A DNA stretch of 64,000 nucleotides from NCBI RefSeq assembly GCF_000803215.1, contig NZ_JSXC01000019.1, positions 1 to 64,000 of the forward strand. The letters run 5' to 3'. The notes below the pieces were generated by a model. It was not told where the DNA came from. It searched no databases and saw nothing but the letters and a program-made list of their open reading frames with translations. Position numbers and translations under genes: made by a program. Position 1 is the first letter of the stretch. Each line of letters opens with the position of its first letter. Below are positions 1 through 64,000 of the stretch, piece after piece. Source of the DNA: Pectobacterium fontis (GTDB lineage Bacteria; Pseudomonadota; Gammaproteobacteria; Enterobacterales; Enterobacteriaceae).

Positions 1-159
1 AAGTTTGGCAACCGTAAATTTTGGAGCGAAGGGTTCTATGTAAGTACGGTAGGGCTAAATGAAGCGACAATCCAGAAATATATCAGAGAACAAGAGAAGT
101 CAGATTTACTCTCAGACAAATTGAGTAGTAAAGAGTACGCAGACCCCTTCAAGGGGTAG
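1..159 (+). CDS. tnpA: IS200-type transposase TnpA, C-terminal part
   Basis: Frame 1 is open from the first base to a TAG at 157-159 (52 residues). It contains FWSEGFYVSTVGLNEATI followed by a YIREQE helix, the C-terminal signature of the HUH/Y1 transposase of IS200-like elements, where the tail helix follows the catalytic tyrosine region. Family knowledge: such proteins are about 150 residues and act as dimers on single-stranded DNA, recognising terminal hairpins. The start is outside the window, so completeness of the gene cannot be judged. Confidence 0.75.
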   Translation, partial: KFGNRKFWSEGFYVSTVGLNEATIQKYIREQEKSDLLSDKLSSKEYADPFKG

Positions 160-249
160 GCCAAAGTAGCAAAGACACTTAGCTTGAACGAAGAGAAAGC
201 AGCGTCATTTAGGCGCAGTCGGTAACAAGCCCTTATAGGGCAAGAGCAA

Positions 250-270
250 ACCACCCGCTATGCGGGTGGT
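250..270 (+). repeat. Subterminal hairpin of the IS200-type element
   Basis: Eight-base perfect stem (251-258 with 262-269) closed by a three-base loop, extended by an outer a-t pair. In IS200/IS605 elements such a hairpin is what TnpA recognises. It could also act as a transcription terminator between the transposase and the convergent transporter gene ending at 294. Confidence 0.6.
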
Positions 271-293
271 TATGATTAGAAAAGCGTGTTGGG

Positions 294-1637
294 TTAGGCA
301 ACCCAGCCCAGCAGCAGCGTTGCGGCGATGACGGTTGATGCGCCACCGATACGGGTGGCGATCTGTGCGAACGGCATCAGGGACATACGGTTAGAGGCTG
401 ACAGGATCGCCACATCACCTGTACCACCTAGCCCGCTGTGGCACGTAGTCACGATGGAAGCCTCAATCGGGTACATGTTCAGGTAAGGTGCAATCAGGAA
501 GCTCACCAGCGCCATGGACAGCACCACCGAACCGCAGACGATGACGTAACCTACAGAGAATACGGCAACGACGCTCTCCAGCGGGATATACAGCATGCCA
601 AGCCCAATCATCAGCGGCCACACCAGAGAACTGGAGACGAATTTGTAAACGCTGTGCGCACCCGTTTCCATGATGGCAGGAATAACGCGCCCGTATTTGC
701 AGAACACAGCGATCAGGATCATCAGAACCGGGCCAGGGATGTGAACGACGTGTTCCATCAGGCCACCGATGATGAAGAAGGCGCAAATCATCAACAAGCC
801 GCCACCCATCAGGTGAAAATCGACTGGTTTAGGGGCTTCTTGTACGGCAAGCATCGCGTTGTCTTCATCGCTGCGAACCAGACGGCCTTCGCCGTTCAGA
901 TCCTTGCGGCGCATGCCCAGACGGGAAAGCACACCGGCACACAGAATCGCGAAGATGTTACCAACAACCGCAGCAGGCGCTAACTGAGCAACATACACAT
1001 CCGGGCTTTGTCCCAGAATCGCAGAATAGGCGAGGGACAGCGGCAGGATGCCTTCACCAATACCGCCACCGATGATTGGCACGATGATGAAGAAGAAGGT
1101 GTGGTAGAAGCTGTAACCGCACAATTTACCAACCAGCAAACCCGTTACCAGCGCGGTCGCGGTGCCGATGACCAGTGGGACGAACATGCGCACCATCCCC
1201 TGAATCAGGATTTTGCGGTTCATACCCAGGATACTGCCGACCACCAGACAGGCGATGACGAAATACAGGAAGTTCGCCTCTTTCATCAGCAGGTGGACGG
1301 TTTTCATGGTGTTGTCATTGAACAGATCAAAATACACCATCACGGAAGGCACCATCAGGCACAAGATCGCCGGGCCGCCGATATCTTTAAACACAGGGAT
1401 GTTGCTGCCAATGTGCGCCAGTAAAAAACCCATCGTCATAATGACGGCGAAGCCGCCGATCATGTTTTTGGGCAAAAAGCCCTCATAGGCAGAGATAGCA
1501 ACGATGGCGGCAATCGCCATGAAAAGTGCAACAGGAACGGAGCCGATTTTCTTTTTAAAAAAGCTTTCGAAAAACGATGTCTGTGTTGCCAGAGCGAGAT
1601 CGTTCTCACATAGAATATCAGTTTCAATTTTTTTCAT
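294..1637 (-). CDS. 2-hydroxycarboxylate transporter (citrate/malate symporter family)
   Basis: Integral inner-membrane secondary transporter of the 2HCT family (relatives CitS, MaeN, CimH), which import citrate or malate with Na+ or H+. About eleven hydrophobic segments are visible. The two family signature loops are present: a GGGIGEG-type motif near residue 190, before PLSLAYS, and a second GGTGD motif in the C-terminal half just before ILSASNRM. Length (447 residues) is normal. A GTG at 1646 is also in frame, but ATG at 1637 has an AGGGTG ribosome site at good spacing, so I use 1637. It stands alone, convergent with the IS element, and has a long AT-rich upstream region with a CRP-type site. 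Substrate and coupling ion cannot be told from sequence alone. Confidence 0.85.
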   Translation of the reverse strand: MKKIETDILCENDLALATQTSFFESFFKKKIGSVPVALFMAIAAIVAISAYEGFLPKNMIGGFAVIMTMGFLLAHIGSNIPVFKDIGGPAILCLMVPSVMVYFDLFNDNTMKTVHLLMKEANFLYFVIACLVVGSILGMNRKILIQGMVRMFVPLVIGTATALVTGLLVGKLCGYSFYHTFFFIIVPIIGGGIGEGILPLSLAYSAILGQSPDVYVAQLAPAAVVGNIFAILCAGVLSRLGMRRKDLNGEGRLVRSDEDNAMLAVQEAPKPVDFHLMGGGLLMICAFFIIGGLMEHVVHIPGPVLMILIAVFCKYGRVIPAIMETGAHSVYKFVSSSLVWPLMIGLGMLYIPLESVVAVFSVGYVIVCGSVVLSMALVSFLIAPYLNMYPIEASIVTTCHSGLGGTGDVAILSASNRMSLMPFAQIATRIGGASTVIAATLLLGWVA

Positions 1638-3037
1638 TATATTCACCCTGCTAGGACAGTTGGTACAGAAGCAATGACATACCTGCCGCGTAACGTCGTT
1701 ACGATATTAATCGTGCATCGCTATCGACGTGATTTATTGACGTTTTCCCTTCGATATCAGTATTTATCGAACTTTACTCATGCCAATGGCGGCAGAATGT
1801 TTATTATAAAAAAAGCAGAAAAGTAATTTTTTTTGTTTTTTATCAATTGGTAACAAAAAGACAGATAATGATTGATATTGTTTAACAAAGAATCACGTTG
1901 GAGGGTAATCTAGCATGAGTGAATGTTAAAAATAATACGTTAATTACGTATTTGTGAACTTATCAGCAACTCCATTTTAAATAACTTACGTTGTTTTTTT
2001 GTAATTAAAATAATCTATAGCGAGGGAGGATAAATGAGGAAGTGAGGTAAATCACAATGTGAAAATACCACTTTATGAGAATAAGTAAATAGCGTGTTTT
2101 TATTTTAGTGAAAATATTTATTTAACTAAAATATCCAATTAATTATTGAGCAATATCATTGTCTGCCCATTGTACCTCTTGTTGAGAGGTTACATTGTGT
2201 CTGGCATCGGCGAGAAGTAGAGGAACACTCACTGTGGTGAACAGGTAAAAACAGAGCGTGTGTTGAACGAAGTAATGCGTACTTCTTGCCCGTTTAAGGG
2301 AAGATCGCAAAGTTTTTTTCCGTAGCGTAGATAGTCATTCACCTCCTTATAGTGTCATGGTAAATATCAGAATTTCTTATCGACTATCAGAATTTTCACC
2401 AGCCATTAACGTTTTTAACAAAGCGCGGTGCTCATATTTTGAACATATAAAACCCGATGATTATAGTTTTTTTAATGGTGATAATTTCTTTTTATAAGCA
2501 ATGTATAGGTTTTTATCACTATTTTTACATTGAAATGCAAAACATACACCTTGTTTAAGGTGGTGAGATTGTATTTTCTCTTTTGATAAAATGTAAGGAA
2601 ATTTTGTAAATCCTTACAACTTATATTGACGCCACCGCCATCTGTTGAGAAATTGAGGGCGTCATAGGGATATAAGGGGGAAAGCAGCGGTTTGCCTGAA
2701 TGATTCTACGTCTTCATCCAGCATCCGTGAGCGGGTTGTGGCGTTTTGAGGTCTAGGTTGTAGTTATTATGACTATATCCAATAGCGTGACGACACACCG
2801 GTTGTGGTAACTCCTTTTATTTCCCCCACTATTTTCATGTTGCCTTAGGGCGACAAGGTACAAACCGCTGCTCGTAAAAATACAGGTTTGGCCAACCATA
2901 CCCCAGTGACTTCAAGATGCAGGACGGACGATCGGCGCGATGAACTACTGTGCTTTTTTAGCGACAGTATTCATGCGTATGCAGCTTGGAGTATGGCGGG
3001 TATAGCACACAACATCATCCACAATGGAGCACAAGTA
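1638..3037. other. 1.4 kb intergenic region between divergent transporter genes
   Basis: AT-rich sequence separating the 2-hydroxycarboxylate transporter (leftward) from dppA (rightward). No convincing coding region or tRNA is seen. An open frame running into dppA from 2888 has no good start and is the untranslated leader. The region contains a strong CRP-type palindrome at 2041-2056. The stretch 2640-3030 is less AT-rich and presumably holds the dppA promoter and 5' leader; in E. coli this leader is a target of the sRNA GcvB, but I did not identify a pairing site here. Confidence 0.5.
2041..2056. promoter_or_regulatory. Probable CRP binding site
   Basis: The sequence AGTGA-N6-TCACA has both core half-sites (GTGA and TCAC) at the canonical 6-base spacing. 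It lies about 400 bp upstream of the 2-hydroxycarboxylate transporter start and about 980 bp upstream of dppA. Catabolite control of a citrate/malate transporter would make sense, but the distance is long. Confidence 0.55.
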
Positions 3038-4645
3038 ATGGAAAAATCCCTGATTAAATCAAGGGTGTTGACGTTCGGTCTTGGCTTGCTCGCCATGTCC
3101 GTCGCTGCGGGCGTTCAGGCAAAAACGCTGGTTTACTGCTCAGAAGGCTCCCCGGAAGGTTTTAACCCACAGTTATTCACCTCCGGTACGACATTTGATG
3201 CCAGCTCTATTCCTCTCTATAACCGTCTGGTGGAGTTTAAAGACGGCACCACGGATACCAGCCCCGGTCTGGCTGAAAAATGGGATATTAGCGAAGACGG
3301 CAAAACCTACACCTTCCATCTGCGCAAAGGCGTGAAATGGCAAGACAGCAAGGATTTCAAACCTTCCCGTGAATTCAACGCCGATGACGTGATTTTCTCC
3401 TTCATGCGTCAGCAGGATGCCAACCACCCGTACCATAAAGTCTCTGGCGGCAGCTATGAATACTATCAGGGTATGGGTATGCCAGAGTTGGTCAGCAAAA
3501 TCGAAAAAGTAGACGACTACACCGTTCGCTTTGTGCTGAACCGCCCTGAAGCTCCATTCCTGGCAAACCTGGCGATGGACTTCGCATCTATCCTGTCTGC
3601 GGAGTACGCGGATAAGATGCTGAAAGCCGGCACGCCGGAGAAGATCGACCTGAACCCCATCGGTACAGGCCCGTTCCAGCTCCAGCAGTACCAGAAAGAT
3701 TCCCGCATTCTGTACAAAGCCTTTGAAGGTTACTGGGGCAGCAAACCAGGCGTTGATCGTCTGGTCTTCTCCATCACGCCAGATGCTTCCGTACGTTACG
3801 CCAAGCTGCAAAAAGACGAATGCCAGATCATGCCGTATCCAAACCCGGCCGATCTCGCGAAGATGAAAGAAGACAAGAACATCACGTTGATGGAACAGCC
3901 GGGCCTAAACGTTGGCTACCTGTCTTACAACGTGGAGAAAAAACCGCTGGATAACGTCAAGATTCGTCAGGCGCTGAACTATGCGGTGAACAAGTCTGCC
4001 ATCATCAATGCGGTCTATCAGGGTGCCGGCCAGGCCGCAACCAACCTGATCCCGCCAACCATGTGGGGCTACAACAACGACGTTAAAGACTACAGCTACG
4101 ATCCTGAGAAAGCGAAGGCGCTGCTGAAAGAAGCGGGCATGGCTGACGGTTTCTCCATCGACCTGTGGGCAATGCCGGTACAGCGTCCGTACAACCCGAA
4201 TGCCCGTCGTATGGCGGAAATGATTCAGTCCGACTGGGCGAAAGTTGGCGTGAAAGCCAAGATCGTCACCTACGAGTGGGGCGAATATCTGAAGCGCGCG
4301 AAAGACGGTGAACACCAGACCGTGCTGATGGGCTGGACAGGTGACAACGGGGATCCAGATAACTTCTTCGCGACCCTGTTTAGCTGCGACGCGGCTAAGA
4401 ATGGCTCCAACTATTCCAAGTGGTGCTACAAACCGTTTGAAGATTTGATTCAACCGGCGCGCGCCATTTCCGATCATGAAAAACGTATTGAACTGTACAA
4501 ACAGGCACAGGTGGTGATGCACGATCAGGCTCCGGCGCTGATTGTCGCGCACTCCACCGTGTACGAGCCAGTGCGTAAAAACGTGAAAGGTTATGTCGTT
4601 CAGCCGCGTGGCGTGCATAGCTTCAACAACGTGACGTTGGATTAA
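3038..4645 (+). CDS. dppA: Periplasmic dipeptide-binding protein DppA
   Basis: Solute-binding subunit of the dipeptide ABC importer; also known in E. coli to serve dipeptide chemotaxis and heme/5-aminolevulinate uptake. The 535-residue protein matches E. coli DppA in length and nearly residue for residue: a signal peptide ending VQA, then KTLVYCSEGSPEGFNP, and the family 5 motif DLNPIGTGPFQLQQY. The start at 3038 is chosen because it gives a proper signal peptide and has GGAG eight bases upstream; the open frame extends 5' without a plausible start. It is the first gene of dppABCDF, separated from dppB by 233 bp of structured sequence, which fits the usual need for more binding protein than permease. 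Confidence 0.97.
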   Translation: MEKSLIKSRVLTFGLGLLAMSVAAGVQAKTLVYCSEGSPEGFNPQLFTSGTTFDASSIPLYNRLVEFKDGTTDTSPGLAEKWDISEDGKTYTFHLRKGVKWQDSKDFKPSREFNADDVIFSFMRQQDANHPYHKVSGGSYEYYQGMGMPELVSKIEKVDDYTVRFVLNRPEAPFLANLAMDFASILSAEYADKMLKAGTPEKIDLNPIGTGPFQLQQYQKDSRILYKAFEGYWGSKPGVDRLVFSITPDASVRYAKLQKDECQIMPYPNPADLAKMKEDKNITLMEQPGLNVGYLSYNVEKKPLDNVKIRQALNYAVNKSAIINAVYQGAGQAATNLIPPTMWGYNNDVKDYSYDPEKAKALLKEAGMADGFSIDLWAMPVQRPYNPNARRMAEMIQSDWAKVGVKAKIVTYEWGEYLKRAKDGEHQTVLMGWTGDNGDPDNFFATLFSCDAAKNGSNYSKWCYKPFEDLIQPARAISDHEKRIELYKQAQVVMHDQAPALIVAHSTVYEPVRKNVKGYVVQPRGVHSFNNVTLD

Positions 4646-4674
4646 GTCAGCCACTCGATTTTCACGGACATTAC

Positions 4675-4774
4675 AAACCCCGACCTTGCGGTTTCTCGTT
4701 AGAGGAGCCGTGGAGGCGGGGTTTCTTGCCCGTTACGTTTTTATGGCAGACTTCCTGCCCGCCACCCGGCGGGC
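4675..4774 (+). other. dppA-dppB intercistronic stem-loops
   Basis: Two structures follow dppA. The first (4675-4724) pairs aaaccccg with cggggttt and has additional inner pairing. The second (4757-4774) is a perfect 7-base stem, gcccgcc with ggcgggc, around a 4-base loop. Such structures commonly protect the upstream binding-protein mRNA from 3' exonucleases; that role is inferred. Confidence 0.55.
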
Positions 4775-4790
4775 CGTCGCACACGACGTT

Positions 4791-4813
4791 TAAAATCGTT
4801 CCTGACGATTTTT
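4791..4813 (+). terminator. Partial terminator before dppB
   Basis: Stem aaaatcgt / acgatttt with a 5-base loop runs directly into a T tract. It lies inside the dpp operon, so it probably acts as an attenuating terminator that lets only part of the transcription reach dppBCDF. The stem is A/U-rich, consistent with leakiness. Confidence 0.5.
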
Positions 4814-4878
4814 TAGCTGTGAGCAATGATAAATCCGGTGGCCAACGAGCCAACGGGTATAAATAGAGAGTTCGGGAT

Positions 4879-5898
4879 ATGTTGCAGTTCATACTCCGGC
4901 GTTTGGGGCTTGTTATCCCAACGTTTATTGGTATCACCCTGTTGACCTTCGCCTTCGTGCACATGATTCCGGGCGACCCGGTGATGATCATGGCGGGGGA
5001 GCGTGGTATTTCCGCCGAGCGCCATGCGCAATTGCTGGCTGAAATGGGGCTGGACAAGCCGCTTTGGCAGCAATACGCCCACTATATTGGCGGTGTGTTA
5101 CAGGGCGATCTGGGGATCTCCCTCAAGAGCCGCATTCCCGTGTGGGAAGAATTTGTGCCTCGCTTCAAAGCGACGCTGGAACTGGGTATCTGCGCGATGC
5201 TGTTTGCTATCGCGGTTGGGATCCCGGTGGGGGTGCTGGCTGCGGTCAAACGCGGTTCCATTTTCGATCATACCTCTGTTGGCCTGGCGCTGACGGGCTA
5301 CTCCATGCCTATCTTCTGGTGGGGCATGATGCTGATTATGCTGGTCTCCGTTCAGCTCAATCTGACGCCTGTCTCAGGGCGTATCAGCGACACAATCTTC
5401 CTGGATGACAGTATGCCGTTAACCGGTTTTATGCTGATCGACACCCTGTTCTGGGGCGAGGAAGGCGATTTTATCGATGCGGTCGAACATATGATCCTGC
5501 CTGCGATTGTACTGGGCACCATTCCGCTGGCGGTGATTGTGCGTATGACGCGCTCCGCGATGCTGGAAGTGCTGGGCGAGGATTACATTCGTACCGCCCG
5601 CGCCAAGGGGCTGAGCCGCCTGCGCGTGATTGTGGTGCATGCGCTGCGTAATGCGATGCTGCCGGTGGTGACGGTGATTGGTTTGCAGGTCGGCACCATG
5701 CTGGCCGGCGCGATACTGACGGAAACCATTTTCTCCTGGCCGGGGCTGGGACGGTGGTTGATCGATGCGTTGCAGCGTCGTGATTATCCGGTGGTTCAGG
5801 GCGGCGTGCTGCTGGTGGCAACCATGATTATTCTGGTTAACCTGCTGGTGGATGTGCTCTACGGCGTGGTTAACCCACGCATCCGTCACAAGAAATAA
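4879..5898 (+). CDS. dppB: Dipeptide ABC transporter permease DppB
   Basis: One of two inner-membrane permease subunits of the dipeptide importer. It has the same 339-residue length as E. coli DppB and the same N-terminus (MLQFILRRLGLVIPTFIG). Six membrane segments are visible, with the cytoplasmic EAA loop (EDYIRTARAKGLSRLRVI) near residue 240 that contacts the ATPases, and the C-terminus NPRIRHKK. dppC follows 13 bp downstream, so the two are co-transcribed. Confidence 0.97.
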   Translation: MLQFILRRLGLVIPTFIGITLLTFAFVHMIPGDPVMIMAGERGISAERHAQLLAEMGLDKPLWQQYAHYIGGVLQGDLGISLKSRIPVWEEFVPRFKATLELGICAMLFAIAVGIPVGVLAAVKRGSIFDHTSVGLALTGYSMPIFWWGMMLIMLVSVQLNLTPVSGRISDTIFLDDSMPLTGFMLIDTLFWGEEGDFIDAVEHMILPAIVLGTIPLAVIVRMTRSAMLEVLGEDYIRTARAKGLSRLRVIVVHALRNAMLPVVTVIGLQVGTMLAGAILTETIFSWPGLGRWLIDALQRRDYPVVQGGVLLVATMIILVNLLVDVLYGVVNPRIRHKK

Positions 5899-5911
5899 GG
5901 GGAAGGCTAAG

Positions 5912-6814
5912 ATGACACACGTCACTGAACCTGTTGTAAACAGCGCACCAAAGCCGATGACCCCGCTACAGGAATTCTGGCACTATTTTAAACGTAACAA
6001 AGGGGCGGTCGTTGGCATGGTGTATGTCGTGCTGATGCTGATTATCGCCATTGGCGCCAATATGTTGGCACCGCACGCGCCCGCCGAACAGTTCCGCGAT
6101 GCGCTGCTGCGTCCACCGGTCTGGCAAGAGGGTGGAAGCTGGCAGTTTATTCTGGGGACGGATGACGTCGGGCGTGATGTCCTGTCGCGCCTGATGTACG
6201 GCGCCCGCCTGTCGCTGCTGGTCGGTTGTCTGGTGGTGGTGCTGTCGCTGGTGCTGGGGGTGATCTTCGGTTTACTCGCCGGGTATTTCGGCGGTGTGGT
6301 CGATGCACTCATCATGCGTATCGTCGATATCATGCTGGCACTGCCAAGCCTGCTGCTGGCGTTGGTGCTGGTGGCCGTCTTTGGGCCGTCGATTGTGAAC
6401 GCCTCGCTAGCGCTGACCTTCGTGGCGCTGCCGCACTATGTTCGTTTAACCCGTGCGGCGGTGCTGGTGGAAGTCAACCGCGATTACGTCACGGCTTCAC
6501 GCGTGGCGGGAGCGGGTTCGGCACGTCAGATGTTCGTCAATATTCTTCCTAACTGCCTGGCACCGCTGATTGTGCAGGCGTCTCTCGGTTTTTCTAACGC
6601 CATTCTTGATATGGCTGCTTTGGGTTTCCTCGGTATGGGCGCACAGCCGCCTACGCCAGAGTGGGGCACCATGCTGTCGGACGTTTTGCAGTTTGCGCAA
6701 AGTGCCTGGTGGGTGGTGACGTTCCCCGGTCTGGCGATCTTGCTGACGGTATTGGCGTTTAACCTGATGGGGGACGGCTTGCGTGACGCTCTCGACCCCA
6801 AACTCAAGCAGTAA
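5912..6814 (+). CDS. dppC: Dipeptide ABC transporter permease DppC
   Basis: Second permease of the Dpp importer, 300 residues as in E. coli. The hydrophilic N-terminal tail ([19 protein letters not shown]) is followed by a membrane segment, then the [19 protein letters not shown] region typical of DppC/OppC, an EAA loop ([19 protein letters not shown]) and the terminal DALDPKLKQ. The start at 5912 is preferred over the longer open frame because it has AAGGGGAAGG just upstream and matches the family N-terminus. Confidence 0.97.
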
Positions 6815-6827
6815 CAGAGGTAGAGAG

Positions 6828-7808
6828 ATGGCGTTACTCAATGTAGATAAACTGTCGGTTCACTTTGGTGATGAAGATCTGCCGTTTCGTGCGGTCGATC
6901 GCATCAGCTATCAGGTGGAAGAAGGGCAGGTGGTCGGTATCGTCGGGGAATCCGGCTCCGGTAAATCCGTCAGCTCGCTGGCGATTATGGGGCTGATTGA
7001 TTACCCCGGCAAGGTGATGGCCGACAAGCTGGAATTTAACCAGCGCGATTTAACAAAAATTTCTGAGAAAGAACGGCGTAATCTGGTGGGGTCGGAAGTC
7101 GCGATGATTTTCCAGGATCCGATGACCAGCCTGAACCCGTGTTACACCGTGGGCTACCAGATCATGGAAGCGATCAAGGTGCATCAGGGCGGCAACCGCA
7201 AAACCCGTCGTCAACGGGCGATTGACCTGCTGACGCAGGTTGGCATTCCCGATCCGGCGTCGCGTTTGGATGTGTATCCACACCAGCTTTCCGGTGGGAT
7301 GAGCCAGCGCGTGATGATCGCGATGGCGATTGCCTGTCGGCCTAAACTGCTGATCGCCGATGAACCGACCACGGCGCTGGACGTGACCATTCAGGCGCAG
7401 ATCATCGAGCTGCTGCTGGAATTGCAGCAGCGTGAGAACATGGCGCTGATTCTGATTACGCACGATTTGGCGCTGGTGGCCGAAGCCGCACACCACATCA
7501 TCGTGATGTATGCCGGACAAGTGGTGGAATCTGGCAAAGCGGCGGATATTTTCCGTGCGCCTCGTCACCCCTATACCCAGGCGCTACTGCGTGCGCTGCC
7601 GGAGTTTGCGGCGGATAAATCCCGACTGGCCTCGTTGCCGGGCGTGGTGCCGGGGAAATACGATCGCCCTAACGGCTGTCTGCTCAATCCACGCTGCCCT
7701 TATGCGCAGGCGCGTTGCCGTCAGGAAGAACCTGAATTACGCGATATTCCTGGTCGTCAGGTGAAATGTCATACACCGCTGGATGATGCGGGGAGGCCAA
7801 CTCGATGA
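6828..7808 (+). CDS. dppD: Dipeptide transporter ATPase DppD
   Basis: Cytoplasmic ATPase subunit that pairs with DppF. Walker A is GESGSGKS near residue 45, the ABC signature is LSGGMSQRV, Walker B is [12 protein letters not shown], and the C-terminal oligopeptide-transporter domain has the cysteine-rich [16 protein letters not shown] segment, which in this family binds an iron-sulfur cluster. It is 326 residues. The start at 6828 follows AGAGGTAGAG and gives the conserved beginning [14 protein letters not shown]; the longer frame overlaps dppC. Its stop overlaps the dppF start (ATGA). Confidence 0.97.
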
Positions 7809-8815
7809 GTGAAATGAACGCCACATCGCAGCCGTATTTACTGCATGCGATCGATTTGAAAAAACACTATCCGGTGAAGAAAGGTTTTTTTGCACCGGAA
7901 CGGATGGTGAAAGCGCTGGACGGCGTATCTTTTACGCTGGAGCGCGGTAAAACGCTGGCGGTGGTAGGGGAATCCGGCTGTGGCAAATCCACGCTGGGCC
8001 GCCTGCTGACGATGATTGAAATCCCGTCTGATGGCGAACTGTACTATCAGGGGCAAGACCTGTTGAAGCCGGATCCTGAGGCGCAGAAGCTGCGTCGGCA
8101 GAAGATCCAGATCGTGTTCCAGAATCCTTACGGATCGCTAAACCCGCGTAAGAAAGTCGGACAGATCCTGGAAGAGCCGCTGCTGATCAACACTGGGTTG
8201 TCAAAAGCGGAACGCCGTGAAAAAGCGTTGGCGATGATGGCGAAAGTGGGGCTGAAAACGGAGCATTACGATCGCTACCCACATATGTTTTCCGGCGGTC
8301 AGCGTCAGCGTATCGCCATTGCCCGTGGGTTGATGTTAGATCCTGACGTGGTGATTGCCGATGAACCCGTTTCGGCGCTGGACGTGTCGGTGCGCGCGCA
8401 GGTACTGAACCTGATGATGGACTTACAGCAGGACTTGGGGCTGTCTTACGTCTTCATCTCGCACGATCTGTCCGTGGTCGAACATATCGCTGATGAAGTG
8501 ATGGTGATGTATCTGGGTCGCTGCGTCGAGAAGGGCAGCAAAGACGCCATTTTCAACAATCCGCGCCACCCGTATACGCAGGCGTTACTTTCCGCGACGC
8601 CGCGCCTGAACCCAGATTTACGCCGCGAGCGTATCAAGCTGACGGGTGAGCTACCTAGCCCACTAAATCCACCGCCGGGCTGTGCGTTCAACGCCCGCTG
8701 TCAGCGCTGCTTCAGCACCTGCACGCAGTTCCAGCCGCAGTTGAAAACCTACGGCGAGCAGCAGGTTGCGTGCTTCGCCGTCGATCAGGACGAACAGGGT
8801 ATTGTTGTCGCTTAG
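7805..8815 (+). CDS. dppF: Dipeptide transporter ATPase DppF
   Basis: Second ATPase of the importer, 336 residues. It has Walker [10 protein letters not shown], the Q loop in [14 protein letters not shown], signature [14 protein letters not shown], Walker [13 protein letters not shown] and the C-terminal [11 protein letters not shown] cysteine cluster. The ATG overlaps the dppD stop by four bases, indicating translational coupling. It ends the operon and is followed by a hairpin at 8825-8853. Confidence 0.97.
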
Positions 8816-8824
8816 TTTACGCCA

Positions 8825-8853
8825 CTCACCTACGCTGCTATGGCGTAGGTGAG
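8825..8853 (+). terminator. Hairpin at the end of the dpp operon
   Basis: Perfect 11-base stem (ctcacctacgc with gcgtaggtgag) around a 7-base loop, ten bases after the dppF stop. Only a weak T-rich tail follows (ctatatctttct), so termination may be modest or the structure may mainly protect the 3' end. Confidence 0.65.
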
Positions 8854-8947
8854 CTATATCTTTCTCATATCCTCCCCAATCTACCCCCCACTTGGCAGTG
8901 GTTTTTGATAGATTTCGAGAGAATTAAGTAGACGATGGTTTTTGTTA

Positions 8948-8970
8948 AATGCCCTTAAAAACAGGGCATT
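8948..8970 (-). terminator. Hairpin downstream of dinD
   Basis: Eight-base perfect stem (aatgccct with agggcatt) around a 7-base A-rich loop (taaaaac), 140 bp past the dinD stop on the minus strand and between the convergent dppF and dinD genes. Uridine-rich flanks are short, so the terminator role is tentative. Confidence 0.35.
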
Positions 8971-9110
8971 ATAGAATTTAATGGATGTGGGTAGAATTTA
9001 CTCGATTGAATCTGTTTATTGAGTAGATGGGTTAAAGCCTTGCTGTAAGCGGGTTTGCGATAATGCGTTTTTTCTATGTACACGGTAAAATCAAGTGCTC
9101 TATATTTTGG

Positions 9111-9935
9111 CTATTTTTTATCCAGTTTTTTTGCGGCAGATTCTAGCTGTTTGATGCTTTTTTCTGGCGCAGGTAGATTCTCTGGCATAGTCCCGCCCAG
9201 TTCTTTGATTGTTTGTCTTACTTTCCTTCCCACTTCAAAGTGAGTTTCATTGGCTTTTTGCTTCGATTTAACATTATCCCTGCGGAGCTTCTCTTCAGCC
9301 TGGGTTGCTCGGAATAGGTTGGCTGCTAATTCAGTGGAACCCATGTGGTCGAGTATCTTTTGGCTTTTCTTGAGTCCTTTCCGTTGATGTATGGCCTTTT
9401 GGTCTAATCCGCCGTACAGCCCTTGATACCCATGATTTTGAAATATTGCAAAATCCAGAGTGGTTTCAACACCGGCTTGCTGTGCTGCCTCGACCAATTG
9501 TTTATTGTGCTCTTTCAGTTCGTTCCTGAGAAAAAGTCGTTTTTCATCTTCGCGGAGTCGCTTGAATGTTTCATCATCTGCCAACTCTTGCCGTCTAGTC
9601 TGAATTGCAAAGTATGTTTGCCCTGCTGCTATGACGGGCTTTGTGGGGTCTGCGTTTTGCACAACTAAGTAGCAAGCGTATCGGGAAAGCCTTATATCCT
9701 TTAATTCTCTTTGTGCACCTGAACCAATTTTGACCATACCGAGGACATCCTCGAAATGGTCATCAACATTGTGTCCACTGTTGAGGCAGGCTTCTTTTGC
9801 TCGTTCTAAAACAGGAGTGAAATGACGATACTCTGAGTAATCCAGCAGCTTTGACAGCTCTCGCGCTGACCAATATTCTGCTCCTTCGTCATCAACTTGC
9901 TTGATTTCTTCAAAAGGCTGGTGGTGCTCGTTCAT
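9111..9935 (-). CDS. dinD: DNA-damage-inducible protein D
   Basis: The 274-residue protein has the same length as E. coli DinD and very high identity: the start MNEHHQPFEEIK, the middle SRYACYLVVQNADPTKPV and the C-terminal GRKVRQTIKELGGTMP. The N-terminal part is a KilA-N/BRO-like domain. E. coli DinD is SOS-induced and inhibits RecA-mediated strand exchange, which is family knowledge. It neighbours yicC, as in E. coli, but prophage debris lies between them here. A GGAG ribosome site supports the start. I could not find a CTG-N10-CAG LexA box in the 130 bases upstream. Confidence 0.95.
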   Translation of the reverse strand: MNEHHQPFEEIKQVDDEGAEYWSARELSKLLDYSEYRHFTPVLERAKEACLNSGHNVDDHFEDVLGMVKIGSGAQRELKDIRLSRYACYLVVQNADPTKPVIAAGQTYFAIQTRRQELADDETFKRLREDEKRLFLRNELKEHNKQLVEAAQQAGVETTLDFAIFQNHGYQGLYGGLDQKAIHQRKGLKKSQKILDHMGSTELAANLFRATQAEEKLRRDNVKSKQKANETHFEVGRKVRQTIKELGGTMPENLPAPEKSIKQLESAAKKLDKK

Positions 9936-10022
9936 CGCTCACTCCATGTATCTTGCGCTGGTGGGTTTCGTTTTAGTCGCTGGATTTACTGAATGTTTGC
10001 TTCAATATCCCACATTCTGATT

Positions 10023-10048
10023 ATTGTATGATAGGCCTATCCCACAAT
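10023..10048. promoter_or_regulatory. 26-bp palindrome upstream of dinD
   Basis: Imperfect palindrome with outer arms attgt/acaat and a perfect 12-base core gataggcctatc, about 90 bp upstream of the dinD start and immediately before the prophage remnant. Shape and position suit a dimeric repressor operator, possibly left from the prophage; the binding protein is unknown. Confidence 0.4.
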
Positions 10049-10095
10049 AAGGAACCACACCAGCCATGAGAATGACAGTCACAAAAAAGAGATAA

Positions 10096-10440
10096 TCAGC
10101 TTTTGCCGCTGGTCTGGCCGATATCCAAAGTGATGGTGTAATCAACTTCAGGGCGACCTGCTCCGGTAATTTCCACTCGTTCCGGTGTTAATTGGTCAAA
10201 ATCTGTCCCTCTCACAAAACCGTACTGAGAAACTCGACCATTAAACCAACGGGAAAAGACACGCCCTGCGCCTAGCGCTGTGTGTAACGATTTCGCGCTA
10301 ACAAGATTATTTTCACGTCCACAGATTCGACCAGAAATAACTGGGATTAATTCGGCAAAGTCATTGCTGGAAATATCGCTCTGGCTGTTTTCAGAGTGAG
10401 CGAATCCCTAACCGTTAAGGCCATTATTTTTTGATGTCAT
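10096..10440 (-). pseudogene. AntA/AntB-type phage antirepressor, disrupted and truncated
   Basis: Minus-strand reading from ATG at 10440 gives 10 residues, an in-frame TAG at 10408-10410, then an open frame to TGA at 10096. The text after the TAG is a clear AntA/AntB domain: ELIPVISGRICG, NLVSAKSLHTALGAGRVFSRW, YGFVRGTDF and finally RPEVDYTITLD. Intact antirepressors continue well beyond this domain; here it stops a few residues after the conserved TLD. It is therefore both nonsense-interrupted and truncated. The domain binds or sequesters phage repressors in temperate phages. Neighbouring fragments and dinD suggest an old prophage scar between dinD and yicC. Confidence 0.7.
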
Positions 10441-10475
10441 AAAATCAGGCTCCGTTAGCTGGCGGCGTAATCCGG

Positions 10476-10697
10476 TTACAGGCTCAGGATGTGGTTAATT
10501 TCTTGCTGGGTAAGTGGTTGGTGGCCGTTAATGTCGGCATTGGTATTTACCAGTCGAATGACGCGGGAAATATCATCACGCTTTGCAAACCGATAACGAT
10601 AGTGACTGCCGATTTCGTCTGTGTTTGATTCATCAATACGCTCTAGGGGTACACCCAGGTGTACACGGTAATCATGCGCTTTGTTGTTTCTCCATGA
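10476..10697 (-). pseudogene. C-terminal fragment of an unrecognised gene (prophage-associated)
   Basis: An open minus-strand frame ends in TAA at 10476-10478 and runs without interruption back to the yicC terminator. It reads as a real protein tail (LGVPLERIDESNTDEIG, HYRYRFAKRDDISRVIRLV, LTQQEINHILSL) but has no start codon or upstream domain. I do not recognise the family. It lies upstream of the antirepressor remnant on the same strand, so it probably belonged to the same prophage. The upstream limit is arbitrary. Confidence 0.45.
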
Positions 10698-10711
10698 TAG
10701 CCCATGATAAC

Positions 10712-10736
10712 AAAAAAGCCCGCGATATCGCAGGCT
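10712..10736 (-). terminator. yicC terminator
   Basis: On the minus strand an AGCCTGCG / CGCGGGCT-type stem with one mismatch is followed directly by six T residues (plus strand a at 10712-10717). It lies about 40 bp beyond the yicC stop, a standard rho-independent terminator. Confidence 0.8.
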
Positions 10737-10774
10737 TCTTGGTTTTTTGATAGTGAATGATTTTTCGTAAATCG

Positions 10775-11638
10775 TTATTCGATATTCTGAATCTGTTCCC
10801 GCATTTGCTCGATCAGCACTTTCAATTCTATAGCTGATGCGGTGACGTCGGCGTTGATGGATTTCGAGGCCAGCGTGTTCGATTCGCGGTTGAATTCCTG
10901 CATCATGAAGTCGAGGCGGCGGCCGACGGCTTCTTCTTTTTTCAGGATTTTGTAGGTTTCTTTGACGTGTGCGTCGAGGCGGTCGAGTTCTTCGGCGACG
11001 TCGACGCGCTGCGCCATCAGCACCAGTTCCTGTTCCAGACGGTTATTTTCCAACTGTACTTGCGCATCTTCCAGCTTGCTTTGCAGACGTTCGCGCTGCC
11101 ATAGCAGGATGTTTGGCATTTGGGCACGGACTTTGACGACTTCGGCGCTGACGCCCGCCAGACGCTGTTCGATCAGCGCTTTTAGCGCATTGCCTTCGCT
11201 TTCACGGGCGGCGATGAAGTCATCCAGCGCGCCTTCCAGCGCGGTCAGCAGTTCGGCGCTGATCGCGTCCAGATCCTGCTCTTCCGCCGACATTACGCCG
11301 GGCCAGCGCAGGATATCAACCGGGTTGATTTCCCCTTCGTCGCTCTGCATTTTGACCCAGTTGGCGGCATTAACCAGTTGCTTTGCCAGTTTTTCATTCA
11401 GGATCAGCGCACTTTGCGCGCTCGGGTCGAGTTCAAAACGCAGGTTGCATTCGATTTTGCCACGGGTCAGGCGGGCGCGGATGCGCTCACGCGCGACGGG
11501 TTCGAGGCTGCGGAACTGTTCCGGTAAACGAAGATAGGTTTCCAGATAGCGCTGGTTTACGGAACGCAGTTCCCAGGCTGCGCTTCCCCAGTTGCCCTTG
11601 ATCTCTCGGCGGGCGTAAGCGGTCATGCTGCGAATCAT
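10775..11638 (-). CDS. yicC: YicC family endoribonuclease
   Basis: The 287-residue protein is equal in length to E. coli YicC and highly conserved (MIRSMTAYARREIKG at the start, the SVNQRYLETYLRLPEQFR segment, and the C-terminal EFNRESNTLASKSIN). YicC proteins are recently described endoribonucleases; in E. coli overproduction promotes decay of the sRNA RyhB. The start at 11638 is chosen by homology; the frame extends seven codons further. In E. coli yicC is divergent from rph; here an 11-kb block has come between them. Confidence 0.95.
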   Translation of the reverse strand: MIRSMTAYARREIKGNWGSAAWELRSVNQRYLETYLRLPEQFRSLEPVARERIRARLTRGKIECNLRFELDPSAQSALILNEKLAKQLVNAANWVKMQSDEGEINPVDILRWPGVMSAEEQDLDAISAELLTALEGALDDFIAARESEGNALKALIEQRLAGVSAEVVKVRAQMPNILLWQRERLQSKLEDAQVQLENNRLEQELVLMAQRVDVAEELDRLDAHVKETYKILKKEEAVGRRLDFMMQEFNRESNTLASKSINADVTASAIELKVLIEQMREQIQNIE

Positions 11639-11735
11639 TGGTGCATACCTGTAAAGCAAATGATGGGAGGGATTATAGCGTTGCGTCCCGGCAGGGGATA
11701 GAAAAAACCGTCCGTGGTGTGGCGTCTGTCGTGAG

Positions 11736-12644
11736 TCAGGCGGCGTAAAGCAGGGCTTCGTTTTGTCTGGCGATCTCGCGACAGCGGTTTTTCATCATCT
11801 GTTTCAGTTGCAGCGTCGCTTGTGATTGTGGGTTATCACGACGGCTGATCAGCGTGACTTCAAAAGGCAGCGGCTGGTCGATAGGGACGATTTTGAGCTG
11901 ATCGGCATAGCGGCAGGCAGTGAAGAGATCGACGATACCGGCACCGCCACCTGCCAGCACCATGTCGGCAATCACCGAGTACGTTTTAATGTAGAGCGAC
12001 GCGGCGGGTTTTAGCGCTTTATCACGCAGCGCACGGTGTACCACCTGACCGAGCGGATCCTGATGCTGCATCATCAGCAGGTTGTTGTTGCACAGCCATT
12101 CCAGCGATACCGGGCCGTTTATTGGGCTGTCTTTCGGCAGCAGGGCCACCATCGTGGACTGGAATAGCGGCTCCGCCAGCAGTTCGGACGGCACCTGCTG
12201 ACCAAAGATCAGCGCGAAATCGAGCTGATTTTGCAGAATGTTCTGGCACAGCGTGCTGAAGTGTTCCGTGACGAGTTCGACCTTAACCGATGCCGCCTGC
12301 TTATGAAATTCCACCAGCGTCGGCGCGACGATCATCTGCCCAAACGCGTGTGCCGCACCCAGCCGGACAGAGTGTGCCTTGCTGGTTTTGATTTGTTCGG
12401 TGAGGGAACTGATGCTTTGCAGATGGCTGAAAAGTTCCTGCACTTTCGGGATAAGTCGCAGCCCTTCTTCGGTGGCGATCATGCCCTGCGTACGACGTTC
12501 AAACAGGGAAAAGCCGAGCTGTTGTTCCGCGTGATTCAATACCCGGCTGACGTTGGGCTGCGAAACGTTGAGCAAACGAGCAGCGCCGCTGATGGTGCCT
12601 GCCTGAACAATGGCCTGGAAGATTTCAATATGGCGTAAACGCAT
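11736..12644 (-). CDS. LysR-type transcriptional regulator
   Basis: The 302-residue protein has an N-terminal winged helix-turn-helix (MRLRHIEIFQAIVQAG, NVSQPNVSRVLNHAEQQLG, LFERRTQGM) and a C-terminal effector domain. It is transcribed in the same direction as the peptide-utilisation genes upstream and separated from iaaA by 469 bp containing a repeat element. By position it is the likely regulator of that cluster, but this is inference. Its 3' end lies 98 bp from the yicC start. Effector unknown; a peptide or amino acid would fit. Confidence 0.85.
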   Translation of the reverse strand: MRLRHIEIFQAIVQAGTISGAARLLNVSQPNVSRVLNHAEQQLGFSLFERRTQGMIATEEGLRLIPKVQELFSHLQSISSLTEQIKTSKAHSVRLGAAHAFGQMIVAPTLVEFHKQAASVKVELVTEHFSTLCQNILQNQLDFALIFGQQVPSELLAEPLFQSTMVALLPKDSPINGPVSLEWLCNNNLLMMQHQDPLGQVVHRALRDKALKPAASLYIKTYSVIADMVLAGGGAGIVDLFTACRYADQLKIVPIDQPLPFEVTLISRRDNPQSQATLQLKQMMKNRCREIARQNEALLYAA

Positions 12645-12661
12645 GGTTGCAGGCTCCGGCT

Positions 12662-12680
12662 GATGCTTCTGATAAGCATC
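12662..12680. promoter_or_regulatory. Possible LysR-type operator
   Basis: Dyad gatgctt-N5-aagcatc located 18 bp upstream of the LysR gene start. LysR proteins bind short interrupted dyads near their own promoters, so autoregulation is plausible. Evidence is position and symmetry only. Confidence 0.35.
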
Positions 12681-12724
12681 GTATGAGTAATAACCAAAAA
12701 GTCTGCAATTATTACGCCAGGTTA

Positions 12725-12998
12725 TATACCCGTCATACTTCGAGTTGTATGTGCGTTGGCTACGCTACTCCGCCCACTTGCGTGGACCTCGCCCCGTAGG
12801 GGCCGCTGCAAGCAGCGTTCAAATCTGCTCTGGCAGATTTGTCAGTCACCCGAATCACTTACCTGAGTAAGCTCATCGGGACTCCCTCTCTTGCCGCGTT
12901 ACGAGGAACATAAAATGTCCCTCGCCCTGACGGGTCAACGCCTTGCGTTGTTCAAAACGTTAACGTTTTGTCCTGAAACTCGAATTATTTAGGGTATA
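12725..12998. repeat. MITE-like palindromic repeat element
   Basis: A 274-bp noncoding unit bounded by imperfect terminal inverted repeats: the left end begins tatacccg...cttcgagttgtat and the right end is the reverse complement type, ctgaaactcgaattatttagggtata. Inside are further palindromes, including caaaacgttaacgttttg near 12953-12970. It has no coding capacity. This pattern matches a non-autonomous, folded repeat. From memory, similar sequences are dispersed in Pectobacterium and related genomes, but copy number was not checked. It separates iaaA from the LysR gene. Confidence 0.6.
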
Positions 12999-13113
12999 AG
13001 CCCGCGCTAAATGGTCGATAGATAAGCGATGAGGCGGTTTTGCGCACTATTTTGATGCCCAATATTGGTGCGTTGCACTAATGTTGGGCGTTGTGTTTCG
13101 ATGTGCTGACAAA

Positions 13114-14061
13114 TTAACGATAAATATCGGCGACGGGCGCTTCTCCTACATAACCATAGCCGCGGTACATCCCCTCGCTGTTGAACGGCAGGGCGATGTT
13201 GCCGGCTTTGTCGACGGCAATCATCCCGCCGCTGCCGCCCATTTTCACCAGTTTCTCCATCACCACACGATCGCTGGCCTGTTGTAGCGTGAGTCGGGCG
13301 TATTCCATCAGCGCCGAGACATCATAGGCGGCGACGGCACGCATAAAGACTTCGCCGGTGCCCGTGCAGGAAACGGCGACCGTCTGGTTATTGGCATAGC
13401 AGCCTGCACCAATAATGGGGCTGTCGCCGACGCGTCCAGCTTGTTTGTTGGTCATACCGCCCGTTGACGTTGCCGCCGCGAGATTCCCTGCGCAATCGAT
13501 CGCCACCGCACCGACGGTGCCGAATTTACGATCGGGATCGATAGGGTCGCTCTGGCCGTCATGGTCGAGGATGACGCGGCCTGAGCCTGCCTGCGCGTTA
13601 TGGAGTTGCTGGCGACGTTCGTCGGTGGAGAAAAACGCAGGATCAACCCGTTCCAAACCGTGCTGTTGGGCAAAGGCTTCCGCGCCGTCGGCGGTAAACA
13701 TCACATGGGGGCTGACTTCAAGTACGGTGCGGGCTGCCAGAATCGGGTTACGAATATGGCTGACGCAGCTCACTGCGCCAGCATCCAGTGAACGTCCGTC
13801 CATGATGCTGGCATCCAGTTCGTGGGTTTCCGCGTGGGTGAAGACTGAACCGTGTCCGGCATTGAACAGCGGGCACTCTTCCAGCAGACGCACAGCTTCG
13901 GTGACGGCATCCAGCGCGCTGCCGTTTTCAGCCAGAATGCGCTGACCACTGGCGACAATCTCGGACAGCGCGGCCAGATAGCGCTGCTCTTTTTCAGCGC
14001 TCATGGCCGAGCGGGTCAGCGCCCCTGCGCCACCGTGGATCACAATCACGGGTTTCGTCAT
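13114..14061 (-). CDS. iaaA: Isoaspartyl peptidase / L-asparaginase (Ntn hydrolase)
   Basis: The 315-residue homologue of E. coli IaaA starts with TKPVIVIHGGAGAL. The precursor is cleaved autocatalytically before the nucleophile threonine, here T182 in KFGTVGAVAID, to form alpha and beta subunits. Other active-site segments are present: STGGMTNK, GRVGDSPIIGAGCYAN and CTGTGEVF. It hydrolyses beta-aspartyl (isoaspartyl) dipeptides and asparagine. In E. coli iaaA heads the iaaA-gsiABCD operon; here it is the last enzyme gene of a larger cluster with a Gsi-like importer, supporting a role in degrading imported unusual peptides. It lies 58 bp after the D-aminopeptidase gene. Confidence 0.92.
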   Translation of the reverse strand: MTKPVIVIHGGAGALTRSAMSAEKEQRYLAALSEIVASGQRILAENGSALDAVTEAVRLLEECPLFNAGHGSVFTHAETHELDASIMDGRSLDAGAVSCVSHIRNPILAARTVLEVSPHVMFTADGAEAFAQQHGLERVDPAFFSTDERRQQLHNAQAGSGRVILDHDGQSDPIDPDRKFGTVGAVAIDCAGNLAAATSTGGMTNKQAGRVGDSPIIGAGCYANNQTVAVSCTGTGEVFMRAVAAYDVSALMEYARLTLQQASDRVVMEKLVKMGGSGGMIAVDKAGNIALPFNSEGMYRGYGYVGEAPVADIYR

Positions 14062-14119
14062 GCAATAAATTCTCTTTTCAAGCGATTAGGCCCCAACATC
14101 CGGGGCGGAGAAACCGGAA

Positions 14120-14941
14120 TCAGTTTTGCGTCGTCGCCAGATAGGAAAAGCCACCCAGCAGGCTGGTGATCTCTCGCATGCTCTGCGCCGTGTAACCGAC
14201 GGTTATAGCATCCAAACGTTCAACGTTCGGCAGCAGACAGAATAGATCGGCCAGAACTGGTTTTGCCACCATCAGTTCGAGACGGTAGGGTGCCTGAATC
14301 CGCGAATTCAGCGTCTGATGCGCTTTCTCTACTGCCGCTTTTGCCGCGTCACGAATCACCTGACGCGCCTGTTCGGTACTGAGGGATTCCGCCGCGTGCT
14401 GAGAGATAGCGCGCTTGACGCAGGCGTAGCCGGTGGCGGGGTAGTAACGGGCGATCCAGCTTTGCAGCGTGTCGTCTCCGCTGACCAGCCACAGCGGCGT
14501 CTTTTGTTCCACACCAGCGGCGGCGTAAATGTCGCTTTCGCCCATGATTTCGCCGTTGATGCGCACGCGATAGAAAGCGCGACCATTAATGGTATGCGAC
14601 AGCACGCCAAACTCGCCCGCTGCGCTGTGGTAGCCGATGAACATCAGGCCGTCGAACTGCTGCTGTTCTAACCCTTCCACCATCGAATAGCCGCGCGGTT
14701 TGCCCTGTACCAGCCGGGCGCGGGCGTCGATGTTTTCTGCACGCAGATTGACCATCGCCGCGTGGCTGTCGGCGACCACGACGTCGGTTGCACCACCCGC
14801 AAATGCGCCGTCGATGGCGGCATTCACTTCCTGCTCCATCAGGCCGCGTGCCAGTTGGTATTCCGCGGTGCCGGGGCTGCACTGTTCCGGGCGCATCACG
14901 CCGGCGATCCCTTCGATATCAGCAGAGATAAACACTTTCAT
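14120..14941 (-). CDS. M55 family D-aminopeptidase (DppA-type metallopeptidase)
   Basis: The 273-residue protein resembles Bacillus subtilis D-aminopeptidase DppA (274 residues), a zinc enzyme releasing N-terminal D-amino acids such as D-Ala from D-Ala-Gly-Gly. It is unrelated to the binding protein DppA at 3038. The N-terminal KVFISADIEGIAGV gives the ligands D8 and E10. H60 lies in VVADSH, H105 in GYH, and a further glutamate (about E135) in MGESDIY; H116 in LSHTING matches the conserved active-site region. All are where the family expects them. It lies between the P1 peptidase (25 bp upstream) and iaaA, all one direction, so probably one operon. Cytoplasmic, no signal peptide. Confidence 0.85.
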   Translation of the reverse strand: MKVFISADIEGIAGVMRPEQCSPGTAEYQLARGLMEQEVNAAIDGAFAGGATDVVVADSHAAMVNLRAENIDARARLVQGKPRGYSMVEGLEQQQFDGLMFIGYHSAAGEFGVLSHTINGRAFYRVRINGEIMGESDIYAAAGVEQKTPLWLVSGDDTLQSWIARYYPATGYACVKRAISQHAAESLSTEQARQVIRDAAKAAVEKAHQTLNSRIQAPYRLELMVAKPVLADLFCLLPNVERLDAITVGYTAQSMREITSLLGGFSYLATTQN

Positions 14942-14966
14942 AATCAGTTTCCTACGGGAGAATGTC

Positions 14967-16043
14967 CTAACGGATAAGCGTTTCGGCCAACCGATCCAAC
15001 GCCTGTGACAGCGTTGGGCGGTGATGGCCGCGAAAACCGGTCACGGCGTCAGCCTGAAGCATGGCGTCGAGCACCGCATGTTCGGTGGCGTCGGCGGCGG
15101 CGCTTAACAGCGGCTCAAGCTGCGCATCCTCCGGCGGCTGTGGCTGTGGGCAGGTGGAAAACGCGACGGCGATATCGCCGGAACCGTGTCCCCAGTAGCT
15201 GCCGAGTCGTCCTAATCCTGCGCCTGCACGTTTAGCGATGCGCTTGAGCTGGCGGGCGTCGAGCGGGGCATCCGTCGCCATGATAATGATGATCGATCCG
15301 GCGTCCTGCTGCGGGGCGAGATCTGGTAGAATCGGGGCGATGGCGCTTCCCATCTGCACGCCGTCGAGCGTCAGCGCGGAAAGCGTACCGAAGTTTGCCA
15401 ACACCAGCACGCCGAGCGTGGCGTTTAATTCAGGGATCAGGCGTGATGCGGTGCCGATGCCGCCTTTCAGGCTAAAGCAACTCATGCCGCGTCCGGCACC
15501 GACGCTACCGCGTGCGAAGCTATCTGCTGCGCTATCCAGTGCTTGCCGGGCCATGTGTTCCGTCACCGCCAGCGCCTGAATGTCGTTCAGCCAGCCGTCG
15601 TTGCACTCCAGCGCCAGCGGGTTCACCGTCGGCAGGGTACGACCTAGTTCAGGGTTACGCGCAATCGCGTCACGCACCAGCGTGGTAAACAGCGTACCGG
15701 TTGCCAGTGTGTTGCTGAGCAGGATGGGCGTTTGCAGTACTCCCAACTCCTCAATTTGTACCAGCCCGACAGGTTTGGCGAAGCCGTTCAGCACCGCTGC
15801 GCCGCACGGCAGAGGCTGGATGAACAGGTTTTCGCCGGGCGGTACAATCGCGGTGACGCCAGTTTGCACGTTGCCTGCCACCAGCGTGCAGTGACCGACG
15901 CGCACGCCTGCCACATCGCTAATGCGGTTATGCGATCCGCTGACCGAGCGCGGCGTACCCAACTGCCGCGTCGCTTTCCAGCGTTGTAGCAACAGCGTTT
16001 GCTGCTGCTGGTGATAGTCGTTCATCGGGTGCTCGCCGTGCAT
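14967..16043 (-). CDS. P1 (DmpA/BapA) family aminopeptidase
   Basis: The 358-residue protein is related to DmpA (L-aminopeptidase/D-Ala esterase-amidase) and BapA (beta-peptidyl aminopeptidase). These are self-cleaving N-terminal nucleophile enzymes. Conserved segments are ISDVAGVRVGHCT near residue 41, GSVGAGRGM and KGGIGTASR around 180-200, ANFG near 217, and the cleavage site AGS-IIII, whose serine is at 250, the same number as the DmpA and BapA nucleophile. Family members accept peptides with N-terminal D-, L- or beta-residues. It follows the permease gene by only 8 bp. The start at 16043 has GAGGAAGG close upstream; an ATG six codons later is an alternative. Confidence 0.85.
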   Translation of the reverse strand: MHGEHPMNDYHQQQQTLLLQRWKATRQLGTPRSVSGSHNRISDVAGVRVGHCTLVAGNVQTGVTAIVPPGENLFIQPLPCGAAVLNGFAKPVGLVQIEELGVLQTPILLSNTLATGTLFTTLVRDAIARNPELGRTLPTVNPLALECNDGWLNDIQALAVTEHMARQALDSAADSFARGSVGAGRGMSCFSLKGGIGTASRLIPELNATLGVLVLANFGTLSALTLDGVQMGSAIAPILPDLAPQQDAGSIIIIMATDAPLDARQLKRIAKRAGAGLGRLGSYWGHGSGDIAVAFSTCPQPQPPEDAQLEPLLSAAADATEHAVLDAMLQADAVTGFRGHHRPTLSQALDRLAETLIR

Positions 16044-16051
16044 CGCCTTCC

Positions 16052-16951
16052 TCAGCTTTTCAGTTTGGGATCGAGCGTATCGCGCAGCGCATCCCCGAGC
16101 AGGTTAAACGCCAGCACGGTGAAGAAAATCGCCAGACCGGGGAACACGCTGACGTGCCAGGCACCTGCCATCATCAGGCTGCGGCTCATCGCCAGAATAT
16201 TACCCCACTCTGGTACGTCCGGCTCCGGGCCAAGGCCGATGAAGCTCAGCCCTGCGGCCGTCAGGATGCTGGTGCCGATACGCATGGTGAAATAGACGAT
16301 CACGTTAGGCAGCGTGCCGGGCAGGATGTGGCGCATCAGTACGATGCGATCTGGCGCACCGGCGCAGCGTACCGCTTCTACATAAGCCGCCTGTTTCAGC
16401 GACAGCGTAGAGGCACGCACGATGCGGGCGAAAACCGGCACGCTGAAGACGGCGACGGCGATAATCACGTTATTCAGGCCAGGGCCGAGGATGGCGACGA
16501 CCGCAATGGCCAGCAGCATACCGGGGAAGGCGAACAGCACGTCGGAACCGCGCATGATCAGCGTATCGACCCAGCGACCGTAGTAGCCTGCTAACAGGCC
16601 GAGCACGATGCCGACCAGCATGCCCAGCGTGACGGAAAAGATACCGATATAGAGCGAGATGCGAGCGCCGTAGATGATGCGGCTCATCACATCGCGCCCG
16701 AGATCGTCAGTACCCATCCAGTGTGCTGCCGACGGCGGTGACGCCAGCGCCATCCAGTCTGGCTCCATCGGGTTCCACGGTGCCAGCCAGGGGGCGAAGA
16801 TCGCGACCAGTACCAGCAGCAGAACGAAGCCGCTGGACACCAGCGCCATCGGGTTACGGATAAAGACCTGAACGAAATCGCGCCACGGCGAACGTATCGT
16901 CTCTTCATCAAGCGTGGCTGCGGCCACGACGGGTTCGGAAGGGAGGTTCAT
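16052..16951 (-). CDS. Peptide ABC transporter permease, GsiD/DppC type
   Basis: Inner-membrane permease of 299 residues. It has a hydrophilic N-terminus, then the DppC/OppC signature HWMGTDDLGRDVMSRIIYG, six membrane segments, an EAA loop (AAYVEAVRCAGAPDRIVLM) and the terminal RDTLDPKLKS. Its partner permease ends 8 bp upstream. By gene order (ATPase, binding protein, permease, permease) it corresponds to GsiD of the E. coli glutathione importer, but the surrounding peptidases suggest other peptide substrates. Confidence 0.88.
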   Translation of the reverse strand: MNLPSEPVVAAATLDEETIRSPWRDFVQVFIRNPMALVSSGFVLLLVLVAIFAPWLAPWNPMEPDWMALASPPSAAHWMGTDDLGRDVMSRIIYGARISLYIGIFSVTLGMLVGIVLGLLAGYYGRWVDTLIMRGSDVLFAFPGMLLAIAVVAILGPGLNNVIIAVAVFSVPVFARIVRASTLSLKQAAYVEAVRCAGAPDRIVLMRHILPGTLPNVIVYFTMRIGTSILTAAGLSFIGLGPEPDVPEWGNILAMSRSLMMAGAWHVSVFPGLAIFFTVLAFNLLGDALRDTLDPKLKS

Positions 16952-16959
16952 CGTGTCTC

Positions 16960-17880
16960 CTAACGTAGGCGAATCGCCGGATTGACCACCGCGTACAGCA
17001 GGTCCACCAACAGGTTAATGACAATAAATTCAAACACGAACAGCATCACCAGCGCCTGAATGACGGGCTGATCCTGCGTCTTGATGGATTCAATCAGCAG
17101 CCAACCTAAACCCGGCCAGCTAAACACGCTTTCGACCACGATAGAGCCACCAAGCAGGAAGCCGAATTGCAGCCCGAGCATGGTGATGACCGGGATCAGC
17201 GCGTTACGCATCACATGCTTCCAGGTAATCAGTCGGTTGCGGAGTCCTTTGGATCGCGCGGTACGCACATAGTCTTCCTGCGCGACTTCCAGAAACGCGG
17301 AGCGGGTAAAGCGCGCCATCACAGCGGCTACCGATGCCCCGAGCGTCAGCGCGGGCAGAATGATGTCGCTGGGCTGATTAAAGCCGCTGACGGAAAACAC
17401 GCCGAACGGCATCGCCACAAACTGAATCAGCAACAGGCCGAGCCAGAACGGTGGCATGGAAATCCCGCCGACCGCGATGCTCATCAGCGTCCAGTCCTGC
17501 CATTTTCCGCGCTTGAGCGCCGAAACGACGCCGATCAGCAGGCCGAGTAGCACCGACCAGACAAACCCCGCCAGCGCCAGCCACATGGTGGGCATAAAGC
17601 TCTTGCTGATGACGTCGATAACCGGATGCTGCGTGCGGTAGGTGACACCCAGATCGCCGCTGAACAGGCCGCCGAGCCAGTTGATGTACTGCTGCGGCAG
17701 CGGGTCGTTCAATCCGAGCTGCTGACGGGCGGCTTCCACCGCCTCAATGGTTGCGTCAGCGCCCGCGTAAATACGTGCCGGATCGCCCGGCAGCAGTTTG
17801 ATAAAACCGAACACTAACAGGGAGACCACCAGTAGAACCGGGATCATTTCCAGCAAACGTCGGACGATATAAGCAAACAT
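16960..17880 (-). CDS. Peptide ABC transporter permease, GsiC/DppB type
   Basis: The 306-residue protein has exactly the length of E. coli GsiC and ends NPAIRLR, like GsiC. The N-terminal MFAYIVRRLLEMIPVLLVV membrane anchor, the LPGDPARIYAG periplasmic motif and the EAA loop (EDYVRTARSKGLRNRLITW) identify a DppB-type permease. It lies 18 bp downstream of the binding-protein gene and 8 bp upstream of the GsiD-type gene, so co-transcribed. Confidence 0.88.
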   Translation of the reverse strand: MFAYIVRRLLEMIPVLLVVSLLVFGFIKLLPGDPARIYAGADATIEAVEAARQQLGLNDPLPQQYINWLGGLFSGDLGVTYRTQHPVIDVISKSFMPTMWLALAGFVWSVLLGLLIGVVSALKRGKWQDWTLMSIAVGGISMPPFWLGLLLIQFVAMPFGVFSVSGFNQPSDIILPALTLGASVAAVMARFTRSAFLEVAQEDYVRTARSKGLRNRLITWKHVMRNALIPVITMLGLQFGFLLGGSIVVESVFSWPGLGWLLIESIKTQDQPVIQALVMLFVFEFIVINLLVDLLYAVVNPAIRLR

Positions 17881-17898
17881 GGCGTTCTCCCTGACCGA

Positions 17899-19440
17899 TT
17901 ACTTAAATTCAGCCTGATCGAAGATCAGCGAGCCATCTGCCAGCATGTACACGCCGTCGAGATTCTTGGTTTTACCGACGATGTTGTCTGGCGTACCCAG
18001 GAAGACCACAGGCGCATCCTGCCAAATCTGACGTTGTGCATCGGCGTAAGCGGCGGCACGTTTGTCGGCATCGGCGGTGGCCAGACCGGCGGTAATGGCT
18101 TTATCTGTTACCGGATTGCTGTAGTAGGAGACGTTATAAGCGGCCGGCACCCAGGATTCGGTGGAGAACAGAGGACGCAGCGCCCAGTCAGCATCACCCG
18201 TAGACGGCGACCAGCCGTTGTAGAACAGGTCAAATTCGGCATCTTTCGGATCTTTCACGCCAAACAGCTTAGCGTTGCGCATCCCTGAATCCATTGGGGT
18301 GACGGTGACTTTGACGCCGACCTGCTCTAACTGCTGTTTGAAGAACTGCGCGCTACGGATGTAGTCGGTGCGGTTTGTCGTCCACAGTTTCAGGCTCAGG
18401 CCGTTGGCGTAGCCGGCTTCTTTCAACAGCGCCTTGGCTTTTTCCGGGTTATAGGTGTAGTTCGGTGAACTCTGGCGCGCGAAGAACTGCACGTCTGGTG
18501 CCATCGCAGAGGTGGCAGGAACGCCCATACCCGCAAAGCCCACTTTCAGCCAAATGTCGCGGTTGATGGCGTAGTTGAGCGCCTGACGCACGCGGATATC
18601 GTTCAACGGTGGACGCAGGTTGTTCATCGCCAGCCAGAATTGATAAATGCTTGGGTCGCGCTGAATCGCCAGCTTGCTGTCGCTTTGTACGGTAGCAATC
18701 AGATCGGAAGGCAGCGGATACGCGGCATCGACCTGACCGGATTTCAGTGATGCCACGCGGGTGGAATCTTCCGGCGTCGGGTAGAAGGTCACGCTGTCCA
18801 CTTTCGGCCAGCCTTTCTGCCAGTAGTTGTCGAATTTCACCAGCTTCACGTCTTTACCCTGCTGCCACTCGGCGAATTTGAACGGGCCAGTACCGACCGG
18901 GTGGACGCGCAACTGCGCTTCATCCGGGTATTGTTTCAGGGCTTGCGGGCTGTGCATGACGGCAGAGGGGTGCGCCAGCGTGTTCACAAAGGCACCAAAG
19001 GATTTGTTTAGCTCGATTTTGACCTGCGTCGGCGACAGCACAGTCACGGTTTGCACCATGTTAAACAGGCTATTACGTTTCAGACCTTTGCTCTGATCGG
19101 CCAGACGGTCAAGGTTGGCTTTAACGGCATCGGCGTTGAACGGCGCACCGTCCTGAAAGGTAATGCCTTCGCGCAGCGTGATGACGAACTCGGTCGCCGT
19201 GTCATTGCTGGTGTAGCCCGTCGCCAGACGTGGCACCAGCTTCATTTTATTATCGAACTGGAACAGGCGTTCGAAGATGCCGCTCTGAATCGAGTAGCTC
19301 AGCGTGTCTGAGGTATCGTGCGGATCGAGTCCGGTGATATCGGCATAGATGGAAATGCGAAGATCTTGCGCCTGGGCAACAGCCGCCAGACACAGTGATA
19401 GCCCGAGGGCAACGGCGGAGCGGCGAACGAATGGCTTCAT
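17899..19440 (-). CDS. Periplasmic peptide-binding protein, GsiB-like (SBP family 5)
   Basis: The 513-residue protein has a signal peptide of about 24 residues ending AQA. It resembles GsiB (512 residues): LDPHDTSDTLS near the mature N-terminus, the family 5 motif HPVGTGPFKFAEW, FNADAVKANLDR, VRQALNYAINR and the C-terminal third GWSPSTGDADWALRPLFS. GsiB binds glutathione; residues here differ enough that the ligand cannot be assumed. It is separated from the ATPase gene upstream by 141 AT-rich bases with a 12-bp direct repeat, so it may have its own promoter or processing site. Confidence 0.88.
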   Translation of the reverse strand: MKPFVRRSAVALGLSLCLAAVAQAQDLRISIYADITGLDPHDTSDTLSYSIQSGIFERLFQFDNKMKLVPRLATGYTSNDTATEFVITLREGITFQDGAPFNADAVKANLDRLADQSKGLKRNSLFNMVQTVTVLSPTQVKIELNKSFGAFVNTLAHPSAVMHSPQALKQYPDEAQLRVHPVGTGPFKFAEWQQGKDVKLVKFDNYWQKGWPKVDSVTFYPTPEDSTRVASLKSGQVDAAYPLPSDLIATVQSDSKLAIQRDPSIYQFWLAMNNLRPPLNDIRVRQALNYAINRDIWLKVGFAGMGVPATSAMAPDVQFFARQSSPNYTYNPEKAKALLKEAGYANGLSLKLWTTNRTDYIRSAQFFKQQLEQVGVKVTVTPMDSGMRNAKLFGVKDPKDAEFDLFYNGWSPSTGDADWALRPLFSTESWVPAAYNVSYYSNPVTDKAITAGLATADADKRAAAYADAQRQIWQDAPVVFLGTPDNIVGKTKNLDGVYMLADGSLIFDQAEFK

Positions 19441-19533
19441 GGTTATCTCTCCTGGTCAGCAATGAACGTGTGTTGTGTTGTGAATACGTCGTGTTTTGTG
19501 GCTATTTTTTGTCGCTGTTTTAACGGCTTATCT

Positions 19534-19561
19534 ATACGACATTGTGTTGATACGACATTGT
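19534..19561. repeat. Tandem 12-bp direct repeat between ATPase and binding-protein genes
   Basis: The sequence atacgacattgt occurs at 19534-19545 and again at 19550-19561, a 16-bp period. It lies in the only sizeable gap inside the importer operon. Function unknown; a protein-binding site or a remnant of slippage is possible. Confidence 0.5.
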
Positions 19562-19581
19562 TTTTTATAAAATATTGTGTT

Positions 19582-21453
19582 TCAGGCGGCCGATTCGTTG
19601 TCGGCAACCCAGTGCTGCGGCGCGACCTCGCGGTAGCGCGTTTTGGTGACGACCTCACCGGCTTTACGCAAAGGTGAGGGGATTTCGCTGTCGTCAAACT
19701 GGCGTGTGCCGCGACGGGTTGGGTCGGCAATCGGAACCGAGGCCAACAGGCGGCGGGTATACGGATGTTGAGGATTGTTAAACACCGACTGGCGCGGGCC
19801 GATCTCTACAATCTGGCCGAGGTACATCACCGCGACGCGGTTGGCGATACGCTCGACAACGGCCATATCGTGTGAGATGAAAATCCACGACACGCCGGTT
19901 TTCTTCTGGAGATCCATCATCAGGTTGACGACCTGCGCCTGAATCGACACATCAAGCGCCGAGACGGCTTCGTCAGCAATGATGACCTGTGGCTGTAGCG
20001 CCATGGCGCGGGCAATCGCGATGCGCTGACGCTGCCCGCCGGAAAACTCGTGCGGATAACGCCGCGCATGCTCAGGCAGCAGGCCGACGCTTTTCAGCAG
20101 CGCCTGCACCTGCGGCGTCGCTTCTTCCAACGATTTCACCAGCCCGTGCAGCAGCAGCGGCTCAGCGATAGTAAAACCGACCGTCAGGCGCGGGTTGAGC
20201 GAGGCATACGGATCCTGAAATACCATCTGCATTTCCCGACGCAGCGGCTGGAAATCACGCTCTTTCATCTGGGAAATTTCGTTGCCCTGAAAGTGAATGC
20301 TTTCGGCGTCACTCTGAACCAGACGCAGCAGGGCGCGTCCGGTGGTGGACTTGCCGCAGCCGCTTTCCCCGACGATCGCCAGCGTTTCCCCCGGCCAGAC
20401 GTTGAAATCAATCTGTTCTACCGCGTGAACGTGATGGCTCACGGTGGAGAAAATCCCGCTGCGCATCGGGTAATACACGCGCAGCCCGCGGATATCCAAG
20501 AGCGGCTCGGCGTCATAGCGTGCGGTGACCTGTTCACTATTTTCCGGCTCGGCGGCCTGCCCCAGCAGCGGGAAGCGCTTCGGCCAGAGGCTGTCGCGCA
20601 TGTCGCCCAGCTTCGGTACGGCGGCCAGCAGCGACTGGGTATACGGGTGTTGCGGCGCGGCAAAAATCTGCTCGACGGAGCCTTGCTCCACGATCTCACC
20701 GCGATACATCACCACCACGCGGTCGGCGATTTCTGCCACTACGCCCATATCGTGGGTAATAAACAGCACCGCCATGTCGCTCTGCTGTTGCAGGTCGCGC
20801 AGGATTTGCAGAATGCGCGCCTGCACGGTGACGTCCAGCGCGGTGGTGGGTTCATCGGCAATCAACAGTTGCGGATCGCAGGCAAGCGCCTGTGCGATCA
20901 TCACGCGCTGACGCATTCCGCCAGACAGCGAGTGCGGATAGCTTTTCATCACGCGATCGACATCCGCGATACGCACTTTATGCAGCAGTTCGCGGGCTTT
21001 TTTATCCGCGCTGGCGGCATCGCAGAGTTTGTGGTCCAGCAGCGCTTCGGTGAGCTGATCGCCGACTTTCAGTACCGGATTGAGCGAGGTCATCGGTTCC
21101 TGAAAAATCATGGCGAGATCGCGGCCGCGCAGTTTACGACGCGCGTCTGCTTTCATTCGCAGCAGATCATGCTGCTGCCCGTCGCGTGCGGTGAAACGGA
21201 GCGCGCCGCGTTCGATGTTGGCAGAATCTGCCAGCAGCCCCATCACGGTGAGTGACGTCACGGACTTGCCAGAACCACTTTCGCCGACCACGGCGACCAC
21301 TTCCCCTTTATTCACGGTAAAGGAAATGCCTTTTAGCGCCTGATGCGTGCCGGAGCGGCCGCTAAAGCTGACGCTCAGATCGTCGATTTCCAGTACAGGT
21401 CTGGGGGCGTTACCGGGTGCTGTGGCGGCACCCGCGTGCATGATATCCGTCAT
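19582..21453 (-). CDS. Fused double ATPase of peptide importer (GsiA-like)
   Basis: Two complete ABC ATPase domains in one chain (623 residues from this start). The first has Walker [22 protein letters not shown] and [12 protein letters not shown]; the second has [27 protein letters not shown] and VIIADEAVSALD, with DEA instead of DEP as in E. coli GsiA. The length is also that of GsiA. The frame starts at 21501, where its ATG overlaps the epimerase stop (ATGA). But ATG at 21453 is preceded by CCGGAG at ideal spacing, so I prefer 21453. It energises the GsiC/GsiD-type permeases encoded downstream. Confidence 0.88.
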   Translation of the reverse strand: MTDIMHAGAATAPGNAPRPVLEIDDLSVSFSGRSGTHQALKGISFTVNKGEVVAVVGESGSGKSVTSLTVMGLLADSANIERGALRFTARDGQQHDLLRMKADARRKLRGRDLAMIFQEPMTSLNPVLKVGDQLTEALLDHKLCDAASADKKARELLHKVRIADVDRVMKSYPHSLSGGMRQRVMIAQALACDPQLLIADEPTTALDVTVQARILQILRDLQQQSDMAVLFITHDMGVVAEIADRVVVMYRGEIVEQGSVEQIFAAPQHPYTQSLLAAVPKLGDMRDSLWPKRFPLLGQAAEPENSEQVTARYDAEPLLDIRGLRVYYPMRSGIFSTVSHHVHAVEQIDFNVWPGETLAIVGESGCGKSTTGRALLRLVQSDAESIHFQGNEISQMKERDFQPLRREMQMVFQDPYASLNPRLTVGFTIAEPLLLHGLVKSLEEATPQVQALLKSVGLLPEHARRYPHEFSGGQRQRIAIARAMALQPQVIIADEAVSALDVSIQAQVVNLMMDLQKKTGVSWIFISHDMAVVERIANRVAVMYLGQIVEIGPRQSVFNNPQHPYTRRLLASVPIADPTRRGTRQFDDSEIPSPLRKAGEVVTKTRYREVAPQHWVADNESAA

Positions 21454-21497
21454 GGTCACTCCGGTTGAGGGGGTTAAGGTTGCTGTGATTGATCGCG

Positions 21498-22478
21498 TCA
21501 TAGCCAGATGCGGCCAAGGTTATAGGTCAGATAGGGCGAGCTGTCGGCGGCCAGCCAGATAGGGCCGTCGAGATCGACATGCTCGGCATCGGCGGCCACG
21601 GGCAGAGCGGCTTCCATCGCCATCGATGAACCCAGCATGCAGCCAACCATAATGCGCAGGCCGTGAAACTGAGCCTCACGTACCATCGCCAGCGCTTCCG
21701 TCAGCCCGCCACACTTGTCCAGCTTGATGTTGATCATGTCGTAACGACGGCGTAGCCCGACGATGTCCCCGCTGTGGCGGCAGCTTTCATCCGCGCAGAT
21801 AGGGATCGGGTGGGTAAAGCGTTGTAAATCCTCGTCCTTACCGACCGGCAGCGGTTGCTCAATCATGGCGACCTGATAAGGCAGCAGCGCGGTAGAGAGG
21901 CTGTGTAAATCCAGCCCGCCCCAGCTTGCTCTCGCGTCGATAATCAATTTGGCTTCGGGAGCGGCGGCGCGAATGGCGGCGACTTTTTCCAGAATCAGTT
22001 CGCGATCCAGTTTGATTTTCAGCAGCAGCGCGCCGTGAGACACGGCACTGGAGGCGGCGGCGGCCATGTTCTCCACGCTGTCGAGCGCCAGCGTTTGCGC
22101 ACACACCACGGATGTAGGAGGATGAATGCTAAGGCGTTGCCACAGCGTCTGTTTTTCCAATGCGGTGTTGAGCCGCCACAATGCGCAGTCCAGCGCATTT
22201 CTGGCGGCACCCGGCGGTAATTCTTGCTGAAGCTGTTCGATGGTCAGGCCATGCTCTATCGCCTCACGGATCGCTGAGAGCTGGCGACATACGCTATCGG
22301 CAGACTCGCCATAATGTGCGGCGGGCGTACATTCGCCTTGTCCGATAAATCCTTTTTCTTCTAACGCGACGCGGATAACAGTAACCGCATGACGCGTGCC
22401 GTTTTCAGATGCCATGGGACGGGCCAGTGGCAGATTGACCGTTTCAATTTGCATATGCCGCATCATGGTTGTTCTCAT
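21498..22478 (-). CDS. ycjG: L-Ala-D/L-Glu (dipeptide) epimerase, enolase superfamily
   Basis: The protein of about 326 residues resembles E. coli YcjG (AEE), which epimerises L-Ala-D-Glu from murein to L-Ala-L-Glu. Catalytic features are the lysine pair in LLKIKLD near residue 155, metal ligands in LIIDARASW, the glutamate in MIEQPLP, the aspartate in CADESC and the second-side lysine in NIKLDKCGGL, plus the recognition loop near GECTPAAHYGES. It appears to be the first gene of the operon. The frame begins with TTG at 22481; ATG at 22478 is the more likely start, with further ATGs downstream. No signal peptide. The symbol is by family; substrate may be another dipeptide. Confidence 0.85.
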   Translation of the reverse strand: MRTTMMRHMQIETVNLPLARPMASENGTRHAVTVIRVALEEKGFIGQGECTPAAHYGESADSVCRQLSAIREAIEHGLTIEQLQQELPPGAARNALDCALWRLNTALEKQTLWQRLSIHPPTSVVCAQTLALDSVENMAAAASSAVSHGALLLKIKLDRELILEKVAAIRAAAPEAKLIIDARASWGGLDLHSLSTALLPYQVAMIEQPLPVGKDEDLQRFTHPIPICADESCRHSGDIVGLRRRYDMINIKLDKCGGLTEALAMVREAQFHGLRIMVGCMLGSSMAMEAALPVAADAEHVDLDGPIWLAADSSPYLTYNLGRIWL

Positions 22479-22542
22479 CAACGCTCAGGGGATAAATGGA
22501 CTATTTCATGATGTTTCATGACTGACGAATACTTGTTTATGA

Positions 22543-22571
22543 GTAGGGTATAACCTGAGGTTATACCCTAC
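22543..22571. repeat. Perfect 13-bp hairpin with gggtata/tataccc arms
   Basis: The arms gtagggtataacc and ggttataccctac are perfectly complementary around the loop tga. It lies between the divergent epimerase and rph genes. The outer agggtata/tataccct matches the terminal repeats of the 274-bp element at 12725-12998, suggesting a minimal or collapsed copy of the same repeat. It could fold in RNA from either strand. Confidence 0.5.
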
Positions 22572-22586
22572 GTTTAAGGTATGGCT

Positions 22587-22630
22587 TTCGCGTTGCGCTT
22601 TCCCGCAACGCGAAGGATTTCGTGTATAAT
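22587..22630 (+). promoter_or_regulatory. rph-pyrE promoter region with overlapping stem
   Basis: A perfect -10 hexamer TATAAT is at 22625-22630, 36 bp upstream of the rph start. No clean -35 is visible at the right spacing; that position falls in a 10-bp inverted repeat (ttcgcgttgc 22587-22596 and gcaacgcgaa 22605-22614). An activator or a weak -35 may apply. Confidence 0.5.
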
Positions 22631-22666
22631 ACGTGCCAGTTTTCATTGATCCGCCGGAGATGAGCC

Positions 22667-23383
22667 ATGCGCCCAACAGGCCGAAGTGCACAGCAAGTAC
22701 GCCCCCTCAAATTAACCCGCCATTACACGAAACACGCCGAAGGTTCCGTTTTAGTCGAATTTGGCGACACCAAAGTGTTATGCAATGCCACGGTAGAAGA
22801 GGGTGTTCCGCGCTTTCTGAAAGGCCAGGGGCAAGGATGGGTCACTGCCGAATACGGAATGCTGCCGCGGGCGACGCACAGCCGTAACGCGCGTGAAGCC
22901 GCCAAAGGCAAGCAGGGCGGTCGCACGCTGGAGATTCAGCGCCTGATTGCTCGTTCTCTGCGTGCGGCTATCGACCTGAAAGTCCTCGGCGAGTACACCA
23001 TCACGCTCGACTGCGATGTCTTGCAGGCCGACGGTGGTACGCGTACGGCGTCCATCACTGGCGCCTGCGTGGCGCTGGCCGATGCGCTGAACCAGATGGT
23101 CGCCAACGGCAAGTTGAAAAAGAACCCGATGAAAGGCATGGTGGCGGCGGTGTCCGTCGGCATTGTGAACGGCGAAGCGCTGTGCGATCTGGAATATGTG
23201 GAAGATTCCGCGGCGGAAACCGACATGAATGTGGTGATGACCGAAGACGGTCGCATGATTGAAGTGCAGGGAACGGCTGAAGGTGAGCCGTTCAGCCACG
23301 AAGAATTGCTCTCCCTGCTGGCGCTGGCACGAGGGGGAATTGATATCATTGTTCAGGCGCAGAAAGCCGCCTTAGCCGATTGA
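22667..23383 (+). CDS. rph: Ribonuclease PH
   Basis: The 238-residue, full-length phosphorolytic 3'-5' exoribonuclease trims tRNA 3' ends. It starts [19 protein letters not shown] and carries the phosphate-binding arginines within [16 protein letters not shown] and the [11 protein letters not shown] motif. The C-terminus [18 protein letters not shown] is intact, unlike E. coli K-12, where rph is frameshifted. It is the first gene of rph-pyrE; its translation up to the attenuator normally couples UTP level to pyrE expression. Confidence 0.97.
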
Positions 23384-23388
23384 TTTTT

Positions 23389-23414
23389 AAAGCGACCCAT
23401 GGGTCGCTTTTTTT
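23389..23414 (+). terminator. pyrE attenuator
   Basis: A perfect 10-base stem (aaagcgaccc / gggtcgcttt) with a 2-base centre and a run of T lies 5 bp after the rph stop and 25 bp before pyrE. Known E. coli mechanism: when UTP is low, RNA polymerase pauses, ribosomes translating rph follow closely and prevent this terminator from forming. The rph stop here is positioned to allow that. Confidence 0.9.
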
Positions 23415-23439
23415 ATATTTGAAGACGAGGAGATGCAGT

Positions 23440-24081
23440 ATGAAAGCCTACCAGCGCCAGTTTATTGAGTTTGCACTCAGCAAGCAGGTATTGAAGTTCG
23501 GCGAATTTACTCTGAAATCCGGGCGTATTAGCCCCTATTTCTTCAACGCCGGACTGTTTAATACCGGGCGCGATCTGGCCTTACTGGGGCGTTTTTATGC
23601 GGAAGCCTTGGTGGATTCCGGGGTGGAATTCGATCTGTTGTTCGGGCCGGCTTACAAAGGCATTCCAATTGCCACCACTGCGGCAGTGGCGCTGGCAGAA
23701 CACCACGATCTCGACCTTCCGTACTGCTTTAACCGCAAAGAAGCCAAAGACCACGGCGAGGGCGGCAGTCTGGTGGGTAGCCCGTTGCAAGGGCGCGTGA
23801 TGCTGGTGGATGACGTAATTACGGCAGGAACGGCGATTCGCGAGTCGATGGCGATCATCGGTGCGCACGGTGCGACGCTGGCGGGGGTGATGATTGCATT
23901 GGATCGTCAGGAACGTGGCCGTGCCGACCTGTCTGCGATTCAGGAAGTGGAACGTGATTATCAGTGTAAGGTGATTTCGATTATTACGTTGAAGGAGTTG
24001 ATCGCCTATCTGGCGGAAAAGCCGGAGATGGCAGCGCATCTGGATGCGGTGCAAGCCTATCGTGAGCAGTACGGGATTTAA
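23440..24081 (+). CDS. pyrE: Orotate phosphoribosyltransferase
   Basis: The 213-residue enzyme converts orotate and PRPP to OMP in pyrimidine synthesis. It starts [18 protein letters not shown]. The PRPP-binding motif is [17 protein letters not shown] near residue 120, and the flexible catalytic loop is [16 protein letters not shown] around 100. The start at 23440 follows GAGGAG at 23427-23432; the frame also extends through the attenuator, which is not translated. It ends with a strong terminator. Confidence 0.97.
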
Positions 24082-24092
24082 CGCTGTGAGTC

Positions 24093-24124
24093 AGAATGCC
24101 GTCAGATGTTTCTGACGGCATTCT
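24093..24124. terminator. Bidirectional terminator between pyrE and slmA
   Basis: Perfect 14-base stem (agaatgccgtcaga / tctgacggcattct) with a tgtt loop, in the 78-bp gap between the convergent pyrE and slmA genes. It can serve transcripts from both sides. Confidence 0.8.
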
Positions 24125-24159
24125 GTCAATTTAAGGTATTTGCAATTTAACTGTCGTGT

Positions 24160-24756
24160 TCAATTTAGCTGTGCGGCTAACAGCGGCCAGCGGGTATCAA
24201 ACTCCTGCGTCGGACGATAGCGGAATTCCGAGCGAATGAAGCGCGACAGCATCCCTTCGCAAAATGCCAACAGTTGGCTGGCCAGCAGTGTTTCATCATG
24301 CTGGAAACCCTTGCCATCGCGGAGTTTATGCTCACGTAATACCTGACGTAGCTGGGATTCAATACGCTCAAATAGCTGGTTGATACGCCCCTGCAAACGA
24401 TCCTGTTCAAACATCAGCGCGTGACCGGTCATGATGCGGGTCAGACCTGGATTTCGTTCCGCAAACCCTAAAATAAGCAGCAAAATCAGACGAAGACGAT
24501 TAAATGTCTCTTTTTCGTCTTGCAGAATCAGATTAATGCGGGTGGTCAGGCTATCCTCAATAAATTCAATCAGGCTATCAAACATCCGCGTTTTACTGGG
24601 GAAGTGTCGGTAGAGCGCCGCTTCGGACACGCCGACGTTCGCAGCCAGTTTTGCCGTGGTGATGCGTTGGCTACCGTCGCTGGATTCCAGCATCTGCGCC
24701 AGCGCCTGCAAAATTTCCTCGCGGCGATTCCTTTTCGTACTTTCTTTTTCTGCCAT
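24160..24756 (-). CDS. slmA: Nucleoid occlusion factor SlmA
   Basis: The 198-residue TetR-family DNA-binding protein blocks FtsZ ring assembly over the nucleoid. It has the N-terminal [19 protein letters not shown], the helix-turn-helix [20 protein letters not shown] and the dimer domain with [18 protein letters not shown]. The start at 24756 ([12 protein letters not shown]) is chosen by homology; the frame extends 12 codons further. Position between pyrE and dut matches E. coli. Confidence 0.96.
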
Positions 24757-24869
24757 GTCTGAAAAGACCCTTGCTAAATATTTGACTGACAAGCACCCGG
24801 TAGCGCCACAGTCGCGATAGCTCGCTGTGGCTTATATGAATTTTTACACTATGGGGTGGCTGGAGCGCG

Positions 24870-25325
24870 TTAGCTACGGCCAGAGTGGCCGAAGCCGCCT
24901 TCTCCACGTTCGCTGCCGACGAAATCGTCGACCAGATTAAATTCGGCCTGAACGACGGGCACAAAAACCATCTGTGCGATGCGCTCGCCCGGTTCAACCG
25001 TGAACGTTTGTTGTCCCCGGTTCCAGACGGACACCATCAGTTGCCCCTGATAGTCCGAATCAATCAGCCCAACCAGATTCCCCAGCACTACGCCGTGTTT
25101 ATGTCCCAGCCCGGAACGGGGAAGGATCACCGCCGCCAGCCCGGTATCGGCAATGTGAATCGCCAGTCCGGTGGGGATTAACGTGGTTTCCCCTGCTTTG
25201 AGTTCAATCACCTGATCCAGACAGGCACGCAGATCAAGCCCGGCAGAGCCTGGCGTCGCGTACGTGGGTAACGGGAATTGCTGCCCAACGCGTGGGTCAA
25301 CAATCTTAACGTCGATTTTTTTCAT
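24870..25325 (-). CDS. dut: Deoxyuridine triphosphatase (dUTPase)
   Basis: The 151-residue trimeric enzyme hydrolyses dUTP to dUMP, preventing uracil incorporation. All five dUTPase motifs are visible: [39 protein letters not shown] and the C-terminal [12 protein letters not shown]. Its start overlaps the end of coaBC by about 20 bp, so the two are translationally linked. An ATG one codon upstream (25328) is an alternative. Confidence 0.97.
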
Positions 25326-26547
25326 CATAACGGCTGATAATCTCGTCGATTAATTTTTGTCCAAGAAGACGCTTGTCGCATTGCGGCAACGCCGTGTCTC
25401 CACCTTGCCAAAAAAGGTGTAACGCATTGGTTTCACTGTTAAAACCATGCCCGGAAAGAGAGACGTTGTTCGCGCAAATCAGATCCAGCTTTTTACGCGC
25501 CAGTTTTTGCCGGGCGTATTCTTCCACATTCTGGGTTTCGGCAGCAAACCCGACAACATAGGGACGGTTTTTCGTCATGGCGGCGACACCGGCGATAATA
25601 TCCGGATTTTTGACCAGAGTGAGAGTCATTTCATCGCCCTGCTGACTCTGTTTTTTAATCTTCTCATCGGCGATATGTTTGGCACGATAATCTGCAACGG
25701 CAGCGCAACCAATAACAATATGTTGCTGTGCCGCGTGTTCCATCACCGCGTGTTCCATCTCCAACGCGCTGCCGACATCAATACGCGTGACGCCCAACGG
25801 AGTGGCAAGCGAAACCGGGCCGCTGACCAGTGTGACGTTAGCACCACGGGCGGCGGCGGCCTGCGCGATAGCAAAGCCCATTTTTCCTGAGCTGTGGTTA
25901 GTGATAAAGCGAACCGGGTCTAGCGCCTCTCTCGTCGGCCCTGCCGTCACCAGAATGTGCAGATGTTGCAGATCGTTGATGGCAGAAAAATGACGCTGTG
26001 CCAGCCCGACAATCTCCAGCGGGTCAATCATGCGCCCTGGCCCGATATCGCCGCACGCCTGACTGCCGCTATCCGGCCCCCAGACAGGTAAGCCACGAGA
26101 AGCCAGTGTGCGCAGGTTGTCCTGCGTGGGCTGTGCGCGGTACATCTGCTGATTCATCGCAGGGACAACGGCGATAGGCGCAGAGGTAGCCAGACAGATC
26201 GTGGTTAGCAGGTCGTTCGCCATGCCGGCGGCGACTCGGGCGATCAGATCGGCAGTGGCGGGGGCGAGAATGACTAAATCGGCCCATTTCCCCAGTTCAA
26301 TGTGTCCCATTGAGGCTTCCGCGGCGGGGTCAAGCAGATCGTCTGAGACCGGATAGCCGGAGACGGCTTGTAGCGTCAGTGGGGTGATGAATGCTTTGGC
26401 GGCAGATGTCATGACAACCCGTACCTCGGCTCCGGCATCGCGCAGGCGTCGTACCAGTTCTGGACACTTATATGCCGCGATACCACCGCTGATACCCAGC
26501 ACGATTCGTTTGCCGGAGAGTGCATTCAGGCTGGAAAATTCCGTCAT
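25306..26547 (-). CDS. coaBC: Bifunctional phosphopantothenoylcysteine decarboxylase/synthetase CoaBC
   Basis: Two consecutive steps of coenzyme A synthesis. The N-terminal CoaC flavoprotein domain has [10 protein letters not shown], the [19 protein letters not shown] segment, the PAMNQQMY motif and the catalytic cysteine in [13 protein letters not shown]. The C-terminal CoaB domain has [23 protein letters not shown] and the AAVADYR and KIKK segments. It is about 413 residues from this start. The frame begins at 26583, but the family N-terminus aligns with one of three adjacent ATG codons at 26553-26547. Overlaps dut. Confidence 0.95.
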
Positions 26548-26736
26548 CATCATGGTCCGATTGAAAGTCAGAAGAGTCACCATTTTACCATAACCTTGCC
26601 GTCAGAGAGGAATCTTAAGGTCGCCGCTGTGGTTCCCCGAAGAAGATTGCGAGGCGCTTCGCAGCCTGTTATCGCCGATATCGTCCTGTTTTTACGGACG
26701 TGACATGATAGCGCTGAGTGCTACAGGGAGAGGGCG

Positions 26737-27402
26737 ATGGGTTGGGAAAAGGGATTGGCACCGCGTGAAAAGCTGGTGCGTTTAGGGGCTGAATCGCTGA
26801 CGGATGTTGAACTGCTGGCCATTTTTTTACGTACCGGGTTACCCGGCGTGCATGTGATGCAACTGGCAGAGGCGTTGCTGGTGCAGTTTGGGTCGTTATA
26901 TCAGTTGATGACGGCTGAGCAGTCTGCATTCCAGAGTGCCAAGGGGGTGGGAATATCAAAATATACGCAAATCAAGGCGATTGCAGAGCTGTCGCGACGG
27001 CTGTTTTTCTCACGTCTGGCGAAAGAGGATGCGATGCTCAATCCCCAGGCAACGGGTCAATATTTGCAGTTGCTACTCTCTCGGCGTGAGCGTGAGGTCT
27101 TTTTAGTTCTGTTTTTGGACAATCAGCACCACGTTATTCGCCATCAGGAGATGTTTGTTGGTACGATTAACAGCGTAGAAGTACACCCGCGTGAAATTGT
27201 GCGTGAAGCGCTAAAGGCAAATGCCGCCGCGCTGATTCTGGCGCATAATCATCCGTCGGGGAAAGCGGAGCCGAGTCAGGCTGACCGTGCGATAACCGAA
27301 CAGATTGTTAAAGCCTGTCTGTTAATGGAGATCCGCGTGCTCGATCATTTGGTCATTGGGCAGGGTGAATACGTTTCTTTTGCCGAGCGCGGCTGGATTT
27401 AA
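26737..27402 (+). CDS. radC: RadC family JAB1/MPN-domain protein
   Basis: The 221-residue protein has helix-hairpin-helix-like DNA-binding sequence in the N-terminal half ([20 protein letters not shown]) and the JAMM metal-binding motif HNHPSG-N7-SQAD near residue 170. The ending VSFAERGWI is conserved. Despite the name, its role in repair is unclear. It is divergent from coaBC, as in E. coli, with GGGAGAGGG before the start. Confidence 0.93.
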
Positions 27403-27445
27403 CAGATATTTGCGCGATCCAATGGGATCTTTAGCTGTTCGGGAC

Positions 27446-27474
27446 TTGAGCACTTACGCTTCAGAGCGTATACT
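27446..27474 (+). promoter_or_regulatory. rpmBG promoter
   Basis: -35 TTGAGC (27446-27451) and -10 TATACT (27469-27474) are separated by exactly 17 bp. Expected transcription start is near 27481, giving a leader of about 160 nt before rpmB. Confidence 0.75.
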
Positions 27475-27507
27475 ACGCCACCTTTGAGAATCTTGGGTGT
27501 GGCGTTA

Positions 27508-27574
27508 AGAGCCTATCTCAGCAGGTTTATCCTGATGACAGAGTCTTTTCAGTGAAGTTGCTGAGATGGGCTCT
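27508..27574 (+). other. Long stem-loop in the rpmB leader
   Basis: Fifteen-base inverted repeat, agagcctatctcagc (27508-27522) and gctgagatgggctct (27560-27574), complementary apart from one G-U pair, with about 37 bases between. It is inside the predicted rpmBG 5' leader and ends 65 bp before the rpmB start. It could be an autoregulatory ribosomal-protein leader; no T tract follows, so it is not a terminator. Confidence 0.5.
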
Positions 27575-27618
27575 AAAGCCTGACGAGGCGGCCAAACCCT
27601 ATACGAAGCTCGAGCTGA

Positions 27619-27876
<258 letters not shown>

Positions 27877-27884
27877 GGAACTGA

Positions 27885-28055
<171 letters not shown>

Positions 28056-28071
28056 TTTTAGCTTCTTAATG

Positions 28072-28099
28072 AAAAACCCGGCCTTGGTCGGGTTTTTTT
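28072..28099 (+). terminator. rpmBG terminator
   Basis: GC-rich stem (aaaacccg / cgggtttt) followed by nine T residues, 17 bp after the rpmG stop. Just before it, gaagctaaaat/attttagcttc overlapping the rpmG stop forms a second possible stem. Confidence 0.9.
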
Positions 28100-28188
28100 T
28101 TGCACTCATTTTCCCACTCTTCCTGTTGTATCCTTTTTGACGTTATGCCAGTTTTCTGAGTTTCTACAACTATCACGGTAATGAAAAT

Positions 28189-29568
28189 ATGGACTCGACA
28201 TTACACCAGATTTTGTTAGCGACACCGCATGCGCAACTCTTACTTTTGGTTGAATCAATTTATGGTTTGGAGCCAAAAGTAGACCAACGTATTGAAGCAC
28301 TGTTGTATCGCCAAAATAAAAATATCGCGGCGCGAGAGAAATCACTAAAACAACGTATTGTGTCGATTTCCCGTGGTAAACGATTTATTGATTATTACGA
28401 GAGTCATGAGTTTGCTATAGCGCTTGAGGCACTGGTTGATGATGTCGCTTATCTGATCGATGACGCGCCGCAACAGGCATTTGCGCTGATTGATGCGCTG
28501 ATGTCTACACATTCCCATGTCTACGAGCGGGCGGATGATTCGAATGGCGCTATTGGTGAGGCATATGTGGCGGCACTTGCGGTATGGATTAAGGCAGCAA
28601 GCCAGTGGCGAGCACAAGGTGAAAATACGTGGAATTGGCCTGATGAGGTAAAAAAACGGCATGAGAATAATGATTATGCCGTGTGGGATGGTGTGATTGC
28701 ACAAAGTGGGACGTTACTCACAGCGTCAGAGTTGTGGCAGTTGGCGCAGGATTTTGAACGTGAATATGCTGAGGCCTTAATCGGGGCTTCTGAAGAGGGG
28801 TATAACTCCCGTGCGATGAATGCGACGATCGGTATTTCTGGTGTAGCGGAAGCCTTGAAAGACGTTGCACTCTTTGAGCGTTCTGTACTTTTGGGATCCC
28901 CAGAACCTAACGAATTACAAAAACTCCATATTGCGGAGTTCTGCCTGTCGATCAATGAAGCACAGGCGGCGCTGAAATGGCTAATGGAACCGTTCCAGAG
29001 TTACAGCGAGGGCAAACGTCAGGTATTGCTGGATCAAGCCTACACTCAGCTTGGCGATCACGATGCGCTCCTGGCTTTACGACGCGAGGCCTATCAACAA
29101 CGTCCGGATTATACCCGGCTGCAAGCGTTGTTGGCTGTCTTGCAAGATGGGACGGAGCGAGAAACTTTACAGAATCAGGCTGCTGTCCGTGTGTTATCGA
29201 TGGAAAACGTTGAATCCAGAATTGATACGTTATTGGCGCTCAATGCTTATGAACAAGCATCGACACAACTCCTTGCCCATCGGGAAGTGCTCAATGTCTT
29301 TTTCGGGGTATTGTTGGGCTGGGTAGAACAGTTTCATGATGCCAAGTATCCTTTAGCCGAGGTGGTTTGCTATCGTTTACTGCTCGACGATATTTTGGCT
29401 TCTGGCCGGAGTAAGGCATATGATCACGCGGCAAATTATTACCGTAAGTTGGATAAGCTGGCTTCTCAGATAATCAGTCATGCACCGCTATCGGAATGGG
29501 CAGATTATCAGGCGCAGCTAAAACAGCAGCACGGTCGAAAATACTCATTTTGGCAGCGTCTGCAATAA
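28189..29568 (+). CDS. Uncharacterised helical-repeat protein
   Basis: A protein of 459 residues that I do not recognise with confidence; it may belong to the DUF6880-type hypothetical proteins. There is no signal peptide or membrane segment. The sequence is almost wholly alpha-helical, with many alanine/leucine helices in the C-terminal half (LGDHDALLALRREAYQQRP, LLALNAYEQASTQLLAHRE) that resemble TPR-like repeats. An N-terminal basic stretch reads NKNIAAREKSLKQRIVSISRG. It sits between rpmG and mutM, which are close neighbours in E. coli, so it is an insertion relative to that order. No partner gene is next to it. Ribosome site is weak. Confidence 0.8.
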   Translation: MDSTLHQILLATPHAQLLLLVESIYGLEPKVDQRIEALLYRQNKNIAAREKSLKQRIVSISRGKRFIDYYESHEFAIALEALVDDVAYLIDDAPQQAFALIDALMSTHSHVYERADDSNGAIGEAYVAALAVWIKAASQWRAQGENTWNWPDEVKKRHENNDYAVWDGVIAQSGTLLTASELWQLAQDFEREYAEALIGASEEGYNSRAMNATIGISGVAEALKDVALFERSVLLGSPEPNELQKLHIAEFCLSINEAQAALKWLMEPFQSYSEGKRQVLLDQAYTQLGDHDALLALRREAYQQRPDYTRLQALLAVLQDGTERETLQNQAAVRVLSMENVESRIDTLLALNAYEQASTQLLAHREVLNVFFGVLLGWVEQFHDAKYPLAEVVCYRLLLDDILASGRSKAYDHAANYYRKLDKLASQIISHAPLSEWADYQAQLKQQHGRKYSFWQRLQ

Positions 29569-29598
29569 TGGAGAGGCGCCGTTCAATAAAGGAAATGT

Positions 29599-30408
29599 AT
29601 GCCTGAATTACCTGAGGTTGAAACCAGTCGTCGGGGTATTTCCCCGTATCTCGTTGGTCATACCATCCTTTATGCGGAGGTGAGGAACACACGTCTGCGC
29701 TGGCCGGTATCGGCGGAGATCCTTTCACTGAGCGATGTACCTGTGCTCAGCGTGCGTCGGCGGGCAAAATATCTGCTGATTGAACTCACTCACGGCTGGA
29801 TGGTTGTGCATCTGGGTATGTCTGGCAGCCTGCGCGTGCTGCCGGAATACAGTGAACCGGAGAAGCACGATCATGTTGATTTGGTGATGGACAGCGGTAA
29901 GGTACTGCGTTACACCGACCCCCGGCGTTTTGGTGCCTGGCTGTGGACGGATAACCCTGAAACCTGCTCGGTACTGGCGCATTTGGGGCCAGAGCCATTA
30001 GAAGCTGAGTTCTCCGCCGATTATCTCTATCAGGCCTCACGCGGTAAAAAGACGGCAATTAAACAGTGGATTATGGATAACAAAGTGGTCGTTGGCGTCG
30101 GCAATATTTACGCAAGTGAATCGCTGTTTGCTGCGGGTATTCATCCTGACAGAGCCGCCGGATCGTTAAATGAAAACGACGCAGCCCGATTGGTCGGTGT
30201 GATTAAACAGGTGCTACAGCGTTCGATTGAGCAGGGCGGTACGACGCTGCGTGACTTTTTGCAATCAGACGGCAAGCCCGGTTATTTCGCGCAGGAGCTG
30301 CGAGTCTATGGCCGCAACGGTGAACCCTGTCGTACCTGTGGAACGCCGATCGACACTGCCAAGCATGGACAACGCAGTACGTTTTTTTGCCGGCGTTGTC
30401 AGGTATAG
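29599..30408 (+). CDS. mutM: Formamidopyrimidine-DNA glycosylase
   Basis: The 269-residue base-excision enzyme removes 8-oxoguanine and formamidopyrimidines. The catalytic N-terminal PELPEVE after Met, the lysine in [11 protein letters not shown], the helix-two-turn-helix near [12 protein letters not shown] and the C-terminal zinc finger (CRTCG ... CRRC, residues about 245-267) are all intact. Confidence 0.97.
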
Positions 30409-30498
30409 AGGGAAAAATATAATGATTACATTAAGTTATAAATAAAAGCTTGATTAGATTATTAAATTGATAAACATTAAAAAGAGTATAGACGTAAT

Positions 30499-31356
30499 AT
30501 GAAAACACTATTTTATACGCTTGCCTTTGGGAAACAGGAATATTATCTGCAAAGCCAGCTATTGATTATTTCTTTTCTGAAAAACAGAGTGCCTGATTCT
30601 ATTTTTAGACTATATACAGATAAACCAGGTTTTTTTGATTTCTTAGCCGATGAAATAGAAATTTTTCCTATTGATAAAAAATACTTACAAGAATGTATAG
30701 GGGCTCATAAAGGGTATGTTTTTTCGGTTAAATTAAATCTTATAAAACGTGTCGCAATGGAGAAGGATTTTGATGCTACCGTTTTTCTAGATACAGATGT
30801 CGTCGCGTATCAATCATTGAGTTCATTAGTTAGCACCATATATCATGGTGGGTCAGTTATGTATCAACGAGAGAAAAAATATTCAAGAGAGTCGAAAAAA
30901 GAATATTGGAATGCTCTTTGTGCGATTGATACGCTGGAATATCGTGTTGATATCACATCGAGTCAATGGAATTCTGGTGTCGTTGGGTTACCACAGGGAT
31001 GGGAAAATAAAATGCAGGATGCATCTGTCATTATGGATGAACTGCACGAATATGGTGTCAAACAGCATACTCTAGAACAAGTTGCTATTTCCGTCGTGCT
31101 GGAAAGCACAGGTAATATCCATCCTGCTACAGATAGTTTTATTCATTACTATGCTAATAAGTGTGCTTGGGAAGGATTGTGTGATGAATTGGAGAAATTA
31201 AAAAATAGTAATGTTGATGTTTGTCATTTAATTGATTGGTTTGGTGCTATAAAAACGCTGCCAGCGGCATTGCCTGATAAAGAAAATATTTTTTACCGTC
31301 TAATTGGCAAATGGAAAAAGAGTATCCAGAAACGTCTGTTACTCTCAAAAAAATGA
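30499..31356 (+). CDS. Putative glycosyltransferase-like protein (unrecognised family)
   Basis: The 285-residue protein is AT-rich in codon use. It opens with MKTLFYTLAFGKQEYYLQS, and residues 90-105 hold VFLDTDVVAY, a DXD-type metal site seen in GT-A glycosyltransferases; later SQWNSGVVGL resembles the acceptor-side loop of GT8-like enzymes. No membrane segment except weak hydrophobics. It is transcribed opposite to the LPS genes and stands at the edge of the low-GC block. A sugar transferase acting on LPS or another surface glycan is a reasonable guess, not proven. Confidence 0.6.
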   Translation: MKTLFYTLAFGKQEYYLQSQLLIISFLKNRVPDSIFRLYTDKPGFFDFLADEIEIFPIDKKYLQECIGAHKGYVFSVKLNLIKRVAMEKDFDATVFLDTDVVAYQSLSSLVSTIYHGGSVMYQREKKYSRESKKEYWNALCAIDTLEYRVDITSSQWNSGVVGLPQGWENKMQDASVIMDELHEYGVKQHTLEQVAISVVLESTGNIHPATDSFIHYYANKCAWEGLCDELEKLKNSNVDVCHLIDWFGAIKTLPAALPDKENIFYRLIGKWKKSIQKRLLLSKK

Positions 31357-31464
31357 AACTAATAACCTATCCCAAAAGGGACTCATCGTTAATAAGTAAT
31401 GATTATTTATGAGGGGAAAATGGTGGGTAATACGTGGAAAATCAGTATAAACCTTAGGGAAAAG

Positions 31465-31486
31465 GCATCCTCTTGCAAGAGGATGC
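31465..31486. repeat. Perfect 22-bp palindrome
   Basis: gcatcctcttgcaagaggatgc reads as its own complement. On the minus strand it is followed by CCTTTTCCC, so it might terminate transcription from the IS3-type remnant. It lies directly after that remnant's stop. Confidence 0.45.
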
Positions 31487-31490
31487 TGCG

Positions 31491-31596
31491 TTAGCTAGAC
31501 ATATCCGTGACGGGGGATTGAATGAGCGTTGATACGGTCAGCACTTCCTGACAAAGTTCAGGTGTGTATTTTTTACGTGCTGTCTGGTTTTATCAT
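31491..31596 (-). pseudogene. IS3-family transposase OrfA remnant
   Basis: On the minus strand a good ribosome site (GAGGAG) precedes ATG at 31596. After five or six codons, a one-base frameshift is needed to reach TARKKYTPELCQEVLTVS, the familiar OrfA N-terminus (ARKKYTPE-type). The frame then stops at 31491. The sequence upstream (about 31600-31650) resembles an IS end. The rest of the element is missing, so this is a dead scar between two glycosyltransferase genes. Confidence 0.55.
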
Positions 31597-31674
31597 GTGA
31601 GTCTCCTCTGTCACTGAGTCTACTCACTTCGCCACGAGTCCACTATTGCTGGGTAGGATCATACCTGGCTTTGT

Positions 31675-32568
31675 CTATTTCGCGAGAAACCCGAAAAGAT
31701 AGCGGAACCACCATAAAGGCCTCCACCATTTCTTCAACGGAGGAAGAGTGTGTGGCATGATGGTATTTTGGTATTTTACTTCCCAAGTATAATTAAGGAA
31801 TATGCGGCTATGTCCATATTCAGCTCCGAATAATGCACACTCTTGTTTTTTTCTCAGATCGACGGGGGTATTTGCGCTAAGATCTCTATTTAATGAATGA
31901 TAGCTTGCTTTACGATCTACATTTCTCTCAAAACAACGAATATATTTTGGAAGGTAACGTTGTTTAGATCCTTGATATTTATGGAATTTTACGAAGCGAA
32001 AATCTTCAGAACCGTAGTTCCCTGCAAATTCTTCATCATATCCCCAAAAACGCATAAACCTAGCTCGTGACATAAAGAAGGTATTGGAGTGACCATGATA
32101 GCGATCGCCGATATTATAGGTTTTTCCCCGATCGACGAAACCATTTTCGCGGCATTCATGGTAGATTTTATAGAAATTTCTACCTGGATTTTTATGGTTA
32201 ATAAGATAAAGAAATGTATTTTCTGGTAGTTCTTGATCAAGATCGAGAATAATTATCTTATCAGATTTCGCATAGGTGACACCGAGGTTTCTTGCTCCGG
32301 CCTGATTCCAACGAATATCCTCTTTTATGCGTAACCAAGTGATGTTCAGTTCATATTCACCCGTATCATATTCAATCGGTGATCCGTCATCGACGATAAC
32401 AAACTCAACTACCTCACGAATATATAAAGGAAGTTTTTCATATTCTCTTAACAGAGTGAAAACTGATTGAGGGTTGTCTTGGTTACAGTAAAAATGTGTA
32501 ACGTAACTTAGCTTAATATGCTGTTTATCAAGAGGGTGTCGTTGAGTGATTGAATAATTATTTTCCAT
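31675..32568 (-). CDS. Family 2-like glycosyltransferase
   Basis: The 297-residue protein has a GT-A fold signature: KLSYVTHFYCNQDNPQS, VVEFVIVDDGSP near residue 55 (nucleotide-sugar binding), GARNLGV, then IIILDLDQELP with the DXD-type site, and the acceptor motif GYDEEFAGNYGSEDFRF near 180. No membrane anchors, though the C-terminus is tryptophan- and aromatic-rich. It lies after coaD in the same direction as the waa genes; acceptor unknown, probably LPS core. Confidence 0.8.
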   Translation of the reverse strand: MENNYSITQRHPLDKQHIKLSYVTHFYCNQDNPQSVFTLLREYEKLPLYIREVVEFVIVDDGSPIEYDTGEYELNITWLRIKEDIRWNQAGARNLGVTYAKSDKIIILDLDQELPENTFLYLINHKNPGRNFYKIYHECRENGFVDRGKTYNIGDRYHGHSNTFFMSRARFMRFWGYDEEFAGNYGSEDFRFVKFHKYQGSKQRYLPKYIRCFERNVDRKASYHSLNRDLSANTPVDLRKKQECALFGAEYGHSRIFLNYTWEVKYQNTIMPHTLPPLKKWWRPLWWFRYLFGFLAK

Positions 32569-32706
32569 TTTTACTATTCCTAAAATAGATCTATTTATAA
32601 ATATTTTTATCTGATAGTAGTTGAAAGATTTTTTTATTATTTAATCCCCATTATTCAGTCTATTTTTTAATAGCTAGAGGGTATATTCAAAGAAAAAATA
32701 ATTCCT

Positions 32707-33207
<501 letters not shown>

Positions 33208-33210
33208 TCA

Positions 33211-34488
33211 TCACTGTGTTCGCTGAGGTAAATAAGGTTCCAGTAGCGTTAGTAGCATCTGTAGCGCACCCTGATTTTGGTGTAACACCTCCACGGCGTG
33301 CCGGCCATAGTAGAGGCGATAATCCTCGTCAGCGAGCAGCTTCCCCACCTCTTTTCCAAGCGAATCTGCATTGGTCACGGTAATCAACCCGTCAGCTTGT
33401 TCAAGCTTGTTGCAGATGTCTTTAAAGTTGAACGTGTGCGGCCCCATTAATACTGGAATAGCATGAGCTGCCGCTTCCAGCGGATTATGACCGCCTCGTT
33501 CGACCAAACTCCCTCCGACAAAAGCCAGATCGGCGATACCGTATAACAGCATCAGTTCGCCCATGGTATCGCCAATGACCACCTGAGTGTTTGCAGATGG
33601 TTGTTCACCGCTGCTGCGCAGGGTGTAGGTGAACCCCAGATTTTCTGCCAATGCCTGCGTGGTGGCGAAACGTTCTGGGTGGCGAGGCACCAGAATCAGT
33701 AATAAGTCAGGGTAGGTGCCAAGCAGTTGTCGATGAGCGTCCAGAATGATCGCTTCCTCACCCTCGTGCGTACTCGTGGCGATCCATACTGGACGATGTG
33801 CCGCCCATTGCCGGCGCAATGTCACTGCGCGTGCCGCCAGTTCTGGCGTCACGGAGATATCAAATTTGAGGCTACCTGTCACTTTCAGGCTTGAGCGCTT
33901 CAGGCCAAGATCGATAAATCGATTCCCATCTTCCTGATTCTGTGCGGCGACGAGGGTAATGCGCCGCAAGATATGGCGCATTAGCTTGCCGATTTTTTTA
34001 TAACCCGCCGCGGAGCGTTCAGACAGTCTTGCATTGGCAATGACTAACGGAATCTCGCGCTTGTGCAATTCCGCGATCAGATTTGGCCACAGTTCGGTTT
34101 CCATAATGATGACAATTTTTGGACGAACCTGGTCGAAAAAACGTTTCAGGGCGCAGGGCAAATCATAAGGCAGGTAAACGTGATACACCGTGTCGCCAAA
34201 AGCGGAGCGCACGCGTTCGGAGCCGGTGGGCGTCATGGTGGTTACTGTAATCGGTAGATTGGGGTAACGATGGCGCAGTGCTCTCACTAAGGGAATGGCG
34301 GCGAGTGTTTCACCCACCGACACTGAATGCAGCATGATACCGTCTGGCTTCACTTTCTCTGCACAAAAACCGTAGCGCTCACCCCAGCGCCGACGATAGG
34401 CCGGAGCCTTGCGACCACGAAGCCACAAGCGAAGCCAAATCAACGGTTGAATGAGGTACAGGATAATGGTGTAGAGAGTTTGTAGCAT
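33211..34488 (-). CDS. waaA: Kdo transferase WaaA (KdtA)
   Basis: The 425-residue bifunctional enzyme adds two Kdo residues from CMP-Kdo to lipid IVA on the inner face of the inner membrane. It has a N-terminal membrane anchor (YTIILYLIQPLIWLRLWL), the GERYG motif with HSVSVGET, METELWPNLI near residue 130, and the C-terminal GT-B donor region SLVERGGHNPLEAAAHAIPV. Length is that of E. coli WaaA. It is followed by coaD. Confidence 0.97.
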   Translation of the reverse strand: MLQTLYTIILYLIQPLIWLRLWLRGRKAPAYRRRWGERYGFCAEKVKPDGIMLHSVSVGETLAAIPLVRALRHRYPNLPITVTTMTPTGSERVRSAFGDTVYHVYLPYDLPCALKRFFDQVRPKIVIIMETELWPNLIAELHKREIPLVIANARLSERSAAGYKKIGKLMRHILRRITLVAAQNQEDGNRFIDLGLKRSSLKVTGSLKFDISVTPELAARAVTLRRQWAAHRPVWIATSTHEGEEAIILDAHRQLLGTYPDLLLILVPRHPERFATTQALAENLGFTYTLRSSGEQPSANTQVVIGDTMGELMLLYGIADLAFVGGSLVERGGHNPLEAAAHAIPVLMGPHTFNFKDICNKLEQADGLITVTNADSLGKEVGKLLADEDYRLYYGRHAVEVLHQNQGALQMLLTLLEPYLPQRTQ

Positions 34489-35146
34489 AAGGTTTACTGT
34501 TATCGGTTATCGCTGGGGTGATTTTATCGGGTTCGTGAGGATAAGGCTATTTGTAAAATGGATGTCGTTTATTCCCCCGGGTGCCCTTCCCCGTAAAAAT
34601 AGCTGGGGTGTGCATATGGCCGCAATTGTTGAGTTTGGTTCGGGATAAACAGGCAACCGGACAATCCGACTATATCCATATGCACCTTACTTATGAGACA
34701 CTTGTATCTATTTAGAATTTCCACGGAAGATATGCTTCGTTTTTCTTATGATGCTCTTGCATTCATTAATAATGTTTTTCTTTAGTCGCTGCAAAGGGTA
34801 AATAAAAAATAGCCATAATCGATCTTTTCCTTCCAGTATAACGATAGGGTCTTTAAGCTGACTGTAGTGACTTTTGTTAAGCAGTCTTAGGGCCTCTTCG
34901 GGAACATTTCGGTATTTTAACCCTATGTTACGATGATTTTCTTCATGGTGGGGAAACTCAGTGTATGCCTTTTCTTAGACAATTCATGACTGTGTCATTC
35001 TTGGATAAATTATATTTATCGACTTTATATTTTTTATAAATTAATTTTTTAATGATTTGAATGGTGATGTATTTTAAATAACCATCCCATATCTATGTAT
35101 AGACGATAATGAGATCTATTCCTACTTTTTGGTAGATATGCCAGCC
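34489..35146. other. Gene-poor region carrying a decayed coding fragment
   Basis: This 658-bp gap upstream of waaA contains one decayed reading frame (34708-34974, annotated separately). The rest is AT-rich, with no further coding sequence that I can support. The waaA promoter should lie between 34489 and about 34650. Confidence 0.5.
34708..34974 (-). pseudogene. C-terminal remnant of a surface-polysaccharide gene
   Basis: A minus-strand frame is open for 88 codons and ends at TAG (34708-34710), but a stop lies just upstream at 34975-34977 and there is no start. It encodes protein-like sequence: KAYTEFPHHEENHRNIGLK, YRNVPEEALRLLNKSHYSQL and RLWLFFIYPLQRLKK, ending in a lysine-rich tail. I do not recognise the family. 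Location within the waa locus and lysine-rich end suggest a former LPS core or polysaccharide enzyme. Confidence 0.5.
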
Positions 35147-35791
35147 TTATATAGCCCTGTTATTCTTTTTTAAAGAAGGAAGGTTGAAAAATAATCTCAA
35201 ATAGTCTTTGTAATATAAAATTCGACCTTTAAAAAAGTCTGGTCCATTAAGTGGTTTTCCATCATCGTTTAGTATTTTGTTTTTTATTCCTGTTGTGAAA
35301 AAAATCTTTCTTTCAAAGGGTAGCTCATGAAATTCAGCCTCATTTTTTTCTTTATTTTTGTCAAAATATGTATCGCATAATTTGAAAATTATGGCATTTA
35401 TTCCATTTTCTTGAATGTAACTAATAAGTCTCATCCTTCGACGATTCCATTTATCTATTGCTTCATTGTTATCTTTATAATGAAGGAAATGAATAATACA
35501 CCCTTCAATGTTAGCAATAGGATACGCGTTACTAGATTTATTGAAATGGCTTTCGTTTATCTCTATGCTAATGTTATTTTCTATATTTCTTATGAATTTA
35601 ATGTAATCGCTTGATTTTAAAAACAGGCCAACAAAGGGAGTGTTATATTCTCGGTTTACTATCTCATATAACTTGTTACCCCAACAATTGTTTGAAATTA
35701 TACAAAATTTCTTTTTCCGCAATATAATAAAATCTAGCCTTTTTGCGAGAGAACCCGATAGATTTATTACGGTTTTTTTTAGATTTTCCAT
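35147..35791 (-). CDS. DUF1919 family protein
   Basis: The 214-residue protein has the DUF1919 pattern: FCIISNNCWGNKLYE near residue 30, NTPFVGLFLKSSDYIKFI, then IHFLHYKDNNEAIDKWNRRR with conserved HFLHY and W-RR. Such proteins occur in capsule, exopolysaccharide and LPS clusters, and their biochemical activity is not established to my knowledge. Its base composition is strongly AT-rich, like the neighbours. It lies after the GT-B-like gene in the same direction, 247 bp away. Confidence 0.75.
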   Translation of the reverse strand: MENLKKTVINLSGSLAKRLDFIILRKKKFCIISNNCWGNKLYEIVNREYNTPFVGLFLKSSDYIKFIRNIENNISIEINESHFNKSSNAYPIANIEGCIIHFLHYKDNNEAIDKWNRRRMRLISYIQENGINAIIFKLCDTYFDKNKEKNEAEFHELPFERKIFFTTGIKNKILNDDGKPLNGPDFFKGRILYYKDYLRLFFNLPSLKKNNRAI

Positions 35792-36038
35792 TTTGATCTG
35801 TTGTTATCTTTTGTCGTGTATTTAATATTGTGATTTTCGGTCTTATATCAGTACTGCTAATGTTGAGCGTCTTTGGGCGTTCTTTGTCGCTTAAAAGCGT
35901 TTTTTGCACAATTATAAAAATACAGATTTGTACAAAAACAGTTACGGAATACATCCGAGCCATTAATATCTTTTCTACAAATCAACGAGCCTGTTTGATG
36001 AATGCGGGATTGTATACTTGCTCATCGCTCATCATTTT

Positions 36039-37259
36039 TTATAAATATTTTCTATAACTATTTATCCCATATCCTACGACTATAGAGAGACGTTTTTTTA
36101 TTTCAAACCATGTTTGTGATTTGTTAGATAGTTCTTTCATTTTTTTTAATTGTGATAAAAGTTCTTCTTGAGTAGAAAATGAGTCATTCATTACATCAAA
36201 ATTAATCTTATTCCTTTCATTTTTATATTTTAATGAAAGAACATTCCCCATATATACATCATAATATGTTGTAGAGTTATAGCTTATTGCAATATCAAAT
36301 TCTTTAGAATCTAAAGCCTCTTTCAGTGTTCCTAAATTATAAAAATTAAAGCCGTACTTTTCAGCTAGACTTTTATATTTCTCTTGATTCAAGTGTGGAT
36401 GGGTTTTTATCATTACATCTATTTTTTCTTTTTTTGAACAAGCATGAATGATTTTTATTATTTCTGTGTTTTCTTTTTCGTATTTTAGTGATGAGCATAA
36501 CAAAAGTATTCTGCATGTCTCCTTAAACTCATATGGTGAAAGGTCTTTCTTAACACTCGGATAGCCACAGACTTTTATTTTTTCTGAACGTATTCCATAT
36601 TTTAAGAAATCATTTTTTGTGTGTTCTCCCCAGCACAGTAGATGATCAGATATCATGTTGTCAAATATTACAGCATCAACATTTGAATCTTTAGGATAAG
36701 AATATAAGGCATGTTGTAGTGTGTATGTGGTTATTTTATATAACTTAAAATATTTACAAAGAATAGCTTCTAAAGGGAGGGCGCTGCAGAAGCTACAATA
36801 TTTTTTATATTTAAAATTTTTTTTTGTTTTATTTAATAAATCAATAGTGTTTATATAATACATCATATAGAAAAGTAATATTAGTCTATTTTTCCATGAG
36901 AAAGATAATTTTTGGGAACAAATTTGATTAATAGACAAAATAAATCCTTTTATAGAGAAATGAAATTTTGATTTCTCTGTTATTCTAAATATATTTTTCA
37001 CATCTACTTGAGATATAACGTAGTTGATTATTTCCTCATAGTCTCTTCTTTCACCATATGGCCCTATACTGAATAATATATCATCATCAAATGAAGGTAT
37101 GTTCAACTCATTGGCAAGGAATAATTTACTAAATGATTTTCGCAAAGATCTTTTTTCATTAATTAAGTAAGCCATGTCAAAAGCCATTATTTCAGACAAG
37201 TCATAGCCGTTATAAACTAAAGAGATTTTGTTTTTTCTTATTGATTTTTGTTTTTTCAT
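36039..37259 (-). CDS. Putative GT-B glycosyltransferase (capsule/glycerophosphate-transferase-like)
   Basis: The 406-residue, very AT-rich gene product has the sequence order seen in KpsC/TagF/polysialyltransferase-type GT-B proteins: TYTLQHALYSYP, LLCWGEHTKNDFLKYGI, VCGYPSVKKDLSP, and in the C-terminal half VMIKTHPHLNQEKY and DIAISYNSTTYYDV. The Q-H, CGYP, K-HPH and S-S/T motifs fit donor-binding positions. It has no clear membrane segments. It probably extends or caps the outer core; donor and acceptor unknown. Confidence 0.65.
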   Translation of the reverse strand: MKKQKSIRKNKISLVYNGYDLSEIMAFDMAYLINEKRSLRKSFSKLFLANELNIPSFDDDILFSIGPYGERRDYEEIINYVISQVDVKNIFRITEKSKFHFSIKGFILSINQICSQKLSFSWKNRLILLFYMMYYINTIDLLNKTKKNFKYKKYCSFCSALPLEAILCKYFKLYKITTYTLQHALYSYPKDSNVDAVIFDNMISDHLLCWGEHTKNDFLKYGIRSEKIKVCGYPSVKKDLSPYEFKETCRILLLCSSLKYEKENTEIIKIIHACSKKEKIDVMIKTHPHLNQEKYKSLAEKYGFNFYNLGTLKEALDSKEFDIAISYNSTTYYDVYMGNVLSLKYKNERNKINFDVMNDSFSTQEELLSQLKKMKELSNKSQTWFEIKKRLSIVVGYGINSYRKYL

Positions 37260-37325
37260 ATTATATCTTATTTAGATAAATATATTTATTGATCTAATTT
37301 TTTCATATGTAACTTACTTTTATTT

Positions 37326-38108
37326 TCAACACAATGTCTTGAAAATATAGGATAAGTTTGTTTTTTTGTAATTTTCTTTTTTTAGTGTATTACCTTCAAT
37401 TTTTTCTGATAGTTCAGATATAAATAAATCAATATTATTTCCGTATGTTATCGGTAGGTCGATATATTTATAGTCCCACCAGGATAATAGTGAAAGCCTC
37501 TCTATTTCATTCGTTTCAAATCTAAATTTAATAATTTTTGCTGGAACACCAGCAACAATAGCATAAGGAGGGACATCTTTTGTGACAACAGAATTAGCAC
37601 CAATAACTGCTCCATTCCCTATTGTAATATTTCCTTTTAATACAACATTAGCACCTATCCAAACATCATGACCAATACATGGGAGAGGAAGTTCTTCATT
37701 AAATGGTTCGGTAATATAGGGAGCATGAATATCGTCTACGAAGTTCTTAATAAAATCATGGTGATATGTTATTGGACTTGTGGTGAAACGATGGATGGGG
37801 TGCTGAGTGCCCATAATAGTGACACCGTTTGCAATGCTACAATATCTACCAATACTCATTTCATTAGGGAAAGAACTGCAACAATATGAGTAAGCCCCCA
37901 TAGAACAGAAACCTTTGTAAGGCATTGTTGAGTTCTCTTCTACATGAATATCACAATTTATTGTTATTTTGTCTCCTTTTTGTAGTAAAAATATATTTTT
38001 TTTCCTATATACGTTCTTTGTTTTTAGTACATGTCCTAAGAATATTTTCTCTGATAAGCAGAAGTCTTCATGTCGTTTTGTCCACCGAAAGCTAAAAGGG
38101 TAGCTCAC
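37326..38108 (-). CDS. Hexapeptide-repeat O-acetyltransferase (CatB-like)
   Basis: The 260-residue left-handed beta-helix acyltransferase. Hexapeptide repeats run from about residue 60 to 190 and include [20 protein letters not shown] with the catalytic histidine, then [38 protein letters not shown] and the closing [10 protein letters not shown]. This order is typical of xenobiotic/sugar O-acetyltransferases of the CatB branch using acetyl-CoA. GTG start with AGGA nine bases upstream. Likely acetylates an LPS core sugar; inferred from location. Confidence 0.78.
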
Positions 38109-38225
38109 TTTTATATTTCCTACTATGGTAATGATTGATTAATGTCTTTATGAAAAAAGAATATTTATAATATATGAGTTTTATGGAAATAATAAATAAA
38201 GATAGGTTTCGGTTTTTCAATTGAG

Positions 38226-39134
38226 CTAACTTATCTTTTTTGTGTAATGGCTTGGTTTTTTATCTCTTGATATGTTTTTTATTGAACGAGGATGATGTTT
38301 TTTTATTAAAAATAAAATTATATTTTTCATTTGACTAAAATTTGTTTTTTTAAATATAAAGTCACGAATGCAAATGAAAATTGTACTGAATAAGCTTTTT
38401 TTCTGATATTCAATTCTGATGAAATATTTAAAATAAAGATTTTCTATTATTCTGAAATCACTTTTTTCTTCTTTTGGATCAAGAGTAGATAATGAGTGAT
38501 GAATTTCATTCACACAATACAAAGATAATTTCTGTATAGACATTTTTTTTATTGTTCTAAAGAAATCATTATCAATTCCATAGAGCGCTAACCGTTCTTC
38601 AAAAATAAAACCTCTTTCTTTTATTATTTTATCAATTGCAATTTTGGACATACTCACACCTGACATGGCTGATATAACCGGTGATGAGATATATCCTTCA
38701 TCAATGACAATATTAGGGTTGTCGTATAAATGTGGATAGTATTGCACATCCTTTTCATTATTGTTGACAATTATTTTTGGTATGTAGATATCAGATTTTT
38801 CAGAGTTATTGATTTTATAAAAAAAGTCATTGGGGATTTTTGAATCTTGGTCTAATAAAGTGACTATATCGAATGAGAAATTATCAATAAAAAAATTATA
38901 AATTTTCGAAAGAGATATATTTGTTATATCTTGATATATTTTTGCACTGATTTTGTTTTCTTGGCAGACCATCATGAAATTATTAATATCCTCTTCTATT
39001 AATAATTCCTGACCGTTATTCCAAACTAAAATATCTAAATCTATACCATCAGTTTTACATTTCGTGAGGGATTTTAAAGTATCAGAATTTTGCAGCATTG
39101 AGTTGTATATTATAACGACACAAGATATTTTCAT
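38226..39134 (-). CDS. Family 2 glycosyltransferase (rhamnosyltransferase-like)
   Basis: The 302-residue protein starts with KISCVVIIYNSM, has DLDILVWNNGQE for the uridine side, IVTLLDQDSKIPNDFFY with the metal-binding D-D-D run near residue 95, and a C-terminal half with AMSGVSMSKIAIDKI and ERLALYGIDNDFF. These are typical of GT2 enzymes such as rhamnosyltransferases. AT-rich. Part of the RfaH-controlled waa transcript by position. Confidence 0.78.
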   Translation of the reverse strand: MKISCVVIIYNSMLQNSDTLKSLTKCKTDGIDLDILVWNNGQELLIEEDINNFMMVCQENKISAKIYQDITNISLSKIYNFFIDNFSFDIVTLLDQDSKIPNDFFYKINNSEKSDIYIPKIIVNNNEKDVQYYPHLYDNPNIVIDEGYISSPVISAMSGVSMSKIAIDKIIKERGFIFEERLALYGIDNDFFRTIKKMSIQKLSLYCVNEIHHSLSTLDPKEEKSDFRIIENLYFKYFIRIEYQKKSLFSTIFICIRDFIFKKTNFSQMKNIILFLIKKHHPRSIKNISRDKKPSHYTKKIS

Positions 39135-39177
39135 TCTACAAAATCCTATTTTTTACAAATGAGTGAGATATTGGTTT

Positions 39178-39945
39178 TTATTTCGATATCATTTTCAATG
39201 ACCATAACTCAGTATATTTATTAAAGGTATACTGTGCATTGACTATAGCTAGTAGTAATCCCTGTTTTCCATCTAGAAATCCGGCTCTTAGTATCAATGT
39301 TTTAATAAAGGAGAACACTGTATGAGAAAAAATAGAAAGATAGCTACAATGCTTACCCTTGGCATGGCGCTCTTTTGCCCAATCAGACGCATAACGCAAT
39401 TGTTTTTTTTGAAATTCTGAAAAATCACGACAGGTTAAATGTAATAGATCACCCGTTAATGATTTAACAGCAGCGTTGCCATAATTTAATGATTCATGAA
39501 CTTGGTTATCGTTATAATAATAGTGGTGGTTAGCATAGAAACGAATGACTTTATCTGGATACCAACCACTATGCTTCATAAAACGTCCGAGGAAAAGATT
39601 TCGTCTTGCACATGCATATACAGTATCAGTAATTATATCTGGCGTTTTTAGTACTGTTTCAACAGCAGTGCGTAATTCCTTTGTCATTCTTTCATCGGCA
39701 TCAATAAAGAAAATATAATCACCACTAGCATGGGTCTGAGCCCTTTGCCTTTGTTTTCCATATCCTAGCCAGCCATCGTAGTGATAAACTTTTGCGCCAT
39801 ATTTCTTTGCAATTTCAATGGTATTGTCGCTACTGCCAGAATCGACGATTATTATTTCATCTGCCCATGATATAGATTCTAAGCATTCTTGAATGAGTTC
39901 TTCTTCATTTTTAGTTATAATGAGAACTGATAACGTTTTTCGCAT
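39178..39945 (-). CDS. waaE: LPS core beta-1,4-glucosyltransferase WaaE (KdtX)
   Basis: The 255-residue GT2 enzyme has [42 protein letters not shown] and the family-specific [18 protein letters not shown] and VHESLNYG segments. WaaE adds glucose to heptose I in Klebsiella, Serratia and related bacteria. In those genera it often lies between waaA and coaD; here it has joined the waaQ operon while waaA and coaD are adjacent. Confidence 0.88.
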
Positions 39946-40052
39946 ACCTATTTTTCCGCTCAGTTTCTACTGAATTTATATGTGTCAGGTTGAATTCGAA
40001 AGTAATGCACTATATTTGTTTTAGGGAACAGGATGTGAAAAATTTTTCAGAA

Positions 40053-41075
40053 TTAATTTTTTTTGGGTGAGGAGGTTAAATATTTTTTTATACTGTATTT
40101 TAAGGCACAGACTAATCCAGAGATATACTTTCCTTTTTTCAACAAATGCTTATATTTTTTCTTTATTTCTACGAATGTGTCAGCATCTTTCATATCCTTG
40201 ACTGACCAGGGTGACTCTTGCTGAGCGTTTTGAAAGTATGATGTTGACGGATAGTTTGCCCATTTGTGCCAAGGCTTAGTTACACCTGTATAGTGTATGA
40301 GAATCGTGTCATCTTTTATGATTTCTTTATATTTTTGATGACTGGAATCCTTCAGCTCATTTTTTATGGAATAAATAGTATTATATTCTCTGGGAAGGAA
40401 GGTTACGTTATCATGCAATAATATATTCATGACATCTTGATCCGGATATTGAATTGATTCCTCACCATTTCTTAATTTATCAAATATCTTTTGTGTTAAA
40501 TCCAATTCATTCCAGATAGTTAAATTTACGAATAAAACGCCAGAGTTAAAATACTTTCCTTCTAAGGCGGCCATCTTTAATCGATTTGCTGATTTTTTTT
40601 GTGTTTCAGGTAAATCACGAATTACGGCCGCAACATGTGGTGCTGTATCCAACTTGTGAAGCTGCGCTAAAGAACCTTTGCACATTACATCAGCATCAAG
40701 ATAAAGGAGATTTGATATTTTGTCTGAAAGGTGGGAAAAAGCTAATAACCTGAAATACATCGCATGCGACCAAATATCAGTACAAGGCAATGTTTTTAAC
40801 ATTTCAGAATTTATTTTATATAAGACGATTTTAGTTTTAAATGTTTCAGCAAGAATATTTAATTTTTTAATAAACTCATCATCAAAATCATCAGAAAAAA
40901 CATGGAATGTAAAATCGATGTCATTATTGATGAGAATTGATGCTATTGATATTCCACAACCAATAGCATAATTTTTATCTATACCATAAGCAACGTTTAG
41001 AGTGTCATTATCGGCGATTGGCTGATGTCTATTTTCGAAAACTGAAAGAACATCAATATGCGATGAAAAGACCAT
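40053..41075 (-). CDS. LPS core glycosyltransferase, family GT8 (WaaO/WaaR type)
   Basis: The 340-residue GT8 enzyme. Nucleotide-binding LNVAYGIDKNYAIGCGISIA, the DXD motif in LLYLDADVMCKGSL near residue 125, the acceptor loop KYFNSGVLFVNLTIW, DQDVMNILL and the C-terminal metal/donor histidine in IHYTGVTKPWHKW. This is the pattern of retaining UDP-hexose transferases building the outer core. It is paralogous to the next gene upstream. The exact linkage cannot be assigned. Confidence 0.85.
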   Translation of the reverse strand: MVFSSHIDVLSVFENRHQPIADNDTLNVAYGIDKNYAIGCGISIASILINNDIDFTFHVFSDDFDDEFIKKLNILAETFKTKIVLYKINSEMLKTLPCTDIWSHAMYFRLLAFSHLSDKISNLLYLDADVMCKGSLAQLHKLDTAPHVAAVIRDLPETQKKSANRLKMAALEGKYFNSGVLFVNLTIWNELDLTQKIFDKLRNGEESIQYPDQDVMNILLHDNVTFLPREYNTIYSIKNELKDSSHQKYKEIIKDDTILIHYTGVTKPWHKWANYPSTSYFQNAQQESPWSVKDMKDADTFVEIKKKYKHLLKKGKYISGLVCALKYSIKKYLTSSPKKN

Positions 41076-41127
41076 TACATCACCTTAAAAGAAGAAAAAT
41101 TTAGCGTTTGAAATTTAGTTTTCGTTT

Positions 41128-42165
41128 TTAAAATGCTTTTTTATAAAAATATTTTAAGTAGCTAATTGTACCAGAAATAAATTGGCTGTTATGAAACTGA
41201 TGCTTAGCACAATATCGCATATTACTTGCTGTGACAGCGTTTAAGAGAGGCTCATTTCTCCATGGCGAATTGTCTTTTGCTTTTAAAAAATATTTTGTGC
41301 AAGTGTAATTGGCGGCCCATGTATGCCAAGGTTTAGTGGGGCCGATGTAATGAATAAATATAGTCTCAGTAGATATAGGCGTGGGAGCAGACTCACCACG
41401 CCTATATTTTAATTCATAGTTGATACTAAACTGGGTGTTGTATTTATTATCCAGTTGATAAAAATTTCCTGCCAAAAGTATATTTAAAACATCCTGATCA
41501 GGATGGGTAATGACTTTCTTCATCTCTGGATCGATCAAAAAACGCATGCTGTTTTCTGTTACAGATGCCTGATGCCAGTTATTGATTTCAATTAATAGAA
41601 CACCGGAATTAAAGTAACCATTGTTGAGTTCGGGCTGCTGAAATTTTTGCGCACGGTTTTTCCACCAACTGCTATCACCATCTAAAACAACGGCAGCGAT
41701 ATGATTACTCACATCTAGTTTTATTAATTCTTGCAGTGAACCATTGCATATAATGTCTGCATCAAGGTAGAGAACTTTATCAAGTATCTGATAGAAGTAG
41801 TCGGCAATGATAAAACGAAAATAAATGGCATAGCTCCAGAGTTTTGTTTCTGGTAACGTTTTTAACCAAGAGCAATCAACGATATAGATATTAATGGTTG
41901 TATTGTATTGCTCTGCCATTTCTTGAAATCTGGTTTTATCACCATCACTAAGCTCATCGGTAAATACGTGAAAGGATAAACAATGGTCCTGATTTTTTAA
42001 TAGGATAGATGCTATCGCTATGGCGCAGCCATAAATGAATTTTTCATCAGTACCAAAGGCTATATTTAACTCAGTATTTTTTTTAGAATATGAGAATGAG
42101 TGTACAGTTTTTATGACTTTTTCTTTGTCAAAGTACATGTGTTTACCGTATGGGATGAATAGCAA
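41128..42165 (-). CDS. LPS core glycosyltransferase, family GT8 (WaaI/WaaO type)
   Basis: The 345-residue paralogue of the neighbouring GT8 gene. LNIAFGTDEKFIYGCAIAIA, VLYLDADIICNGSLQELI with the DXD site, GYFNSGVLLIEINNW, HPDQDVLNILL and IHYIGPTKPWHTW are in standard order. Being next to waaG, it likely adds the first or second outer-core hexose after the WaaG glucose, but this order is inferred from LPS operons in general. Confidence 0.85.
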   Translation of the reverse strand: MLFIPYGKHMYFDKEKVIKTVHSFSYSKKNTELNIAFGTDEKFIYGCAIAIASILLKNQDHCLSFHVFTDELSDGDKTRFQEMAEQYNTTINIYIVDCSWLKTLPETKLWSYAIYFRFIIADYFYQILDKVLYLDADIICNGSLQELIKLDVSNHIAAVVLDGDSSWWKNRAQKFQQPELNNGYFNSGVLLIEINNWHQASVTENSMRFLIDPEMKKVITHPDQDVLNILLAGNFYQLDNKYNTQFSINYELKYRRGESAPTPISTETIFIHYIGPTKPWHTWAANYTCTKYFLKAKDNSPWRNEPLLNAVTASNMRYCAKHQFHNSQFISGTISYLKYFYKKAF

Positions 42166-42201
42166 AGAGAATAATTTTTTGTAGAAAATAGGCCAGAATA
42201 T

Positions 42202-43329
42202 TTATTTATCATTATGATTCAATAATATCAACTGTGCCGCTTTTTCCGGCAGGCTGTAAATATCCTCTGTATCAGCGAAACGGCGGGCATTGTCTGCCCA
42301 CTGTTTAAGCGTTTCCGGTTGACCGAGCGCGAGTGATAACGCGTGGTTGAGTGCTGTCTGGCTAAAAGGCTCTGGGATGACTTGTCCGGCCTGAGAGCGC
42401 TCGATGTAAAAAGCATAACCACACGCATCGGTCACGAGGATGGGTAAACCTGCGGCGATGGCCTCAAGTAAAACAATGCCGGCTGCTTCCTGATGAGCCG
42501 GATGCAGTAATAAGTCCGATGCTCCCATGAAGTCTGGAATATCGTCCCGACCTGAGAAGAAATGTATCTGTTTACCGATCCCGAGCTGCTCTGCCTGTTG
42601 TTGAAATGGTGTTGGATCGTCCTGACCAACAACCAGAAATGTCACGCGCTTACGTATTTCCTCTGGCAGGCTGGCAATAGCGGTCAGGCTGCGGCCAACC
42701 CCTTTGCGTTTGAAGTCGGAACCGACTTGTAACAGAACCCATCCATTTTCATTCAGATGATGCTGTTGGCGGAATCGGGAACGTGTGTCTGGAGAATGTG
42801 CACTGTACTTTCTATCCGGTGAAATTCCCGGTGGCAGCATGAAAAAGCGTTCATCCTGTGTGCCGTAATGCTTCTGAAAATGGGCGATTTGCCGCGGAGT
42901 CAGCATCAGCATCCGCGTATGGCTGTTTTTATCAAACACATCTCGTTCAAGTGCCGCATAACCGCGGTAGCGGGGCGTCAGCCGATAAAACAGACCTTTC
43001 TCTTGCACTGCTTTTTCAGCGGTGCATCCTTCTGCGGCATAGTAGAAATCCAGCCCCGGCATTTTGCTAAACCCGACAACGCGATCAACGGGAGATTGCT
43101 GTAAGTGATGCTGTATCCAATGAGCAAAGCGTCGATGTCGTGTGTGGTTGCCAAGCCCTGATATCGGCACGAGAACGATATCGAATCCTTGCGGTTTGTC
43201 GCCCTGCCACTCACTGGTGTAGACGCGAATGTCATGACCCTTTTTTTGGCAGGATTTTGCAATACTGAGAAAATCACGCTGTAATCCGCCGAAAGGGAAG
43301 TATTTATAGACGCAGAATGCGATTTTCAT
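42202..43329 (-). CDS. waaG: LPS core glucosyltransferase WaaG
   Basis: The 375-residue GT4 enzyme attaches the first outer-core glucose to heptose II. The N-terminal MKIAFCVYKYFPFGGLQRD glycine-rich acceptor loop, GSDFKRKGVGRSLTAI near residue 205 and the retaining GT4 E-X7-E motif within HPAHQEAAGIVLLEAIAAG (about 290-305) are clear. The start overlaps the waaQ stop by four bases. Confidence 0.95.
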   Translation of the reverse strand: MKIAFCVYKYFPFGGLQRDFLSIAKSCQKKGHDIRVYTSEWQGDKPQGFDIVLVPISGLGNHTRHRRFAHWIQHHLQQSPVDRVVGFSKMPGLDFYYAAEGCTAEKAVQEKGLFYRLTPRYRGYAALERDVFDKNSHTRMLMLTPRQIAHFQKHYGTQDERFFMLPPGISPDRKYSAHSPDTRSRFRQQHHLNENGWVLLQVGSDFKRKGVGRSLTAIASLPEEIRKRVTFLVVGQDDPTPFQQQAEQLGIGKQIHFFSGRDDIPDFMGASDLLLHPAHQEAAGIVLLEAIAAGLPILVTDACGYAFYIERSQAGQVIPEPFSQTALNHALSLALGQPETLKQWADNARRFADTEDIYSLPEKAAQLILLNHNDK

Positions 43330-44396
43330 TGGCCATCTCTTTGTGGCGTAGTCTTCAGCATCTGTTCTGATGCCTGAATAACATCTTGCGCAGGAATGCA
43401 GGATAAATATTTAACCGTCTGATCGTAATGATGTTGGGCTGGCATAGGCTGATATTCACCTGCCCAAATTTGTTTATAGTGTTCACACCACGGGCGCCAT
43501 AACTTGTAGTCTGTTGGGCCAAATAAGCTTACGAGTGGCGTATTTAACGCGGCAGCCATATGCATTGGTGCCGAATCTACGCCAATATAGAGCACGGCGT
43601 TGTCGATTAATGCCGCCAGTTCCAGAAAGCTCGTTTTGCCCGCCAATGATATGTTGGGTTTGTGGATGCACTGCGAATAAATATCGCGCACGATAGTTAA
43701 GTCGTCTTCCGATGGGCCGCAGGTAAGCACGACTTCCAGATTTTTTTCTTTAAGATAGTCAATAACCTGAGCAAATTTGTCGTTGTCCCAATATTTATAG
43801 TATTGGCGCGTCGTTGGCTGAATGACAACGTATTGCTGTGTTAAAAGTGTCGGGCAATGGTCAAATACACGTTGAGCATCTTCCTGGCGATAATGCAGCG
43901 ATAAGCGAGAACGCGTATTCGATGCAGGCAGGTTGAGTGGCGTAAGTAGATACAGGTTTTGTTCAACAATATGTGCACCTCTCGGAGGAACACAGTGGTC
44001 GAAAAATAAACGCCAGATTTTGCCTTTTAGCTTATTTCCGCGATCGAGAGCAACACTACGCCCTCCTAATGATTTTACTAACAACGCAATAGGCCACTGG
44101 TCAGCAAGATTAACGATCAGGTCGTAATTATTTTTCTTAAGCTCTTGTCTGATTGCTTTGAAATTACGGATTTTTTCCAAAAGTGTATCCGTCTTTCTTT
44201 TTAGCCCATAAAGCTGATGTATCTCTGGGTTTGCGGAGAGGATCGGCATCGTATCCTGGTACAACAATACGTCGATTTTAGCGTCAGGGTAATTTTTTTT
44301 CAGCGTACTGATGAGCGGAGTGGTCAGCAGCATATCGCCATGATATCTGAGCTTCACTACGAGAATCCGGTGATAAGAGATGATGCGTTGACTCAC
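43326..44396 (-). CDS. waaQ: LPS heptosyltransferase III WaaQ
   Basis: The 356-residue GT9 enzyme adds heptose III to heptose II. It shows RILVVKLRYHGDMLLTTPLI at the N-terminus, IQPTTRQYYKYWDNDKFA, and the ADP-heptose-binding YIGVDSAPMHMAAAL with SLFGPTD. First gene of the long outer-core operon, directly downstream of the JUMPstart sequence; overlaps waaG. Confidence 0.95.
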   Translation of the reverse strand: MSQRIISYHRILVVKLRYHGDMLLTTPLISTLKKNYPDAKIDVLLYQDTMPILSANPEIHQLYGLKRKTDTLLEKIRNFKAIRQELKKNNYDLIVNLADQWPIALLVKSLGGRSVALDRGNKLKGKIWRLFFDHCVPPRGAHIVEQNLYLLTPLNLPASNTRSRLSLHYRQEDAQRVFDHCPTLLTQQYVVIQPTTRQYYKYWDNDKFAQVIDYLKEKNLEVVLTCGPSEDDLTIVRDIYSQCIHKPNISLAGKTSFLELAALIDNAVLYIGVDSAPMHMAAALNTPLVSLFGPTDYKLWRPWCEHYKQIWAGEYQPMPAQHHYDQTVKYLSCIPAQDVIQASEQMLKTTPQRDGQ

Positions 44397-44437
44397 TCGT
44401 TTTCCTTCATGTAATCAAAAGTTATGCTTTTTACAGG

Positions 44438-44476
44438 CACGCTACCGCCCCTGGCTCGACAGCTACCAGTTAACTG
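44438..44476 (-). promoter_or_regulatory. JUMPstart element with ops site
   Basis: On the minus strand this 39-base stretch matches the JUMPstart consensus, including CTGGTAGCTGT and, at 44438-44449, the ops sequence GGCGGTAGCGTG. RfaH binds RNA polymerase paused at ops and prevents termination through long polysaccharide operons. It lies 42 bp upstream of waaQ, so waaQ and the genes down to the DUF1919 gene are likely RfaH-dependent. Confidence 0.93.
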
Positions 44477-44592
44477 ATTTCATCCATGTACTGATGAGAC
44501 TGCATGGATACGCTAATTTTTCGTTATGGTACTAAAACCCACATCCCTCTCACAGAGGTAAATGCGACCGCCACGCGCTAATTATAACAGGG

Positions 44593-45876
44593 CTAATTTT
44601 TTAACCATTTCCCAGTCAGCGTTGTGCCAAGACAAAATGCCATCAGCCACGCAATAAGCATGTCTCGTGAATAGAGAATGACATCGCTAAGTCCATACAT
44701 AATCAAGGCAAAAAGCAGCGCAGCAGAGAGATGGCTGCGTAAAACGAAAAATGAAAAATAAAATAAAGAGACATAGAGCAATATCAGCAATATCGCGCCC
44801 GGTAGCCCTTTAAGGGAAAATGCATCAATCACTTCGTTATGCAGATGGATATCCAAATATCCTACTGCGCCAGATAGCTCAGACTCTTGTTTGGCTTGTG
44901 CCATGATATGTTCTGCGCGCTGTTCGGCCGATTGCCCGAGCAAGGCTTCTTCCCCGGCTTCTATACCAGATTGGTACATCGCGATGCGCGCACCCACCGA
45001 TGTCATGCTGTTGTTCATGTTGTAACTGCGTACGTCGTTAATCAGATCGTTGACACGTTGATGAAGCGTATCTTGGAAGAGGAATAAACACAGGAGAAGA
45101 GTGGCCGATGAACCGATGAATGCTTTGATGAATAACCGCTTATTGTGCCTGACTTCTGACAATAAAATAGTCGCGCCAACAATAGGGTAGACGAATATGG
45201 CCGCTCGCGTTTCCGTCAGGAAAATTGCGATAGTGACTAACAGGAAATGTCCCAGGTAGAGATAATACTTATAGGCTGTATCGAGCTTAAGCAGAGCCTG
45301 TGCGCTTAGCGCGCCAATAAACGTTAGAAAATAGGCTGCGCTCGTGGCTGTACCAAATACCAATCCGATACGGTGCATTCCACTGAACCCTGCCTGATAG
45401 AACGTATAGCCCAGTGCGAACACACAAATTGCAATGATGTAGAAGATCGGCTGCTTTTGCTTTTGTTGTGAGATATGCAGGACTGTAAGCAGGATGAATG
45501 TACCCAGAATACCGGCATGTGCTGATGTCTTGTAGGCGTTATACACATAAGGAAAAAGGCTATCAGGTTGATAATAGTGGTGATACCAAATGAGATTGGT
45601 GATGCCGATAGCCAGCAGGCAAAGAGGAATCAATAATAACCGCTTAGCGGCTATTATTGTTCTCAGGTGTGTCACAACATAGAAAACAGAGAGTGAGCCT
45701 GTGAGATAAAAAAGCCACCCGGCGAGAATGCTATTAAATGGCATAATGGCTACTGTGAGTAAACAGCCGGGGAAGACGCCCTTCAGTGCGACAGTCGAAC
45801 TTATGCTGGGCGTTTTGCCCAGTTCGAACTTTGATTCATTAAGCATGTATTTGTTCACAGTCGGAAGCGATATCAC
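44593..45876 (-). CDS. waaL: O-antigen ligase WaaL
   Basis: The 427-residue polytopic inner-membrane protein (about 10-12 segments) transfers undecaprenyl-linked O-antigen to lipid A-core in the periplasm. Large periplasmic loop with [16 protein letters not shown] and the conserved [17 protein letters not shown], whose histidine belongs to the ligase motif; TETRAAI is another Wzy/WaaL signature. The start is GTG at 45876 overlapping the waaC stop; ATG at 45846 is possible. Last gene of hldD-waaFCL. Confidence 0.9.
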
Positions 45877-46856
45877 TCGCCTGATGCAGGTAATTCTATC
45901 AGCTTCTCTAATTTCTGATGGACGAGGCTAGCGGGAATTGTCTCCATTTGTTGGCTTTCAGACATTTCCACCACCTGATTCATCCCGTAACCGCCAATCA
46001 GGCCTGGATCGGTTGGGCCGTATAAGGTGATATTCGGACGATCCAGCGCCGCCGTCAGATGGCTCAGCCCGGTATCGACGGAAACGACGGCTTTGGCGCC
46101 AGCTAATACCTCGGCGACCTGTTGCAGCGTAAGGCGCGGCAGAACCTCAACGTACGGGAAACCTTCCGCCAGCCGTAATGCGCGCTGGTGCTCATGCTCC
46201 GCGCCCCAGGGGAGCTTGATGTGTAATCCGCTCGGTGCCAATAGCGCAATCAATTCACGCCAGTGTGCTTCCGGCCAGTGTTTTTCATCGCGCGTGGTGG
46301 CGTGGAGAAACACCAGATAGCGGTTGGCGTCGGCGGGTGACTGAGAGAGGAAGCGCGACGCAATCGCATAATCGCCGCGTTCGGCAGGCTTCTTATAACC
46401 CAGACTGGCGGCAAACAGTTCCCGTACGCGCTCGACGGCATGTTGCCGACGGCTTATCGGGTGGCGATAGTTATAAAACCAGCTTGCCAGCGGCTCACGC
46501 GCACTCCTGCAATCCAGCCCGTGTTTCTTTCCGTTGGCGAGCCGCGTTACCAGCAGCGCGCTTTTAATCAGCCCTTGCGCATCAATCACGGCATCATAAC
46601 GGTATTGACGTAGCTGGCGCATAAACGCGGCACGCTCCTGACGAGTCGGGGCACTGAACCAGCTTTTGCGCCAGCGGCGTATCGCCACCGGAATCACGCG
46701 GGAAACGGCGGGGTGCCAACTGGGAACTTGTGCGAAACCTTCTTCAACCACCCAGTCGAACTGGATACCGGGAATGGCCTGCATGGCGTCGGTCAAGGCC
46801 GGCAGCGTGTGCAGCACATCGCCCATCGACGATGTTTTTACGATCAGCACTCTCAT
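45873..46856 (-). CDS. waaC: LPS heptosyltransferase I WaaC
   Basis: The 327-residue GT9 enzyme transfers the first L,D-heptose to Kdo. [20 protein letters not shown] at the N-terminus, [26 protein letters not shown] and [17 protein letters not shown] with LYGPTDP are canonical. It overlaps waaF (ATGA) and waaL, showing tight coupling. Confidence 0.96.
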
Positions 46857-47920
46857 GCGTTCGCTCCCGGCACCTGACTTTCTCCCGAAATCAGATACTT
46901 ATCTAGTGCGCTGAGCACGCGTTCGGGCTGAATGTCGATCAAACTCTGGTGATAGCCTTGCTCGGCATCCCCTTTACGCACTCGGTGATAGCCGGTAATC
47001 AGCCGAATCACCTCGGCCTGATGGGACAGTGGTGGCGTAAAGTCGGGACTGCTTGGACCATACAGCGCGACAAGCGGGCGATGCAGCGCCGCTGCAACGT
47101 GCATGAGACCAGAGTCGTTACTGACAACGGCGTGGCAGGCGGCGATCAATACTACCGCCTGTTCCAGCGAGGTTTTCCCCGCCAGATTGGCGCAATGCTG
47201 CCGAGCGTTTTCTGTCAATCCCTGAAGGATATCGTCACAGGCTGAACGATCGTTCGCCGAACCGAACAGCGCGATCTGGTAGCCGCGTTCGATCAGCGTT
47301 TGTGCCAGTGCGGCATAGTGATAATGCGGCCAACGTTTGGCGGGGCCAAATTCGGCACCGGGGCAAAAACCGATAATGGGACGCGCATCGCTAAGGCCAA
47401 AGGCCTGCATCATGTCAACAATTTCAGTCTGATTGACCTGTAACTGTGGCCAAAGCAGCGGTTGCGGCAGATCCTCTGCGCGGCGAATACGGCTGCGGTC
47501 ATAGGCTAATGCGGCGTAACGCTGCACCATCAGCGGAAATGCCGCTTTATCCAGCACGCGTAAGTCGTTCAGCAGCCCGTAACGCATTTCGCCGCGCCAG
47601 CCTGTGCGCCGTGGAATGTTGGCAAAGAAAGGCACGAGCGCGGATTTGAAGGAGTTGGGCAGCACGTAAGCGCGATCGTAACCTGTACCGCGCAGCGAAA
47701 TGCCAAGACGGCGACGTTCGCCCAGTTCAAGTGCGCCGTGACCTAGCGGCATGGCTAATGCTTGATTGACTTCTGGCATGCGTGCCAGCAGTGGACGACA
47801 CCAGGCTGGTGCCATCACGTCAATAACCGCTTCCGGGTGTTCAGCCTTCAAGGTGCGATAAAGGCTGTGCGACATCATCATATCGCCGACCCAGGAAGGG
47901 CCGATGACCAAAATTTTCAT
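46853..47920 (-). CDS. waaF: LPS heptosyltransferase II WaaF
   Basis: The 355-residue GT9 enzyme adds heptose II. MKILVIGPSWVGDMMMSHSL, VLPNSFKSALVPF, GFCPGAEFGPAKRWP and VSNDSGLMHVAAAL with ALYGPSSP are all present. 23 bp downstream of hldD. Confidence 0.96.
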   Translation of the reverse strand: MKILVIGPSWVGDMMMSHSLYRTLKAEHPEAVIDVMAPAWCRPLLARMPEVNQALAMPLGHGALELGERRRLGISLRGTGYDRAYVLPNSFKSALVPFFANIPRRTGWRGEMRYGLLNDLRVLDKAAFPLMVQRYAALAYDRSRIRRAEDLPQPLLWPQLQVNQTEIVDMMQAFGLSDARPIIGFCPGAEFGPAKRWPHYHYAALAQTLIERGYQIALFGSANDRSACDDILQGLTENARQHCANLAGKTSLEQAVVLIAACHAVVSNDSGLMHVAAALHRPLVALYGPSSPDFTPPLSHQAEVIRLITGYHRVRKGDAEQGYHQSLIDIQPERVLSALDKYLISGESQVPGANA

Positions 47921-47943
47921 ACCGCTTATGAATCCTTATCCGA

Positions 47944-48876
47944 TTAAACGGTACGGTTCAGCCAGATCATATATTCCGCCACGCCTTCGGCGACGGTTTT
48001 GAACGGCTTGTCATAACCTGCGGCGCGCAAGTTGGTGAGGTCGGCCTGCGTGTAGGCCTGATAGCGGCCTTTCAGCTTCTCGGGGAATTCGATGTATTCC
48101 ACGCTGCCTTTTTTGTGGAAGGCGAGTGTGGCGTCGGCAATTGCCTGAAAGGATTCGGCGCGGCCTGTACCGCAGTTGAAGATGCCGGACACCCCGTTTT
48201 GCCAGAACCACAGATTGACGGCGGCGACATCACCCACGTAGATGAAATCACGCTTGAAGTTCTCGCTACCGGAGAACAGCTTAGGGTTTTCACCCTGGTT
48301 AATCTGGTTGTTCAGATGAAAGGCGACGCTCGCCATGCTGCCTTTGTGGCCTTCGCGTGGTCCGTAGACGTTGAAATAGCGGAAGCCGCAGATCTGTGAT
48401 TCCGCTTCTGGCAGAATTTCACGCACGTACTGATCGAACAGAAACTTGGAATAGCCGTAGACGTTCAGCGGCTGCTCGTACTGACGGTCTTCGATGAAGT
48501 TATCGTTGCGACCGCCATAGGTCGCGGCAGAAGAGGCATACAGGAACGGAATGCTGCGATCGAGGCAGTAGTGCAATACGTCTTTGGAATACTGATAGTT
48601 ATTATCCATCATGTATTTGCCATCCCACTCGGTGGTGGAAGAGCAGGCACCTTCATGGAAGACGGCATCGATATCGCCCAGATCGTCACCGGCAACGATG
48701 CTGGCGATGAAATCTTCTTTATCCATGTAATCGGCGATATCCAGATCGACCAGATTGGCGAATTTGGTGCCGTCTTTCAGGTTATCGACAACCAGGATGT
48801 CCCGATAGCCGATGTCATTCAGAGCTTTTACGATATTGCTGCCGATAAAACCGGCACCGCCAGTAACGATAATCAT
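47944..48876 (-). CDS. hldD: ADP-L-glycero-D-manno-heptose 6-epimerase
   Basis: The 310-residue SDR enzyme makes the ADP-heptose donor used by WaaC, WaaF and Waa[20 protein letters not shown] (NADP-binding GXXGXXG), the Y-X3-K pair in [11 protein letters not shown] and [19 protein letters not shown]. The start at 48876 is by homology; the frame extends 15 codons. First gene of hldD-waaFCL. Confidence 0.97.
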
Positions 48877-49024
48877 GGGCGCGACCTTTGTTAATCTTGC
48901 TGGTGAGGCACCGCGCCCCACACTGTTTATGACCGCTATAATAGCATTTCATTTTACCGCAAGCAGCCAGAGGTTAATTTATCCCGTGTTGTCCGGCCTT
49001 TTAAGAGAGAACAGGCGTCGGAGA

Positions 49025-49972
49025 TCACGGCTGCTTGTGTACCTCGGTGTTCAAAGGGGCAACCCAGGTTTGCCAGCGCTGTTTGATAAACAGGACGGGC
49101 GCGCTTTCCTGAATGCTGCTGCTGACCAGTTTAAAGAACACATCATTCTTAACCGGTTCCGGCGGCTGCTTGACCCGACACTGCGGTATGCCGCGGAACG
49201 GGTTACGCGGTTTGGCCGGTTGCTGCGGCTGAGGTTCATACTGCCGCGTCGGCTCATTCAGCAACTGGCTCGGGCGCACCAGAACAATATCGGCATCCAG
49301 CGTGGGCAGCATCTGCTGTAAGACGCGGATGGTTGAAGGATGCGGATGTCCGATAGCGATGGCGGAACCGCTGCGGCGGGCAATTTGCACCGCACGGGTA
49401 AACTGCTTACGAATCTCGGCTTCGTTTTGCGAATCATCCAGAAAGACTTTGCGTTTGATGACTTTGACGCCTGTTCCTGCCGCAGCCTGGCTGGATTGGC
49501 TACTGCCGATGGTCATGCTATCGAGGAAATAGAGTTGATAGGCGCTGAGCGCCTGCATGACTTTTTGCATGCCGGGCAGGCTGGCGGTCATCGCGCTGCC
49601 CATATGGTTGTTCAACCCCACGGCGTAAGGCACGTTATTAACTGACTGGCGGATGATGCGCTGAATTTCGTCGCTGCCCATGTCCGGGCGTAACGTGTCG
49701 CGCTCCAGCGGCTGCTTACTCATCGGTGCCATCGGTAGGTGAATAAGCACTTCTCGCCCTTGCTGGTGGGCCTTCGTCGCCATTTCACGGGCGTACGGTG
49801 CGTTGGGCAATACCGCGACGGAAATCGCGGTTGGCATCGCCAGAATCTGGTTCTCATTATGTGGACGATAGCCGAAATCATCGATGACGATGGAAAGCTT
49901 TCCGGCCAGCGCCAAAGGAGATAGGGCGAGCAGACCTAATGCCAATAACGGTGTTTTGGTTAAATAAGACAA
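49025..49972 (-). CDS. yibQ: YibQ, divergent polysaccharide deacetylase family protein
   Basis: Periplasmic protein of about 315 residues with a signal peptide ending ALA before GKLSIVIDDFGYRP. The NodB-like deacetylase-related fold is seen in IVIDDFGY, VLIHLPMAP, GLNNHMGSAMT, FLDSMTIGSS and AIGHPHPSTI. Function unknown. The frame begins at TTG 49990; TTG at 49972 has GGGAAG at better spacing and leaves a normal signal peptide, so I use it. It follows envC within a few bases. Confidence 0.85.
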   Translation of the reverse strand: MSYLTKTPLLALGLLALSPLALAGKLSIVIDDFGYRPHNENQILAMPTAISVAVLPNAPYAREMATKAHQQGREVLIHLPMAPMSKQPLERDTLRPDMGSDEIQRIIRQSVNNVPYAVGLNNHMGSAMTASLPGMQKVMQALSAYQLYFLDSMTIGSSQSSQAAAGTGVKVIKRKVFLDDSQNEAEIRKQFTRAVQIARRSGSAIAIGHPHPSTIRVLQQMLPTLDADIVLVRPSQLLNEPTRQYEPQPQQPAKPRNPFRGIPQCRVKQPPEPVKNDVFFKLVSSSIQESAPVLFIKQRWQTWVAPLNTEVHKQP

Positions 49973-49974
49973 GG

Positions 49975-51276
49975 CTATCTTCCCAGCCAAGGTTGTGGAT
50001 TGACCGCCTGACCCTGACGACGGATTTCGAAATACAGTCCAGGCTGGCTTTGTCCACCGCTGGTGCCGACCAGTGCAATAGATTGACCCGCCTTAACCTG
50101 AGCGCCAACGGCAACCAAGGCACTTTGGTTATAGCCGTACAGGCTCATGTCGCCTTTACCATGCTGCACAACGACAACCAGCCCGTAGCCCTGTAGCCAG
50201 TCGGCCATCAGTACGGTGCCGTCGGCGATAGCTTTCACTTCCGTGCCTTCCGGTGCGGTAATCACCATGCCTTTCCAGCGTAGTTCGCCCTGTAGCGGCT
50301 CGCCGAAGCGGTGCTCGATGCGGCCGTTAACGGGCCAGATAGCCTGACCTGATGGTCGGCCTAAACCGCCAGTACGCGCCATGAGTGAACGCTCACCTTC
50401 AGTCGGTTTATAACTGCTGCCGCTGCGTTTGGCCTGTTCTTCTTTAGCGCGAACCTTGGCGACCTCGCGCGCTTCCCGTTCGGCGCGCGCTTTGGCCTCT
50501 CGCTCGGCGCGAGCGATCTGATCGCGCAATCGAGTTTCATTCTGGCGCAGTTCCGTCAACTGCTGCCGATCTTTTTCCAGCGAGCTTTCCAGCGTCGACA
50601 GCGTTTTCTTCCGATCGGTCTGCGCCTGCTCCAGCGTTTGCTGTTGTTGCTGTTGATCACTTAACAACGTTTTTTGCTGCGTCTGTTTTTGTTCTAACTG
50701 ACGCCGTTGAGCGGCCAGTTCCACGCGGGTTTGGTGCAATTCGTTGATGGATTTCTGCCGCGCCTCGTTCAGGTAGCCGAAGTACGCGAGGATGCGCTCG
50801 TTGCGCTGGCTTTCTTCTCCGCTCAGCATGAGTTGCAACGCGCTGTGCTGACCTTGCCGGAAAGCCGCATCAAGCTGTCGAGAAAGGAGAGATTGTTGTT
50901 TGTCCTGCTGAGATTGCAGCTTGGCGATAGAGGTGCCGAGACTGGTTAATTCTTTATTTAGCGTGGACAGCGTATTGCGCGTTTCATGCAGTTGACGACT
51001 CGCCTGAGAAATGGACTGTTCCTGCTTTTTCAACTGCTGAACTAAAGCACTGCGCTGCTTTTGCTGCTCTTGAACGCTTTTTTCTTTCGCGGCGATATCT
51101 TGTTGCAGGGTCTTAAGCTGTGCCTGATTGTCTTCCGCCTGGCCGAGTGCGGGCAACAGCAGAACGCCAACGCAGAGCGCGCTGACGCAGCGGGTGAGCA
51201 GTCTTTGTAATGCGGATAAATGGCGATCGGCGCTACATGCTACTCGACTCTGTACAAATAACGCGTTTTTACTCAT
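49975..51276 (-). CDS. envC: Murein hydrolase activator EnvC
   Basis: The 433-residue periplasmic protein activates AmiA and AmiB at the division septum under control of FtsEX. It has an N-terminal signal/anchor around residues 25-47, a long coiled coil (about 50-290) rich in Q, E, R and K, and a C-terminal degenerate LytM domain (PVNGRIEHRFGE, GLVVVVQHGKGDMSLYGY, VGTSGGQSQPGLYFEIRR). In the LytM part, the metal-binding histidines of active enzymes are not all kept, as expected of EnvC. Adjacent to yibQ. Confidence 0.95.
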   Translation of the reverse strand: MSKNALFVQSRVACSADRHLSALQRLLTRCVSALCVGVLLLPALGQAEDNQAQLKTLQQDIAAKEKSVQEQQKQRSALVQQLKKQEQSISQASRQLHETRNTLSTLNKELTSLGTSIAKLQSQQDKQQSLLSRQLDAAFRQGQHSALQLMLSGEESQRNERILAYFGYLNEARQKSINELHQTRVELAAQRRQLEQKQTQQKTLLSDQQQQQQTLEQAQTDRKKTLSTLESSLEKDRQQLTELRQNETRLRDQIARAEREAKARAEREAREVAKVRAKEEQAKRSGSSYKPTEGERSLMARTGGLGRPSGQAIWPVNGRIEHRFGEPLQGELRWKGMVITAPEGTEVKAIADGTVLMADWLQGYGLVVVVQHGKGDMSLYGYNQSALVAVGAQVKAGQSIALVGTSGGQSQPGLYFEIRRQGQAVNPQPWLGR

Positions 51277-51647
51277 AGCGGTGAATTATTCCACGATGAA
51301 CAGCAGCTTACCAGTTGTCTCTTGTCTGATTTCTATTTCCAGACGTGACAAGCATGGCACAAAGACAGGCATCTATGCGTATCAATCGTAGATAAATGGA
51401 AAGCTCTGCGCATAAAATGGTGAAATGGCGTCATTTAGCTCGCTATTTGCTGCGGTCTGCTACCTCTGGCTAGCGCTCGCGCTGGCCTTTGTTGGAGTGC
51501 GTCAAGCATTTACCCTGGAAATTTGGGTATCGCGCCGCAGATTCGATACGCTATGTTGGCTTACTGGCTGTAATTGCCGTATCGCGCAGGTATACTCAGT
51601 GACCTTATATTTTTGTTGCTTAACTGATCCGGGAGCCGTTACACCCC
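51277..51647. other. Intergenic region between envC and yibN
   Basis: This 371-bp gap between divergent envC and yibN should hold promoters for both. No gene is evident. A short plus-strand open frame has no domain or good start. In E. coli gpmI occupies this position; no gpmI-like sequence is seen. Confidence 0.5.
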
Positions 51648-52079
51648 ATGCAAGAGATTATGCCATTCGTTAGCAAGCACCCTATTTTGAGCATCGCCTG
51701 GGTTGCGCTGTTGGTTGCGGTAATTGTACTTACTGTGAAGAGTAAACTGTCGAACGTGAAAGAAGTGGTTCGCGGTGAAGCGATCCGACTGATTAATAAA
51801 GAAGATGCTGTCGTCGTTGATATCCGCAACCGTGACGACTATCGCCGTGGCCATATTGCCAGCGCATTTAACCTGTTGCCGAACGACATCAAAAACGGCA
51901 GCGTAGGTGAACTTGAAAAACATAAGTCACAGCCGATTATTGTGGTATGCGCCAACGGCCTCTCCTCGCGTGAAGCGGCCGAGAATTTGCATAAAGCAGG
52001 CTTTGAGCGTGTGCAGGTGCTGAAAGATGGGTTGGCTGGTTGGAGTGGTGAGAATCTGCCTTTAGTGCGCGGCAAATAA
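51648..52079 (+). CDS. yibN: Rhodanese-like membrane protein YibN
   Basis: The 143-residue protein has an N-terminal membrane segment ([20 protein letters not shown]) and a cytoplasmic rhodanese domain with [18 protein letters not shown] and the active-site loop VVCANGLSS, whose cysteine is the sulfur-carrying residue. YibN has recently been linked to membrane-protein insertion in E. coli. Followed by secB at 208 bp. Confidence 0.93.
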
Positions 52080-52287
52080 CGCGGTTTGTGGTAAAACTAT
52101 CCGCATTGTGCCATCCGCAGTGAACATGGCAACGATGTGGCAGGATAACCGACGGGCTGATTGCAGAACCACGGTGATTACAGTATGACCGTGATTACCG
52201 TACGGCAATGACCGAAATGTGCTGACGTCTGCCTACTGATGACGACGGAAGACGTCAAGAAAATCTAACAAAAGGGTATTACTTAAC

Positions 52288-52758
52288 ATGTCTGAACAAA
52301 ACAACACAGAAATGGCTTTCCAAATCCAGCGTATCTACACCAAAGATATCTCTTTTGAAGCGCCGAATGCGCCTCAGGTGTTCCAGCAGGAATGGCAACC
52401 GGAAGTCAAATTGGATCTGGATACCGCCTCCAGCCAACTGGCTGACGACATCTATGAAGTCGTACTGCGTGTGACCGTAACGGCTTCTTTGGGTGAAGAA
52501 ACTGCATTTCTGTGTGAAGTTCAGCAAGGTGGTATCTTCACCGTTGGCGGTATCGAAGGGACTCAACTGGCGCACTGCCTGGGTGCTTATTGCCCGAACA
52601 TTCTGTTCCCTTATGCGCGTGAGTGCATCACCAGCCTGGTTTCTCGCGGTACTTTCCCGCAGTTGAACCTGGCGCCGGTTAACTTTGATGCGCTGTTTAT
52701 GAACTACCTACAGCAGCAGACCGAAGGTGAAGGCGCTGCGCAGCACCAGGATGCCTGA
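52288..52758 (+). CDS. secB: Protein-export chaperone SecB
   Basis: The 156-residue tetrameric chaperone holds preproteins unfolded for Sec[29 protein letters not shown] and the C-terminal [15 protein letters not shown] are standard. Its TGA stop overlaps the gpsA ATG. Confidence 0.97.
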
Positions 52759-53774
52759 TGAACGCGTCTGACGCTTCCATGACCGTCATCGGTGCCGGTT
52801 CATACGGCACCGCGTTAGCCATTACGCTGGCGCGTAATGGCCATCGGGTTGTGCTGTGGGGCCACAACTCTGCTCACATTCAGGTGTTACAGGCCGCTCG
52901 CTGCAATCAGGCTTTTCTGCCGGATGTGCCTTTCCCCGATTCGTTACAGTTGGAAACCGATCTGGAACGAGCGCTTGCCGCCAGCAGAAACGTGCTGGTT
53001 GTGGTGCCGAGCCACGTATTCGGTGATGTATTGCGTCAGTTGAAACCGCATTTACGCGCCGATACGCGTATCGTGTGGGCGACCAAAGGGCTGGAAGCGG
53101 AAACGGGTCGCTTGTTGCAGGATGTCGCACGCGAAGCGTTGGGCGAAACCATCCCGCTTGCGGTGGTGTCTGGCCCGACATTTGCCAAAGAATTGGCGGC
53201 TGGCATGCCGACGGCGATTGCGCTGGCATCAACGGACAGTGAATTTGCTGACGATCTGCAACAGTTACTGCATTGCGGGAAGAGTTTCCGTGTCTACAGC
53301 AACCTGGATTTTATCGGCGTGCAACTCGGTGGGGCGGTGAAGAACGTCATTGCTATCGGCGCGGGTATGTCAGACGGCATTGGGTTTGGTGCCAATGCTC
53401 GTACTGCCTTGATCACCCGAGGGCTGGCGGAAATGACCCGACTTGGCACGGCGCTGGGTGCGGATCCTACCACCTTCATGGGGATGGCGGGGCTTGGCGA
53501 TCTGGTGCTGACCTGTACTGATAATCAGTCCCGTAACCGGCGCTTTGGTATGATGCTAGGGCAGGGAATGGATGTGCAAAGCGCACAAGATAGCATTGGT
53601 CAGGTTGTTGAAGGATACCGTAATACGAAAGAGGTGCTGGCATTAGCGCAGCGCTACGGCGTTGAGATGCCGATTACCGAGCAACTCTGGCAGGTGTTGT
53701 ATTGTGGGAAAGATGCCCGAGAGGCGGCGCTGAGCCTGCTGGGTCGCACGCGTAAAGACGAAACCAAGTTATAA
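52758..53774 (+). CDS. gpsA: Glycerol-3-phosphate dehydrogenase [NAD(P)+]
   Basis: The 338-residue enzyme provides sn-glycerol 3-phosphate for phospholipids. [20 protein letters not shown] (nucleotide binding), [17 protein letters not shown], the catalytic lysine region [17 protein letters not shown] and [10 protein letters not shown] are intact. Overlap with secB indicates translational coupling. Confidence 0.97.
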
Positions 53775-53911
53775 AACACGTCGTTCCATGCTGGGCTTCC
53801 TAATCCTGAAAGCTCATAGTATCTTCATTTTCTTGTATGCGAACGGTGGTGCTAATAAGCATGCCGTTTGAGAACAGATGTACGTTGTGTGGTATCTCGG
53901 AGAGTAAGGCA

Positions 53912-54733
53912 ATGTCGACAGAAGAACTGGAACTGGTCTGGACCAATATCAAGGCAGAAGCGCGTAGTCTTGCTGATTGTGAACCAATGCTGGCCAGCTT
54001 TTTTCATGCCACGTTGCTGAAACACGAGAATCTGGGTAGCGCATTGAGCTACATGCTGGCGAATAAGCTAGCCAATTCTATTATGCCCGCGATCGCCATT
54101 CGTGAGGTGGTGGAAGAGGCCTACCGCGCCGATCCGCAGATGATTGTCTCGGCGGCGCGTGATATTCAGGCTGTCTGCCTGCGCGATCCGGCAGTGGATA
54201 AATACTCGACGCCGTTGCTCTACCTGAAAGGATTTCATGCATTACAGGCTTATCGCATCGGACACTGGCTTTGGTCACGGGATCGCAAAGCGCTGGCGGT
54301 CTATTTTCAAAATCAAATCTCGATTTCTTTCGGTGTCGATATTCACCCAGCAGCGAGAATCGGCTGTGGGATCATGCTCGATCACGCAACGGGTATCGTG
54401 ATTGGCGAAACGGCTGTGGTTGAAAATGATGTCTCCATTTTGCAATCCGTTACGTTGGGCGGTACGGGAAAAACCAGCGGTGATCGTCATCCTAAAATTC
54501 GTGAAGGTGTGATGATTGGTGCCGGCGCTAAAATTTTGGGGAATATTGAAGTCGGCTGTGGCGCGAAAATTGGCGCAGGTTCTGTCGTGCTGCAATCAGT
54601 TCCACCTCATACGACGGCGGCAGGGGTTCCGGCTCGTATCGTCGGTCGCCCGGAGAGTGATAAACCCGCGATGGATATGGATCAGTATTTCAACGGCATC
54701 AACCGTGGCTTTGAATACGGTGATGGTATTTAG
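53912..54733 (+). CDS. cysE: Serine O-acetyltransferase
   Basis: The 273-residue hexapeptide acyltransferase makes O-acetylserine for cysteine synthesis and is feedback-inhibited by cysteine. N-terminal helical domain, then the active site HPAARIGCGIMLDHATGIVIGE, TLGGTGKTSGDRHPKI and GAGAKILGNIEVG. The start at 53912 has GAGAGTAAGG upstream; the frame is 25 codons longer. Confidence 0.97.
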   Translation: MSTEELELVWTNIKAEARSLADCEPMLASFFHATLLKHENLGSALSYMLANKLANSIMPAIAIREVVEEAYRADPQMIVSAARDIQAVCLRDPAVDKYSTPLLYLKGFHALQAYRIGHWLWSRDRKALAVYFQNQISISFGVDIHPAARIGCGIMLDHATGIVIGETAVVENDVSILQSVTLGGTGKTSGDRHPKIREGVMIGAGAKILGNIEVGCGAKIGAGSVVLQSVPPHTTAAGVPARIVGRPESDKPAMDMDQYFNGINRGFEYGDGI

Positions 54734-54798
54734 CTTTACGGCGTAGCGTAGTCGATTACGGTTTCTTACTATCTGGAATAGATTGCCAGCAGCATATA

Positions 54799-54825
54799 AA
54801 CCACCGATAAATAAGGTGGTTTTTT
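54799..54825 (+). terminator. cysE terminator
   Basis: Stem aaccacc / ggtggtt with a 9-base A-rich loop, followed by T5, 65 bp after cysE. Ends the secB-gpsA-cysE transcript. Confidence 0.85.
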
Positions 54826-54925
54826 GCTATTTCTGCTAAGAAACATCTGAAAGCAACGCTGATTTCACTATCTATTTAAGCAAAGTTGCAACTGCTCCCT
54901 TCATAATAGGCCGCTTTAGTCTACC

Positions 54926-54937
54926 GCCTATATAGGC
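54926..54937. promoter_or_regulatory. Palindrome in the pagP promoter region
   Basis: Perfect 12-bp palindrome gcctatataggc about 100 bp upstream of pagP. It is operator-like; no clear PhoP box (paired TGTTTA repeats) was identified in this interval. Confidence 0.35.
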
Positions 54938-55039
54938 AGATTGCGTAAGTTGCACTATATATTTTGGTAACGACCAAGAATAGCCTTGTTGGATTACTTT
55001 TTTTGAATGGAATCGTGACGCTGTTACAGAGAACCTTAT

Positions 55040-55693
55040 ATGTATTTGAAGCGAACTTTAATCACATTGAGTTTGATTACACTACCCGTTGTTCCTTTTT
55101 TGAGCTACGCAGCAGAAAGCATAAATAATGCAGGGACAAATAATTCGAATAGCACGGTGAACCTTGCCCCTATAGCGGTTGCTTCCAATGATCCGGCATC
55201 GGATAAGCAGAGTGAAAGCTGGTGGCAGAGAAGTAAAAATAACTTGTCTACCACCTGGAATTCGCCGCAGAGCCACGATATTTATATCCCGGCAATCACC
55301 TGGCATAACCGCTGGACATACGATAAAGAAAAAACGGACAAGTATAACGAAAAACCGTGGGGCGCGGGCTATGGTGTTTCCCGTCTGGATAAGGATGGGG
55401 ATTGGCACGGGCTTTATATTATGGCTTTTAAGGATTCCTTTAATAAATGGGAACCTATCGGTGGCTACGGTTATGAAAAGCGTTGGCGACCCACCAGCGA
55501 TCAAGATTTTCAACTGGGTCTGGGTTTCACGGCTGGCGTAACAATGCGTGATAACTGGAACTATATTCCAATCCCTGTTCTATTGCCTTTGGCATCAATC
55601 AGTTATGGCCAGCTCTCTTTCCAGGCGACTTACATTCCCGGAACATACAATAATGGTAATGTTTTCTTTGCCTGGTTCAGATGGCAGATTTAA
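55040..55693 (+). CDS. pagP: Lipid A palmitoyltransferase PagP
   Basis: Outer-membrane beta-barrel enzyme that transfers palmitate from phospholipid to lipid A. Signal peptide of about 24 residues; catalytic segment [13 protein letters not shown] with the active-site histidine, [15 protein letters not shown] with the aspartate-serine pair, and the C-terminal strands [18 protein letters not shown]. At 217 residues it is about 30 longer than E. coli PagP; the extra part is an Asn/Ser-rich linker after the signal peptide. Confidence 0.95.
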
Positions 55694-55945
55694 TCCTTGA
55701 GTCATTCAGCTTCTTTTATTTGACAAAAAAGAGGCTGTTATTTTTTCTGCAAAGCGTCGTAGGCAGCGAATATATTTAACGCACGCCACTGTGTTATTGA
55801 TAAAGATTATTTAATGTCATGCCTTCTCGGGGTTGCGTGTATTTCCTGTTTGTCTTTTTTTTGCCCTCATGTAAACCATGTTGATGAAAACTCATTCAGT
55901 CATCTCCGCTACAATAGCGCTACTTTTTCTTAAGCGGATGCTGTT

Positions 55946-56800
55946 GTGCCATTACTTACTATCACCACTATTTTGTGGGCATTTTCATTCAGCCTGATTG
56001 GCGAATATCTGGCGGGTCAGGTTGATAGCTGGTTTTCTGCGATGTTCCGTCTGACGGCCGCGGCAGTGGTATTTTTGCCGTTCTTACGTTTTCGGGGCTA
56101 TGCGCCACGCGTCATTTCCTTGTATATGTTAGTGGGTGCTTGCCAACTCGGTATCATGTACCTGTTCGTGTTCCAGGCTTACCTGTACCTGACCGTACCG
56201 GAGTTTTTACTCTTTACGGTGATGACGCCGCTGTACGTGACGCTGATTTACGATCTGCTTGCCCGGCAGCGTTTACGCTGGGGCTATGCCATGAGTGCGT
56301 TGCTGGCGGTATTTGGTGCGGCGGTGATCCACTATCACGGCGTCAGTGAACATTTCTGGTGGGGATTCCTGCTGGTGCAGGTGGCTAACGTGTGCTTTGC
56401 GGCAGGTCAGGTTGGCTATAAGCGCCTGATGGAGCTTCATCCTGTGCCGCAGCATTGCGCATTTTCCTGGTTCTATCTGGGCGCTGCGATTGTGACGATA
56501 GCGGCGTGGTTGCTCTTCGGCAATCTGGATAAGTTACCGACCACCACCTTGCAGTGGGGGGTGTTGCTGTGGCTGGGGATTGGCGCTTCCGGCCTGGGCT
56601 ATTTTATGTGGAACTACGGCGCAACTCAGGTGGATGCCGGAACACTTAGCATAATGAATAATTTCCATGTGCCGGCGGGGCTTTTGGTCAACTTTGCTAT
56701 CTGGCACAAAACGCCAGACTGGCTGAGCTTTATTGTGGGGACGATAATTATTACGTCCTCACTGTGGGTACACCAGCGTTGGGTCGTGAAGCGTCCTTGA
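55946..56800 (+). CDS. yigM: Biotin transporter YigM (EamA/DMT family)
   Basis: The 284-residue, ten-segment inner-membrane protein is very similar to E. coli YigM, the single-component biotin importer ([34 protein letters not shown], the EamA repeat [14 protein letters not shown]). GTG start. Its last 50 bases overlap the end of the convergent metR gene. Neighbourhood yigM-metR-metE is conserved. Confidence 0.93.
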
Positions 56801-57686
56801 CAAAGGGTAAGTGCTCACAAGCGTGCTGACGCGCCGAACGAATAAATGCATCAATCACCGGTTGGCGCTGCTCTCCATCGCGAACGGCAGCGTACAACCG
56901 GCTCCACAGCCCCTCGCCCAGTGATTTGGTCATAATCAGCCCCTGACGTTCAAAGCTTTCCACCACCCAGTGCGGTAACGCGGCAATGCCCATACGGGCG
57001 GCGACCATCTGAATCAACAGCAGCGTATTATCCACGCTTTTCAACGTAGGGCTAATGCCCGCAGGCTGTAAAAAGTGGCGCCAGACATCCAGCCGTTGCC
57101 GCTGTACCGGATAGATCATCAGGGTTTCGGTGGTGAAATCCTCCGGTTCGATTTTCTCTTTTCCCGCCAGCGGATGGTCGGGAGCCAATACCAGCCTGAC
57201 TTCAAAATCAAACAGCGGTGAATAGTGCAGGCCGCTGCGCGGCATGATGTCGGAGGTCATGACCAGATCCAATTCACCTTGCTGGAGTGCTGGCTGAGGG
57301 TCGAATGTGACGCCCGATTTAAAATCCATCACCACCTGCGGCCAGTGGTGATGGAACTCGTCCAGCGCAGGCGTCAGCCACTGAATACAGCTATGACACT
57401 CGATAGCCAGGCGCAGCGTGGTTTGGTGCGGCTCATGACAGGCCTGCAATGCCTGCTGGATTTGCGGCAACACCTGTTCTGCCAACTGCAACAGAATTTC
57501 TCCCTGAGGCGTAAAGCGTAGCGGCTGGCTTTTACGCACGAATAGCCTGAACCCAAGACGCTGCTCCAGATCGCTGAACTGATGGGACAACGCGGATTGA
57601 GTTTGGTGAAGTGCAGCGGCAGCGGCGGCTAACGATCCGGTATTGCGCAGTGCTTGCAGCGTTCGCAGGTGTTTGAATTCGATCAT
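56751..57686 (-). CDS. metR: Transcriptional regulator MetR
   Basis: The 311-residue LysR-type activator of metE and other methionine genes uses homocysteine as co-effector. [38 protein letters not shown]. Divergent from metE across 104 bp, the classic arrangement. Confidence 0.96.
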
Positions 57687-57694
57687 GAGAGTCC

Positions 57695-57711
57695 TTCACA
57701 GTGACAGTGAA
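57695..57711. promoter_or_regulatory. Dyad in the metR-metE intergenic region
   Basis: ttcac-N7-gtgaa inverted repeat, 9 bp upstream of metR and about 80 bp upstream of metE. MetR sites are described as TGAA-N5-TTCA; this dyad has a different order, so it is only a candidate. Confidence 0.3.
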
Positions 57712-57790
57712 TAAATTGCGCTTGTGGTGACTACACTACCTGCGGATTATGGAGGTGTAAACATCTGGACGGCTAAATGAGGAATTAACG

Positions 57791-60055
57791 ATGGCGATTG
57801 TGAATCACACACTGGGTTTTCCGCGCGTTGGGCTACGCCGTGAACTGAAAAAAGCACAGGAAAGCTACTGGGCAGGTAACGCGACACAGGAGGAGCTGCT
57901 GAGCGTCGGACGTGAGCTGCGTGCGCGTCATTGGCAACAACAGAAGGATGCTGGCGTTGAGCTGCTGCCAGTGGGTGATTTCGCCTGGTACGACCATGTG
58001 CTGACCACAAGTCTGCTGCTGGGTAACGTACCTGAGCGTCATCGAAATGAAGACGGTTCGGTCGATCTGGATACGCTGTTCCGTATTGGTCGCGGGCGTG
58101 CGCCAACCGGTAAACCGGCGGCGGCGGCAGAAATGACCAAATGGTTTAACACGAACTATCACTACATGGTGCCGGAATTCACTCAAGGACAGCAGTTCAA
58201 GCTGACCTGGACACAACTGCTGGACGAAGTTGATGAAGCACTGGCGTTGGGCCATAACGTGAAACCTGTGCTGTTAGGTCCGGTGACCTACCTGTGGCTG
58301 GGCAAAGTGAAAGGTGAGTCATTTGATCGTCTATCGCTGCTAAAGGACATTCTACCGGTTTACCAGCAGGTATTGGCTGAGCTGGCGAAGCGCGGCATCG
58401 AGTGGGTGCAGATTGACGAGCCTGCACTGGCGCTGGAACTGCCGCAAGAATGGCTGGCGGCGTTTAAACCAGCCTACGACGCGCTGCAAGGTCAGGTGAA
58501 ATTGCTGCTGACGACCTATTTCGATAGCGTTAGCCAGAACTTGGAAACGATCAAAGCCCTGCCGGTTCAGGGACTGCATATCGATCTGGTTCACGGTAAA
58601 GATGATGCCGCGACGCTGAGTGCTCAACTGCCTGCGAACTGGGTGCTGTCTCTGGGGGTGATTAATGGCCGCAACGTCTGGCGTGCTGACCTGAGCAACT
58701 GGTTTCAACGCCTGCAACCGCTGGTAGGGACGCGCGATCTGTGGCTGGGAAGTTCATGTTCACTGCTGCATAGCCCGATTGATCTGAGCGTAGAAGCGCG
58801 TCTGGATGAGGAAGTAAAGAGCTGGTTCGCTTTTGCCATCCAGAAATGTGCGGAGCTGTCGTTGTTGTCTCAGGCACTGAACAGCGGCAACGGTCAGGCA
58901 TTGGAAGCGTATAGCGCGCCGATTCGCGCGCGCCGCACCTCAACGCGCGTGAATAATGCCGCCGTTGCGCAGCGTCTGGCGGCGATTACCGCACAGGACA
59001 GCCAGCGTCAGAACGTGTATTCGGTTCGTGCTGATGCCCAGCGCGAGCGTTTTAATCTGCCAGCCTGGCCGACGACCACGATCGGTTCTTTCCCACAAAC
59101 TACGGAAATTCGTGGCCTGCGTTTGGATTTCAAACAGGGGCGTCTGGATAGCCATCACTATCGCACCGGCATTGCCGAGCACATCAAGCAGGCTGTGGTT
59201 GAACAGGAGCGTCTGGGTCTGGACGTACTGGTGCACGGTGAAGCCGAGCGTAACGACATGGTGGAGTATTTTGGCGAGCATCTGGATGGGTTTGTCTTTA
59301 CCCAGAACGGTTGGGTGCAGAGCTACGGTTCTCGCTGTGTGAAGCCGCCAGTCATCATTGGCGATGTGAGCCGTCCAGAAGCCATCACCGTTGAGTGGGC
59401 GAAATACGCACAGTCTCTGACCGACAAGCCGATGAAAGGCATGCTGACAGGGCCGGTGACTATCCTGTGTTGGTCGTTCCCGCGCGAAGACGTCACGCGG
59501 GAAACCATCGCCAGACAGATTGCGCTGGCGCTGCGTGATGAAGTGGCGGATTTGGAGGCGGCGGGCATTGGTATCATCCAGATCGATGAACCGGCGCTGC
59601 GTGAAGGTCTGCCGTTGCACCGCTCTGATTGGGATGCCTATCTGGCCTGGGCCGTGGATGCGTTCCGTCTGAACGCTGCTGTGGCGAAAGATGATACGCA
59701 GATCCACACCCACATGTGTTATTGCGAGTTCAACGACATCATGGATTCTATCGCCGCGCTGGATGCCGACGTGATTACGATTGAAACCTCTCGTTCCGAT
59801 ATGGAGTTGCTGGAGTCGTTTGAAGAGTTCGAATATCCAAATGACATCGGACCGGGGGTTTATGATATCCACTCTCCGAACGTACCGAGCGTAGAGTGGA
59901 TGGAAGCCTTGCTGAAGAAAGCGGCACAGCGTATTCCTGCGGAACGCCTGTGGGTGAACCCGGATTGCGGCCTGAAAACCCGCGGCTGGCCGGAAACGCG
60001 TCAGGCTCTGGCGAATATGGTTCAGGCAGCACAGCGTCTGCGTGAAACCCAGTAA
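57791..60055 (+). CDS. metE: Cobalamin-independent methionine synthase
   Basis: The 754-residue enzyme transfers methyl from methyltetrahydrofolate-triglutamate to homocysteine. N-terminal half: [19 protein letters not shown]-terminal catalytic half: [16 protein letters not shown], zinc ligands in THMCYCEF (His and Cys), a glutamate in [10 protein letters not shown], and [11 protein letters not shown] (Cys). Length and residues are normal. Divergent from metR, ended by a strong terminator. Confidence 0.97.
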
Positions 60056-60075
60056 GGTTTAATTGCTGATGACAT

Positions 60076-60103
60076 CAGGGAGGCTATTGCCTCCCTGGTT
60101 TTT
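60076..60103 (+). terminator. metE terminator
   Basis: Nine-base perfect GC-rich stem (cagggaggc / gcctccctg), tatt loop and T6, 20 bp after the metE stop. Confidence 0.92.
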
Positions 60104-60660
60104 TCGGTTCCTGCATAAATAAAATACGCATTCTTTATTTTTCATATCAACGCGACCTGACTATCCTTCTATGTAATTGAAGCGTTATTTCTGTTAACGG
60201 TGCGTAGATTGATATGTGCTTTTACCGATCGAAATTAATTTTATGATAGTCAATGGCTATCTGTTATTTATTTTTGAATGATTTAAACGATCAAATGGTA
60301 AAGGTCATGTGCGATATGCCGATAAAATGAATAATACAGGAGCGGCTTCGGCTGTGTGAATTCGGAGAGGGAAGTCCATGATTTTCTCCTCAATCACGTC
60401 TTTCCGACCTTATCAGCTATATTTGTAGCACTGTTCGATTTATTTCCACGTTTGCACCTCAACACCCGAGGAAACTATTTGATCGTTGATCGCGCCTCTC
60501 ATGCTGAGAGCGTGCGTAAAAATGCCTGCCTCAAGGTATCTCTGGCGCATCAGAAGGTTTATGCCCTTCGGGTAGCCAGCCATTCTCTACCCTGTTTTTT
60601 CATCAAGCTGCGATATGTGCGCAATTGACATTGCTATGCATTACTTAAAAGGAGTGAGAC
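60104..60660. other. Intergenic region and long leader of the chemoreceptor gene
   Basis: 557 bp between metE and the chemoreceptor. It contains the FliA promoter at 60299-60325; transcription should begin near 60335, leaving a leader of about 325 nt. A plus-strand open frame of 90 codons (60356-60628, GTG start) lies in the leader; it has no recognisable domain and poor ribosome site, so I do not call it a gene. AT-rich before 60290. Confidence 0.5.
60299..60325 (+). promoter_or_regulatory. FliA (sigma-28) flagellar class 3 promoter
   Basis: TAAA (60299-60302), then 15 bases, then GCCGATAA (60318-60325). Every consensus base and the spacing match. It points to the chemoreceptor gene downstream. 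Confidence 0.9.
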
Positions 60661-62322
60661 ATGAATTTAGCGAATTGGCGTATTGGCTATCGACTGGGTG
60701 CTGGATTTGCCATCCTGATTTTGATGTTGTTTGCCGTGAGTATTTTTGCTCTTTCTAAGTTATCCAGTTTTCAGGATGGTGCCAGAGATATTGTCAAAGA
60801 GGTTTACCCGCAAACGGTGGATGCCAATAGTCTCATCGATAACGTCACCAGCATTTTGGTGGCGTATCAGCGGTTGATGTTGGTTTCCGGTCAGGAGCAA
60901 ATCCAGGCAAATGTGGCGCGTGTGAATGAGTTTCGTCAGGAAATTAGCCGCCTGTTGGACAAGCTGGACAGCCAAACCGTTGAGGAGCGTTCGATCGCTC
61001 AGCTACGCGCTATCCACACGATTCGTGTCGAGTTTTTGAAGTCTGGCGATAAAATCATTAGTGAAGTGCAGGCTGGCAATCGGGATGCGGCGATTGAGGA
61101 ATTCAATACCAACCTGAATGTCGTACAGCGCCAGTACCGTGATACGGTAAAACAATTGGTTAGCTATCAAGATGATGCGATGGACATCTCTGTGGAAACC
61201 ATGTCTGCGGTATATCGCGAGTCTCGTATTATCCTCTTGCTTATTTTAGCACTCGGTGCGGTATCGGGTGCATTGATTGCCTGGTCTATCACGCGCAGCG
61301 TAACCCGACCAATACAGCAGGCTTTGCAAGTGGCAAATAAGGTGGCACAGGGCGACCTGACCTCACGTATCACTGTGACCAGCAAAGATGAAACCGGATT
61401 GTTGCTGCAATCGTTGGATCACATGAACACCAGCCTGAGCACGATTGTCGGGCAGGTACGTGATGGTGCAGAAGCCATCTCGACGGCGGCCTCACAGATT
61501 GCCGCAGGTAATCAGGATCTGTCATCGCGTACTGAAGAGCAGGCTAGCTCGCTGGAAGAAACGGCGGCTTCCATGGAACAGCTCACCTCCACGATTAAAA
61601 ATACGGCAGAAAACACCCAGCAGGCGACGGAGGTTGCCAATAAAGCTTCCGGTGCTGCCAAGCAAAGCGGCGACGTGATGGTCTCCGTGACGCAGAAAAT
61701 GCGTGGCATTCGTGATTCCTCCCAGCGTATGGCAGAAATTATTGGCGTGATTGACGGTATTGCCTTCCAAACCAATATTCTGGCGCTGAATGCGGCGGTT
61801 GAAGCGGCACGCGCGGGTGAACAGGGGCGTGGCTTTGCGGTGGTGGCGGGGGAAGTTCGTTCTCTGGCACAGCGTAGTGCAACCGCTGCGCGTGAGATCA
61901 AAGACTTGATTGACGACTCTGTGAGCAAAATTCAGGAAGGCATGTTGCTGGTGGATACGGCCGAAGAAACGATGGACGGCTTAACGGGCTATGTACGAGA
62001 TGTGAATGAGATCATCAGTGAAATCTCTCAGGCGAGCCATGAACAGAGCGATGGCATCAATCAGATGAATCTGGCGGTGGGACAGATTGATACCACGACC
62101 CAGCAGAATGCGGCGTTGGTTGAAGAGTCTGCCTCCGCGGCCCTGTCTCTGCAAGCACAGGCTTCCGTGCTGACAGAGGCGGTGAGCGCCTTTAAGCTTT
62201 CGTCTTATGGTAATGTCAAAACCGTGTCTTATGCACCCGCTCCCACGCGTACGCCAACGCTGTCTTTAGCGCCAACTGCGATGAAAAACCAGCGCGATAA
62301 CGGCGACTGGACGTCGTTTTAA
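60661..62322 (+). CDS. Methyl-accepting chemotaxis protein
   Basis: The 553-residue transmembrane chemoreceptor. TM1 about residues 11-31; periplasmic four-helix bundle ligand domain (about 35-190); TM2 about 191-212; HAMP with [20 protein letters not shown]; cytoplasmic signalling domain with the hairpin tip [20 protein letters not shown] and [16 protein letters not shown]. The methylation helices include [19 protein letters not shown]. The C-terminus is DWTSF, a W-X-X-F pentapeptide of the kind that tethers CheR and CheB. Ligand unknown. GGAG ribosome site. Confidence 0.95.
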
Positions 62323-62498
62323 GCGGCCTCTGTAACAAGGTAACGGTTAATGCCGATCGCGTCGGTATGGATGTAGGGGGAAACACGGCGATGAGGTTTC
62401 CATAGCGATGCCTCACGCCGTAGTAGCTCGCGGTTTTTCAATGGCTCACATCAGCATTAACCGATCGCCGATGGTTTTTTAGACATTGTGTGGTGGTG

Positions 62499-63326
62499 CT
62501 ACGCCACCCCGTTTTTCTGGAACCACGTCAGCATACGCTGCCAGCCGTCACGCGCGGATTCTTCATGATAGCTGGGGCGGTAATCGGCATGGAAAGCATG
62601 TCCGGCATCGGGGTAAACGATAATCTCTGCCGCCGCGTTGGCAGCACGCAGCGCCTGCCGCATAGTCTCCACCTGCGCCAACGGAATACTCTCGTCTTTC
62701 GCACCATATAATCCCAGCACGGGCGCTTCCAATTCTGTTGCAATATCGACCGGGTGTTTCGGGCTATTTAGCGTTTTCTCACCGGTAAATTTTCCATACC
62801 AGGCAACGGCTGCCTTGATCTGCGGGTTGTGCGCGGCATAGAGCCAGGTGATGCGTCCACCCCAACAAAAACCTGTGATCGCCAGCTTGTTGGCATCGCC
62901 CCCCTGCTTAATCGCCCAGTTGGCAGTGTGATCGAGATCGGACAGCACCTGCGTATCCGGCACCTTATAAACCAGCTCGGTCAGGATTTGCTGAATATCG
63001 CTATAGTGGCTGGCGTCGCCCTGACGAAAATACAGCTCTGGCGCAATCGCCATATAACCCTGTTTGGCCAGCCTGCGACACACATCCTGAATATGTTGGT
63101 GCACACCGAAAATTTCCTGCACCACCAGAATGATAGGGAGCGGCCTATCATGATTTGCCGGTCTGGCGATATAAGCGGGTAGCTGCTCGCCCTGAGAAGG
63201 AATGGTGGTTTCACTGGCAATGATACCGACAGAATCCGTCGTAATGATGGAGGAGGTCTGCGGCTCCACCGCCGGGGATAGCCCTTGCGGAAGGTGTTTG
63301 AAGGTCGTCAGTTCATCAGTCTTCAT
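62499..63326 (-). CDS. ysgA: Dienelactone hydrolase family protein YsgA
   Basis: The 275-residue alpha/beta-hydrolase resembles E. coli Ysg[21 protein letters not shown], nucleophile elbow [10 protein letters not shown] (cysteine), aspartate in [11 protein letters not shown] and histidine in [13 protein letters not shown] form the triad. Start at 63326 follows AGGAG; the frame extends 35 codons further. Substrate unknown. Between metE and udp, as in E. coli. Confidence 0.9.
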
Positions 63327-63466
63327 TACGCGCTCTCCTGTTACCGGCCAGCCGGTTTTCATATAAAGAGGGATTTCAGAACATCTATGATAAATACGAA
63401 CAATGATTAAAGAATCTACACTAGAAGACAATTAATCAGCAAAAATGAATTTTTCACCTCATTGAA

Positions 63467-63482
63467 AGTGATGTGAGTCACA
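63467..63482. promoter_or_regulatory. CRP site 2 of udp (distal)
   Basis: aGTGA-TGTGAG-TCACa, both half-sites perfect. Its centre (63474.5) is 52 bp from the proximal site, matching E. coli udp where CRP binds at about -41.5 and -93.5 with CytR between. Confidence 0.85.
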
Positions 63483-63518
63483 TATTTTATGTATGTTTGT
63501 ATTCGTTTCTTTTTCATC

Positions 63519-63534
63519 AGTGACATTAGTCACT
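63519..63534. promoter_or_regulatory. CRP site 1 of udp (proximal)
   Basis: aGTGA-CATTAG-TCACt, both half-sites perfect. A -10-like TAGAGT at 63556-63561 places the expected start near 63568, about -41.5 from this site: a class II CRP promoter. Confidence 0.85.
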
Positions 63535-63659
63535 TAAAAAAGTGTAGCGATGCGCTAGAGTCTTTTCCAGAACGGACGCTTACAGACTGCGATAGGCAGC
63601 GTTTATGGGGCGTCCGGCGTGATTTCTCTGATACCCAATTGATTGCCCGGGAGGCAGTT

Positions 63660-64000
63660 ATGTCTACATCTGATGTGTTCCATCTTGGTCTGGTCAAGAG
63701 CGATTTACAGGGCGCGACGCTGGCTATCGTGCCCGGCGATCCTGAACGCGTTGAGAAAATTGCTCGCCTGATGGATAACCCGGTGCATCTGGCCTCGCAC
63801 CGTGAGTTTACCTCGTGGCGTGCGGAACTGGACGGCAAAGCGATTATTGTTTGCTCGACTGGTATTGGCGGCCCGTCAACCTCCATCGCGGTAGAAGAAT
63901 TGGCACAGCTCGGCATCCGTACTTTCCTGCGTGTAGGCACAACGGGGGCGATTCAGTCCGGCATCAACGTCGGTGATGTCCTGGTCACTACTGCGGCCGT
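63660..64000 (+). CDS. udp: Uridine phosphorylase, N-terminal part
   Basis: 113 codons are present before the window ends; the full enzyme has about 253 residues. [19 protein letters not shown], phosphate-binding [31 protein letters not shown] and [13 protein letters not shown] match E. coli Udp closely. It splits uridine to uracil and ribose-1-phosphate. GGGAGG lies just before ATG at 63660. Regulated by CRP/CytR by site content. Confidence 0.96.

Follow-up and report, generated by a model that had tools for sequence, protein, structure and literature searches.

A peptide-import locus of Pectobacterium fontis that probably derives from an Enterobacterales D-glutamate operon

Between rph and yicC in the soft-rot bacterium Pectobacterium fontis, a run of genes for a peptide importer, three peptidases and an epimerase raises the question of which peptides it serves and from which operon it descends. 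The initial annotation of the 64,000-nucleotide stretch of DNA analysed here (the window) had taken these genes for an enlarged form of the E. coli iaaA-gsiABCD unit and for a dedicated pathway. Our search of the literature, by titles and abstract openings, returned no description of this operon.

Results

The block comprises eight genes and a lysR gene, all on the minus strand with full open frames, as had been described, and it is flanked by rph and yicC, which are indeed neighbours in E. coli K-12. The families assigned earlier (MR_MLE, a fused double ATPase, SBP_bac_5, two permeases, Peptidase_S58 or P1, Peptidase_M55, Asparaginase_2 or IaaA, and LysR) were confirmed by Pfam and NCBIfam, and in five cases also by PDB sequences.

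11736..12644, minus strand: LysR-type regulator (PF00126 and PF03466)
13114..14061, minus strand: IaaA-type isoaspartyl peptidase, Thr182 (PF01112; PDB 2zak, E 2.4e-127)
14120..14941, minus strand: M55 D-aminopeptidase (PF04951, E 4.2e-94; DppA 1hi9)
14967..16043, minus strand: P1 (S58, DmpA/BapA-type) peptidase, Ser250 (PF03576, E 2.7e-103; PDB 2drh, 1b65, 3n2w)
16052..16951, minus strand: GsiD-like permease (NCBIfam GsiD 405 bits, below the cut-off of 484)
16960..17880, minus strand: GsiC-like permease (NCBIfam GsiC 394 bits, below the cut-off of 463)
17899..19440, minus strand: GsiB-like binding protein (NCBIfam GsiB 490 bits, below the cut-off of 594)
19582..21501, minus strand: GsiA-like double ATPase (NCBIfam GsiA 828 bits, below the cut-off of 1077)
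21498..22463, minus strand: enolase-superfamily epimerase/racemase, putative former DgcA with changed active-site motifs (NCBIfam, PDB, motif alignment)
22547..22567, no strand: perfect dyad, candidate operator

Gaps within the eight genes measure -4, 141, 18, 8, 8, 25 and 58 bp; the earlier description of short gaps thus holds for most of them but not for the 141 bp preceding gsiB. The last of the eight lies 469 bp from lysR, which is likely a separate transcription unit. Neither promoter-like sites (3 observed, 5.1 expected) nor terminator-like sites (15 observed, 12.8 expected) were in excess across positions 10700-22760. The epimerase likely starts at ATG 22463 or 22466, rather than at 22478 or TTG 22481. 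For the GsiA-like ATPase there is an alternative start at 21453, where the ribosome site is better.

The dyad, GGTATAACCT-C-AGGTTATACC, is of the T-N11-A type and is the sole such site in its own genome at three or fewer mismatches. Of the 75 usable loci, 73 have it within the 300 bp that precede the first gene when up to 5 mismatches in 20 are allowed; none of 1500 shuffled controls does. Judged by this conservation, it is likely the operator of the block's LysR protein, a relative of which is encoded in 56 of 80 named loci of relatives. On these 80 loci we rejected a chance neighbourhood; 72 contain the epimerase and 77 the M55 gene, and the co-location of importer and peptidases across genera, with the dyad kept ahead of the first gene, fits the dedicated pathway proposed earlier.

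The proposed kinship with the E. coli unit fared differently. While E. coli K-12 does have moeBA beside iaaA-gsiABCD, the Pectobacterium genome carries a canonical gsiABCD elsewhere, at moeA and without iaaA (locus L039), on which ground we rejected an enlarged iaaA-gsi unit. The GsiB of that locus scores 1028 bits against the cut-off of 594, whereas none of the four block importer parts passes its equivalog cut-off, even though the Gsi models are their best NCBIfam matches and YliB (1uqw) is the closest PDB match to the binding protein. By these scores, the block importer is a paralogue of the canonical Gsi importer. The block shares with the E. coli unit the pairing of IaaA with a Gsi-type importer, and differs from it in adding the epimerase, P1, M55 and LysR.

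The catalytic residues of the three peptidases are intact, as had been noted. P1 matches PF03576 and has the nucleophile expected of the DmpA/BapA family, Ser250, which is invariant in ten sequences (the window's included) and aligns with DmpA; in the PDB comparison the protein is closer to 2drh than to DmpA or BapA (1b65 and 3n2w, respectively, as we take them to be). The M55 protein matches PF04951, and its ligand positions align with those of DppA (1hi9), the list of metal-ligand residues used here being one we presume to be correct; with 161 bits against a cut-off of 430 on the NCBIfam DppA model, it belongs to the DppA family by sequence, which does not imply equal function. IaaA, of which a single copy was found in the genome, is an Ntn-hydrolase of the IaaA/EcAIII type with a threonine opening its beta chain at residue 182, and it scores 491 against a cut-off of 567 on the NCBIfam equivalog.

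What precedes the epimerase gene in relatives sets the Pectobacterium block apart. In 57 of the 80 named loci, the block has dgcN, encoding D-glutamate N-acetyltransferase, at this position, and the relatives' DgcN passes its NCBIfam cut-off (520 against 480). Three annotated records call the relatives' epimerase DgcA, N-acetyl-D-Glu racemase. No DgcN was found in the window genome at E values up to 10, nor in any of 25 genomes of the genus in a search that had no positive control of its own; a search with the family model detected it in 23 of 32 relatives' genomes and in 23 of 149 of the family. There were two copies each in 7/7 Dickeya/Prodigiosinella/Lonsdalea genomes, one each in 5/5 of the Brenneria/Symbiopectobacterium type and zero in 9/9 of Pectobacterium/Samsonia. 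The dgcN-less sequences form a single clade (support 97/97). From rph to the first block gene there are 203 bp in the window; this distance is 203-1122 bp in 11 loci without dgcN and 2180-2268 bp in five that have it, and one of five gaps searched (Brenneria L070) matches DgcN residues 1-26 (E 0.003). No convincing scar of the second dgcN was seen at its locus (best E 1.1). Together these data suggest that dgcN was probably lost from the operon in the Pectobacterium-Brenneria clade; by the genome counts, Pectobacterium and Samsonia additionally lack the second genomic copy, which we take as a further loss.

The epimerase itself was harder to name. The window protein passes the NCBIfam AEE model (360 against 343) and falls short of the DgcA model (391 against 400 bits), while two relatives' racemases with intact motifs score 436 bits each on the latter. 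Its nearest PDB entry is 1jpd, an L-Ala-D/L-Glu epimerase. NCBIfam cannot tell DgcA from AEE: E. coli YcjG passes the DgcA model too (423 against 400) and reaches 674 on the AEE model. The name DgcA therefore rests on the dgcN neighbour and on database annotation. In the tree, the window epimerase falls with Dickeya, Prodigiosinella and Lonsdalea dgcA in one 26-row clade (support 100/96), which places it in common ancestry with dgcN-adjacent dgcA. The description "dipeptide epimerase" was right as to family but too simple, since the gene groups with the DgcA partner of DgcN and, in Pectobacterium, DgcN is absent and the Arg and DANE motifs are changed. The initial annotation could not have noted dgcN, as the window does not contain it.

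These motif residues, common to YcjG and DgcA, read Arg21 to Asn, Asn178 to Arg (the two residues exchanged) and Glu179 to Ala in Pectobacterium; in Symbiopectobacterium, of the same dgcN-less clade, the same motifs are altered to other residues. Of 111 positions that do not vary among dgcN-bearing relatives, eight are changed, all on one branch and hence not independent samples, against 2/1147 in seven neighbouring proteins and 0/115 and 0/111 in controls. By contrast, KxK, the three metal ligands and the second lysine, which characterise L-Ala-D/L-Glu epimerases, are retained together with DLD in 19/19 dgcN-less sequences. Purifying selection acts strongly on the Pectobacterium epimerase (omega 0.055 across 77 Pectobacterium pairs; P1 0.065; dgcN-bearing genera 0.044-0.104), and its frame is open in 12/12 other Pectobacterium loci examined. 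Among ten genes, the epimerase has the longest three-point stem in absolute length, but set against within-genus divergence this stem is unexceptional (ratio 6.6; others 2.2-10.3), and we therefore rejected a burst in rate along the Pectobacterium stem.

Discussion

We favour, with moderate confidence, the reading that Pectobacterium has here its own version of an operon of the Enterobacterales, which would import D-glutamate peptides and degrade them in the cytoplasm; in this version dgcN was lost and the racemase orphaned and probably repurposed. The best candidate substrates are murein-type stem peptides. The Gsi-like ABC importer would take up a D-glutamate-containing peptide, P1 might first cleave off its N-terminal L-residue, M55 would then remove the D-residue so exposed, and IaaA may handle iso-linked aspartyl pieces. 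In relatives, freed D-glutamate would be acetylated by DgcN and converted to N-acetyl-L-glutamate by DgcA. Because both dgcN copies are gone in Pectobacterium and Samsonia, freed D-glutamate would there need another route, perhaps by way of the D-amino acid transaminase that the second locus encodes, although dat is no specific replacement, since dgcN-bearing relatives have it too (matches in 27/33 genomes).

Gene order elsewhere links the peptidases to D-glutamate catabolism: locus L177 has consecutive dgcN-dgcA-P1-M55 in a stretch without Gsi-like genes, and L113 has dgcN-dgcA-P1. Against the D-glutamate reading, P1-M55 occurs with neither dgcN nor racemase in four named loci (one of them, L118, cut by a contig end), P1 lies closest to 2drh, no gamma-D-Glu-diaminopimelate endopeptidase family of NlpC/P60 or MpaA type is present among the nine block proteins, and IaaA, missing from most relatives' stretches, has no clear step in such a pathway. 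Its presence in just 26 of the 80 named loci also tells against the view that genes were added to iaaA-gsiABCD to make a broad scavenger of D-, beta- and iso-linked peptides with an ordinary L-Ala-D/L-Glu epimerase. Three peptidases of different types, the AEE score and the match to 1jpd would suit that view, but it must also accommodate a canonical gsi at a separate locus, dgcN ahead of the relatives' epimerase gene, and a YcjG that far exceeds the window enzyme on the AEE model and retains the Arg and DANE motifs missing from it; we consider it unlikely.

Still less probable is a second importer of glutathione or gamma-L-glutamyl peptides with accessory peptidases, recognising gamma-Glu and drawing sulphur and nitrogen from plant thiols. 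The top NCBIfam matches and YliB point that way, yet the four parts stay under the Gsi cut-offs that the other locus' GsiB far exceeds, L177 combines the enzymes without the importer, and to our knowledge none of dgcN-dgcA, M55 and P1 encodes a glutathione enzyme. We give very little credence to an epimerase that has been decaying since the loss of dgcN and contributes nothing to a plain peptide operon. Otherwise invariant residues are altered in three sublineages, the L080 epimerase gene contains a stop codon, some Brenneria blocks are broken, and omega between Samsonia and Pectobacterium (0.127) is the highest of the nine block genes; but within Pectobacterium omega resembles that of P1 and lies inside the range of dgcN-bearing genera, the catalytic core is kept and the frames are open. 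Simple decay was rejected on the omega values. Since selection on the orphaned racemase persisted through the change in its motifs, the enzyme probably acts on another N-acylated or dipeptide substrate. More tentatively, and short of probable, the loss of both dgcN genes may have been followed by a re-tuning of this racemase for a new substrate. It would then be a novel epimerase of the enolase superfamily, which might act on an imported dipeptide with D-Glu or on some other peptide set free by P1 or M55, and a second, unchanged DgcA copy would keep the old activity.

The DgcN-DgcA D-glutamate catabolic pathway was reportedly described by Yu et al. in ISME J in 2023. The block's relatives carry adjacent dgcN-dgcA, whereas in the window the gene of this clade stands without dgcN beside a peptide importer and peptidases. 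Like the B. subtilis dpp-ykf region, to which dppA presumably belongs, the block unites an M55 D-aminopeptidase, a peptide ABC importer and an AEE-type epimerase; unlike it, it has P1, IaaA, a Gsi-type importer and dgcN ancestry, and the LD-carboxypeptidase (YkfA) and NlpC/P60 gamma-D-Glu-diamino acid endopeptidase (YkfC) families are absent among its nine proteins. Three papers present DgcN-DgcA as a D-glutamate catabolic pathway (PMC12363236, PMC10845958, PMC11747546), and a fourth describes murein peptide use by dpp-ykf, with its importer and AEE-type epimerase, and an E. coli murein tripeptide route of MpaA-YcjG-PepD (PMC2954226). The E. coli route shares with the block an epimerase superfamily and possibly an end product, and differs in its peptidases, the block having no MpaA-type protein.

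Linking P1 and M55, whose natural substrates are unclear, to D-glutamate catabolism in enterobacteria makes their substrates testable. The lineages also amount to a natural experiment in enzyme evolution: Dickeya and Lonsdalea have the racemase with its partner, Brenneria has it after partner loss with the old motifs largely kept (and in one case a probable scar), and Pectobacterium and Symbiopectobacterium have altered motifs. The K. pneumoniae plasmid pKPN_CZ, typed as conjugative, carries a dgcN-bearing version of the block, and close P1 relatives lie on other Klebsiella and Enterobacter plasmids; the gene set can therefore travel as nutrient-use cargo. On pKPN_CZ and pEA320, dgcN lies one base ahead of dgcA.

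Organization of the block

The gene map bears out the eight same-direction genes and the LysR gene of the initial annotation, flanked by plus-strand rph and minus-strand yicC. The annotation's placing of these two flanking genes side by side in E. coli holds for K-12, which also has moeBA-iaaA-gsiABCD.

22463 to 13114, minus strand: eight genes, encoding the epimerase/racemase, GsiA-, GsiB-, GsiC- and GsiD-like importer parts, a DmpA/BapA-type (Peptidase_S58) P1 peptidase, an M55-family D-aminopeptidase and IaaA
12644 to 11736, minus strand: lysR, separated by 469 bp

The block is a real, conserved operon. The gaps within it are mostly short, as annotated, except for the 141 bp between gsiA and gsiB, and the epimerase most likely starts at an ATG at 22463 or 22466 rather than at 22478. 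The iaaA-lysR gap (12645-13113) contains a long imperfect, MITE-like palindrome (fold z-score -7.0) whose ends read TATACCC ... GGGTATA; in an alignment of seven loci from Pectobacterium, Samsonia and Brenneria, this gap measures 208 to 473 bp.

The block had been read as an enlarged iaaA-gsiABCD. This reading is not supported: the genome has a second, canonical gsiABCD (L039, contig C36), which adjoins moeA and moeB, and the importer parts of the block fall below every Gsi equivalog cut-off. IaaA, P1 and M55 each gave a single match in a search of the genome and, as the canonical locus lacks iaaA, the block copy is the only IaaA found. Another binding protein, at 3062-4591, shares 30% identity with the block GsiB.

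Distribution among relatives and plasmids

The P1 gene is matched at 92-95% in same-genus genomes and named Pectobacterium contigs, which places the window in Pectobacterium, and P1 relatives occur in 21/394 genomes of the order, own genome counted (E up to 1e-20). The named-locus survey took the best 80 of 282 encoding stretches, and is thus confined to P1 at about 60% identity or above. Among these 80 we identified P1 in 80, M55 in 77, IaaA in 26, GsiC and GsiD in 72 each, GsiA and GsiB in 70 each, the epimerase in 72, DgcN (D-glutamate N-acetyltransferase) in 57, LysR in 56, rph in 24 and yicC in 17; absences are soft, since a gene may be missed through a contig end, the 10-kb limit on flanks or an identity threshold. 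All 17 of the 80 loci with both rph and yicC belong to Pectobacterium, Samsonia, Brenneria or Lonsdalea.

P1-M55 is present in 5/5426 complete E. coli genomes; the one inspected, AH04 (L206), carries the dgcN version in its chromosome with IS elements near by. P1 matches were found in 198/72,556 plasmid records, 21 of them at 80-90% identity; the 25 plasmid matches listed comprise K. pneumoniae (20), Enterobacter (3) and Pantoea (2). Two plasmids were inspected in detail, pKPN_CZ (L139), a conjugative-type K. pneumoniae plasmid carrying the dgcN version of the operon, and pEA320; in both, dgcN lies one base ahead of the racemase gene.

Some copies look broken: L069 and L072 (Brenneria 4F2, in which gsiB-D were not seen, and B. 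salicis, with iaaA split in two), L080 (a stop inside the racemase gene), L179 and L180 (dgcN broken) and L195 (dgcA2, the second-locus racemase gene, in two pieces). Two labels look wrong: 'Serratia marcescens' 1001295B (L081), which the racemase tree places with Symbiopectobacterium, and 'Martelella alba' (L116), where the block is enterobacterial.

Loss of dgcN and remodelling of the racemase

The interest of the block lies in its probable link to D-Glu and in its orphaned, remodelled racemase. Published work describes N-acetyl-D-Glu as made by DgcN and then racemised by DgcA (PMC12363236, PMC10845958, PMC11747546). We found no dgcN in the blocks of Pectobacterium and Samsonia, nor in those of three Brenneria and of three Symbiopectobacterium-type genomes, one of which bears the label Serratia marcescens. 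The racemases of dgcN-less blocks form one clade (support 97/97; 19 sequences, L080 excluded). The first gene lies 203 bp from rph in the window and 203-1122 bp from it across 11 dgcN-less loci, compared with 2180-2268 bp in five dgcN-bearing Pectobacteriaceae. Five gaps were searched for DgcN remnants with three DgcN queries: that of Brenneria L070 has a 26-residue match to the N-terminal end of DgcN (46%; E 0.003, the search space being very small), and hits in the remaining four were at E 0.4 or weaker.

Two motifs, PFxIxRG and DANE, have their Phe and Arg and their Asn and Glu, respectively, without exception in 64/64 dgcN-bearing sequences, a set that includes genomes entered twice (e.g. 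L043/L102, L046/L123, L047/L133, L048/L134). Among the 19 dgcN-less sequences (L042 being identical to L067, and L080 and the paralogue L040 excluded) these residues are retained in 3 (Phe), 2 (Arg), 3 (Asn) and 5 (Glu). All 19 retain KxK, the metal ligands, the second Lys and DLD. The old motifs persist in two of three Brenneria, which suggests that dgcN loss preceded motif change.

We then scanned each block protein for sites invariant in dgcN-bearing loci and changed in Pectobacterium and Samsonia (14 sequences, one duplicate). The epimerase has 8/111 such changes, compared with GsiA 0/295, GsiB 1/192, GsiC 0/190, GsiD 0/164, P1 0/113, M55 1/102, LysR 0/91 and IaaA 1/163 (only 9 reference rows); against the seven proteins without IaaA, Fisher p is 1.1e-7, for sites that changed on a single branch and are not independent. 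Control epimerases gave 0/115 (Dickeya-Lonsdalea-Prodigiosinella) and 0/111 (Rahnella). Two Brenneria sequences showed 1/111, and two Symbiopectobacterium-type sequences 19/111 together with GsiD 4/164, GsiB 3/192 and GsiA 2/295. Most of the eight changes (F17M, I19A, R21N, T48A, N178R, E179A, A207V, H229R) fall within or adjoin conserved motifs, in regions that we take to be the loops and strand ends carrying substrate specificity in the superfamily.

Median omega, a measure of purifying selection, is 0.055 for the epimerase in Pectobacterium, 0.065 for P1 and 0.008-0.036 for the remaining block genes (77 of 78 pairs); in dgcN-bearing genera the epimerase value is 0.044-0.104. Between Samsonia and Pectobacterium it is 0.127, the highest among the nine block genes.

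A second dgcN-dgcA-dat locus

A second dgcN-dgcA-dat set, dat being a D-amino acid transaminase gene by model, is present in Dickeya, Prodigiosinella, Lonsdalea, Brenneria and Symbiopectobacterium, lying between alaC and mscK in the last three. In two Dickeya it is located away from alaC-mscK (L201, L202), where a lone other dat is found (L200, L203). Samsonia and nine Pectobacterium loci show the order alaC-dgcA2-dat-mscK, without dgcN2; the dgcA2 motifs are intact, with an I-to-L change beside the Arg in Samsonia, and dgcA2 omega in Pectobacterium is 0.080.

Across 32 genomes, DgcN was found in none of the 9 from Pectobacterium and Samsonia, as one copy in 5/5 Brenneria and Symbiopectobacterium-type genomes, as two copies in 7/7 from Dickeya, Prodigiosinella and Lonsdalea, and as one or two copies in each of 11 from other genera; within the genus Pectobacterium the count is 0/25. 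Together with the second-locus layout, these counts indicate that Pectobacterium has lost its two acetyltransferases but retains the two racemases. As dat occurs in 27/33 genomes searched, dgcN-bearing ones among them, it is no specific replacement.

Proposed pathway and candidate operator

DmpA is an L-aminopeptidase and DppA a D-aminopeptidase. From this family chemistry we infer an order of cleavage in which P1 would take off L-Ala, M55 would then free D-Glu, and the freed D-Glu would enter DgcN-DgcA. Two loci support a tie between the peptidases and D-Glu catabolism that is independent of the block importer: L177 has dgcN-dgcA-P1-M55 in a row with no Gsi-like genes within the stretch, and L113 has dgcN-dgcA-P1 with a more distant importer set near by. 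Four named loci carry P1-M55 without dgcN, racemase or importer, namely L118 (at a contig end), L136 (adjoining a leucyl aminopeptidase gene), L137 and L138; such loci suit a more broadly used pair of peptidases and speak against strict coupling.

A dyad at 22547-22567 is the sole match in the genome at <=3 mismatches. Surveying 81 loci (the 80 named and the window; 75 usable), we found it with <=5 of 20 mismatches in the 300 bp ahead of the first gene in 73/75, L084 and L116 being the two in which it was not found, and in 0/1500 mononucleotide shuffles. The dyad is the likely operator, to which LysR would bind.
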